Shown here in pieces: positions 1 through 40,000 of a stretch of 40,000 nt of DNA. The DNA is from Acidobacterium sp. (GTDB taxonomy: Bacteria; Acidobacteriota; Terriglobia; Terriglobales; Acidobacteriaceae), in the NCBI GenBank assembly GCA_003166955.1, contig PMUI01000035.1:1-40000 (forward strand), in the 5' to 3' direction. The position numbers and the translations under genes are program-made. Each line of letters opens with the position of its first letter. Position 1 is the first letter of the stretch. A model generated the notes under the pieces. The model was not told the DNA's origin, did not search any database, and saw only the letters and a list, made by a program, of their open reading frames with translations.

Positions 1-10
1 TCTTGTGTGC

Positions 11-457
11 TCACGTTTTTCTCCGGTTCTGCGGATTGCCATCATCGAGGGCTGCATCCGGCCACACATCCCGTACCAGGTTCATCGTTAAAGCTTCGCC
101 AAGGAAAATAAGGAGCAGTCCGAGCAAGCGAGAAATGAGGATGACTCCCGCTTCGTGAACCCGATCCCTCTCAACGTTGATCGGAGGCTCAATCGCGCTC
201 ATGCCTTGCAGATTTCCATCTGGTGCCACCCGCGCCGCGCTAAGGCTGGGAACTTCTGATCTCGCCAGCGTCAAAGCACGAGACGCCAGCGACTGAAAGC
301 CGGCAGCTCCAGCCAATTCACCAAGGCTCTGGCGCAGCTTCTCATAGACGCGTACGGTGGTTGCCCCCACCGGCTCGGAGGCGTCGTCCGCATCGACTTC
401 GTAAGTAAAAAGCCGTTGAGCTAAATCTCGCATTTCCGGGAGAGGGGTCATGTTCAA
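11..457 (-). CDS. Conserved protein of unknown function, paralogue of the upstream gene
   Basis: A 148-residue protein that I do not recognise as a named family. It is clearly a paralogue of the next gene upstream (619-1335): both carry RVYEKLRQ/RVYERLRR near residue 40, GFQSLASRALTLA/GFQALASRALALA near residue 55, and a hydrophobic segment (VILISRLLGLLLIFLGEAL) at about residues 105-125. This copy stops soon after the hydrophobic segment and lacks the roughly 75-residue C-terminal extension of its partner. The hydrophobic segment could be one membrane helix or a buried amphipathic helix. The listed start is TTG with a GGAG about ten bases upstream; an ATG two codons later (451) is equally possible. 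The two genes are in tandem, 161 bp apart, and were probably made by tandem duplication. Confidence 0.7.
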   Translation of the reverse strand: MNMTPLPEMRDLAQRLFTYEVDADDASEPVGATTVRVYEKLRQSLGELAGAAGFQSLASRALTLARSEVPSLSAARVAPDGNLQGMSAIEPPINVERDRVHEAGVILISRLLGLLLIFLGEALTMNLVRDVWPDAALDDGNPQNRRKT

Positions 458-618
458 CGCCGCATCGCTCCAGGCGGAAGATCTCGATATCCGTTAACAC
501 GCTTCTCAGGAGGATCAGGGCGACGATAATCTCCTTTCGCAAATGTCTCCGCGGTTAAGCTGCTACACATTCAGGTCCAAATCCAAAAGGCTCGGATCTG
601 GTGTAGCGCTGGCGGAAC

Positions 619-1335
619 TCAATTCATATACCGATTCGTTTCTAGATTCGGTGCATCTTGCGAGCCGCCAGCCTTACTTCGGATGAGTGTGAAAACGTCC
701 AGGACCGTAGCGATACTGCGAAGGTTGCCAGCCACACTTATAAGCCCGTCTTCCATCCCGGGATGCCTGTCCGCCAGGGTTTCAATGCGTTCGCTCACGC
801 TCCTCAACCGGTTAATTTCCAGCAGAAGGTCTTCGAAAGTCACGGCCATCGCCGCTTCATCGGCCGCTGAGAGTACCGAGTCCGCAGTGGCCGAGGCCGA
901 CCCGCTCCTCACGTCGACCTGACTGCGTAGATCTTCGATCAAGCGCAGCGTCGTTGCCTCGCCGAGGAAGGTGAGAAACAGCCCGAGGAGCTGCGCAATC
1001 AGAATGATTCCGGCCTCGCCATTCTCATCCTTGTCCGGTTGAGATTCAACCTCGCCGAGACCGTGTAAGTCTCCATTTGCCGTCACCTGCACGGCGCTCA
1101 GTCGGGGAGATTCGGACTTCGCCAGAGCCAACGCACGAGACGCGAGCGCCTGAAAACCATCAACTCCAACGGGTGCGCCGAGCTGTCGGCGCAGCCGCTC
1201 ATAGACGCGCACAGTTGCGGGTCCGGTTTGCAGGGAGGTCGTGCCCGCATCGGCCTCGGAAGCAACCAGACTGCGGGCCAAATCACGTGTCTTTTGTCGA
1301 GGAGGCATCGGTTTCGTTCTTTCTTTGCGTGCCAT
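619..1335 (-). CDS. Conserved protein of unknown function with helical C-terminal extension
   Basis: A 238-residue protein, the longer member of the tandem pair. The N-terminal 135 residues match the neighbour at 11-457, including RVYERLRR, GFQALASRALALAKSE and a hydrophobic stretch ILIAQLLGLFLTFLGEAT. The extra C-terminal part (about 165-238) is rich in heptad-like leucines (FEDLLLEINRLRSVSERIETL), suggesting a short coiled coil or helical bundle. A basic, proline-containing N-terminus (KERTKPMPPRQK) precedes the conserved part. The ATG at 1335 has an AAGG-type ribosome site just upstream. Function is unknown; the membrane helix plus coiled coil would suit a small scaffold or signalling adaptor, but that is speculation. 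Confidence 0.75.
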   Translation of the reverse strand: MARKERTKPMPPRQKTRDLARSLVASEADAGTTSLQTGPATVRVYERLRRQLGAPVGVDGFQALASRALALAKSESPRLSAVQVTANGDLHGLGEVESQPDKDENGEAGIILIAQLLGLFLTFLGEATTLRLIEDLRSQVDVRSGSASATADSVLSAADEAAMAVTFEDLLLEINRLRSVSERIETLADRHPGMEDGLISVAGNLRSIATVLDVFTLIRSKAGGSQDAPNLETNRYMN

Positions 1336-1722
1336 GCCTTCCCTTGCGTACGGGCATTTATCGCAATGGCACTTTGTTGCCGGAGGTCGCAGTGATTAGT
1401 TTCCCGGGGCTCGTGAGACTCCATGTTGGCGGTACCGAACCAGGATACTTGAAATATTTCCTGAGGAGTGATCACAATTGACCAGTTCTCCGCCGACGTC
1501 GTGGGGCCCTAAGCTGAAGCCCGGGGAAAGTGCCTGGCTGAAGTGCATACACCGATGGTGGTGGAAGGGCCGCTGTCCGGCATCACAGGATTGCGCTTGC
1601 AGTCGATCTGTATTCGACACCTCGGCTCCTCTCTGACTTAGCATTCAAACAATCCGGATGTTCGATGCTTCCGTTTATGCTTCGCAACTCTGATATGTTG
1701 GGGCCTGCCGAGGGGATGCACG
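1336..1722. other. Divergent intergenic region
   Basis: 387 bp between the minus-strand pair and the plus-strand phosphatase. Both genes point away from it, so it should contain two promoters. I see no convincing ORF, hairpin or strong -35/-10 pair; several short overlapping frames here have no recognisable protein features. Confidence 0.5.
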
Positions 1723-3192
1723 ATGGAAGCGCAGGTCCTCACAGTGGTTCGCGACCAGGTTGGCGCCATCGCCCTGGGGACAGTTTTTATGTTCGTCGGC
1801 GTGATGGCCTGTGCTATTGCTGCGATTCGCGGTCGCGGCGCGGTCCGTATCCTTGTATGGTTCGGGCTGCTGAGTCTGATGTGGGGTATGCGCATCATGG
1901 CTTCCGTACCCGCCGCGTTCAGCGTATTGCCGCGCTCCCTTTGGGCCAGCCGCCCGGCCGTGATCGCCATTCTCTCTTATGTGACGGTCCTTCCCGCCCT
2001 GCTTTTCTTTCTGGAACTGAGCCGGGGAAGTTTGCGCCGATTGCTGCAGATGATGTTCGTCGCGGACCTGGTGGTCTGCCTGGCGGGAATCTATTCCGTC
2101 CTTTTTACCGGATCACCCTACCGATGCATTCCTTTTAGCAATGTCCTGGTCATCGCGCTGGTTCTGATCGTCGCGACGGTCATCTGGATCCCGTCCCTGT
2201 CGGAGAGATTTGGGTTTCCGCGGCATTGGGTTTCGCAACTCGGCCTGGCGGGTACAGGACTTGCGGCCCTCTACACGAATCTCGGCGGGTTTCTTCACCT
2301 TCCGGAACATGGATTCCTGGAGCCGGTCGCGTTTGCCGTGTTCGTCTTCACGCTTGGATACGTCCTGATCGAGAGGATCGTCAGCGATGGACGACGCCTG
2401 CTTTCCATTGAAAGCGAGCTGGCGATTGCGCGCGACCTGCAGAGCTCGACTCTGCCCAGCGGCGTTCCGGACATTACGAGCCTCCGTATCAGCGCGGCCT
2501 ATCTTCCGGCGACCGCCGTCGCGGGCGACTTTTATGAATTCATTCCCGTCGATCGGCGTCGGATTGGCTTTCTGGTGGCGGATGTTTTCGGTCACGGCGT
2601 CGCGGCCGCGCTGATCGCCGCGATGATCAAGGTCGCCATGCAGTCGCTCGTGTCCTGCGCCCAGGAGCCGGGAGAGGTGCTCCGCGGACTGAATCGTATC
2701 CTTGCAGGCCAACTGCGCGGGCAGCTCATTTCTGCGGCCTATTTGTGGCTCGACACGGAGCAGGGTCGTGCGTCTTACTCCGCCGCCGGCCATCCACCGC
2801 TTCTCTGCTGGCGGCAGGGCAGGCTGGACCGGATCGAAAGCAATGGCCTGCTGATCGGGGTCATCCTGGAACCCGAATATCCCGTCTGCGAGTTTTCCCT
2901 CAATTTGGGCGACCGATTCCTGCTTTACACCGATGGCGTCGTTGAACCTGAGAATGCGGCGGGCGAGTCCTTCGGCGACGCCAGGCTGGAGGAGGTCATC
3001 CGCAGGAATCAGTCGCAGTCGCCCCTGGAATTGTCCAATCAGATGATGGCGGAGATCCGGCGGTGGCAACCTGCCCCCATGACTCAGCAGGACGACATCA
3101 CCCTGATCGTCGTGGATGTTGCCCAGTCACGCCCGAGTCCCCAGGCTGTTGGCGTTGAAATAATCGTTGATGAAACGCAGGTTTCAGCGTGA
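1723..3192 (+). CDS. Membrane-bound SpoIIE/PP2C-family serine phosphatase
   Basis: A 489-residue protein with about six or seven hydrophobic helices in residues 12-225, a short linker, and a PPM/SpoIIE-type phosphatase domain at about 230-470. Phosphatase hallmarks are visible: an RDLQSSTLP segment, AGDFYEF (metal-binding Asp), VADVFGHGVAAALIAAM (second metal Asp plus glycine), SAAGHPP, LLYTDGVVE and the terminal QQDDITLIVV with its Asp pair. Enzymes of this type remove phosphate from serine or threonine on regulators such as anti-sigma-factor antagonists, so this is probably an inner-membrane sensor that acts in the cytoplasm. No anti-sigma or STAS gene lies next to it, so the target is unknown. 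An AGGGG sequence sits about ten bases before the ATG. The 3' end overlaps the convergent VOC pseudogene by nine bases. Confidence 0.92.
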   Translation: MEAQVLTVVRDQVGAIALGTVFMFVGVMACAIAAIRGRGAVRILVWFGLLSLMWGMRIMASVPAAFSVLPRSLWASRPAVIAILSYVTVLPALLFFLELSRGSLRRLLQMMFVADLVVCLAGIYSVLFTGSPYRCIPFSNVLVIALVLIVATVIWIPSLSERFGFPRHWVSQLGLAGTGLAALYTNLGGFLHLPEHGFLEPVAFAVFVFTLGYVLIERIVSDGRRLLSIESELAIARDLQSSTLPSGVPDITSLRISAAYLPATAVAGDFYEFIPVDRRRIGFLVADVFGHGVAAALIAAMIKVAMQSLVSCAQEPGEVLRGLNRILAGQLRGQLISAAYLWLDTEQGRASYSAAGHPPLLCWRQGRLDRIESNGLLIGVILEPEYPVCEFSLNLGDRFLLYTDGVVEPENAAGESFGDARLEEVIRRNQSQSPLELSNQMMAEIRRWQPAPMTQQDDITLIVVDVAQSRPSPQAVGVEIIVDETQVSA

Positions 3193-3599
3193 GTCGTCAG
3201 GAATCCGCGGATTGGACGTGCCGGGGCCACCCTGCTTCTTCGCCGGCCCCACCCCCGCCAAAGGCGAAGCATGCTTCGGCTCGTACAAATACAGCTCCTC
3301 CCCATCGGGCAGCCGGAACGCCGCCAGCCGACCCACCGCAGCTCCTCGACCGGCTTCGTGAACTCGACGCCCTTCGCGGTCAGCTCTTTCATCGTCTTCC
3401 CAAGGTCGTCGCACATCAGATAAAGCTGATGCCGCCCCGCGCCTTCGTGCGGGTGCATCGCCACCTCCGCCGGAGGAAGCGCAAAGATCAGCCACCCTCC
3501 CCCGGCATCCACCGAAGGAAATCCCAGCACATCGCGAAAGAACTCGCGCAGCCGCTCCGGCTCGCGCGTGGAAAGCACCACATGGGCCGCCTGAATCAT
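3184..3599 (-). pseudogene. VOC-family (glyoxalase/bleomycin-resistance fold) protein, frameshifted
   Basis: Reading from 3599, the first 90 residues are a normal VOC module: VVLSTREPERLREFFRDVLG, then a beta strand with WLIFALPPAEVAMH, then GRHQLYLMCDDL and KELTAKGVEFTKPVEELRW. The expected continuation, RLAAFRLPDGEELYLYEPKH, is present but one frame over, starting near 3330 and ending at the TGA at 3184-3186. Restoring one base in the short C run at 3332-3334 would rejoin the frames as a protein of about 138 residues, the usual length of a single VOC module. The break is therefore a one-base loss, either a real mutation or a base-calling error in a homopolymer. VOC proteins bind a metal and act as lyases, dioxygenases or resistance proteins; the substrate cannot be told here. 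Confidence 0.8.
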
Positions 3600-3781
3600 G
3601 GTGAGACCCCCGTCGCACGCTGCCCGACCGCATCACTATCGCACATCGGTCATGTCCTCACACGAAAGTTATTTCGGGGCGTCGACCTTGGCAGGGAACC
3701 ACGCGCACCAAACCGCTATAATGAAGCTTGTAGAAAGAGCGCAAGATCTTTCGATTTCGACCCGAAGGGAACACCGCCCCC

Positions 3782-5632
3782 ATGGCGACCACCAACGCCG
3801 GCGCCGCGTCCGCGCAAGGCGAATCAGAACCAGCGGCTTCTCCTAAGCCCATCGTCAACGACTTCTCCATCCAGATCGCAACCGTCAACGGCTCCGGCTC
3901 CCAGTCGGCGAACAGCGTTTTGCTGCGCAGCATCTTCGTCATGGGCGTGCCCGTCAGCGGCAAAAATCTCTTCCCCTCCAACATCGCCGGCCTGCCCACC
4001 TGGTACACCATCCGCGCCAGCAAGCACGGCTACGTCGCGCGCAAGAAGGACATCGACATCCTCATTGCGATGAACGCCGAGACCTCCCGCGAAGACATCC
4101 TGTCTTTGCGCCCCGGCGCAGTCGCCATCTACGAAGAGAGCGCAAACCTCAAACAGTATCGCGACGATGTCACCTGCTATCCGGTGCCCTTCGACAAGAT
4201 CACCGCCGCCGTCTGCCCTGAGGCCAAGCTGCGCAAGCTCGTCAAGAACATGATCTACGTCGGTGTCGCGGCGCAGCTTTTCTCCATGGACATGAAAGCC
4301 GTGGAAGACTCGCTGCGCAAGCAGTTCGCGAAGAAGCAAAAGGCCGCCGACCTCAACTGGGCCGCTGTTGAAGCCGGCTTCAACTACGCCGCGCAGGCCT
4401 TTACCAAAAACGACCCCTTCGTGCTCGAGCCGATGCACGCCACCGAAGGCAAAATCATCATCGACGGCAACGCCGCCATCGCGCTCGGCGCCATGTTCGC
4501 CGGCGTCACCGTCGTCACCTGGTATCCGATCACCCCGTCCTCGTCCGTCGTCGAGCAGCTCATCGACTTCCTCAAAAAGTACCGCATCGAGAAAGACGGC
4601 AAAGCCAACTTCGCCGTCGTCCAGGCGGAAGACGAACTCGCCGCGATCGGTATGGTCCTCGGCGCAGGCTGGGCCGGCGCACGTTCCATGACCGCAACCT
4701 CCGGCCCCGGCATCTCGCTCATGGCCGAATTCGCCGGCCTCGGCTACTTCGCCGAACTCCCCGGCGTCATCTTCGACATCCAGCGCGTCGGCCCCTCCAC
4801 CGGCCTGCCCACGCGCACCGCCCAGGCTGACCTGCTCTCCATCGCCTTCCTCTCGCACGGCGACACGAAGCACGTCATGCTCTTCCCCGCGAACGTAAAG
4901 GAGTGCTTCGAATTTGCGGGCGCCGCCTTCGACCTCGCCGAGCAGCTGCAAACCCCGATCTTCGTCCTCTCCGACCTCGACCTCGGCATGAACAACTGGA
5001 TGGCCGACCCGTTCGACTATCCCGAGAAGCCGCTCAACCGCGGCAAAGTCCTCAGCGCCGACGACCTCACCAAGCTCGGTGGCTTCCAGCGCTACCAGGA
5101 CAAGGACGGCGACGCGATCCCCTACCGCACCCTGCCCGGAACCGATCATCCGCAGGCCTCCTACTTCACCCGCGGCAGCGGCCACAACGAGAAGGCCCTC
5201 TACTCCGAGCGCCCCGAGGACTACCAGAACCTGATGGAGCGGCTCGCGCGCAAATTCGAAACCGCCCGCACCATGGTTCCCGCGGCGCTCGTCGTGCAAA
5301 CAGGCAAATCGAAGATCGGCGTCGTCGCCTTCGGCACGTCCGACTTCGCCGTCACGGAAAGTCGCGATCAGCTCAAGAAGGAATTCGGCGTCGAAGCCGA
5401 CTATCTCCGCCTGCGCGCCTATCCGTTCAGCCGCGAAGTGCGCGACTTCGTCGCCTCGCACGACCGCGTTTATGTCGTCGAGCAGAATCGCGACGCGCAG
5501 ATGCTGAGCCTGCTCAAGCTCGATTTGCCCGCCGCCGAAACGCCGAAGCTGCGCAGCGTCCGCCACTTCAACGGCCTGCCCATCGACGCACGCTCCGTTA
5601 CCGACGAAATTGTGCTGCAGGAGGGAATTTGA
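3782..5632 (+). CDS. korA: 2-oxoacid:ferredoxin oxidoreductase, alpha subunit (gamma-alpha fusion)
   Basis: A 616-residue subunit of the KorA type. Residues about 28-205 form the gamma-like domain (GVPVSGKNLFPSNIAGLPTW), and about 220-610 the alpha part: the pyrimidine-binding domain with WYPITPSSSV (247-256), then QAEDELAAIGMVLGAGWAGA, TATSGPGISLM and RVGPSTGLPT, followed by the C-terminal domain with VVEQNRDAQML. With the beta subunit encoded downstream it oxidatively decarboxylates a 2-oxoacid, most likely 2-oxoglutarate, to the acyl-CoA while reducing ferredoxin. This can replace 2-oxoglutarate dehydrogenase in the TCA cycle. The first 25 residues are Ala/Ser-rich and look unstructured. 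The start at 3782 leaves 182 bp to the divergent VOC gene for a promoter. Substrate choice between 2-oxoglutarate and other 2-oxoacids is not certain from sequence. Confidence 0.93.
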   Translation: MATTNAGAASAQGESEPAASPKPIVNDFSIQIATVNGSGSQSANSVLLRSIFVMGVPVSGKNLFPSNIAGLPTWYTIRASKHGYVARKKDIDILIAMNAETSREDILSLRPGAVAIYEESANLKQYRDDVTCYPVPFDKITAAVCPEAKLRKLVKNMIYVGVAAQLFSMDMKAVEDSLRKQFAKKQKAADLNWAAVEAGFNYAAQAFTKNDPFVLEPMHATEGKIIIDGNAAIALGAMFAGVTVVTWYPITPSSSVVEQLIDFLKKYRIEKDGKANFAVVQAEDELAAIGMVLGAGWAGARSMTATSGPGISLMAEFAGLGYFAELPGVIFDIQRVGPSTGLPTRTAQADLLSIAFLSHGDTKHVMLFPANVKECFEFAGAAFDLAEQLQTPIFVLSDLDLGMNNWMADPFDYPEKPLNRGKVLSADDLTKLGGFQRYQDKDGDAIPYRTLPGTDHPQASYFTRGSGHNEKALYSERPEDYQNLMERLARKFETARTMVPAALVVQTGKSKIGVVAFGTSDFAVTESRDQLKKEFGVEADYLRLRAYPFSREVRDFVASHDRVYVVEQNRDAQMLSLLKLDLPAAETPKLRSVRHFNGLPIDARSVTDEIVLQEGI

Positions 5633-5715
5633 CTCCGCGACGGTTTGTTTCGGAACGCCGTTGCTTCGCAGCATCACTCCATCAACCTGAGATGTCCCGG
5701 AAGAGGTAAAGAAAA

Positions 5716-6756
5716 ATGGCGGCCACAGCCACCCCAACCCCTAAAACCAACCGCATCGGCCTGCCCGTCGTCGAGTATCGCGGCAGCAAGACCACCCTCT
5801 GCGCCGGCTGCGGCCACAACGCCATCTCCGAGCGCATCATCGACGCCATGTACGAAATGGGCGTCCAGCCCGAGCACGTCATGAAGCTCTCCGGCATCGG
5901 CTGCTCGTCCAAGAGCCCTGCCTACTTCATGTCCCGCTCGCACAGCTTCAACAGCGTGCATGGCCGCATGCCTTCGGTCGCCACCGGCGCGATCCTCGCC
6001 AACAAAACCATGCTCCCCATCGGCGTCTCCGGTGACGGCGACTCCGCCTCCATCGGCATCGGCCAGTTCGTCCACCTCATGCGCCGCAATTTGCCCATGA
6101 TCTACATCATCGAAGACAACGGCGTCTACGGCCTCACCAAAGGCCAGTTCTCCGCCACCGCCGACATCGGCTCGAAGCTCAAAACCGGCGTCGTCAACGA
6201 CCTTCCCGCTATCGATACCTGCTCGCTCGCCATCCAGCTCGGCGCCACCTTCGTCGGCCGCTCTTTCTCCGGCGACAAAAAGCAGCTCCTCACCATGCTG
6301 AAAGCCGCCATCGCGCACAAGGGCACCGTGATGCTCGACGTCATCTCGCCCTGCGTCACCTTCAACGACCATGAAGGTTCCACCCGCAGTTACAAATACA
6401 TGCAGGACCACGAGGAGCCCGTCGGCGAAGTCGGCTTTGTTCCCTCCTTCGAAGAGATCGACGTCGAATACGATCCCGGCACCACCTACGACGTCACCAT
6501 GCACGACGGTTCCAGCCTGCGCCTCCGCAAGCTGCACGAAGACTACGACCCCACCGACCGCGCACTCGCGGTGAAGACGCTCATGGAAGCTCACGACAAG
6601 GGCGAAATCCTTACCGGCGTCTTCTACATCGACACGCAGAAGCCCGCCTTCACCGATCTCCTGAACATGGTCGACGAGCCCCTGGCCACGCTGCCCCAGG
6701 AACGTACCCGCCCCTCGAAGCAAGTGTTAGAAGAAATCATGTCCCGCCTGAAGTAG
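5716..6756 (+). CDS. korB: 2-oxoacid:ferredoxin oxidoreductase, beta subunit
   Basis: A 346-residue thiamine-diphosphate and iron-sulfur subunit. Cysteine motif CAGCGHN (29-35), a further Cys in GIGCSSKSP (63) and one in ISPCVTFNDH (about 207) provide the four ligands for a [4Fe-4S] cluster. The ThDP/Mg site is GDGDSASIG (106-114) through IIEDNGVYGLTKGQ (about 131-144). It lies 83 bp after korA on the same strand and the pair forms one operon ended by the hairpin at 6778-6808. The longer-than-minimal C-terminus (after about residue 285) is helical. Together the subunits form the heterodimeric, ferredoxin-linked enzyme with the cluster in the beta chain and no separate delta subunit. Confidence 0.94.
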   Translation: MAATATPTPKTNRIGLPVVEYRGSKTTLCAGCGHNAISERIIDAMYEMGVQPEHVMKLSGIGCSSKSPAYFMSRSHSFNSVHGRMPSVATGAILANKTMLPIGVSGDGDSASIGIGQFVHLMRRNLPMIYIIEDNGVYGLTKGQFSATADIGSKLKTGVVNDLPAIDTCSLAIQLGATFVGRSFSGDKKQLLTMLKAAIAHKGTVMLDVISPCVTFNDHEGSTRSYKYMQDHEEPVGEVGFVPSFEEIDVEYDPGTTYDVTMHDGSSLRLRKLHEDYDPTDRALAVKTLMEAHDKGEILTGVFYIDTQKPAFTDLLNMVDEPLATLPQERTRPSKQVLEEIMSRLK

Positions 6757-6777
6757 CGCAGCGAACTCAACAGCAAC

Positions 6778-6808
6778 AAAAAGGTGCGCAATCAAGCGCA
6801 CCTTTTTT
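6778..6808 (+). terminator. Rho-independent terminator of korAB
   Basis: A 9-bp perfect stem AAGGTGCGC (6781-6789) / GCGCACCTT (6796-6804) with a 6-base loop, extended by an A run before and a T run after. It begins about 20 bp past the korB stop. Confidence 0.9.
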
Positions 6809-7145
6809 GCTTTGCGGATAACGATGCCTCAACCCAGGCCGACTTATCGGAACCGCGCGATCGACCCCTGCTGATGCACGACAGAGCTTTTGCTGGAATT
6901 GCGCCCAGTTCTAATAAATTTGGGTGCCAACGAGGGTGCTGAAGGTCACCAAATATTTAAACCAAATCGCTCTCTCGAAGATCGTCTGATGCACCTTCGC
7001 CGCGGTGGGAGACAACCTGTTTGTTCATGCCGTTCTTCCTCTTCCTCTCTCGGTCAGCGAGAGGACTTTCAAGCGACTCTTCTTCGCCCCCTCTAGGCCT
7101 CGAATGGCCCGACGTTGGCCTCTTCATCGCGGCTATGATCGAAAA
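6809..7145 (+). other. Intergenic region upstream of the HEPN-like gene
   Basis: 337 bp with a locally AT-richer patch around 6905-6965. The downstream frame stays open back to 7005, but residues before 7146 look unlike protein (runs of Pro, Leu and Arg), so I treat this as non-coding. No hairpin or clear promoter was identified. Confidence 0.4.
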
Positions 7146-8177
7146 ATGGGATGGACATCGCCTGAGGCTCGTGAGCTTTTCCAACAGTTTCTGAAGTACG
7201 ACGCGGAACGGAGGAATCGTGAACTCCTTCGAGTAACCGAAGCCCTGAAGGTCGTACCAACCACTCAAGAGGCTCGTGACGGGCTCTGCGCGCTTGGACC
7301 TGAAGACGCGGAGCGTGCCCTGCGTCAACACCCCGGCTATGCGTTGCATCGGAAGATCGAGTCCGTTCAGACGATGCTGGAGCTGTTTCGTCGCGCATTG
7401 GCTGATCTGAGCAGCGCAATTGCTTCGTTCCCTGAATTGGGCACTCCTGACGGTCGGGCGGCTCGCGAGCTGATTGAACATGATCTCTCCGTCCTCGTGA
7501 ACAAAGAACTTTTCGCGGCGCTGGGGGCAGCTAAGACCTTGGTGGACTACAGTCGCAGGATCAAAGATCTGGTGCCAGACGATCAGTTTCAATCGAAGAA
7601 GAACGAAGCGTTCAGTCCGAATGAACACGCCTTGATCGTCGCTCTCCGGAATTCGGTGCTGCACAAAGTGCATTCCGAGGCGAATTGGCAGAAGGTCTAT
7701 CGGGGCGGACCCCCGACTACTCATTTCATGATTGATCGCGAAGAGCTTCTGGCCGATGGCGACTTGAGCGAAGCCGCTCGGAAGCATCTCGATTCGCTGG
7801 GGTCGAAGATTGATGTCACGGACTTATTGTCGGCCTATTCCAAAAAGGTGGAAGGCTTCTATAACTGGCTGCTCCCAGAAGTAGAGGTGCACTTGCCGGT
7901 CGCCGTGAAGGACTACCGTGCCTGCGGGCAAGCGGTAAAAACCCATCATGGCAGACTGAGCTATGAGTTTCTAATCAGAACGTGGATTGGCGGAGGTGTC
8001 GACCCCTATCAGCATTTGCCCAAACACTTAACTTCAGAGCAGCTAGAGACAATGGAAGAACTGCCACATCGCTCGACAGAGCAAGTTGATTACATCATCT
8101 CGTGTGTGGATCGACACAGGGTGTGCGACGAGAGTCTTCGAAAGACGGTTTACGAGTTCTTCAAGGTAGCGCCCTGA
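7146..8177 (+). CDS. Orphan HEPN-like protein (putative RNase)
   Basis: A soluble, mostly helical protein of about 343 residues if started at the ATG at 7146 (MGWTSPEARELF); the frame is open further upstream. I do not recognise a named family. The most telling motif is LRNSVLHKVH at about 167-176: R168-N169-x3-H173 fits the R(N/H/D)-x3-5-H active site of HEPN-superfamily ribonucleases, and it sits at the start of a helix after a region of helices (VNKELFAALGAAKTLVDYSRRI), as expected for HEPN folds. It is followed by MIDREELL and YSKKVEGFYNWL. HEPN proteins often act in toxin-antitoxin, abortive infection or RNA-processing systems. No antitoxin (such as a MNT nucleotidyltransferase) lies beside it. 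Location next to a decaying region suggests accessory status. Confidence 0.6.
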   Translation: MGWTSPEARELFQQFLKYDAERRNRELLRVTEALKVVPTTQEARDGLCALGPEDAERALRQHPGYALHRKIESVQTMLELFRRALADLSSAIASFPELGTPDGRAARELIEHDLSVLVNKELFAALGAAKTLVDYSRRIKDLVPDDQFQSKKNEAFSPNEHALIVALRNSVLHKVHSEANWQKVYRGGPPTTHFMIDREELLADGDLSEAARKHLDSLGSKIDVTDLLSAYSKKVEGFYNWLLPEVEVHLPVAVKDYRACGQAVKTHHGRLSYEFLIRTWIGGGVDPYQHLPKHLTSEQLETMEELPHRSTEQVDYIISCVDRHRVCDESLRKTVYEFFKVAP

Positions 8178-8341
8178 AGACCGGTCTGCTCTGAGCGAGG
8201 CGGACCATCAGGCGCTCGGATCGCACTTTTTCGCAAATGTACTGCACCTGCATAATTACCGTATGCCTATGACGGACCCAGATCCCCAAGCTGTTCTCCC
8301 TCCGGCCGACCCGTCAGTACTAACCGGGTCTCAATCCGCCG

Positions 8342-8757
8342 TCACGCCATCCGCTGAACCCATTGGCTCCGCCAGGCGGGCGCCTCGAAAGGATCCGCGA
8401 AATACTGTGTCTCGTGCACGACCTTACCGTTGCGGAACTCCATAATGCTCACTGTGTATGCCGGTCGTCCCTGGTAAGTGATTGTGTATTCCGTGATCCA
8501 GAGATCACCTTTTCCCAGAATTCGCCTGACGTTGAAACCTGACGGTTTGCCGGGGTGATGGCTCCGCAAGGCCTGCAATTCTTTCGCCCGAGGATTCGCT
8601 CGCCTGACTGGGGATAGTCACAAATGGCATCGTCATCGTAAATATCGTGTTCCGGGTTTGCATCGCCGGCTGCCGACGCGTGCCAGTGCGCATTCAGGGC
8701 TTCCCGTATTTGTTCTTCCGTGGGCTGCGCCATTTGCGGCTTGTCTTCCATACTCAT
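8342..8757 (-). pseudogene. SnoaL-like / NTF2-fold protein, frameshifted
   Basis: Reading from the ATG at 8757, about 58 residues are typical of a SnoaL-like NTF2-fold polyketide-cyclase relative: EEQIREALNAHWHASAAGD, then IYDDDAICDYPQSGERILGR. The continuation LQALRSHHPGKPSGF, WITEYTITYQGRPAYTVSI, MEFRNGKVVHETQYFADPF and EAPAWRSQWVQRM is present in another frame from about 8578 to the stop at 8342-8344. A single-base indel between about 8579 and 8600 explains this. The repaired protein would have about 138 residues, the normal length. Such proteins range from small-molecule isomerases to proteins of unknown role. Confidence 0.78.
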
Positions 8758-8847
8758 CCACCTTGTGGGATTTCAGTCTACCGTTACCTGGCATATATCT
8801 CATGTCGCGCCGGACTGCCGATGAGCGCTCCCGTCGCCTGCGACATC

Positions 8848-8996
8848 TCACCGCAGATCCGAAAGAAAAGCACTCACTTCCCGGCTGAGCGCTCGATCGA
8901 AATCGAAATTATGAGGGCACGCGAAGATCGCCAGGATCGGAACGGGAATCTTCGTGTATCTTTGCCCACCAAGGTTAATCGCCAGAGCAATCGGTG
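8848..8996 (-). pseudogene. Possible internal/C-terminal remnant of an alpha/beta hydrolase
   Basis: A short minus-strand frame contains INLGGQRYTKIPVPILAIFA followed by CPHNF, which resembles the strand and loop near the acid residue of bacterial alpha/beta-hydrolases (pattern: YTKI-VP-LAIFA-PH). The catalytic serine region and histidine loop are absent, so at most it is a fragment. Upstream residues in this frame cross the terminator hairpin at 9132 and cannot be protein from the same gene. This is an eye-made match only. Confidence 0.3.
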
Positions 8997-9131
8997 GAAT
9001 CGCTGACGAGGGCGGATGTAACTCCGGCACTGAACGATCTCGCTGGATGGACTCCTTCAGATCGCGGTTGAACAGTAGACAGCGGTCAGCATCTCGGTGG
9101 GGGGCCATCGAAGCAGACCCCCCAAAAAACA

Positions 9132-9163
9132 AAAAGGGTGCGTCATTTCGGACGCACCCTTTT
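9132..9163 (-). terminator. Rho-independent terminator after the PfpI-like remnant
   Basis: A 13-bp perfect stem AAAAGGGTGCGTC (9132-9144) / GACGCACCCTTTT (9151-9163) with loop ATTTCG. Read on the minus strand the stem is followed by a T-rich tract ending at about 9124. It lies 16 bp after the stop at 9179, so it originally ended the minus-strand gene. Confidence 0.85.
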
Positions 9164-9178
9164 GACTTCTGCCTCGTC

Positions 9179-9352
9179 TTAAGCTGCCTTGGCCTTAGCA
9201 CCGCCAACCGCTTCAATCAGCGCCCCGCTGAACGCAGGAATATCATCCGGCTTCCCGCTCGAAATAAACTGCCCATCGGTGACCACCTCCGAGAAGCCGG
9301 CTTCCCGCGAGAAATCAGCATCGGTGAGCGACCTGCCGTTGATGGGCGAATT
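9179..9352 (-). pseudogene. C-terminal remnant of a DJ-1/PfpI-family protein
   Basis: This frame is not a full ORF. Translated on the minus strand to the TAA at 9179-9181 it gives SREAGFSEVVTDGQFISSGK then PDDIPAFSGALIEAV and an Ala/Lys-rich tail. This matches the C-terminal end of PfpI-type proteins, where the pattern is EVV-DG-(F/L)(V/I)(T/S)S-(R/G)KPDD(I/L)PAF. Only about 55 residues remain of a family that is normally about 180 residues; the nucleophile-elbow cysteine region is gone. A good terminator follows. The 5' edge of the recognisable part is at about 9350. Confidence 0.6.
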
Positions 9353-9471
9353 GCTTATGCTTTGCGTCTGCGCTCCTCTCGTGAAATGATCCTGCCATCC
9401 ATCAATCCCCGGGGGTCTTATGCGCCGATTAGACCTCTTCGTGTTCCCGCTCCTCTCTGCGCTCCCTGCGT

Positions 9472-10059
9472 CCCGACGCTCCCTCCGTCGCCGTCATCGT
9501 TTCGCATCGTTCCGAGGGCAGCGGAACAACCAGCATCTTCACCACATATCTCTCCGCTGTGAGTCCGGATTGGAAACAGAAGATCGGCACAGGGCCTTCC
9601 GTCAGCTGGCCCACGGGCATCGGCGGCAAAGGCAGCGAGGGAGTCACCGGCAACATCCGGAATTCCCCCGGCGCGATCGGCTACGTCGAACTAACCTATG
9701 CGGAGCAGAACCATCTTCCCACCGCCGCTATTAAGAATGCTGCTCGACAATTCGTTCAGCCCACGGCTGCGGGAGCGACATCGGCCATTGCTGCCTTCAG
9801 CGCTCAACTCACCCAGGATCCGCGCGTTCCCATCGTCAACCCCCCGGGGAGCGCGGCCGACGCCTACCCCATCTCCGGGCTGACCTTCCTCATTATCGCC
9901 AAAGACGGTCCGGATAAGGCAAAGCGCACCGCGCTGAAGCAATTTATTCAGTATGTAATTTCAGATGGCCAGGCGACCGCCGGAACGCTGAACTATGCGC
10001 CGCTGCCCGACGGCGCGAAGCAGTTTCGATCAGCAACGGCTACAGCAGTTGACGGCTGA
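9472..10059 (+). pseudogene. pstS: 3' half of a phosphate ABC transporter substrate-binding gene (pstS)
   Basis: The frame open from 9433 shows PstS-like sequence from about 9472: VSHRSEGSGTTSIFTTYLS, then SPDWKQKIGTGPSVSWPTG, GGKGSEGVTGNI, GAIGYVELTYAEQ and the C-terminal GLTFLIIAKDGPDKAK with KQFIQYVISDGQATA. The RS-GSGTT segment is the phosphate-contacting loop of the second lobe. Full-length PstS has about 340 residues with a signal peptide; here only about 195 residues of the C-terminal half remain. The GTG at 9559 is not a plausible start for a functional binding protein. No pstC, pstA, pstB or phoU is nearby. Confidence 0.8.
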
Positions 10060-10131
10060 AGGTCAGCCCATCAGCTGACGGCAAGTTGGTTCAGGGGCGC
10101 ACGGATTTCTCCTCGCGCCCCCGCGCGTCCC

Positions 10132-10971
10132 TCAGAAGCGGACCGCGAACCCCTGTGAAAGGATGGGAAAGAACCTCGCATAGGTCGCAACATCGTTGGA
10201 GATCTTCTTCTGCTCCGCCGCAAGGTTGGCCTGAATGTTGGGATCGGTGGCTACGTTGTCGCAATACAACGTGCCCTGGTAGTTGTAGCAGGCGGTTCCG
10301 GCCAGGTTCAGTACAAACTTGGGATCCCCGACATAAGCGAACCCGACTTCAAAGGGGAAGCTGAAATGGCGTTCGCTGCGCGGAACCAGGTTGCCCCAGC
10401 CCACCGTCAGCTTTGGCGCTGCTTTCGTGAATGTCAGGCTGCCCGAACCCGTCACCGGACTCGTTGCACTGCTGGTGTAGGTTGTGCCATTCAGCGTGAA
10501 GGTCTTGCCACCCGGCACATTGGCGCCGCCGGTGACCTGGTTTCCGTTGTAGATCAGCGCTCCCGGGCTGATGTGGAAACCCTTCGCCCACGGGAACCAG
10601 TCGACGCTGGCCTCTCCGGAGCGAAACTGCAGGTTGGCGTTGTACGTGATCCCGTCCTGGGTCAGCGTGTCGCTGTAGCTGAAGAAGTTGCCACCGCCGC
10701 GGACGTTGAGGTGGCGGCCAACGGGAACGGCGGCTTCGACACCGACGCCCAGGATGCCGACCTTAACGCCGACGCCGATGCCAGGAAAGCCTCCAGGACG
10801 GCTGGCCGAGGCGGGCATGGTGGAACCGGACGAGGACGCACCCAGAGCTGCCGCAATCGGGGCGCCGCCCGCCAGTAACTCGGGCGCAACGAGAGATGAG
10901 CTGCTTTGCTGCGCGAACGCGACAGGCAAGGCTAGGGACAGAGTAACCAGGGTCAGAGAAATGCGATGCAT
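10132..10971 (-). CDS. Secreted outer-membrane beta-barrel-like protein
   Basis: A 279-residue protein with a clear signal peptide (LTLVTLSLALPVAFAQ, cleavage after about residue 20), a Ser/Ala/Gly-rich linker to about residue 60, then alternating hydrophobic/polar strands with many glycines and aromatics (VGVKVGILGVGVEAAVPVG, GNFFSYSD, ASVDWFPW, FPFEVGFAYVG). The last residue is Phe in SQGFAVRF, as expected for the C-terminal signal of outer-membrane barrels. Two Cys (TACYNYQGTLYCDN) could form a loop disulfide. This type is common in Acidobacteriota without assigned substrate. It lies downstream of the two-component operon, on the same strand, 180 bp away, and has a possible sigma-54 element in its leader. 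Confidence 0.75.
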   Translation of the reverse strand: MHRISLTLVTLSLALPVAFAQQSSSSLVAPELLAGGAPIAAALGASSSGSTMPASASRPGGFPGIGVGVKVGILGVGVEAAVPVGRHLNVRGGGNFFSYSDTLTQDGITYNANLQFRSGEASVDWFPWAKGFHISPGALIYNGNQVTGGANVPGGKTFTLNGTTYTSSATSPVTGSGSLTFTKAAPKLTVGWGNLVPRSERHFSFPFEVGFAYVGDPKFVLNLAGTACYNYQGTLYCDNVATDPNIQANLAAEQKKISNDVATYARFFPILSQGFAVRF

Positions 10972-11093
10972 GGGGGAGAGCTCCTGAATTAGTGGGATGT
11001 TGATCGAACACCCGCCAATCGCACGTCTTTCGGCCAGTGCGATTCCGCCGCCTTTCGTCGGTCATGGAGGTGAGGGAAACACGGTCGAACCTC

Positions 11094-11110
11094 TGCGGGA
11101 TTCGTGCCCC
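11094..11110 (-). promoter_or_regulatory. Candidate sigma-54 (-24/-12) promoter
   Basis: Minus-strand sequence GGGGCACGAATCCCGCA has the GG-N10-GC spacing of sigma-54 promoters (consensus TGGCACG-N4-TTGCA): GGCACG is intact at -24, and GC is kept at -12 though the TT before it is CC. It lies about 120 bp before the start of the barrel gene and just past the end of the coupled sigma-54 regulator operon. Judged by eye only. Confidence 0.35.
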
Positions 11111-11151
11111 GTTCGTACCCGTCTTCCTCGGCGAATTGGTACCAGAGTAGG

Positions 11152-11733
11152 TCACTTCTGGGGGGCCAGCAATGACACGGTGGTTGTACCCTCCGGTACC
11201 GTTGGTTGAAGATGATCGCGCAAACGGTTCGCCATTTCCACCAGCGTCTGCAGGCGGTTTTCGATTTGCGGAGGAATATTCCGTTCCGCCAACGCCAGCC
11301 GGGATTCAAGCAGGAACCCGGTAATCGCATTCTTGAGTTCGGCGTCGATGGCAGCAGTCGCCGCGGCCATGGCGAGTTGTTGCTCCCGCTCCCGCCGTGT
11401 GAGTGCTCCCCGAATCTCACGCTCCAGCCGAGCGCTTCCCGCGAAAGCAAAATTGATCTGCAGAGGAACCGCAATTCCTGCGTTCTTCCAGATCAGATCG
11501 CAGCCATCGGGGTCAGAGTCGGCGAGAATCTGGTCGAGAATGACCGCCGCGTATCCTCGTCGAGCGAGCAGGCGCAGAGCCGCCGCGCGACTGGCCGCGA
11601 TCTCCACCGTGAGACCGAGGTGGCTCGCCAGCGCTGCCGCGGTGGTGTCGATTCCGTCGGTTGCTGTGACGATCAGCACGGCCTGCGGCGAGGCAGCCGG
11701 CGCATTACGGGTATGGTTGAGTGAGGCGCTCAT
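11152..11733 (-). CDS. Receiver-like protein with DHp/helical C-terminus, third gene of two-component operon
   Basis: About 193 residues from the ATG at 11733, which overlaps the regulator stop as ATGA. The N-terminal 115 residues follow a CheY-like pattern: AVLIVTATDG, AASRAAALRLLARRGYAAVILDQ and a later strand near LQINFAF. The acidic pair of a true receiver is missing at the first strand (TATDG), the central Asp of VILDQ is kept, and the conserved Lys is not evident, so phosphorylation is doubtful. The C-terminus (about 135-180; AELKNAITGFLLESRLALAE and IENRLQTLVEMANRLRDHL) resembles two antiparallel helices of a histidine-kinase dimerisation domain without the phospho-His. It may be a partner or competitor that binds the kinase or regulator. 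Confidence 0.65.
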   Translation of the reverse strand: MSASLNHTRNAPAASPQAVLIVTATDGIDTTAAALASHLGLTVEIAASRAAALRLLARRGYAAVILDQILADSDPDGCDLIWKNAGIAVPLQINFAFAGSARLEREIRGALTRREREQQLAMAAATAAIDAELKNAITGFLLESRLALAERNIPPQIENRLQTLVEMANRLRDHLQPTVPEGTTTVSLLAPQK

Positions 11734-13181
11734 GAGCATTCCCCATATTCCTTCAGCTTGCGATAGAGCGTTGTCTTGCCAATGTTGAGAAGCCTGGCCG
11801 CAAGCAGCTTGTCCCCTTTGACCTGTTCAATCGTCGTCAGGATCGCCCTCTTCTCCATCTCAGCCAGCGTCTCGACGGGTGTTTCGGCAAGGTCTTGCTG
11901 CGGTTTCTCGCGACGGCTGACGGCGGCGTGCATCCACGCATCGCGGATGCTGGTCGTCATCTCCCCCATCTCAATCACTTCTCCCGACGTCAGACTGCAG
12001 GCGCCGTCGATGGCGTTGGAGAGTTCCCGCACGTTGCCTGGCCACGCATAGTCCACGAGGAAACCCAGGGTTTCCGCGCTCAGACGGAACGCCCGCCGCA
12101 TCTCGAGGCTGTTTCGTTCCAGAAAATGTGCTGCCAGCAGCGGAATGTCCTCTTTGCGATCCCGCAGCGGGGGAAGCGTCAGCTTGACGACGTTGAGGCG
12201 GTAATACAGATCGCGCCGGAACTTACCTTGCTCCACCATGCCCCCCAGGTCCTGGTGCGTGGCGGCGAGAATACGCGCGCGGATCGGAACCGCGTGGCTT
12301 CCGCCCAGCGGCCGCACCTCCTTCTCCTGGAGCGCTCGCAGCAGCTTTGCCTGCAGGTCAAGAGGCAACTCGGCAATCTCGTCCAGGAAGACCGTGCCAC
12401 TGCCTGCGGCCACCATCAGGCCGTCGTGGGGACGATGCGCGCCGGTGAAGGCGCCTTTGACGTGCCCAAAGAGCTCGCTCTCGATGAGCGTGGGGGCGAG
12501 GGAGCCGCAGTCGACCGGAACAAAAGGTTTGCCGGCGCCTTGCCCATTGGCGTGAATGGCGCGGGCCACCAGTTCCTTCCCTGTCCCGCTTTCGCCGATG
12601 ATCAGCACGGGGTGAATCGTCTGCGCAACCCGCGCGAGGATCCGATAAAGCTTCTCCATCTCCGGACTCTCGCCGAGAAGGTTTCCCATGCCCCGGCCGG
12701 ACCGCAGGCGTTCCCGCAACCCGCGGCTCGCCGTATCGACAACGCGCCTCTCCGCGAGACGACGCAGGACGGCCGCCAGCTCCTCGGCTGAGAAGGGCTT
12801 GATGAGGTAGTCACTGGCGCCAAAACGCAGTGCCTCCAGCGCCAGCTGCACCGTCGAGGCCGAGGTCATCCATACCACGGCAACGCCGGGATGCATCTGC
12901 CGCAGCTCTTCCAGCAGTTCCGATCCAGTGCCCGTGGCGATGCTCTCGTCCACCAGCACGATATCGAAGCCTTTGGCCAGCAACAGTCCGCGCGTGCGGC
13001 TGGTAAGCTCCGCCTCATGCGCGACCATTCCCTCGTTCGAAGCAATTTCGCAGCAGGCGCGGCGGATCGATGCGTCGTCGTCGGCGACCAGTACATGCAG
13101 TGGAGCGGATTCCGGTTGAATCGGAGGTACCATCAGGCTGACCATTGGATGAATTGACTCTGCTGTCCATCGTCGCATCAT
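11730..13181 (-). CDS. Sigma-54-dependent response regulator, NtrC family
   Basis: A 483-residue activator. Receiver domain about 28-145 with VLVADDDASIR, phospho-acceptor Asp78 in IVLVDES, and Lys128 in YLIKPF. AAA+ domain about 165-400: Walker A GESGTGKE (196-203), GAFTGA loop (243-248) that contacts sigma-54, and Walker B TVFLDEIAELP (about 263-273), ending with YAWPGNVRELSNAI. A Fis-type helix-turn-helix closes the protein (LAARLLNIGKTTLYRKLKEY). All core motifs are intact, so it should drive open-complex formation at -24/-12 promoters after phosphorylation by the kinase encoded immediately upstream. Start and end both overlap neighbours as ATGA (13178-13181 and 11730-11733), showing translational coupling. 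Confidence 0.95.
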   Translation of the reverse strand: MMRRWTAESIHPMVSLMVPPIQPESAPLHVLVADDDASIRRACCEIASNEGMVAHEAELTSRTRGLLLAKGFDIVLVDESIATGTGSELLEELRQMHPGVAVVWMTSASTVQLALEALRFGASDYLIKPFSAEELAAVLRRLAERRVVDTASRGLRERLRSGRGMGNLLGESPEMEKLYRILARVAQTIHPVLIIGESGTGKELVARAIHANGQGAGKPFVPVDCGSLAPTLIESELFGHVKGAFTGAHRPHDGLMVAAGSGTVFLDEIAELPLDLQAKLLRALQEKEVRPLGGSHAVPIRARILAATHQDLGGMVEQGKFRRDLYYRLNVVKLTLPPLRDRKEDIPLLAAHFLERNSLEMRRAFRLSAETLGFLVDYAWPGNVRELSNAIDGACSLTSGEVIEMGEMTTSIRDAWMHAAVSRREKPQQDLAETPVETLAEMEKRAILTTIEQVKGDKLLAARLLNIGKTTLYRKLKEYGECS

Positions 13182-14140
13182 TGGAGGTCACTCTTGCCAT
13201 CCAGGCAGGGTTCCAAAGGTAAGTTGGGGGTTACGTTTGTAAGTGGCAGCTCGATCTCAAATCGTGCACCCAGTATCGGCGAAGCTACTGCCCGCACGGT
13301 TCCTCCCGCCGCCTCCACCAGCTCCCGCACGATACTCAGGCCAAGCCCGTGATGCTGCGCTTCCGGCCACGACTGCCCCCCCTGCCGCGTCGAGAAGCCC
13401 GATTCGAAGACCCGCTCCATAAACTCCGTCGGTATACCCGGGCCGCTATCTTCCACTGTAAGCAGCACCGTGCCACTTAGCCCGACCCGGGCATGCGGAG
13501 AATCATCCCAAAGGTACTGCGAACCTTCCTCCCCATTTCCATCGCCGTCCAGCGTCCACAGAAAGCTCTCGCCGCCTCCTCGCTGCGTCGTGATCCGAAC
13601 CCGTCCGCCTGTCGGCATCGCGTCCGCGGCATTACGCACCAGATTCACCAGAATCCGCGACAGGCTCTCCTCAGTCAGCCGTAACGCCCCGGCGCAGGGA
13701 AGACACGCAACCTGGACTTCGGTGACCGGTCCCGCGATCGCCGCAAGCAGGCTGCGCATCTTCTCGACCGAGGCCGACAGATCGATCACCGGGGCTTCCG
13801 GCACCAGCTTCTCCTGCGTCTGCGCTGTTTTGCGGCAGAGTGAGGCCAACCGCTGCACCAGTTGCCCCGAAGTCTCGGCGATCGATCGAATCTGCACCCC
13901 AAAATGTCCATGCCGCGGCCCCAACACCCCCGGCTGGCTGATCAACTCGGCGCACAGGCCCAGCGCGGTCACAATATTGCGCGCGTCGTGCGTAATCCCC
14001 GCGAGAGCCAGCGCGTCGCCGCCCTCCTCCCGCAGCGTGGGCGAGTTCCCTTTGCGAGGCAGAGGAACCTGCGGAGGCGTTGCAATAGTAAGAATTTCCT
14101 GTTGCGTGGTCGTCGGCGTCAACTGCGGGTTTTCTTCCAT
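13178..14140 (-). CDS. Soluble sensor histidine kinase
   Basis: A 320-residue kinase without membrane segments or a recognisable sensory domain. An unstructured Thr/Pro-rich N-terminus (1-45) precedes the dimerisation helix with the phospho-accepting His51 in LAGITHDARNIVTALG. The ATPase domain has an N box LVNLVRNAADAMP (Asn170), G1 box VEDSGPGIP (229-237), an F-box region with FESGFST, and G2 box HGLGLSIVRELVEAAGG. It is probably driven by a partner protein or cytoplasmic signal and phosphorylates the regulator encoded next, with which it shares an ATGA overlap. It is first in the operon; the promoter should lie in the 298 bp that separate it from the divergent rph gene. Confidence 0.93.
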   Translation of the reverse strand: MEENPQLTPTTTQQEILTIATPPQVPLPRKGNSPTLREEGGDALALAGITHDARNIVTALGLCAELISQPGVLGPRHGHFGVQIRSIAETSGQLVQRLASLCRKTAQTQEKLVPEAPVIDLSASVEKMRSLLAAIAGPVTEVQVACLPCAGALRLTEESLSRILVNLVRNAADAMPTGGRVRITTQRGGGESFLWTLDGDGNGEEGSQYLWDDSPHARVGLSGTVLLTVEDSGPGIPTEFMERVFESGFSTRQGGQSWPEAQHHGLGLSIVRELVEAAGGTVRAVASPILGARFEIELPLTNVTPNLPLEPCLDGKSDLQ

Positions 14141-14438
14141 GGCGGGCTTCCATTCTCGGAACGGGAAGCCGTTGCGCTCTGGATTCGCCTCAGCTTCCCA
14201 TCTCGGTTCACGACTGCCCTCCCATAGGACACGTCAAAGGCCAAAACTCCGCCCCTTCGCAAGCCCTTCGAAACAGGACCCTTGTCCCAACTCGACGCCC
14301 CATCCAAAATCGGAAACACCCCCTCCCCCTTCCCATTTTGAAACTCCCCCAGCCCCCGCCAGTCCCTAACCCCAAGCCCTTCCAGCACTTGCCCGCCCCC
14401 TCCCATTCCAGGACGATTCCCGTTTCAGACCCCGTACA

Positions 14439-15185
14439 ATGAGGCCGATGCCAGATTCGTTCTTCCGCGCCGAAAATCGCAGCCCCTCCGCGATGCGCCC
14501 CGTCCGCCTCACCCCCGGCTACGTCCAGGTCCCCGAAGGCTCCATCCTTATTGAAGTCGGCCACACCCGCGTCCTCTGCAACGCCTCCATCGAGCAGGGC
14601 GTCCCCACCTGGCTCCGCAACAGCGGCCGCGGCTGGGTCACCGCCGAATACGGCATGCTCCCCCGCGCCACCCTCACCCGCACCCCCCGCGAGTCGGAAA
14701 AAGGCAAAGTCGGCGGCCGCACCCACGAAATCCAGCGCCTCATCGGCCGCTCCCTCCGCGCCGTCGTCGACATGAAAGCCCTCGGCGAGCGCACCGTCAT
14801 CCTCGACTGCGATGTTCTCCAGGCCGACGGTGGCACCCGCACCGCCGCCATCACCGGAGCCTGCGCCGCCCTCGCCATCGCCTTCAACCGTATGCTTGCC
14901 ACCGACGCCCTCAAAGCCTCGCCCCTCCGCCAGCTCGTCGCCGCCACCAGCGTCGGCATCGTCGAGAACACGGTCCTCCTCGACCTCGCCTACGAAGAAG
15001 ACTCCCAGGCCGACGTCGACATGAACCTCGTCATGACTGAAGACGGCAACTTCGTCGAACTCCAGGCCACGGCCGAGCGCCACGCCTTCCCGCGCTCGCG
15101 CCTGCTCGAAATGATGGACTACGCCGAAACCGGCATCCGCCAGCTCCACGACCTCCAGCGCGCCGCCATCGCAGCGGCGGCGTGA
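14439..15185 (+). CDS. rph: Ribonuclease PH
   Basis: A 248-residue phosphorolytic 3'-5' exoribonuclease that trims tRNA 3' ends using inorganic phosphate. Landmarks are RPVRLTPGYVQVPEGSILIE, GRGWVTAEYGMLPRAT, the phosphate-binding GRTHEIQRLIGRSLRAVVD (Arg cluster), DCDVLQADGGTRTAAITGA and the C-terminal VELQATAERHAF followed by RSRLLEMMDYAETGI. Length matches the family (about 240). Either the ATG at 14439 or one three codons later may start translation. A second, damaged copy of the 3' end of this gene lies at 19396-19531. The usual neighbour, a non-canonical NTP pyrophosphatase gene, is absent. Confidence 0.96.
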   Translation: MRPMPDSFFRAENRSPSAMRPVRLTPGYVQVPEGSILIEVGHTRVLCNASIEQGVPTWLRNSGRGWVTAEYGMLPRATLTRTPRESEKGKVGGRTHEIQRLIGRSLRAVVDMKALGERTVILDCDVLQADGGTRTAAITGACAALAIAFNRMLATDALKASPLRQLVAATSVGIVENTVLLDLAYEEDSQADVDMNLVMTEDGNFVELQATAERHAFPRSRLLEMMDYAETGIRQLHDLQRAAIAAAA

Positions 15186-15553
15186 AGCGCGCCGAGAAGC
15201 TTGAGCGTCAGGGAAGGGAATCGACAACGAGCCGGCAAAGCCGGACCCAAAGCGGGCGGGACCCTCTCTTTGATACGTCTCCGAACGCACAGGCGCTCAA
15301 ACTTTCAGGTTGGCGACAAACCATCCGAACGATGTCAATGAGCGCATCGGCCTGTTGTCGCCAGTCGGCCGATCGATTACATTGCGTTGACACACACTCG
15401 GCAACGACCTTTTTGGGGACGAGTAACGGCAGACCGTCAATTTGCCGCTTTGGGCCGTCGCATCAATCCTGCCCCGCGAAATGTCCGCATGAACGGCGCG
15501 GCGATGACGTCTGGCTGAGTGTGGAGTTGCCGGCTATGGTTGCGTTGTGGCGC
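15186..15553. other. Convergent intergenic region, no gene recognised
   Basis: 368 bp between rph and the minus-strand secreted-protein gene, which converge on it. The long plus-strand frame across it has no protein-like features. It contains one copy of a 21-bp repeat shared with 16961-16981. No strong terminator hairpin was found. Confidence 0.5.
15334..15354 (+). repeat. Intergenic repeat copy 1
   Basis: GTCAATGAGCGCATCGGCCT plus one base matches 16961-16981 at 20 of 21 positions. Upstream of both copies there is weaker similarity (GGCGAC and CCATCC), suggesting a larger degenerate element of about 60-80 bp. Confidence 0.55.
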
Positions 15554-16657
15554 TCAGCGAGTCGGCGGCTGTATCAGTCTGTAGCCTGCGGGGATTTCGA
15601 AGTGCGAAGGGTCGACCGGAGCTGATGAGAAGTTCGATGTCGTGATCTGGGTTTCCATCAGGATGGCGCTGGTAGGTTGCGCCTGGGCGCCGTTGCTGCT
15701 CTGGTCGGAGCTCTTGTCGGGCGGATTGTCCTTCTTTTTGCCGAATCCGAAGTGGCCAGGAATCATAGAAGATATGCCGGCTTTGGCAACCTGACCGGCG
15801 CTGGGACCGGCGGGGCTGGCGTCGGCTGGCAGGGGCGCTTCGGACGCGGCGGGCAGGGGCTGGCCGTTAACGGTGGTTCCCATGCGCATGACCTGCATGA
15901 TCGGGACGCCCTTGAGCTTCTGCATCTCGCCGGCCATATCGTTGAGGGCCTGGCCTGCGGCGGGATTCTGAGACAGCACCTTGCTGAAGTCGAAGCCGAG
16001 ACCGATGGTGGCGTCAGACATTTTTTCGGCGAAGCGCTGGTAGAAGTCGCGTACCTGGTCGTAGCCGGGGATCGCCGGCACCATCCACATGTCGTTGGTC
16101 ACGGCCATACTGCCGGACTGCTGGGTCTGGGTGTCAGTGGCCTTCATCATGAGCGTTAGGATCGATTCGCTGCTCTGGAGCCCGCTGATTTGCTTTTGAT
16201 TGCCGGTATTGCGGACCTTGATGTCGAAGCTCGCTTTCACGTTCTGCGTATCAGGGTTCGGGGCGGGCTGGGCGGGCTGGGCGGGCTGTTTGGCGGCCTG
16301 TTGCTGCATCTGCGCATTGGCGTTTTCAATGGCCTGCTTCATCTGCGCGAAGGTCATCACGGTGTAAGTCTTTTTCTGGATGTCGATCTGGGTGATGGTT
16401 TCCTTGTCGAGATCGATGATCTCGATGTTGTCGGACGACACGTTGGCGAGGCGATTGTCTTTGAGATAGATGGTTGAGACGACGGGGTCGCCGATGTGGC
16501 GGGCCTGGGAGCTGAAGACGCCGACGGTCTTCATCATGTGGAGGAGCGAGCCGCCGGTAATCTGAGTTGTCTGCTGATAAGTGTAGTCGCCAGCGTAGAG
16601 GGTGGCAGGCAGAGTGAGGGCAATAGCAAATAGAGCGTGCTGCAAACGGGAAGACAT
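15554..16657 (-). CDS. Secreted protein of unknown function, DUF4412-like
   Basis: About 367 residues from the ATG at 16657, which has GGAGG nine bases upstream and begins a good signal peptide (LQHALFAIALTLPATLYAG). The frame is open 51 codons further but that part is arginine-rich and unlike a leader. Segments such as VVSTIYLKDNRLANVSSDN and IIDLDKETITQIDIQKKTYT followed by MTFAQMKQ resemble DUF4412-type secreted proteins, in which a stored variable is read as a name-value statement of an unknown ligand. A Gln/Pro/Ala linker sits near residue 120 and another at about 290-330 (PLPADASPAGPSAG); the C-terminus returns to folded sequence (DPSHFEIPAGYRLIQPP). Probably periplasmic; function unknown. 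Confidence 0.75.
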   Translation of the reverse strand: MSSRLQHALFAIALTLPATLYAGDYTYQQTTQITGGSLLHMMKTVGVFSSQARHIGDPVVSTIYLKDNRLANVSSDNIEIIDLDKETITQIDIQKKTYTVMTFAQMKQAIENANAQMQQQAAKQPAQPAQPAPNPDTQNVKASFDIKVRNTGNQKQISGLQSSESILTLMMKATDTQTQQSGSMAVTNDMWMVPAIPGYDQVRDFYQRFAEKMSDATIGLGFDFSKVLSQNPAAGQALNDMAGEMQKLKGVPIMQVMRMGTTVNGQPLPAASEAPLPADASPAGPSAGQVAKAGISSMIPGHFGFGKKKDNPPDKSSDQSSNGAQAQPTSAILMETQITTSNFSSAPVDPSHFEIPAGYRLIQPPTR

Positions 16658-17225
16658 AGACAGCCTCCGAACAGGATTATGGCGGCGGAGCGAGGGAGAG
16701 CCCGCAAAAACCGCGAGTCGCCGGAAGTATACCGGAGAAATAGTGCGCGGCAACGGGATAGCGTTACAGGGTGTGAGAAATGCGTGCGCAACATGCGAGG
16801 TTCGAGGCAATCAGAACCCGACAGGATCGGACAGTGCCCTGGGAGTCTCGAAATCACACAAAACGTGCCACGTTCCGGCTTGGCTGATTCCCGCGAAAAA
16901 TCATTCAACTTCCGGATGGGCGACCATCCATCCAGAACTCTAAAGACGGCCGCAATGCGGGTCAATGAGCGCATTGGCCTGAAGCCAACAGCGGAGGTTT
17001 GAACTGCCAGCAGATTCCGGGACGCTGGCTGGTTTCGCAGGAGTGATCTTCGGATGGCTAAAGGCACGGACGTTCTCGCGCGGATATGGCACCGATGGAG
17101 GCCTCATTTCAAGTGTGAGAGAGAGCTCCCCCCAATGCCGGCAAAGCAATGAAGTGCTGTCCGGATCGATCCTGGCGTAACCGAACCTCGGTCCAGATCG
17201 AGTCACCCCAGTAGACTGAACCTGC
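16658..17225. other. Divergent intergenic region with repeat copy
   Basis: 568 bp between the secreted-protein gene and the LLM oxidoreductase. It holds the second copy of the 21-bp repeat and no convincing ORF on either strand. It must carry promoters for both flanking genes; none is clear by eye. Confidence 0.5.
16961..16981 (+). repeat. Intergenic repeat copy 2
   Basis: GTCAATGAGCGCATTGGCCT plus one base; differs from 15334-15354 at a single position (C to T). Same orientation, about 1.6 kb apart, one on each side of the secreted-protein gene. Confidence 0.55.
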
Positions 17226-18248
17226 ATGAAGAAGATCGGCTTCCTCTCCTTCGGCCACTGGACCCCTTCCTCGCAGTCCGCAACCCAGTCCGCCTCCGAC
17301 GCGCTCCTGCAGTCCATCGACCTCGCCGTCGAAGCCGAGCGCCTGGGCATGGATGGCGCTTACTTCCGCGTTCATCACTTCGCGCGCCAGCTCGCGTCGC
17401 CGTTCCCTCTGCTCGCAGCGGTCGGCGCCCGCACGCGCCGAATCGAAATCGGCACCGCCGTCATCGACATGCGCTACGAGAATCCTCATTACATGGCCGA
17501 AGACGCCGGAGCCGCGGATCTCATCGCCGGCGGACGCCTCGAGCTCGGCATCAGTCGCGGTTCGCCCGAGCAGGTCATCGATGGCTTCCACTACTTCGGC
17601 TACGCTCCCGAGCCGGGCCAGACCGATGCGGACATGGGCCGGCGGCACGCCCAGGAATTTCTCGAGCTGCTGCGCGGCAAAGGCTTCGCTCAGCCCAACC
17701 CGAGTCCGATGTTTCCCAACCCGCCCGGACTGCTCCGTCTCGAGCCGCACTCCGAAGGACTGCGCGATCGTATCTGGTGGGGCGCGGCGACCAATGCGAC
17801 CGCAGCCTGGGCCGCTAAGCTCGGCATGAATCTGCAATCCTCAACCCTCAAATTCGACGAGACCGGAGAGCCCTTCCACATCCAGCAAGCCGCCCAGATT
17901 CGCGCTTATCGCGCCGCCTGGAAAGAGGCCGGCCACACCCGCACGCCGCGCGTCTCGGTCAGCCGCAGCATCTTCGCGCTGACAGACGAACGTGACCGTT
18001 TGTACTTCGGTCGAACCGGCCACGAAGGCGACAAGATAGGCTTCATCGAAGAAAACACACGCGCGATCTTCGGCCGCAGCTACGCCGCTGAGCCCGACGT
18101 CCTCATCGAACAGCTCAGGGAAGACGAAGCGATCGCCGAGGCCGACACGCTCCTGCTCACCGTGCCCAACCAACTCGGCGTTGACTACAACGCGCACGTC
18201 ATGGAAGCCATTCTCACGACGGTAGCTCCAGCGCTCGGCTGGCGCTGA
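17226..18248 (+). CDS. LLM-class (luciferase-like) flavin-dependent oxidoreductase
   Basis: A 340-residue TIM-barrel flavin enzyme of the bacterial luciferase superfamily. Typical features are the first strand KIGFLSFGHW, the AVEAERLGMDGAYFRVHHFA segment that lines the flavin pocket, ASPFPLLAAVGARTRRIEIG, TAVIDMRYENPHYMAEDAG, the GGRLELGISRGSP turn that binds the flavin phosphate, and WWGAATNATAAWAAKLGMN. Members use reduced FMN or F420 to oxidise varied organic substrates. The presence of SRGSPEQ suggests FMN use but does not settle it. No flavin reductase is adjacent. Substrate unknown. Confidence 0.88.
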   Translation: MKKIGFLSFGHWTPSSQSATQSASDALLQSIDLAVEAERLGMDGAYFRVHHFARQLASPFPLLAAVGARTRRIEIGTAVIDMRYENPHYMAEDAGAADLIAGGRLELGISRGSPEQVIDGFHYFGYAPEPGQTDADMGRRHAQEFLELLRGKGFAQPNPSPMFPNPPGLLRLEPHSEGLRDRIWWGAATNATAAWAAKLGMNLQSSTLKFDETGEPFHIQQAAQIRAYRAAWKEAGHTRTPRVSVSRSIFALTDERDRLYFGRTGHEGDKIGFIEENTRAIFGRSYAAEPDVLIEQLREDEAIAEADTLLLTVPNQLGVDYNAHVMEAILTTVAPALGWR

Positions 18249-18296
18249 ACCTCCGCAAAAGACTCAGCCCTCCAACATGCCCCATAGACTAAAGAG

Positions 18297-18443
18297 ATGC
18301 CGCCGATCCTGATCGCGCAGAACATCACCAAACGCTTCGGCGCCGTCCCCCTCTTCGACGACATCTCCTTCGCCGTTCACGATGGCGATCGCATCGGCTT
18401 CATCGGTCCCAACGGTGCGGGCAAATCCACGATGCTCGCGTGA
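18297..18443 (+). pseudogene. 5' fragment of a second ABC-F ATPase gene
   Basis: The first 141 bp match the start of the intact abcF gene at 20995 with about nine mismatches by eye, mostly silent, and the similarity begins some 18 bp before the ATG (GCCCCATAGACTAAA versus GCCCCGTAAACTGAA). It encodes the N-terminal strand, and the Walker A GPNGAGKST, then departs from the parent after Met-Leu and hits TGA at 18441-18443, giving 48 residues. It lacks the signature, Walker B and second cassette and cannot work as an ABC-F protein. The break is where unrelated DNA begins. Confidence 0.9.
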
Positions 18444-18667
18444 CATCCATTGATCTCGACAAGGCCATATGCGAGATGGGACCGGGATATGCTGCGGGCC
18501 TCTATACCGATGAGTGGTGGTTTTGCAGCACGTATTGTCCAGGATCAGGAACAACAACCGCAACGCAGGCGGTGACCGGCACGTACAATGGGACTCCGTA
18601 TCACTGGCCAAACACCATCGTTTACGGATGCAGCTCAATTACGCACAACGGAAAGCAGGAGCCATGA
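18440..18667 (+). pseudogene. 3' fragment of an unknown secreted-type gene joined at the breakpoint
   Basis: A 75-codon frame opens at the breakpoint that truncates the abcF copy and ends in TGA at 18665-18667, overlapping the ATG of the next gene as ATGA. The sequence (CEMGPGYAAGLYTDEWWFC, then TGTYNGTPYHWPNTIVYGC) looks like the Cys/Trp/Gly-rich C-terminus of an extracellular protein and has no start region or signal peptide. I read it as the 3' end of a gene that came in with the downstream STN-domain gene, its 5' part lost at the junction. A GTG at 18440 could still allow translation of a short product. Confidence 0.5.
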
Positions 18668-19353
18668 GATGCCGGCTCTGGGTTGTACTGATGTTGGGCT
18701 TCGGATACACGGGAGGGATACAAACACAAACCGTGGCAGATGGCTCGAGCCCTTGGAGCCGCGTCACGCTGCATTTGTCGCAAACCTCCGCACTGGCTGC
18801 CATCATCGATATCGGAAAAGTATCGCACCAGCCTCTCGGGATCGTGCTGGGAGCGAACGCCTCGGCATTTTGCGCATCGCAACAGAAAGTGGATATTGAA
18901 GACGAGAGCGCTCTCGATGCGGTGGCTCGTGTGGTTAAGCCTTTGAAGTATTCGGTAGCAACGAAGCAGGGCGTAGTAGTAGTTGAGCCAGATGCAATCG
19001 CTCAGTGGCTGACAGCCATCTTAGAGCATCGCTACGATTTTCCCGCTCTGACGGGTCTGACGATCACAAGCCTGGGGACACGACTCGATGGCTGGATGAA
19101 GATGGAGGTCGGCCATGCGCCAGGCTATGCGGCCTCGACGCATCACGCCCCAAATGCGCAGCGATTCGACCTCGGGGCCATGATGTCCGCATCGACCGAA
19201 GAGATTGCAGACCGAATTGTGTCGCTGGGGCCGAAAGCTGTGTGGATGATGGGACCGAACACACCGAATCCAAAGAGCGCACTGGACATGGATATCAGGG
19301 TCGCACCGTATGACGACCCGGACGCGCTAGGATCTCTAAATTGCGGTCCATGA
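18664..19353 (+). CDS. Secreted STN-domain protein of unknown function
   Basis: About 229 residues from the ATG at 18664, supported by AGGAG a few bases upstream and by ATGA overlap with the preceding frame. Signal peptide: RLWVVLMLGFGYTGG. Residues about 35-110 follow the secretin/TonB short N-terminal pattern: VTLHLSQTSALAAIIDIGKV, SHQPLGIVLG, then DESALDAVARVVKPLKYSVA. The C-terminal half (AILEHRYDFPALTGLTITSL onward) is not recognised. STN domains in lone secreted proteins are common in Acidobacteriota and may bind partner proteins in the periplasm. It lies between the abcF and rph fragments, so it is probably inserted DNA. Confidence 0.7.
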   Translation: MRCRLWVVLMLGFGYTGGIQTQTVADGSSPWSRVTLHLSQTSALAAIIDIGKVSHQPLGIVLGANASAFCASQQKVDIEDESALDAVARVVKPLKYSVATKQGVVVVEPDAIAQWLTAILEHRYDFPALTGLTITSLGTRLDGWMKMEVGHAPGYAASTHHAPNAQRFDLGAMMSASTEEIADRIVSLGPKAVWMMGPNTPNPKSALDMDIRVAPYDDPDALGSLNCGP

Positions 19354-19395
19354 TTCCGTCCTCAATTAATCGCCGCGTTGGGAGTAAATAAGGCG

Positions 19396-19531
19396 GAAGT
19401 CCAGGCCACGGCCCGAGCGCCACGCCTTCCCCCGCCCCCGCCTCCTTGAAATGATGAACTACGCCGAAGCCGGCATCCGCCAGCTCCATGGTTTACAGAG
19501 GGAAGCGATCGCAGCAGCAGGGAAGCCGTAG
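19396..19531 (+). pseudogene. 3' fragment of a second rph gene
   Basis: About 136 bp match the last codons of rph (15058-15185), including CTACGCCGAAGCCGGCATCC and the preceding LLEMMDYAE coding stretch, with roughly four of five bases the same by eye. An extra C after the GCCACGGCC run shifts the frame, so it is a dead copy. It ends in TAG at 19529-19531. The reader may note a minus-strand frame across it; this is a shadow. Confidence 0.85.
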
Positions 19532-19657
19532 CCCGCCCGCCTCCGCCCCCCGCATTTCCAGCAGCTCTCAAACCGGTCGCGCCGCGGACCCCGTAAATTC
19601 GTCGTATCCTGATCCTCCCCGGCTGATCCTCCCCGAGAAAGACAGGTGGGCCCGCCC

Positions 19658-20896
19658 GTGCACAGCCCGAAAAAAGTCGCACCCGTGATCGCGCTGCTGG
19701 TCATCGCAGTGCTGATCAATTACGTCGATCGCGGAAACCTGGCCCTGACTGCTCCCCTGCTCGCCAGGGAATGGGGCATGTCCACCTCCCGGCTGGGCGT
19801 TCTGCTCTCCGCTTTCTTCTGGACCTACGTGCTGCTGCAGGTTCCCATGGGCTGGCTGGTGGACCGGTTCAGCGCCAGCTCGATGCTCGCGGCCGGCTTC
19901 CTCGCATGGTCCGCCGCCACCGCCTTCACGGGACTGGCGCGCGGATTCGCAACCCTGTTGGGGATGCGCCTTCTCCTCGGCGTGGGCGAAGCCGTCATCT
20001 TCCCCGCCAGCTCGAAAATCTTCAGCGAGTGCCTCGAGGAGAAAGATCGCGGCCTCGCCAACGGCCTGCTGGTGGCTGCTATCCGCTGGGGCACCGCCGT
20101 GGGAGCCTTCGGCGGCGGCCTTCTCATGGCGCACTTTGGCTGGCGCAAAACCTTCCTCGCCATCGGCCTGGTGAGTTTGCTGTGGCTGCCGGCATGGCAG
20201 CGGTGGAAGCCACGGCGCCTGATATACGAGCCGCCCCTGCCCGCCCGTGAACTGCCGAGCTTCTCGGCCATTCTGCGGCGGCGGCCGTTTTGGGGTGCGT
20301 CCATCGGCCACCTCGGAGAGAATTACCTGCTCTACCTGCTCATGAGCTGGCTGCCCTTCTATCTGATACATGAGCGGCATCTCTCCACGACGGCGATGGC
20401 GTGGACCGCGGGCATGATTTACGCCATCGATTCGACCGCGGCCATCGTCACCGGCCGCATCGCGGATCTGTGGATCCGTCGCGGCGCCGGCGCGTGCTCG
20501 GCACGGAAGTGGCCCATGGTCGTCGGTCTCCTGATTGCGGTAGTCTCGCTGCTCGGGTGCGCGGTCGCAGGGCCAAAGACCTGGCTCCCTTTCCTCGCCG
20601 GGGCAGCGGTTGGCTGCGGAACCGCCAGTTCGGGCGTGTATGCGATACCGCAGACCCTCGCCGGACCGCAGCTGGCTGGCCGCTGGGTGGGCATGCAGAA
20701 CTGCGTCGCCAACATCGCGGGTATCGTCGCGCCGGTGCTGACCGGTTTCCTGGTCGAGCGAACCGGGCACTTCAGCGCGGCGCTTACCTTTGCGGCGGCG
20801 ATCGCCGCCGTGGGAGCGCTGGCGTGGGTCTTCGGCGTGCGCTCGTCGGACGAACCGAACCCGCTGTCCGACGTCGCGCTCGTCGAGTCATGCTGA
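19658..20896 (+). CDS. MFS transporter, ACS (anion:cation symporter)-like
   Basis: About 412 residues with some twelve membrane helices. The first helix carries INYVDRGNLALTAPLL, the usual ACS-type signature, and the loop after helix 2 has GWLVDRFSASS; helix 4-5 contains MRLLLGVGEAVIFPAS, typical of hexuronate/glucarate/sialate transporters of this family. A probable 4-5 loop is EKDRGLANGLLVAAIRWG. Likely substrate is an organic anion such as a sugar acid, but that is a family-level guess. Start is taken as GTG at 19658, with AGGTGGG seven bases before; GTG at 19646 is in the same frame. The gene stands alone between the rph fragment and the intact abcF. Confidence 0.87.
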   Translation: MHSPKKVAPVIALLVIAVLINYVDRGNLALTAPLLAREWGMSTSRLGVLLSAFFWTYVLLQVPMGWLVDRFSASSMLAAGFLAWSAATAFTGLARGFATLLGMRLLLGVGEAVIFPASSKIFSECLEEKDRGLANGLLVAAIRWGTAVGAFGGGLLMAHFGWRKTFLAIGLVSLLWLPAWQRWKPRRLIYEPPLPARELPSFSAILRRRPFWGASIGHLGENYLLYLLMSWLPFYLIHERHLSTTAMAWTAGMIYAIDSTAAIVTGRIADLWIRRGAGACSARKWPMVVGLLIAVVSLLGCAVAGPKTWLPFLAGAAVGCGTASSGVYAIPQTLAGPQLAGRWVGMQNCVANIAGIVAPVLTGFLVERTGHFSAALTFAAAIAAVGALAWVFGVRSSDEPNPLSDVALVESC

Positions 20897-20994
20897 AAGA
20901 GAATGTAACTCCAGGATTCCGTCTCGGTTGTTGCGCGACAGAGACTGAATGCAACGCCGGCGAACCCTCTTCTCTCGCCCCGTAAACTGAAAAC

Positions 20995-22833
20995 ATGCCG
21001 CCGATCCTGATCGCGCAGAACATCTCCAAACGCTTCGGCGCCGTTCCGCTCTTCGACAACATCTCCTTTGCGGTTCACGATGGCGATCGCATCGGCCTCA
21101 TCGGTCCCAACGGTGCAGGCAAATCCACGCTGCTCGGCATTCTCGGCGCGGAGCAGGAGACCGACTCGGGCGAAGTCTCCTTCCGCAAGCGCGCCCGCAT
21201 CGGGTACGTCCACCAGCTCTCCGATTTCGTCCCCGGCCTCACCGTCCGCCAGATCGCCGAAGCGGCCCTCGACCGCGCCGCCATTCCCGCGGCCCACCGC
21301 GAACAGCGCCTGCGCGAAACCCTGGGCCGCACCGGCTTCGCTGAAGACGACACATCGGACAATCCCAGCATGAACCGTGAGGCCGCCAGTCTCAGTGGTG
21401 GCTGGCGTAAACGCCTTGCTATTGCCGAAGCCCTCGTCACCGATCCCGAGGTCCTCCTCCTCGACGAGCCCACCAACCACCTCGACCTCGAAGGCATCGA
21501 GTGGCTCGAAGACCTCCTCACCGCGGCCAAATTCGCCTTCGTCGTCGTCACCCATGACCGCTATTTCCTAGAGAATGTCGCCACTGCAATCGTCGAACTG
21601 AACCGCATCTACTCCGACGGCCTGCTTCGCATCGAGGGCAGCTACTCAAAATTCCTCGAAGGCCGCGAGGCGTACGTCGAGTGGCAGCAGCGCGCCCAGG
21701 AGAGCCTCCGCAATCGCGTCCGCATCGAGATGGAGTGGCTCCGCCGCGGCCCGAAAGCCCGCACCACCAAGGCCAAAGCGCGCATCGACAACGCCAATGC
21801 CCTCATCGCCGAGCTCCAGGACTCAGAATCCCGCTCCCGCATCGCCACTGCCGGCATCGCCTTCGACGCCACCGGCCGCCAGACCAAACGCCTCATCGAA
21901 GTCGAAAACGCTGCCGTTACCCTGGGCGATCGCGAGATCCTCCGCAACGTCAGCGTCACCCTCACCAACGGACTCAAGCTCGGACTCGCCGGCGCCAACG
22001 GCTCGGGCAAGACGACGCTCCTCCGCGCCATCACCGGCGAACTCCCTCTGAGCGCCGGAGAAATCCGCCGCGCCCCCGGCCTCCGCATCGTCTACTTGTC
22101 GCAGATGCGCGAGCTCGACAACTCCGTCATCCTCCGCCGCGCCCTCGCGCCCCACTCCGACTCCGTCATCTATCAGGATCGCGTCGTCCACGTCGCCGGC
22201 TATGCCTCGCGCTTCCTCTTCACCAGCGAACAGCTCAACCAGCCCGTCGAGCGCCTCAGCGGTGGCGAGCGCGCCCGCGTGCTCATCGCCCGCCTCATGC
22301 TGCAGCCCGCCGACGTCCTCATCCTCGACGAGCCCACCAACGACCTCGATATCCCCACTCTGGAAATCCTGGAGGAATCGCTCCTCGAATTTCCTGGCGC
22401 ACTCGTCCTCGTCACCCACGATCGTTATTTGCTGGACCGCGTTACCAACGCCGTTCTCGGCCTCGACGGACTCGGCAATGCCGCCGTGTTTGCTGACTAC
22501 CTGCAGTGGGAAACCTGGCGTGATGAGCAAACCCGCGCCGCATCCCAAGTCTCTGCAGCGAAAATCCCCCAAGCCATCTCTGCCCCACCAGCCTCCCAGC
22601 CGCCGCGCAAAAAGCTCTCCTACATGGAACAGCGCGAGTACGACACCATCGAAGCCCGCATCGAGGAAGCCGACGCCCGCCTGCGCGCCGCCGAGCAGCG
22701 CACTGAAGCTCCCGAAGTCGTCACCGATCCCGCCGCCCTCACCGCCGCCCTCGCCGACCTCGAACAGGCAAGAGCCAATCACCACGCCGTCTACGAGCGC
22801 TGGGTCGAACTAACCGAAAAGGTTGGTGGCTGA
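20995..22833 (+). CDS. ABC-F family ATPase (Uup-like)
   Basis: A 612-residue soluble protein with two ATP-binding cassettes and no membrane segments. Cassette 1: Walker A GPNGAGKST (about 37-45), signature LSGGWRKRLAIAEAL, Walker B VLLLDEPTNHLDL, and switch VVTHDRYFLENVA. The linker (about 225-275; EWLRRGPKARTTKAKARID) matches the P-site tRNA-interaction motif region. Cassette 2: GANGSGKTTLLRAI, LSGGERARVLIARLML, VLILDEPTNDLDIPTL, and VTHDRYLLD. The C-terminal extension (about 545-612; KLSYMEQREYDTIEARIEEA) is the coiled-coil domain of Uup-type proteins. ABC-F proteins act on the ribosome E site to relieve stalling or modulate translation. A truncated copy of its 5' end lies at 18297. Confidence 0.94.
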   Translation: MPPILIAQNISKRFGAVPLFDNISFAVHDGDRIGLIGPNGAGKSTLLGILGAEQETDSGEVSFRKRARIGYVHQLSDFVPGLTVRQIAEAALDRAAIPAAHREQRLRETLGRTGFAEDDTSDNPSMNREAASLSGGWRKRLAIAEALVTDPEVLLLDEPTNHLDLEGIEWLEDLLTAAKFAFVVVTHDRYFLENVATAIVELNRIYSDGLLRIEGSYSKFLEGREAYVEWQQRAQESLRNRVRIEMEWLRRGPKARTTKAKARIDNANALIAELQDSESRSRIATAGIAFDATGRQTKRLIEVENAAVTLGDREILRNVSVTLTNGLKLGLAGANGSGKTTLLRAITGELPLSAGEIRRAPGLRIVYLSQMRELDNSVILRRALAPHSDSVIYQDRVVHVAGYASRFLFTSEQLNQPVERLSGGERARVLIARLMLQPADVLILDEPTNDLDIPTLEILEESLLEFPGALVLVTHDRYLLDRVTNAVLGLDGLGNAAVFADYLQWETWRDEQTRAASQVSAAKIPQAISAPPASQPPRKKLSYMEQREYDTIEARIEEADARLRAAEQRTEAPEVVTDPAALTAALADLEQARANHHAVYERWVELTEKVGG

Positions 22834-22850
22834 GCCGCCTGCCGGAGCAC

Positions 22851-23018
22851 GAAGCTGGAAGTCGGAAGCCGGAAGTCGGAAGCCTGGAAGCTGCGACCAG
22901 CCGCTAGCTCCCAGCTCCAAGCTCCCGGCTCCCAGCTCCCAGCTCCCAGCCACTCCCTACTCCCTACTGGCGGCTACTCCCTGCTTTCCTAATCCCTAAT
23001 CCCTAACCCCTAATCCCT
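22851..23018. repeat. Low-complexity intergenic repeat tract
   Basis: Three short-period repeats in succession between abcF and the aldolase: GAAGTCGGAAGCCGGAAGTC-type units (22851-22890), AGCTCCCAGCTCC-type units (22908-22950) and a CTAATCCC/CTAACCCC run (22989-23018) with a 7-8 bp period. The first two blocks are partly complementary and could pair. No ORF crosses it. Confidence 0.85.
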
Positions 23019-23122
23019 CGCTTTTCACACACACGTTACTTTAGCCACCTGCCCATCCCCCCGCCCACCCGAGTAAACTTGAGAGGCAGACGCTATCTTT
23101 TGAAGCGCAGGAGAAAAACGCA

Positions 23123-24130
23123 ATGTCCATTACCATGACCCCCGGCAAGCTCGCCGGACTCAAAGCCGTATCCGATAAGCGCGGCGTGATCGCTGCCGCC
23201 GCCATGGACCAGCGCGGCTCGCTCAAGAAGTCCCTCGCCAAAGAAAAAGGCGTAGCCGAAGTTCCCGACTCCGCCCTCGAGGAATTCAAATCCCTCGTCA
23301 CCGAAGTCCTCACCAAACACGCCTCCGCCATTCTGCTCGACCCCGAGTTCGGCCTCCCGGCCGCCAAGCGTCGCAACGGCAAAGGCCTGCTCCTCGCCTA
23401 TGAGAAGACCGGCTACGACGCCGCCCTCCCCGGCCGCCTCCCCGACCTCCTCGACCTCTGGAGCGTTCGCCGCCTCAAAGAAGCCGGCGCCGACTGCATC
23501 AAGATCCTCCTCTACTACACCCCCTACGAGAAATCCCCCGTCAACGACCTCAAGCAGGCCTGGACCGAGCGCATCGCCGACGAGTGCCGCGCCCACGACA
23601 TCGCCTTCTTCCTCGAGCTGGTCGGCTACGCCGTCCACGGCGAAGACGAGAAGAGCGTCGCCTACGCCAAACGCAAGCCCGACATCGTCACCGGCTCCAT
23701 GGAGGAGTTCGGCAAAGAGCGCTACGGCGTCGACGTCCTGAAAGTCGAAGTCCCCATCCAGATGGAATTCGTCGCCGGCACCAAGTCCTTCAAGGGCGAA
23801 CAGGCCTACACCCGCGCCGAAGCCCTCGAGCACTTCCGCATCGCCGCCTCCTCCACGCACAAGCCATTCATCTATCTGTCGGCGGGCGTCTCCAACCCCG
23901 TCTTCATCGAGACCCTCGAGCTCGCCGGAGAATCCGGCGCCCCCTTCAACGGAGTCCTCTGCGGCCGAGCCACCTGGAAAGACGGCATCGCCGTCTACGC
24001 CAAAGAAGGAGCCAAAGTCTTCGAGAACTGGCTCAACACCAAAGGCGTCGAGAACATCGAGAACGTCAACAAGGCCCTCAAATCAGCCCACAGCTGGTAC
24101 GACAAAGTAAACGTCCCAGCCCTGGTATAA
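23123..24130 (+). CDS. Class I tagatose-1,6-bisphosphate aldolase-like protein (LacD family)
   Basis: A 335-residue TIM-barrel aldolase of the LacD/DhnA group. Key segments are AAAMDQRGSLKKSL near residue 25, ILLDPEFGLPA, GADCIKILLYYTPYE (120-135), FFLELVGYAVHG, and the probable Schiff-base lysine Lys207 in DVLKVEVP, followed by FIYLSAGVSNPVF and the phosphate-binding GVLCGRATWKDG. Such enzymes cleave tagatose- or fructose-1,6-bisphosphate to dihydroxyacetone phosphate and glyceraldehyde 3-phosphate. No tagatose pathway genes are nearby, so it may serve as the glycolytic class I aldolase. A terminator follows at 24160. Start ATG at 23123 is preceded by AGGAG. Confidence 0.9.
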   Translation: MSITMTPGKLAGLKAVSDKRGVIAAAAMDQRGSLKKSLAKEKGVAEVPDSALEEFKSLVTEVLTKHASAILLDPEFGLPAAKRRNGKGLLLAYEKTGYDAALPGRLPDLLDLWSVRRLKEAGADCIKILLYYTPYEKSPVNDLKQAWTERIADECRAHDIAFFLELVGYAVHGEDEKSVAYAKRKPDIVTGSMEEFGKERYGVDVLKVEVPIQMEFVAGTKSFKGEQAYTRAEALEHFRIAASSTHKPFIYLSAGVSNPVFIETLELAGESGAPFNGVLCGRATWKDGIAVYAKEGAKVFENWLNTKGVENIENVNKALKSAHSWYDKVNVPALV

Positions 24131-24159
24131 GAATTTTCTTTAAGCAGAAAGCACCAAAC

Positions 24160-24194
24160 AAACGCCGGAGCCCAAAAACCTCCGGCGTTTTCTT
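24160..24194 (+). terminator. Rho-independent terminator of the aldolase gene
   Basis: An 11-bp perfect stem AAACGCCGGAG (24160-24170) / CTCCGGCGTTT (24180-24190), nine-base loop, followed by TTC; 30 bp past the aldolase stop. Confidence 0.88.
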
Positions 24195-24229
24195 CAGCTT
24201 CACCCCCCCAGACTGACCCCACCAGAGCC

Positions 24230-24276
24230 TGTCATCCTGACGCTGAGCGCAGCGAGGCGGAAGGATCTGCGGTTGT
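24230..24276 (+). repeat. Dispersed repeat, copy 1 (TGTCATCCTGACGCTGAG type)
   Basis: Shares TGTCATCCTGACGCTGAGC, an inner imperfect palindrome, then GGAAGGATCTGCGGTTG with two further copies. Copy 1 has GCAGCGAGGCGGAAGG in the centre. Confidence 0.9.
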
Positions 24277-24353
24277 TTTCCCTGCTGCCTCAGTGCGTCA
24301 GTTACTTCCGGTTCGACCGTACACACCGACAGGCTCAATCGTCACCCTAAACG

Positions 24354-24402
24354 TGTCATCCTGACGCTGAGCTTCGCGAAGCGGAAGGATCTGCGGTTGT
24401 TC
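24354..24402 (+). repeat. Dispersed repeat, copy 2
   Basis: Same 5' and 3' arms as copy 1; the centre reads CTTCGCGAAGCGG, a self-complementary loop that differs from copies 1 and 3. Lies 45 bp before the GIY-YIG gene. Confidence 0.9.
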
Positions 24403-24446
24403 TTCTCTGCGATCCAGCCCGTACCGCCAGCCCAGGACGGGGTCCC

Positions 24447-24785
24447 ATGCACGAGGGCAATTACTCCACGTACATGATGGCCAGCCGCAGTCACACTCTC
24501 TATATCGGAGTCACCGGCGATCTGCTCCGCCGCGTCTTCGACCACAAATGGAGGGAGCACGATGGATTCACTGCCCGCTACAACTGCGATCGTCTGGTGT
24601 GGTTCGAATCCCACCTGGACGTCGACAGGGCGATCGCACGGGAAAAAGAGCTGAAAGGATGGCGGCGAGCAAAGAAGATCGCGCTCATCGAAACGGCCAA
24701 CCCGACCTGGGTGGACCTGAGCCGCGACTGGTACGATCTCGAGCCCGCCGACTACAGCCGAGCCCTCGACCGCATGAACTCATAA
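24447..24785 (+). CDS. GIY-YIG nuclease family protein
   Basis: A 112-residue single-domain GIY-YIG protein. The first motif is modified to STYMMASRSHTLYIGVTG (TYM in the GIY position, YIG kept at about 19-21), followed by the catalytic-type Arg in DLLRRVFDHK, then FTARYNCDRLVWFE and AIAREKELKGWRRAKKIALI with the conserved Glu, and NPTW near the C-terminus. Many such short proteins (UPF0213-like) are of unknown role; the fold cleaves DNA in homing endonucleases and repair enzymes. It is enclosed by three copies of a dispersed repeat (24230, 24354, 24891), all in the same orientation. ATG at 24447 is needed to include the first motif. Confidence 0.9.
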   Translation: MHEGNYSTYMMASRSHTLYIGVTGDLLRRVFDHKWREHDGFTARYNCDRLVWFESHLDVDRAIAREKELKGWRRAKKIALIETANPTWVDLSRDWYDLEPADYSRALDRMNS

Positions 24786-24890
24786 CCGCAACCGCCCTCG
24801 TCTAACCCGGAATCAGGAACTCAGAGCAGGGAAGCAGCGCCCGAGCCAAAACCCGGCGCTTCCCCCAATCACGTCCACCCCCCAGACCCA

Positions 24891-24936
24891 TGTCATCCTG
24901 ACGCTGAGCGCAGCGAAGCGGAAGGATCTGCGGTTG
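24891..24936 (+). repeat. Dispersed repeat, copy 3
   Basis: TGTCATCCTGACGCTGAGCG then CAGCGAAGCGGAAGGATCTG CGGTTG; same orientation as copies 1 and 2 and on the far side of the GIY-YIG gene. Confidence 0.9.
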
Positions 24937-24971
24937 CCCTTGTCTCCCGTGAAGCCGTGCCGCCGGTAAAG

Positions 24972-25133
24972 CCCCGGCCTTCAGGCCGGGGACCAGAGCA
25001 CAAAACACGAGGCCTTTAGGCCCGGAGCCCTTTGTCGGGGCTACTCTCCATCACCGTTACGATCTATGCTCTGGCCCCGGACCCCGTATCAGGGCATGAC
25101 CTTGGTCGTGCCGTAAAACAGGCCCGCAGGGCC
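24972..25133. repeat. Cluster of four GC-rich hairpins
   Basis: Palindromes follow one another: CCCCGGCC-TTCA-GGCCGGGG (24972-24991, perfect), GGCC-TTTA-GGCC (25011-25022), GGCATGACC with GGTCGTGCC (25093-25112, one G-T pair), and GGCCC-GCA-GGGCC (25121-25133). None has a T tract. They look like short intergenic palindromic repeats of the REP type. Confidence 0.7.
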
Positions 25134-25199
25134 TTCCGCACTGCCGTAGGCCCGCAATTGCACTTGTACAGGTAACAGAGAGGACCCTTCTAGGGATAA

Positions 25200-27989
25200 C
25201 TAAAACCCGTACTTCTCTTTCCTCATCTCAAAAGCCTCGCTGCCACCGTCAAGCAGGTCTATTATCGCGTTCTTGATAGCACGATTCTCTATAGCATCTT
25301 GCTCGGCAATACCAGCGTAGTCATGGGTTGCAGTGAGGTAGATGACTTGATCGGCGTCGCCGTTGACGACAATATTCGCATCGTGAGTCGCAAGAATGAC
25401 TTGCCTGCGGCCTTTCAGGCGGCGTAAAGCCGGAAGGACTGTATCTCGAAGGTAGCTCTTATCCAGTTCGTCCTCTGGCTGGTCGATGACAAGGGGGCAA
25501 TTGTTTTCGCTCGACAAGAGCAAAGTGAGCAGTAGGCTGACTTGAGCTCCGCCCGATAGTTCCTCCATCCGCTTGTAAGCTGGAGGGTTGTCCGCAACCC
25601 TCATTTGCAACTCGTAATAATCCTCATTTCGGAGCGAATAAAGCTCCACTTTGCGTTTGGCGGTCATGCACTCGCGAAATGTGGCGGAGACTTGCGCACT
25701 CATGCCCAAACACTCAAGGTGGTTAACTTTGAGCAATCTAAGCATTGTCGCGGGCGATGCTAGGGATCGCAAAGCTCCTAGGTCATTCCACCACCGTGTT
25801 ATGCCCTTCTCTTTGAGGTCGAGCAGCCAGCGTTCTAAATTGTCTCGGATTCCGTCCTTAATCTGTGAGAGGCGAATAGCGCCACCGAACCTCGAATCCA
25901 TCGCCAGACCCAGCTTTGCCATCTCCGTGCGATGCTGTTCGACGAGTTGGTCCCTGTTCTTACGAAGTCGGCGAAATTCACGCAACATTCCCCTCAAAGA
26001 GGCTCGATGGACTTTATGTACGGAGGTTGCGGCTTCGAACGCTGAGGCTAGTCTGGTGAGATCGTCGAAGCGGTTCAAATCCTCCGCACTCCCGCCTGCC
26101 TTCACCAGTGCTTCCTGAACGTCCTGCTTCGTCTTTTCCTCGCGAATCTCGGCAGAAACCTCAGCCCGACCAAATTCACGATCCATGCGCACAACGAGCA
26201 TACGAGCGAGTCGCATGGTGGCACGGAAGCGACGAAAAGCAGCGAGAACGCTGGGGCTGCAAGCAATTTCCGCAATGTCGGCGTTCGCCGGCTTAGGCCG
26301 CGGAAAGGATCGGGCTTGAGCCGCGACGTCCGATATCGATTGCAGAAGGGACGCCAAATGACCCCTTGCCGTCCCGATCATACCCGTGTCTTTTTGAGCC
26401 AAGGTCAGCTCGGAGGCGCCGATTTGCTCAAACGTATCGAGCGTTTGCTTTGCGGTCGCGGCTGTCGCTAGTGCCTGTTCAGCCTCAGCCAATTCTCCCC
26501 TCGTCGCCTCAATGCGCAACGCGACAGCCGTCAATTTATCGTCCAGGTCCGCTAACCTCGATTCGCTACTTAGTAGGACCTCAGTGCTGAGGGGTGCCAG
26601 ATGGTAGAGGATCTTGCGCAAGCCCTTCTGATCTCGGACGGCTTGCTGTAATTCTCGCTGAGTGAAGAACTCGGCTGGCCATCGAGTTGACAGCGGTTCC
26701 GACGTGCTGATGGGACCGCGAACAACCGGCAGAATCGACGGGTTCCCAGACTGGAATCTATGCGTTGCCCTCGCTGAGACATCATTCCTCACCTGCTCGT
26801 CCTGGGGCATCGGTCGCCCGAAGTACTGTCGAAGACCGTCAAGCACTGTTGATTTGCCCGACATTCGCCCTCCAATAACGACTGTTAGGTCGGGATTGAA
26901 GAGGAAGGTTTGAGAACGCGGGGTATTGGTCTTCGAATCAGTTCCCGCAAAAAAAGAGGTTCCACCGGAAATGGACACGCTCTTCAGCCAAGGGCGATCC
27001 GCCGCCACGGGATCTGGCAAATCGCTTAACACGAAGTTATCGTTCGAATCCCTTCTGTAGGCGAGCCGAAGCCGAGAATCTTTCGCCAGCATTGCCTGCC
27101 GGAGAGCCTCAATTGTCGGCCTCGCCAGCTTAAGCAAGACGAATCGACTACCGAGCTGACGATCAGCTACGGACGAGGAGGCGGAGAAAGAGTATGCGTC
27201 GCTGGAGTGGACGAACGTGTGGTGGTATTTCTCCATCGCTGGTTGCATCCACGGCCTCCCCTTAAGCTCGTCCTCGGGGAGGCTGTTGTCGCCAAGTTCC
27301 AACGCAGCAATCCACTCGTGCGGGAAATTCTCGAGCATCTGGCTCTTTAGAGCGAAGAGGCCCTTCCCATTGTCGAATGCATGGGGAGCAATACACATCC
27401 AATCCCACCTATTCTTCTCCTCTTTCTGCAAGCGAACCAGCGACTCAAACACAACCTTGGCGCCACATGGGGACATCCGGAGATTAGCTCCGTCCCAAGG
27501 ATTGGTCCCTGCCATGACGCACTGAAAGGCTCGTAGGTAAGTGTCCCGGCCAATACTCGGATCGAAGAGAAAAAGCAGGTGGACCCCGCGCGAACCATCC
27601 GCCAAACTCGGCTCGAAACCCGGAAAAACGGCATAGATTTTCTCAATGAACGGCACGCCATCATCGTCAATTCCGTTCAGCCACTCCTCCACAATCCGCC
27701 ATGTGGTGCTTGTATTGTCGCCGGCACCGGCACGAGGACTGTGCGGCGTTAATCCCAGAACCTCGATTCCGTGTGCGACCGCAGCCTGAAGCAGCTTGCG
27801 AGCGTACGAGAGCTGTACATTCGGGTCATCCGCGTTGCCGCAGAGCCCAACGGGCCATTTGAGATTTGGAGAAAAATGATCATCAAGAGTATGGACATGT
27901 AAGTCACATCTGAACCATCTTGCCCCTGGTACTTCCGTATGCCACCGTTTGCCCTGCGCAGCCAGCGCGGGCGCCGCCCGGGAACCCAT
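25200..27989 (-). CDS. PHP-domain / SMC-like ABC ATPase fusion (TrlF-like)
   Basis: About 929 residues from the ATG at 27989, which has GGAGG six bases before it. The N-terminus (about 25-300) is a PHP-type phosphoesterase: metal-binding DLHVHT, LTPHSP, IAPHAF and FVHSSDAYSF supply His/Asp ligands. From about 370 comes an ABC ATPase with Walker A GGRMSGKST, a long helical region (about 440-780) with coiled-coil character (ESRLADLDDKLTAVALRIEA), then signature ELSGGAQVSLLLTLLL, Walker B CPLVIDQPEDELDKSY and switch ILATHDANIVV. Databases hold such fusions as TrlF-type ATPases; PHP-SMC-like proteins are suspected of nucleic-acid cleavage, often in defence. It stands alone, with no partner gene, and its base composition looks lower in GC than its neighbours. 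Confidence 0.85.
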   Translation of the reverse strand: MGSRAAPALAAQGKRWHTEVPGARWFRCDLHVHTLDDHFSPNLKWPVGLCGNADDPNVQLSYARKLLQAAVAHGIEVLGLTPHSPRAGAGDNTSTTWRIVEEWLNGIDDDGVPFIEKIYAVFPGFEPSLADGSRGVHLLFLFDPSIGRDTYLRAFQCVMAGTNPWDGANLRMSPCGAKVVFESLVRLQKEEKNRWDWMCIAPHAFDNGKGLFALKSQMLENFPHEWIAALELGDNSLPEDELKGRPWMQPAMEKYHHTFVHSSDAYSFSASSSVADRQLGSRFVLLKLARPTIEALRQAMLAKDSRLRLAYRRDSNDNFVLSDLPDPVAADRPWLKSVSISGGTSFFAGTDSKTNTPRSQTFLFNPDLTVVIGGRMSGKSTVLDGLRQYFGRPMPQDEQVRNDVSARATHRFQSGNPSILPVVRGPISTSEPLSTRWPAEFFTQRELQQAVRDQKGLRKILYHLAPLSTEVLLSSESRLADLDDKLTAVALRIEATRGELAEAEQALATAATAKQTLDTFEQIGASELTLAQKDTGMIGTARGHLASLLQSISDVAAQARSFPRPKPANADIAEIACSPSVLAAFRRFRATMRLARMLVVRMDREFGRAEVSAEIREEKTKQDVQEALVKAGGSAEDLNRFDDLTRLASAFEAATSVHKVHRASLRGMLREFRRLRKNRDQLVEQHRTEMAKLGLAMDSRFGGAIRLSQIKDGIRDNLERWLLDLKEKGITRWWNDLGALRSLASPATMLRLLKVNHLECLGMSAQVSATFRECMTAKRKVELYSLRNEDYYELQMRVADNPPAYKRMEELSGGAQVSLLLTLLLSSENNCPLVIDQPEDELDKSYLRDTVLPALRRLKGRRQVILATHDANIVVNGDADQVIYLTATHDYAGIAEQDAIENRAIKNAIIDLLDGGSEAFEMRKEKYGF

Positions 27990-29030
27990 ATTCAACCTCC
28001 AGCGGAGATACTGTTTGTTACTCTACCGCCGATAGTTGCGGGCACAAGAGCAGATCGGCCTGATAAGTTGGCCTCTCGTAAGATAAGGGGCGCGCGAGCC
28101 CAAGCTAGCCGCTCGCCCACGGTTCCCCAAAAACCCGAAATCCCCAAAAACTGTCAAGCCCCAGCCCCAAAAAACCGAAGTAATGACCCCTCATTCCAAA
28201 TAACTTCCACGCCAAAATATTTGGCAGTTTTATTCTCTCCACCTGATATCCTGAATATATAGATAGAAAAAAGAAAAAGGCCGCCCGAGCGCGGCCTTTT
28301 CCCTTTAGAACAGGCTCTTTCCCGAACGCCAAACACCAAACGCCCGCCCGAGCAATGGAATGAATGAGAGGAGACCGAAGCCATGCAAAATCAAACGAAT
28401 GGAGCCTCGAAACCCAGAAATGGCAGCTAAATCCAGCCAGCTCAGCCACTTGAGATCTAAACCGCCTGCAATGAATCGATTGCACTCGGCCATGAACCAT
28501 CAACCCAAGCAGAATGAAACACTTAGCCTAAAATGGCCAAGGGGGTGGCCAGGCAGGCGGGCTCTAAGCGAGCAGGGGGGTCCCCTAGTGCTCTCTGTGT
28601 CCTCTGTGGTGGAGTGCTCAGCAAGGAGAAACTCCTCTCAAATCAAATACAAGCCCGCAAATCCAGCCGAATCAAATACATCGGCTCAACTCATATTGTC
28701 GAGTTTGTCAACAGAGCGCAAAGTCCAGAAATTTCAAATACATGCAAAAAACAGGCCCTGTCAGAAAAACACAGTTTCTTGAACCCAGTGCCTCAACAAA
28801 AGTGCAAATCGGTCAGGTCGAGCGGAGAGGGTCCGAGTTCCGTCACGACCGCCCCTTGACATTTTTCACCCAACCCCGCCATCATGTTTCACCCAGCTTC
28901 CCGCCGTCTTTGAAGCTGTCCTTCCGAGGGGCATCCGTTACCTTTGCGCATCGGCGCCGGCCGAGCCGCGCAACTACCGGCAAGCCGCTGTGTTCTTGCC
29001 GTGAACCTGACCCACCCAGGAGGCTTCCTC
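27990..29030. other. About 1 kb without a recognised gene
   Basis: The long minus-strand frame at 28105-28503 is rich in Phe, Trp and Arg and has no family feature, so I do not call it. The stretch is unusually AT-rich for the window (for example 28195-28275 and 28625-28790) and includes an orphan terminator-like hairpin at 28275. It contains fragments that look like general intergenic repeats, such as CTCTGTGTCCTCTGTGGTG near 28591. It may hold a non-coding RNA, but I see no known family. Confidence 0.5.
28275..28304 (+). terminator. Terminator-like hairpin without an obvious gene
   Basis: A 10-bp perfect stem AAAAGGCCGC (28275-28284) / GCGGCCTTTT (28291-28300), six-base loop, preceded by an A-rich tract and followed by CCCTTT. 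No plus-strand gene ends before it, and the minus-strand reading meets the A-rich tract as T-rich sequence, so it could end a minus-strand transcript entering from upstream. Confidence 0.55.
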
Positions 29031-29816
29031 ATGAAGGGCAAAGCTGTATCTCTGCTCACGCTTCTGCTCGCCGCGCCGCTCTCGAGCTACGCTGCGGAAC
29101 AACTCATTCCAGCCGGTTCTCTCATTTCCTGCACGCTGTCGGAACCCAAACTCTCCTCCAAAAATACCGCCATCGGCGATCCGGTCCTCTGCCAGGTCGG
29201 CCACTCCGAACGCTACGGCCGCTCGGTGCTGCCTTTTGACAGCTACCTCGTCGGCCGCTTCGAGGACTACAAAGACCCAGGCCACTTCGTCGGCAAGGGC
29301 TGGATGGAACTCCGCTTCGACCGCATGGTTATTGAGCCGGACACCGTCATCCCCATCGACGCCAAAGTCGTCGACGTCCCCGGTTATAACGTCGACCGCT
29401 ACGGACGCATCCTCGGCAAAGGCCACGCCGTCAAGGACACCGTCACCTGGCTGATCCCCATCCTCTGGCCCATCGACCTCATCAACCTTCCCCGCCGCGG
29501 TCCCCGCCCCACGCTGAAAGAAGAAACTCGCCTGACCCTCAAGGTGATGGACGACCTCGGCGTCCCAGCCGCCAACCCGCAGCCGTACCAGCAGGATCCC
29601 TCCGGCCTCTACCGCCGTCCGAGCGCGTACGAGCAGCCGGCCCCTCCTCCGCCCGAACCGCAGCCGATCGCGACCTACGTTCCTGAAATGGCCCCACCAC
29701 CGCCGCCGGTGCGGACCTACGTCTACGTAACGCCGCCCCCGGTCATCGCGATGGTGCCCCGGACGGTCATCGTCTACCGCAACGGCTACGCCTATCGCGT
29801 CGCCGTTCCCTACTAG
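29031..29816 (+). CDS. Secreted protein with proline-rich C-terminus, unknown function
   Basis: A 261-residue protein starting at the ATG at 29031, with AGGAGG seven bases upstream and a signal peptide (LLTLLLAAPLSSYA). The folded part (about 24-180) has IPAGSLISCTLSEPKLSSK, GDPVLCQVGHSE and a pair of Cys that may bridge; residues 175-245 are rich in Pro, Gln and Glu (PAPPPPEPQPIATYVPEM). The C-terminus VIVYRNGYAYRVAVPY is hydrophobic and aromatic. The IPAGS start of the mature region recalls secreted or TrbI-like stress proteins of Acidobacteriota, but I do not recognise the function. No operon partner on this strand. Confidence 0.75.
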   Translation: MKGKAVSLLTLLLAAPLSSYAAEQLIPAGSLISCTLSEPKLSSKNTAIGDPVLCQVGHSERYGRSVLPFDSYLVGRFEDYKDPGHFVGKGWMELRFDRMVIEPDTVIPIDAKVVDVPGYNVDRYGRILGKGHAVKDTVTWLIPILWPIDLINLPRRGPRPTLKEETRLTLKVMDDLGVPAANPQPYQQDPSGLYRRPSAYEQPAPPPPEPQPIATYVPEMAPPPPPVRTYVYVTPPPVIAMVPRTVIVYRNGYAYRVAVPY

Positions 29817-30245
29817 GCAAGAGGTGCCCCGGCGACTTGCTGATGAACCAGGGCGAAGGGGGCGACTCGCTCGATCTCCTGCTCGAGGGAACGCTGCTGC
29901 TCTTGTCCACTTCGGGAGGTCCGGAGTCAGCCAGCCTGTCCGGCATTGAAGGCGTCGATTCGCGGCGCGCATCGCCGGTATCGATTCCTGGGTCCGGCTG
30001 ATGCCGAAGAGCACATTACTGCGAGCCTTCTGCGCTATTGCCAGGGTCCCGAGCACCGACGGGTCCCTGGGGTTTTTGGATTGAAGCGCCTTCGCAATGC
30101 CGATCGCCTTATCGAGACTCAGGAGAGCGCGACTCCCGACACGATCCGTCGTCCGGTTTCGATCCGGGCGGGTCCAATAAGGAGCAATTCCGCCAGCACA
30201 AATCCTCCAGGTGGGAAAAAGTCATCCAATCTCCGAGGGCTCCGA
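29817..30245 (+). other. Intergenic region before the PAP2 gene
   Basis: 429 bp. The PAP2 frame is open back to 29946, but that part is rich in Arg, Ser and Pro with no leader features. No terminator follows 29816 that I could find. Confidence 0.4.
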
Positions 30246-31079
30246 TTGATTTCGTCTTTTCGGCTTGTCTCCTGCAACTTCCGCCCTGGCTTCACTCGAC
30301 TCGTGATCCTGACGGGTCTGGTTCTGGGCACTGGCGCCGTCGCGCGAGCGCAGGACGTCGATGAGCCCGTCCCCGCCGCCGCGCTGCCCGACGCGCCTGC
30401 TCCCCGGAACGATGCGGACGTGGTCACTCTGCGAAGCGCCCCGGTACACCTCCTGCAGGACCAGGCCGTGATCTGGACCAGCCCGGCGCGGATCCGAACC
30501 CACGATCTGATATGGCTGGTTCCGCTGGCCGGGGCCGAAGCGGCGGCGATCGCAACGGATCGCCACACGATGAAATCCGTGGTCTCCCACGACGCAGGCT
30601 TCAATCAGGCCAACGTCACCGCCTCGAATGTCGTGATCGGCGGCTACATTGCCGTTCCGGTTGCGCTCTTCGGATTCGGCCAGTGGAAGCAGAACGATCA
30701 CGCGCGCGAGGCCGGCATTCTGGGGGGTGAGGCGCTGATCGACGGGGTTGTCGTGGAGCAGGGGATGAAGCTGATCTTCTGGCGGGAGAGGCCGAGCGCC
30801 GACGGCACGCGCGGCCGGTTTTTCCAGGGGAACGCCGGCGTCGATACTTCCTTCCCTTCGTCGCACAGCGTGCTGGCGTGGGCGGCGGCGGCGGAGCTGG
30901 CCGGGGAGTATCCGTCGCGGTGGGTGCAGGCAAGCCTGTACACAGTGGCAACGGGAGTCAGCCTGACTCGGGTAATGGGGCAGCAGCATTTTCCCGGCGA
31001 TGTTCTTGCCGGGAGCGCCGCGGGATGGCTGGTGGGGCACTACGTGTTCCGGGCGCACCATCGGCATCGGGTGCGCTGA
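30246..31079 (+). CDS. PAP2-family (phosphatidic acid phosphatase type 2) protein
   Basis: About 277 residues from a TTG at 30246, which has GAGGG six bases before; GTG at 30303 is a possible alternative. A leader (FTRLVILTGLVLGTGAVARAQ) is followed by a low-complexity Ala/Pro stretch, then hydrophobic segments. The three PAP2 motifs are present: KLIFWRERPSADG (K-x6-RP), SFPSSHSVLAWAAA (PSGH-like, here PSSH) and LTRVMGQQHFPGDVLAG (SR-x5-H-x3-D, here TR). Enzymes of this kind dephosphorylate lipid or isoprenoid phosphates such as undecaprenyl pyrophosphate at the periplasmic face. The second-motif PSSH instead of PSGH is common. It ends convergent with the EmrA-like gene, 61 bp apart. Confidence 0.85.
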   Translation: MISSFRLVSCNFRPGFTRLVILTGLVLGTGAVARAQDVDEPVPAAALPDAPAPRNDADVVTLRSAPVHLLQDQAVIWTSPARIRTHDLIWLVPLAGAEAAAIATDRHTMKSVVSHDAGFNQANVTASNVVIGGYIAVPVALFGFGQWKQNDHAREAGILGGEALIDGVVVEQGMKLIFWRERPSADGTRGRFFQGNAGVDTSFPSSHSVLAWAAAAELAGEYPSRWVQASLYTVATGVSLTRVMGQQHFPGDVLAGSAAGWLVGHYVFRAHHRHRVR

Positions 31080-31140
31080 TTTTCGCGGAATCGAAGACCG
31101 TTCCGAACCGGACGACAGATGTTCCCGCGACCTGGATTTT

Positions 31141-32364
31141 TTACTTCACTCGCACCTTAGGCTCGACGGACATGCCTGGACGGAGCATGTGGTCGTTATT
31201 CTGATCGGGCTTGGTCAGGTCGATGCGGACCGGGATGCGCTGCACGACCTTGACGTAGTTGCCGGTGGCGTTCTCGGGCGGGAAGAGGCTGAGCATCGAT
31301 CCGGTGGCGCCGCCGATCTGCGTGACTTCGCCGTCATAGTCGCGGCCGAAAGCGTCCACATGCACGGTGACGGGCTGCTTGAGCTGCATGTGGCGGAGCT
31401 GGGTCTCCTTGAAGTTGGCGGTGATCCAGACATCGTCGAGGGAGACCAGGGTCATGAGCGCCTGACCAATGGCGACGTTCTGGCCGACTTCAACGCTTTT
31501 GGTGGTGACGATGCCGGAGACGGGGGCACGGAGCTCGGTGTAATCGAGATTCAGCTTCGCCTGCGCCAGCGCGGCGCGGGCCTGCTCGACCTCGCCGGCG
31601 GCCTGATCGGCTTTGGCCTTCTGGATGGCAACCTGCTGCGGAGCGGTCTGGGCGTATTTCTGCGAGGACTGCGCCTGCAGCACCCGATCGTGGGCAATAC
31701 GCACGGCATCCTGCGCGGCAACCAGGTTGGCTTCCGCTTCGGCGACGCCGGCTTCATTCGCAGCGGCTGCCGCCACGGCGGCGTCGTACTGCTGTTTGGA
31801 GATGATGTCTTTCTGGACGAGGGGGGTATAGCGCTCGAGATCGAGCTTCGACTTGGTGGAGTTAGCCTGCGCCTGAGTAACGCGCGCCTGCGCGGCCTGG
31901 AGCTGTTTCTCTGACTGGGCAACCGTGGCCGTAGCGCTGGCGACGTCGGCATTGGCGTTGTTGAGATTGGTTCCGGCATTGATATTGATGACCGGGACGT
32001 TGACGCGCGTAGCCTCGTAGTTGGCTACTGCAGCCTCAAGGTTCGCCGCTGCCTGGGCCTCTGCCGTCTCGTAATCCCTGGGATCGATTTTGATCAGCAG
32101 CGCGCCCGCATCGACATGCTTGTTCTGGTCCACATCGACCTCGGCGACGTGGCCATTGATGCGCGAGCTGATCTGGACAAGGTGGCCATCGACGGATGCG
32201 TCGTCGGTGTCTTCGTAATAGGTGGAGTGCCACCAGAAGAGAAGAGCGCCGACCAGCAACACCGCGACGAGTCCGATGATGATGAAACGGCGGCGCGAGC
32301 GGGGGCCTGGAATCTCCGGCCGCTCCTCGGTTGGTCTGGACTGCTCGGAATTTTGCTCCGCCAC
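31141..32364 (-). CDS. HlyD/EmrA-type membrane fusion protein of an efflux system
   Basis: A 407-residue adaptor: cytoplasmic start, one membrane helix (FIIIGLVAVLLVGALLFWW, about 27-45), biotinyl-lipoyl half DGHLVQISSRINGHVAEVDV, a long coiled-coil hairpin (about 100-250, rich in Ala, Gln and Glu), second lipoyl half LDYTELRAPVSGIVTTKSVE, and a beta-barrel domain (WITANFKETQLRHMQLKQPV). This is the periplasmic part of a tripartite pump. The GTG start at 32364 follows the TolC stop directly, with GGAGG upstream, so translation is coupled. The inner-membrane transporter (EmrB-like) is not in this operon and must be encoded elsewhere or be a nearby unlinked gene. Confidence 0.92.
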   Translation of the reverse strand: MAEQNSEQSRPTEERPEIPGPRSRRRFIIIGLVAVLLVGALLFWWHSTYYEDTDDASVDGHLVQISSRINGHVAEVDVDQNKHVDAGALLIKIDPRDYETAEAQAAANLEAAVANYEATRVNVPVININAGTNLNNANADVASATATVAQSEKQLQAAQARVTQAQANSTKSKLDLERYTPLVQKDIISKQQYDAAVAAAAANEAGVAEAEANLVAAQDAVRIAHDRVLQAQSSQKYAQTAPQQVAIQKAKADQAAGEVEQARAALAQAKLNLDYTELRAPVSGIVTTKSVEVGQNVAIGQALMTLVSLDDVWITANFKETQLRHMQLKQPVTVHVDAFGRDYDGEVTQIGGATGSMLSLFPPENATGNYVKVVQRIPVRIDLTKPDQNNDHMLRPGMSVEPKVRVK

Positions 32365-33840
32365 TTACTTTCCTCCCACGTAATCCTTGTAATTGCTCTG
32401 CGCCACACCAAGGGCCCGGGCCAGCGATAATTTTGCGACGTTGTGCCGGTAGAGGCTGGCGACGTACTGCTGACTCGCCTGGGCAAAGGCCTGCTGCGCC
32501 TGGGAGACAGCCAGATTATCTGAAACCCCGGCTTTGTAACGCTGCTGCGACTCGCTGAGCGCCTCGCTGGCGAGGTCGACGTTGCTTTTGGCTACTTCGA
32601 CGAGCTTCTCGGCGGCCTGAATGTCAAGGATGCTGTCGCGCACGTCGGCGCCGATCTGGCCACGGATGTCGCTCAGGCGGGCGCGCGCCTGCTCGAGCGA
32701 CGACTGCGCCTGCTTCGCGTCGCCGCGCAGCTTTGCTTCCTCGAAGATGGGGACGTCGAGAGAGCCGACCGCGTCTCCGGTGCCGTGCGAGTGGTTGACG
32801 TTGATGCCGATGTCGCCGTAGTCGCCGGTGAAGGTGATGGTGGGGAGGCGCTCGTCGGTGGCCGCTTTGCGGGCGCTGTCGGCGGCAGCAACCTGCTCTT
32901 CGAGAGCCTTCAGGTCGGAGCGGGTGGCGAGGGCTTGCTGCACCGCTTTGTCGGGATCGAGATGGTCGAAGAGCGCGTAGGGGGCGGTGTCGGTGAGCTC
33001 GAACTGCTGCTCGAGAGGCAGGCCGATGGCGCGCGCCAGGGCGATTTTGTCCTTCTGCCAGGAATTTTGGGCGGCGATGAGGGTCTGCTGCTGGGTCTGA
33101 TAGTCGACGCGTGCGCGCAGCTCGTCGAGCAGCGGCGCAGTGCCTGCCTGGTGATTGCCGACAGCCTGATCGAGGGAGACTTTGGAGGTGTCAACCTGGG
33201 CCTGGGCTGATTCGACCAGGGCCGCGTCGGCGATGACCGTGAGATAAGCGTTGCCGACGGTGAGCACGACGAGGTCGCGGGCATCCTGGGCGGACAGACT
33301 TGCGGCTTTGAAGTTGTGCCGCTGGGCGAGGTAATTTTCGAGCGACGAGAGATTCACGAGCGACCAGCTGAGCGATCCTCGAATATCGGTGTATCCGTAG
33401 GGACCGATGATCGCAGGGAAGCCCGGAATACGAAGGCCCTGGGCCTGGAGGTCGGTCTCCATGACGGCTTCCTTGATGGAGCCGCTGGCGGTGGGCAGCA
33501 GCGACTGAAGCTGCTCGAGGCGGGCGCCGCGGGCCGACTGCGTGTTTTGCGTGGTGAGAATGAGTCCGAGATTGAAGCGCAGGCCGCGGTGGATGGCGTC
33601 GTCGAGGGAGAGAGGGAGAACGCCAGGGGTGAGCTTGCCGTCGGTTACGCTGCTTTGGTAGGTGGAGCTGTCGACGGCTGGCTGGGGGATGAGGATGGGT
33701 CCTGCGGGCACCGAGACGGAGCCAGATCCGGGCGTACCCTGGGCGATGGCCGGCGAGGCGAGCAGCGACAAAAAGGCGGCCGCAGCGGCGATCCGCTGCA
33801 GGCACAGGAATCCTGGATTGGTAGCTACGCCCTCCGGCAA
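32365..33840 (-). CDS. TolC-family outer-membrane efflux protein
   Basis: About 491 residues. The frame is open to 33885, but a TTG at 33840 preceded by GAGAGG gives a good signal peptide (AAAAAFLSLLASPAIAQ). The protein shows the TolC two-repeat pattern: LSLDDAIHRGLRFNLGLILT, LEQLQSLLPTASGSIKEAV, a first helical run around DARDLVVLTVGNAYLTVIAD, then the second repeat from LDPDKAVQQALATRSDLKAL and ERLPTITFTGDYGDIGINV, with VGSLDVPIFEEAKLRGD near the barrel. The C-terminus is helical. With the HlyD protein it forms the outer-membrane and periplasmic part of an efflux or secretion path. It is first in the operon. Confidence 0.9.
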   Translation of the reverse strand: MPEGVATNPGFLCLQRIAAAAAFLSLLASPAIAQGTPGSGSVSVPAGPILIPQPAVDSSTYQSSVTDGKLTPGVLPLSLDDAIHRGLRFNLGLILTTQNTQSARGARLEQLQSLLPTASGSIKEAVMETDLQAQGLRIPGFPAIIGPYGYTDIRGSLSWSLVNLSSLENYLAQRHNFKAASLSAQDARDLVVLTVGNAYLTVIADAALVESAQAQVDTSKVSLDQAVGNHQAGTAPLLDELRARVDYQTQQQTLIAAQNSWQKDKIALARAIGLPLEQQFELTDTAPYALFDHLDPDKAVQQALATRSDLKALEEQVAAADSARKAATDERLPTITFTGDYGDIGINVNHSHGTGDAVGSLDVPIFEEAKLRGDAKQAQSSLEQARARLSDIRGQIGADVRDSILDIQAAEKLVEVAKSNVDLASEALSESQQRYKAGVSDNLAVSQAQQAFAQASQQYVASLYRHNVAKLSLARALGVAQSNYKDYVGGK

Positions 33841-34054
33841 AGAACAGCCTCTCTGTGAAACAGCCAGGACCAGGTCCCGGGTCAAGGTATGTGCTTTGGA
33901 TGCGATACGTTGAGCAAAAAACTCAGAAGAATCTCTGCGATAAGAGTAGTCGAAGCGCGGGGGTCGCGTCTCGCGGAATCAGCGCAAAAGTAGACGCAAG
34001 TGACTCCCATCCTCGGGGGCGGTCCGACCGTCGGCCGGGGTCGGGTCGGGGCGG

Positions 34055-34642
34055 CTAAACCTGTGCCGCGGAGTGCACCAGCGACGAAGCGAGCGAACAC
34101 AGCGCCTGGCGGAAGAGAGTGCTGACGGCTTGCGTGGTCCAGATGGAGGGCCGGGAGTGGCGGTTGAGAGCGCGGGCCGCGTCCGCGTTGCTGATGCCGA
34201 GGACGGCGCGCTGGACGAAAACGGCGCGCTGCACCTGGGATAGCCTGGCGAGCCACTCGCGCAGCGGGTCACGGCCTGCCCCGGACACCAGCTCGGAGAT
34301 CTCGGGGCCGGAAAGTGGAACGGTGCTGTCGTCCTCGATGCAGGAACCGCCGGGCTCGTTGGCGGGCACATGGGCGAAGGACTCCGGGTCGTGACGGTGC
34401 ATGATTTGGAGGGCGCCATCGAGGACGCGGTCACGCACCAGACCGGTAGCGGCGCCTGGATCGGTGCAGGGGTCGATCTCGACCGCGGCAACCGTCTTCT
34501 CGACCAGGTCAAGAGCTTCGGCTTCATTCCCGAGCATCAGCGCGGCAAACCGGTACATTTCTACCGCGGCGGTCTCCGCTTTGACCGGTGCTTCTCCGAT
34601 TTGATCTGAACCGATTTGATCTGAACAAGGGGAGCTTGCCAC
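34055..34642 (-). CDS. Sigma-factor-like (degenerate ECF) protein
   Basis: A 195-residue protein. The start is GTG at 34642 with GGAGGTG seven bases upstream. Residues about 25-60 (EMYRFAALMLGNEAEALDLV) resemble region 2 of ECF sigma factors, and about 127-185 resemble region 4: LARLSQVQRAVFVQRAVLGI, followed by SNADAARALNRHSRPSIWTT, a helix-turn-helix-like stretch. Region 2 is short and the DNA-binding helix is unusual, so it may not be an active sigma factor; it could be a regulator evolved from one. It lies 170-215 bp upstream of the TolC-EmrA operon on the same strand and could control it. The N-terminus carries a five-residue tandem repeat (DQIGS DQIGE). Confidence 0.6.
   Translation of the reverse strand: MASSPCSDQIGSDQIGEAPVKAETAAVEMYRFAALMLGNEAEALDLVEKTVAAVEIDPCTDPGAATGLVRDRVLDGALQIMHRHDPESFAHVPANEPGGSCIEDDSTVPLSGPEISELVSGAGRDPLREWLARLSQVQRAVFVQRAVLGISNADAARALNRHSRPSIWTTQAVSTLFRQALCSLASSLVHSAAQV
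34596..34625 (-). repeat. Perfect 15-bp tandem repeat inside the sigma-like gene
   Basis: CCGATTTGATCTGAA occurs twice back to back (34596-34610 and 34611-34625, as read on the plus strand). Being a multiple of three it keeps the frame, adding five residues near the N-terminus. Confidence 0.9.
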
Positions 34643-34935
34643 GGGTGCACCTCCGGGAAGGGAACTGAATTTATCCTCGCCGAGGAAAAGGGGCGCGTCA
34701 AATGCGGGAATCGGCAGGATGGATGACGGTGACTTGTTTTCGTGCGCGCCCGGCGGCAGGGCGGGCGATTCTGCGGGGCTGGGCTCTTCGGTAATCTGTC
34801 GCGGCTCAGGGATCGAACTTAGTCTGAAACTACCTTCCTTTCAGAGTGCGAAAGCGACAGCGCTGAAATTGGTCCGGAAGATTGGGCCAACGGTCCGCGG
34901 GTCGCGCAAACGACCTGCGGGCCGTTACCAATGAA
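34643..34935. other. Intergenic region between sigma-like gene and small ORF
   Basis: 293 bp between divergent genes. The plus-strand frame at 34719-34934 is rich in Gly, Ser and Arg and is not convincing. Promoters for both directions are expected; none is clear. Confidence 0.4.
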
Positions 34936-34949
34936 AGGAGGTGAGGCCC

Positions 34950-35057
34950 TTGGACGGTAAAACGTCGTGGACACGCATTGTCATTACGCTCGTCGTTAAT
35001 TGGCGATTCGTACTGGCCGTCGTGATCCTGGTGCTCACACTGCTGCTGATCAGGTAG
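34950..35057 (+). CDS. Small membrane peptide (35 residues), unlisted small ORF
   Basis: A short frame starting at TTG 34950, five bases after AGGAGGTGA (34936-34944), which is a near-perfect Shine-Dalgarno site and the strongest in the window. The peptide begins with a charged stretch (DGKTSWTR) and then has hydrophobic sequence IVITLVVNW and FVLAVVILVLTLLLI, ending in Arg before TAG at 35055-35057. It is thus one probable membrane helix of about 20 residues. A strong hairpin follows 7 bp after the stop. GTG at 34941 is in frame but overlaps the ribosome site. The combination of signal, peptide and hairpin supports a real gene. No family recognised. Confidence 0.6.
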   Translation: MDGKTSWTRIVITLVVNWRFVLAVVILVLTLLLIR

Positions 35058-35064
35058 CAGAAAC

Positions 35065-35093
35065 CTCTCGGGAGGGTAGCATCCTTCCGAGAG
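35065..35093 (+). terminator. Terminator-like hairpin after the small ORF
   Basis: An 11-bp stem CTCTCGGGAGG (35065-35075) / CCTTCCGAGAG (35083-35093) with one G-T pair and a 7-base loop, followed by TAAGTTCAGTTT. The T tract is weak. Confidence 0.7.
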
Positions 35094-35144
35094 TAAGTTC
35101 AGTTTAGCAAATCGGCAGAATGCCGGAAAAGTCAGTGGACGATT

Positions 35145-36077
35145 TTAGTGCACACCGGCGGCAAGTAAAGTCGTCGTCGACCGGCGGTGGTGAGCGATCA
35201 TCCGAGGCGGCGCAGGCCGCGCGGGCGTGAGCGGCGTGTAGCTCCGGTAGACGGTAACGTGGAAGCAGGACTGATAGAACTCCTCTTCGACGTCGATCTT
35301 GCCGGCGGTCTGGAGTGGGAGGAGCCAGGCGCGCATCCAGGAGATTTCTGAGAGGGAAAGGCCCTTCTTGCCAATGTCGACGGCGGCGCCGGTGAGGTGC
35401 GGCGAAGCGACGTCGCCGTCGGCGGGCGCGGCGTTGCCGTTGACGGAGATCAGCGAGCGCTGAAATTCAACAGTGCGGACGGCGGAGTTGACCTGGAGAG
35501 CGCGGTGGAAGCGGGCATAGTGGCTGCGGGCGAGGTCAGCCAGGAAACGCGCGGCCCACGGACGGCAGTAACGGCGGTTGGCGGGCAAGTCGGGATTGAC
35601 GCGCAGCGAGTAGCCGGCCGGCAGGGGAACGATGTCTCGTGAGGCCTCAAGCTGATCGAGCTGAGCGTCGTCTTCGATGCGGACCAGGCCTTCGGCGTCA
35701 TCGCGCTGATTCTGGCGGGTGAGGGACTCGAGGGATCCACGAAGGGGCGGAACGAAGCGGATGCGGGCGACGGGTGCAATCGCGGCGCGGGTGTGGACCG
35801 GCTGTGGGGCGAGAGGGGCGGGACGGGCTGCGGTAGCCAGAGCCGCGCTGGTGCGGGTGGCCGGAGCCGCCGGCGTGTGGCAGGAGACCGAAGCGGGGTT
35901 GGCGAGGACGGTGTGGCTGGCGTGGCCTGCGATCCTGCCGCAGGTCGAGGCAGCTTCTGCCCGGACCGAAGCGTGATGGCGGCGAGGGACCGGTGCGGCC
36001 GGGCTCACGGTGGACGCAAGGACGGGCAGCGCCAAGGTGAAGCTGGCCGCGACGAGGAGGGAGGGACGACTGCGCAT
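35145..36077 (-). CDS. Secreted DUF5715-like protein (peptidase M15-like C-terminus)
   Basis: About 310 residues from the ATG at 36077, which opens a signal peptide (SLLVAASFTLALPVLAST). Residues about 25-115 are Ala/Pro/Thr-rich and probably unstructured. The folded part (about 150-300) has LPAGYSLRVNPDLPANRRYC, AARFLADLARSHYARF, VNSAVRTVEFQRSLISVNGN and the motif HLTGAAVDIG, then FYQSCFHVTVYRSY. The H-x-x-G-x-x-x-D pattern with a later His recalls zinc D,D/L,D-peptidases, consistent with DUF5715-type proteins of Acidobacteriota, so a cell-wall peptidase is possible but unproven. The frame is open 32 codons before the chosen start, where residues do not look like a leader. Confidence 0.8.
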   Translation of the reverse strand: MRSRPSLLVAASFTLALPVLASTVSPAAPVPRRHHASVRAEAASTCGRIAGHASHTVLANPASVSCHTPAAPATRTSAALATAARPAPLAPQPVHTRAAIAPVARIRFVPPLRGSLESLTRQNQRDDAEGLVRIEDDAQLDQLEASRDIVPLPAGYSLRVNPDLPANRRYCRPWAARFLADLARSHYARFHRALQVNSAVRTVEFQRSLISVNGNAAPADGDVASPHLTGAAVDIGKKGLSLSEISWMRAWLLPLQTAGKIDVEEEFYQSCFHVTVYRSYTPLTPARPAPPRMIAHHRRSTTTLLAAGVH

Positions 36078-36208
36078 TCCGGAACCTGGGGTGTTATCGA
36101 TTAAGAGCGACCCCAGACTATCTGACGCGGGCGCGGAAGAAAAGTAGCGGGCAGGATACCGGGTCCAGGCCACCGGCTACAAGCCACAGGCCGGAGCACT
36201 TCACCGGG

Positions 36209-36252
36209 GCCCCGGAGAACCGTAAGCGCCGAGGTTCGCCTGGGGGCTTTTT
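36209..36252 (+). terminator. Long-stem terminator-like hairpin upstream of the Yip1 gene
   Basis: Stem GCCCC-GGAGAACC (36209-36221) with GGTTCGCC-T-GGGGC (36233-36247): about 12 pairs, one A-G mismatch and one bulge, 11-base loop, then T5 (36248-36252). No plus-strand gene ends near here, so it could be the end of a leader or small RNA, or an attenuator 84 bp before the gene at 36337. Confidence 0.55.
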
Positions 36253-36336
36253 CATTCTGGTTCGGGCGGGGCGGGAGTACAATTCCTCGAAATCAACGTA
36301 AGCAGATATTCAGCGCCAAACTTCTGGAGGATTTCC

Positions 36337-37086
36337 ATGGCTGATGCAGTTGCACAACCAGACGCGTCCGCACCGCCGCTTAGTGAGGGTCAGCGCGTTA
36401 TCGACACGTTTATCGCGCCTTCGAAGACGTTCATGGATATTCGGCGCAGCGCAAGCTGGTGGCTGCCCTTTGTGATCGGATGCGTAGTGACGTTCGGGCT
36501 GGCCTACGCCATTCAGACCAAGATCACCTGGGAGAAGGCCTACGACAACATTCTGAAGCAGAGTCCGAAGCAGATGGAACGGATGGAGCAGCTTCCAGCG
36601 GATCAGCAGACGCGGAGCAAAACGATCGCGGAGAACTTCACGAAGTATGTTTTCTGGTGCGCGCCGGTGGCGGGTCTGATCGTGGTCGTAGTCATGGCCG
36701 CAGTGCTGATGGCGACCATCAACTTCGGGTTCGGAGGGAAGGCGAAATTCGGACAGATGTTCGCCCTCTTCTATTACGCCTTTCTTCCGATTTCGATCAA
36801 GGCCATCCTGGGGATTGTAACGATTTTCGCGGGATTGGATCCGGATTCGTTCAATATGAACAACTATGTTGGGACGAATCTGGGTTACTACCTGCCAGCC
36901 GATTTCTCGAAGCCACTGATGGCGCTGGCGACCTCCCTGGACCTTTTCACGATCTGGATGGTCGTGCTGCTGACCATTGGCTGCGCCATCATTGGGAACA
37001 TCAAGAAAGGACAGGCGGCAATTGCGGTATGGGGATGGTGGGTTCTGCTGACGGCCTTCGGAGTCGTGGGAGCAATGTTCAAGTAG
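36337..37086 (+). CDS. Yip1-family integral membrane protein
   Basis: A 249-residue protein with about five membrane helices: WWLPFVIGCVVTFGLAYAIQ, APVAGLIVVVVMAAVLMATI, MFALFYYAFLPISIKAILG, LFTIWMVVLLTIGCAIIG and VWGWWVLLTAFGVVGAMF. The amphipathic start with FIAPSKTFMDIRRSASWW is the typical entry to a YIP1-family domain. The role of bacterial YIP1 proteins is not established. GGAGG lies eight bases before the ATG. It ends 18 bp before a hairpin that also terminates the convergent EF-G-like gene. Confidence 0.85.
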   Translation: MADAVAQPDASAPPLSEGQRVIDTFIAPSKTFMDIRRSASWWLPFVIGCVVTFGLAYAIQTKITWEKAYDNILKQSPKQMERMEQLPADQQTRSKTIAENFTKYVFWCAPVAGLIVVVVMAAVLMATINFGFGGKAKFGQMFALFYYAFLPISIKAILGIVTIFAGLDPDSFNMNNYVGTNLGYYLPADFSKPLMALATSLDLFTIWMVVLLTIGCAIIGNIKKGQAAIAVWGWWVLLTAFGVVGAMFK

Positions 37087-37103
37087 GAAATCCAAAAGAA
37101 GAG

Positions 37104-37129
37104 AAGGCCCGCCGAGTGTGGCGGGCCTT
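37104..37129. terminator. Shared bidirectional terminator
   Basis: A 10-bp perfect stem AAGGCCCGCC (37104-37113) / GGCGGGCCTT (37120-37129) with a six-base loop. T-rich on the plus side (GTTGTTT) and A-rich (read as T) on the other. It lies 17 bp after the Yip1 stop and 24 bp after the EF-G-like stop, which converge here. Confidence 0.85.
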
Positions 37130-37153
37130 GTTGTTTGTAACTGACTCCGGTCC

Positions 37154-39319
37154 TTATTCTTCTTCTTCCTCGCCGGCTGGTTTCTTCGCGTTGGCGACGA
37201 TCTTGTCCGCGATCAGCTGCGGCACGACGTCGTAGTGATTCATCTCCATGTGGAAGCTGCCTCGCCCCTGCGTCGTGGCGGTGAGGGTCTGGCCGTAGGT
37301 CAGCATTTCAGACATCGGCACTTCGGCGCGAATGATGGTGTTGGCTCCGTGGCCGTCCATGCCCTGGACGCGGCCGCGCCGCTGGTTGAGGTCACCCATC
37401 AAGGCGCCGGCGAACTCCTGCGGCGCCTCGATTTCGACACTCATCACCGGCTCGAGCAGCGTGGGCTTGGCCTGCTCCATGCATTTGCGGAACGCAATGC
37501 GGCCGGCCATTTTAAAAGAGAGCTCGTTGGAGTCGACGTCGTGGTAACTGCCGTCGTAGACGGTTACCCGGAAGTCGACGACGGGATAGCCTGCGAGGTA
37601 GCCGCGAGCGGCCGATTCCTGGATGCCTTTCTCGACGGCGGGGATGAAGTTGCGCGGGATGGCGCCGCCGAAGACGTCGTTGACGAACTCGAAGCCGCCG
37701 CCGCGGGGCAGTGGTTCCATTTTGATTTTGCAGTCGCCGTACTGGCCGTGGCCTCCGGTCTGCTTTTTGTGCCGGCCCTGAGCGTCGGCGCGCCCGCGAA
37801 TGGTCTCGCGGTAAGGCACCCGCGGCGCCTTGAGCGTGACCTCGGTGTGATAGCGCTTGCGCAGCTTGTTGACCAGGGATTCGATGTGCGACTGGCCCGC
37901 CGCGGCGATGAGGAATTCGTTGGTTTGCTGGTCGCGGAAGAAACGCAGCATCAGATCCTCTTCCATCAGCTTGTGGACGGCAGGCGCGAGTTTGTCCTCG
38001 TCGGCGCGCGACTTGGGTTCGATGGCCCACGTCATCGCCGGCTCGGGCAGACTGACCGGCTCGAAGAAAATCTCATGGCTCTTGTCGCCGAGCGTGTCGC
38101 CGGTGAGGGATTCTTTCAGCTTGGCGACTGCGCCAAGATCGCCGGCGTGCAGCTCCGTGACGGCGACAGCGTTGCGGCCCTGCATGATGGAAAGATGAGC
38201 GAACTTTTCCGGAGTGCGTCGCGAGTAGTTCTGCGCGGTGCCGTCGTTTTTGAGGATGCCGGAGAAGACTTTGAAGAAGCTGATGCGTCCCGCAAACGGG
38301 TCCATCATGGTTTTGAAAACGTAGAGGGAGAGCGGCTCCTTGTCGTCGACCTTGCGCATGACGATTTCCGGTGACTGGCCCTCGGTGGTAGCGGCAGCGC
38401 CGTTGCCGGGTCCGCCCGCAGCGGCTGCGACGGTGTGCAGCACAGCACGGGCGGCGACGGGTTCGCGCTCGATGGGCGCCGGAGCATAGACCTTGAGGAA
38501 GTCGAGGAGGTGGTCGGTGGCGACGTTGGCGAGGCCGCTTGAGTAGAGCACGGGAAAGATGCGGTCTTCGCGGATGGCCTCGTGCAGCGCGCTGATGAGG
38601 TGCTGCTCGGGGATGGTGCCTTCGCGGAAGTACTCTTCCATCAATTCGTCTTTGCCTTCGGCGACCAGCTCGACCAAGGTCTCGTGCGCGCGCTGGGCTG
38701 GTTCTTTTAAAGATTCGGGGATTTCGCCGATTTTGCCGTGGCCATCGCCGCCGGGCGTGTAGAAGAACGCCTCCATGGTGACGAGGTCGACGACGCCTTC
38801 AAAACCTTTGCCGTCCGCAATGGGCAGCTGGATTGGGACGCACTGGCGTCCAAAGCGCTCGCTGAGCGCGGCGAGGGTGGCTCCGGCGGATTCGGCGGCG
38901 CGGGGGTGGTCCATCTGATTGATGACAACGGCGCGCGGCACGTCGAATTCTTCGGCGTATTTCCAGACGCGTTCGGTCATGGGCTCGACACCGGTGACGG
39001 CGTTCACGGTGACCAGAGTGGATTCGACGGGCGCCATGGCGCAGCGTGCTTCATGCACGAACATGTGGAAGCCGGGAGTGTCGATGAAGTTGACCTTGAC
39101 GCCATTCCATTCGGCGAAGGCGAGCGCATTCTGCATAGTGGTGCCGCGGGCGACGTCTTCTTCGTCGTAGGCGGTGACGGCCGATCCGTCTTCGACGCGG
39201 CCGAGGGTGGGGGTCATTTTGGCGGCATGCAGCAGAGCGGAGACGAGCGTGGTCTTACCGCTGTGCGCATGCCCTACTACAGCCACATTGCGGATCTCAC
39301 TTCCTGCGTACGTTTTCAT
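37154..39319 (-). CDS. Elongation factor G-like GTPase (EF-G paralogue)
   Basis: A 721-residue translational GTPase resembling the EF-G-like (fusA2 / type 2) group rather than housekeeping EF-G. G1: GHAHSGKTTLVSALL. Switch I is atypical (EEDVARGTTMQNALAFAEW). G3: NFIDTPGFHMF. G4 is INQMD, with Gln in place of the usual Lys of NKxD. Domains II to V follow: MMDPFAGRISFFKVFSG, LHAGDLGAVAKLKES, then QTNEFLIAAAGQSHIESLVN, domain IV with QTGGHGQYGDCKIKMEPLP and IPAVEKGIQESAARG, domain V with EPVMSVEIEAPQEFAGALMG and RGRVQGMD. An Ala/Gly-rich insert near 300-320 (AAAAGGPGNGAAATT) and an acidic tail (GEEEEE) are additional. Role of such paralogues varies and cannot be told here. Confidence 0.9.
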   Translation of the reverse strand: MKTYAGSEIRNVAVVGHAHSGKTTLVSALLHAAKMTPTLGRVEDGSAVTAYDEEDVARGTTMQNALAFAEWNGVKVNFIDTPGFHMFVHEARCAMAPVESTLVTVNAVTGVEPMTERVWKYAEEFDVPRAVVINQMDHPRAAESAGATLAALSERFGRQCVPIQLPIADGKGFEGVVDLVTMEAFFYTPGGDGHGKIGEIPESLKEPAQRAHETLVELVAEGKDELMEEYFREGTIPEQHLISALHEAIREDRIFPVLYSSGLANVATDHLLDFLKVYAPAPIEREPVAARAVLHTVAAAAGGPGNGAAATTEGQSPEIVMRKVDDKEPLSLYVFKTMMDPFAGRISFFKVFSGILKNDGTAQNYSRRTPEKFAHLSIMQGRNAVAVTELHAGDLGAVAKLKESLTGDTLGDKSHEIFFEPVSLPEPAMTWAIEPKSRADEDKLAPAVHKLMEEDLMLRFFRDQQTNEFLIAAAGQSHIESLVNKLRKRYHTEVTLKAPRVPYRETIRGRADAQGRHKKQTGGHGQYGDCKIKMEPLPRGGGFEFVNDVFGGAIPRNFIPAVEKGIQESAARGYLAGYPVVDFRVTVYDGSYHDVDSNELSFKMAGRIAFRKCMEQAKPTLLEPVMSVEIEAPQEFAGALMGDLNQRRGRVQGMDGHGANTIIRAEVPMSEMLTYGQTLTATTQGRGSFHMEMNHYDVVPQLIADKIVANAKKPAGEEEEE

Positions 39320-39695
39320 GGACTACTCCTTGAGTGACGAAATGGTGACGGTCGATGCATCGCATGGCGAACACAGGCAAGTAGAAACCAATTCCCGGCG
39401 ACCCACTGTGACGGTGGGCACAGAGATTTCGGGAAGGCGTCGCGAGGGCGTCTGAGGCGGAGGCGGGATGGGCTCCGGCGCGCGGTACAAGCGTGCCGGA
39501 AAGCGCGGATCTTCGATCCTCGTCCGGCATACGGAAACGTTCCTGAGGGGGGGGATTTGAGAGCCTTTGGCACCCCGTGTTCACAGGAACAGGGATGGTA
39601 GCACAGCGAGGGCGGTGGAGGGGGAGCGGGGATTCGACGGGATTGCAGCGGAACAAAGGCGGGGGCTACGGTGTCTGAAAAACTGACGCTTTACC
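39320..39695. other. Divergent intergenic region upstream of the EF-G-like gene
   Basis: 376 bp that must hold the promoters of the EF-G-like gene and the small membrane protein. Longer minus-strand frames here are rich in Arg, Pro and Ser and are not convincing. A G8 homopolymer lies at about 39548. Confidence 0.4.
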
Positions 39696-39950
39696 ATGGA
39701 AGGCGAGGGGCTGGCGTGCGTCTCGGGGGGCGCATCTCAAAAGAAAGTGAGCCGCAATTTCAACTGGATTTGGTACCTTGGCGCCGCGGTCTGGTTCCTG
39801 AACGCCGCGCTGGCGATGCGCCATGGCAGTTTGCGCCTGGGGTTGACGAACGCTGCGATTGCGGTGGTGTTTTTGGCGGCGGGGATCTTTTTTGGACGGC
39901 AGGCGAAGCGGCCCTCGGGGCGCGGGAACGGGAGACGGCCGCTGGAGTGA
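39696..39950 (+). CDS. Small two-helix membrane protein
   Basis: An 84-residue frame with two hydrophobic helices, NWIWYLGAAVWFLNAALAM and LTNAAIAVVFLAAGIFFG, joined by a short basic loop (RHGSLRLG), and a basic tail (RQAKRPSGRGNGRRPLE). Translation may begin at the ATG at 39696 or at a GTG at 39747 (VSRNFNW), which has an AAAGAAAG before it and would leave only the helical part. I recognise no family. It stands alone at the window edge, with no terminator in view. Confidence 0.55.
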   Translation: MEGEGLACVSGGASQKKVSRNFNWIWYLGAAVWFLNAALAMRHGSLRLGLTNAAIAVVFLAAGIFFGRQAKRPSGRGNGRRPLE

Positions 39951-40000
39951 AGGGCTTCCATTGATTGTTCCGTATGGGCGACGATCCGGAAGTTTCGTTC

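Follow-up and report, generated by a model that had tools for sequence, protein, structure and literature searches.

Within the window, the 40,000-nucleotide stretch of an Acidobacterium sp. contig analysed here, a single-domain GIY-YIG nuclease gene lies among three copies of a palindromic repeat, and the arrangement raises the question of whether gene and repeats together form a mobile unit. It recalls the REPtron, in which a small RAYT (TnpA-REP) gene is framed by inverted tagged palindromes, and which is accompanied by dispersed gene-free inverted dimers and by orphan repeat families. The reading that we favour, and consider probable, is that the GIY-YIG gene and its flanking [C/T]GTC-tagged palindromes constitute a REPtron-like mobile unit in which a GIY-YIG nuclease replaces the RAYT.

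The repeats and the nuclease gene at the window locus

The three repeats around the GIY-YIG gene described in the initial annotation were recovered at their positions, each measuring 46 bp (Table 1). The open reading frame matches the PF01541 GIY-YIG profile (E 3.7e-10; score 40.4 bits, cut-off 22.6), and the protein has an 81% identical homologue in an Acidobacteriaceae MAG (contig profile scan, two-sequence alignment).

Table 1. Features of the repeat-framed GIY-YIG locus (positions in the window)
Feature	Position	Strand	Remark
Repeat copy 1, TGTC-tagged imperfect palindrome	24230-24275	+	46 bp
Repeat copy 2, TGTC-tagged palindrome, upstream repeat of the unit	24354-24399	+	46 bp, 47 bp before the start codon
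Stand-alone GIY-YIG nuclease gene, 112 aa	24447-24785	+	PF01541 match
GCAACCGC stub	24788-24795	-	possible remnant (inner end) of an inverted copy on the right
Repeat copy 3, TGTC-tagged palindrome	24891-24936	+	46 bp

When the 5.41 Mb host genome was searched for the repeat, as the initial annotation had proposed, a strict pattern gave 3 matches, all at the window locus, and a looser pattern gave 7, of which 3 were at this locus (reversed control, 0). Within the 40 kb window, the left-end motif GTCATyCyGA occurs only at the 3 repeat copies. The host genome holds three PF01541 matches: the window gene, a small gene on contig C116 having 54% of residues in common with it, and a 713-aa open frame taken to be UvrC. 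The small C116 gene is also framed by related TGTC-tagged repeats, while none were found at the locus of the 713-aa frame. As relatives have ...GCAACCGCAGATCC... near the corresponding place, the GCAACCGC stub that follows the window gene may be a remnant of an inverted right-hand copy.

Two neighbouring features were recorded. Just 3' of repeat copy 3, a further palindromic stretch, GCCCCGGCCTTCAGGCCGGGG, spans 24961-25025 and is possibly a second repeat family; a piece 80% similar to it lies near the aldolase gene of the congener G241 (L184, 1025-1089). Beside the unit, a 931-aa open reading frame (25200-27995, minus strand) resembles, by eye, a protein with a PHP-type N-terminus and a large ATPase part; near the aldolase of the 11 congeners compared, nothing clearly matches its portion up to 26499.

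All three window copies share the nested hairpin ATCCT-GA-CGCT-GA-GC-NNN-GC-GA-RGCG-GA-AGGAT, whose stems are set apart by G/A mismatches; the outer stem has 5 bp and the tail is CTG. An inner palindrome varying in sequence with its symmetry kept had been claimed for every copy; the nested hairpin is indeed common to all, and the perfect inner palindrome GCTTCGCGAAGC is confined to copy 2. The accompanying suggestion of selection on structure is not provable from the window, because its three copies differ too little, and draws its support from a wider set. Among 18 hand-picked strings of the same 38-base class as the window repeats, the 4-bp block was paired in 68 of 72 cells (CGCT/AGCG, CCCT/AGGG, CACT/AGTG, CGTT/AACG and CGCC/GGCG) and the 2-bp block in 31 of 36. 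Partner swapping between elements left pairing at 0.80 and 0.70, respectively, so that the excess is clear but modest. Compared with mononucleotide shuffles, the inner segments of 79 longer repeats had greater stability, with a median z of -2.5 and 48 of them below -2. Palindromic structure is thus kept in the wider set while the repeat sequence varies. By eye, some palindromes of genome G119 are made up of nested 6-base modules, several per palindrome, each with a 4-bp stem and a GA mismatch.

In an alignment of 16 protein sequences, the invariant positions include Y9, Y19, G21, R29, H33, E66 and N85; catalytic roles are generally assigned to the conserved Y, R, E and N positions of GIY-YIG nucleases. 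The gene is under purifying selection: dN/dS of the window gene was 0.04-0.10 against four relatives (L014, L046, L064 and L066; dS 1.1-4.5, near saturation) and 0.30 against the C116 gene, dS being saturated against L056. In-frame stops occur in 6 of 80 fetched gene copies. In a profile search of solved structures (E <= 0.01), only 1zg2 and 1ywl were matched (E 5.4e-9 and 1.5e-5). Both are UPF0213 proteins, which likewise consist of a single GIY-YIG domain of about 95-112 aa; relative to such small proteins, the repeat-associated ones form a closer subfamily. Some of the small GIY-YIG genes are annotated as excinuclease ABC subunit C.

Association of tagged repeats with GIY-YIG genes

With a two-sequence profile, the gene was detected in 198 of the family's 300 genomes, which represent 61 of 79 genera; a single genome can hold up to 11 copies. 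We analysed 81 loci, namely the window and 80 others hand-picked from the E-sorted matches listed, a choice that favours closer relatives. The density of a loose left-end motif fell from 4.18/kb in the 300 bp next to the gene to 0.30 over 300-600 bp and to 0.05-0.15 at distances above 600 bp. Of the 81 GIY-YIG genes, 75 had the motif within 300 bp and 65 had it on both sides, the figures for control open reading frames of the same loci being 32 and 1 of 317; the repeats are therefore not evenly spread, and the excess near GIY-YIG genes that the initial annotation had set as a test is present. Six loci carried no motif within 500 bp; tag or stem variants could be recognized by eye in five of these (L053, L065, L083, L088 and L123), and none within 500 bp in L077.

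Where both sides had repeats within 500 bp (67 loci), the pair closest to the gene was inward-inverted in 45, direct in 18 (10 and 8) and outward in 4. The exact '> GIY <' layout, with one inward repeat per side, was seen in 26 of the 81 loci, and many loci thus deviate from a simple inverted pair, which tells against the favoured reading. The prevailing layout of the unit is thus an inverted pair. The same-orientation repeats first noticed are real in the window, which departs from the usual layout with its direct copies.

A second test was independent of any motif: the longest exact word common to both 300-bp flanks, direct or inverted, was determined, and a locus passed if this word had at least 13 bases. 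Compilation of the results revealed that (i) in the family, 66 of 76 loci passed (5 of the 81 being left out for short flanks) against 7 of 309 control open reading frames, the longest word being direct in 34 and inverted in 32; (ii) in the plasmid collection, 12 of 16 loci passed against 1 of 73 controls, the four failures being Rhizobium tumorigenes, Photobacterium, Spirosoma and Sphingomonas; (iii) of 40 GIY-YIG loci found in IMG/VR contigs, 35 were analysed, five weak or partial matches being left out, and among the 31 whose flanks both measured 150 bp or more, 26 passed against 2 of 41 controls, although several contigs have near-identical flanks and are not independent; and (iv) in a search of the phylum, where 76 of 199 genomes have a homologue, 29 of 30 loci were scored, the window being left out, and those whose homologue exceeded 100 bits passed in 17 of 21 cases, 12 of these 21 coming from the window's own family and being partly the same genes as in the 81-locus set. 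Homologues below 66 bits had a common flank repeat in 0 of 8 phylum loci; all 8 belong to other families, so that subfamily and lineage are confounded here. Outside the family, not all common flank words carry a GTC tag. The impression, voiced in the initial annotation, that such repeats stand beside GIY-YIG genes in other bacteria holds for both the plasmid loci and the IMG/VR contigs.

That ordinary REPs might happen to lie beside a small gene deserves a thought, such repeats being common in some genomes. This chance reading is refuted by the control open reading frames, among which any-sided and two-sided occurrence is as low as given above, by the distant homologues and by the motif-free tests, and we assign it practically no probability.

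The repeats could also belong to a RAYT/IS200-type transposase, the GIY-YIG gene being a passenger. Y1 transposase genes were present in 8 of 8 genomes tested, and the layout and the dimers described below do resemble REP/REPIN arrangements. From these eight genomes, 50 Y1 matches were obtained and 30 loci retrieved, of which 3 incomplete ones were left out; the motif was found within 500 bp of 0 of the 27 remaining Y1/RAYT-type loci, as against 14 of 20 GIY-YIG loci drawn from seven of these eight genomes, 13 of them with the motif on both sides (25 matches, 5 left out). The tag, too, is GTC (TGTC in the window) rather than the GTAG of REPtrons, and Di Nocera et al. (2013; PMC3733652) found CGTC units on the flanks of no gene for a tyrosine transposase. 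A passenger gene is on this evidence highly improbable.

Presence, absence and dispersal of the units

Whole units are present or absent at matching sites in relatives, as is known for an insertion sequence or MITE. In Azospirillum lipoferum, the unit lies between sufB and sufC, in a gap of 617 bp; the gap without the gene measures 91 bp in A. ramasamyi, 87 bp in A. oryzae and 129 bp in strain B510, and no tagged hairpin is visible in these three short gaps. Among the 12 Azospirillum records listed, only A. lipoferum matches more than 64% of the query. The acidobacterial genome G238 has repeats spanning query positions 1314-1773. Its flank alignment with G485 stops at 1292 and resumes at 1805, and that with G177 stops at 1288 and resumes at 1865; the flanks are 64 and 78 bp apart, respectively, with no gene and no visible tagged palindrome at either site. 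Downstream, the alignment of this query begins at 1792-1815 in 27 of 29 congeneric loci.

In Sinorhizobium meliloti Ak57 (L128), a full unit adjoins an internally deleted one, which keeps approximately the last 30 codons between two repeats and looks like the formation of a non-autonomous derivative. Sinorhizobium K101, with flanks 95% identical to those of Ak57, has no gene and a single fused palindrome at the site, made of the left part of one repeat joined to the right part of the other. The unit present in Shinella WSC3-e is missing from H4-D48, their flanks being about 80% identical. In a Sinorhizobium medicae record, all that is left of the gene is a decayed 5' piece, which offers no clean presence/absence comparison. 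At the window site, the gene was found within ~1.4 kb downstream of the aldolase in 0 of 11 congeners; the downstream neighbourhood differs, and no two-sided empty site was seen among these 11. Target-site duplications and base-exact junctions are unreadable in these comparisons, because the relatives with empty sites are only about 72-97% identical over the flanks.

These sites bear on the main rival explanation, REP-site homing, according to which a free-standing homing endonuclease cuts tagged palindromes and repair copies its gene into the cut repeat. Free-standing GIY-YIG homing endonucleases exist in phages (Seg type), and they share with the present genes the nuclease fold, the stand-alone gene and the spread of that gene; we know of no Seg-type member with palindromic terminal repeats of its own. 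That some GIY-YIG enzymes are homing endonucleases is also stated in PMC1564403. The fused palindrome of the gene-less K101 is what would be expected of a target split by the unit, but it is equally explicable as a deletion product. Unlike Seg-type homing, the units here also occupy sites where relatives have no repeat, as in A. ramasamyi, A. oryzae, G485 and G177.

The likeness of the repeats argues in the same direction. Scored in genomes contributing several gene copies, repeats on opposite sides of one gene had a mean score of 33.2 (52 pairs), against 18.5 for repeats of different genes in the same genome (145 pairs) and 16.5 between genomes (3179 pairs). The repeats of one unit are thus far more alike than those of other units of the same genome, which speaks against homing, although local duplication or gene conversion could be an alternative source of this likeness. 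Taken together, we regard homing as unlikely.

A domesticated host function would have the nuclease process or resolve palindromes during replication or repair, with the repeats gathering through regulation or recombination. It agrees with the low dN/dS in four comparisons (at high dS) and with the wide retention of the gene across the family, but it sits poorly with the several copies per genome, the different sites occupied in relatives (including the window site and its 11 congeners), the in-frame stops and the unit-specific likeness of the repeat pairs, and we judge it decidedly unlikely.

Gene and repeats co-vary, as the initial annotation had anticipated for a mobile unit. Besides the absence of whole units at matching sites, genome-wide counts of one repeat pattern were higher in genomes with the gene (mean 5.6, median 2; 198 genomes) than in those without (mean 2.3, median 0; 102 genomes), with a Mann-Whitney P of 9e-6 that ignores kinship and counts the gene-flanking copies in. 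Four gene-free genomes hold 22-27 repeats (G169, 27; G264, 26; G030, 25; G032, 22), which counts against the favoured reading; orphan repeat families therefore exist. Repeat-rich genomes of the family include G142 (125 copies), G242 (82), G119 (63), G160 (51) and G270 (46).

Genome G165 has one GIY-YIG gene and 25 pattern matches, of which 24 are identical and one lies beside the gene. Of the 23 copies away from the gene that were read, 19 are inverted dimers with sharp ends, most with a ~24-base spacer, and these dimers have the same ends as the repeats of the G165 gene unit. With a near-identical dimer population and one resident gene, G165 (L277-L296) is a good system for population studies. 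In its gene framed by inverted repeats (45 of 67 family loci) and its dispersed copies (G165), the system resembles the REPtron, the window differing by its direct copies; the REPtron enzyme is a Y1 HuH transposase, whereas here it is a GIY-YIG hydrolase (PF01541).

In the mechanism that we propose, the unit, roughly 450-700 bp in size and usually of the form repeat> gene <repeat, would carry the repeats as its terminal recognition sites. The nuclease would probably recognize and cut the tagged hairpin, or its cruciform or single-stranded form, and the cut would allow the unit, or a copy of it, to enter intergenic sites. Repeat-only dimers (repeat> short spacer <repeat) would be non-autonomous and probably spread in trans, like REPINs with RAYTs. 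Of the mobile-unit interpretation put forward in the initial annotation, the association and the presence or absence of whole units are borne out; movement caused by the nuclease itself, its cleavage of the repeat, the DNA form cut and the steps of cutting and joining are what we infer.

Relation to CGTC-tagged REPs

CGTC-tagged REPs were defined by Di Nocera et al. (2013; PMC3733652), the accessible portion of which reports them from five phyla, Acidobacteria not being among those named, and describes a superfamily that includes dRS3 of Neisseria and RPE-4 and RPE-6 of Rickettsia and lists S. meliloti. According to the same portion, these REPs apparently have no dedicated transposase, and their mode of spread was left open.

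The window repeats share with this superfamily a [C/T]GTC tag standing directly before a stem that starts with AT (TGTC-ATCC...GGAT in 3 of 3 copies). Inverted (HH) dimers, the prevailing form of CGTC REPs, make up 19 of the 23 copies read in G165, while the window has three direct copies. The CGTC REPs have an uninterrupted stem of 8-9 bp, a loop of 4-5 nt and the tail CCA, a form that the window copies do not show; in the acidobacterial repeats, G/A mismatches interrupt the stem, the inner palindromes vary and the tail is of the CTG type. Because stem and tail differ, the window repeats are classed here as relatives, not members, of the four published CGTC families. Consistently, a perfect-stem CGTC scan of the 81 family loci misses the acidobacterial repeats, giving just 3 near matches.

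The plasmid collection contained 34 records with a homologue, 16 of which were fetched, from Pseudomonadota, Cyanobacteriota and Bacteroidota. In 8 of these 16 loci, perfect-stem CGTC/TGTC hairpins lay no farther than 500 bp from the homologue; a further case (Spirosoma) is doubtful. Classical CGTC REPs stand beside the gene in Aeromonas, Neisseria, Sinorhizobium meliloti, Neorhizobium, Rhizobium CIAT894, Shinella and Azospirillum lipoferum; the eighth locus, Photobacterium, counts little because its far copies (11) outnumber the near ones (2). Hairpin density was 2.06/kb near the gene and 0.16/kb far from it, Neisseria alone contributing 12 of the 33 near copies. On looser inspection, tagged repeats were also seen in Planktothrix, Novosphingobium, two Sphingobium records and Spirosoma, and none in the Rhizobium tumorigenes and Sphingomonas paeninsulae loci. 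The common flank word of Sinorhizobium C101 would, on our reading, represent a CCTC-tagged form of the repeat.

Two records merit separate mention. On plasmid p1 of Planktothrix agardhii (L125), the GIY-YIG gene and its TGTCATTCTGAG repeats are embedded in a set of DISARM defence genes, with an MmeI-type gene on one side and drmA on the other. CP090106.1, recorded as a pSymB plasmid, measures 3.7 Mb and carries gltA, lpxB and bamA; it is probably a mislabelled chromosome.

A literature search, whose coverage excluded most subscription journals and bioRxiv, gave no link between GIY-YIG genes and REP-type repeats among the matches listed, and the novelty of this link is provisional. Matches to words of the repeat sequence were all unrelated, judging by titles and the beginnings of abstracts. 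In the accessible text, PMC9465073 names a GIY-YIG gene and a RayT gene in one pangenome table, and PMC6006769 gave a single match, where it cites Di Nocera.

The wider proposal makes the small GIY-YIG nuclease the enzyme dedicated to all branches of the [C/T]GTC-tagged REP superfamily, which would amount to a REPtron of a second kind. A hydrolytic GIY-YIG nuclease, not a HuH transposase, would then spread both hairpin-ended units and repeat dimers. Taken jointly over dRS3 of Neisseria, the rhizobia, Azospirillum, the cyanobacteria, Bacteroidota and Acidobacteria, we hold this proposal to be evenly balanced between true and false.

To our knowledge, no insertion sequence family has a GIY-YIG nuclease as its sole enzyme. 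If our reading is true, the locus would represent a mobile unit built on a nuclease fold that is not known in that role in any insertion sequence, and a widespread group of small GIY-YIG genes would gain a function. For CGTC REPs, thought to have no enzyme of their own, the framed and conserved nuclease gene is a concrete and testable candidate.
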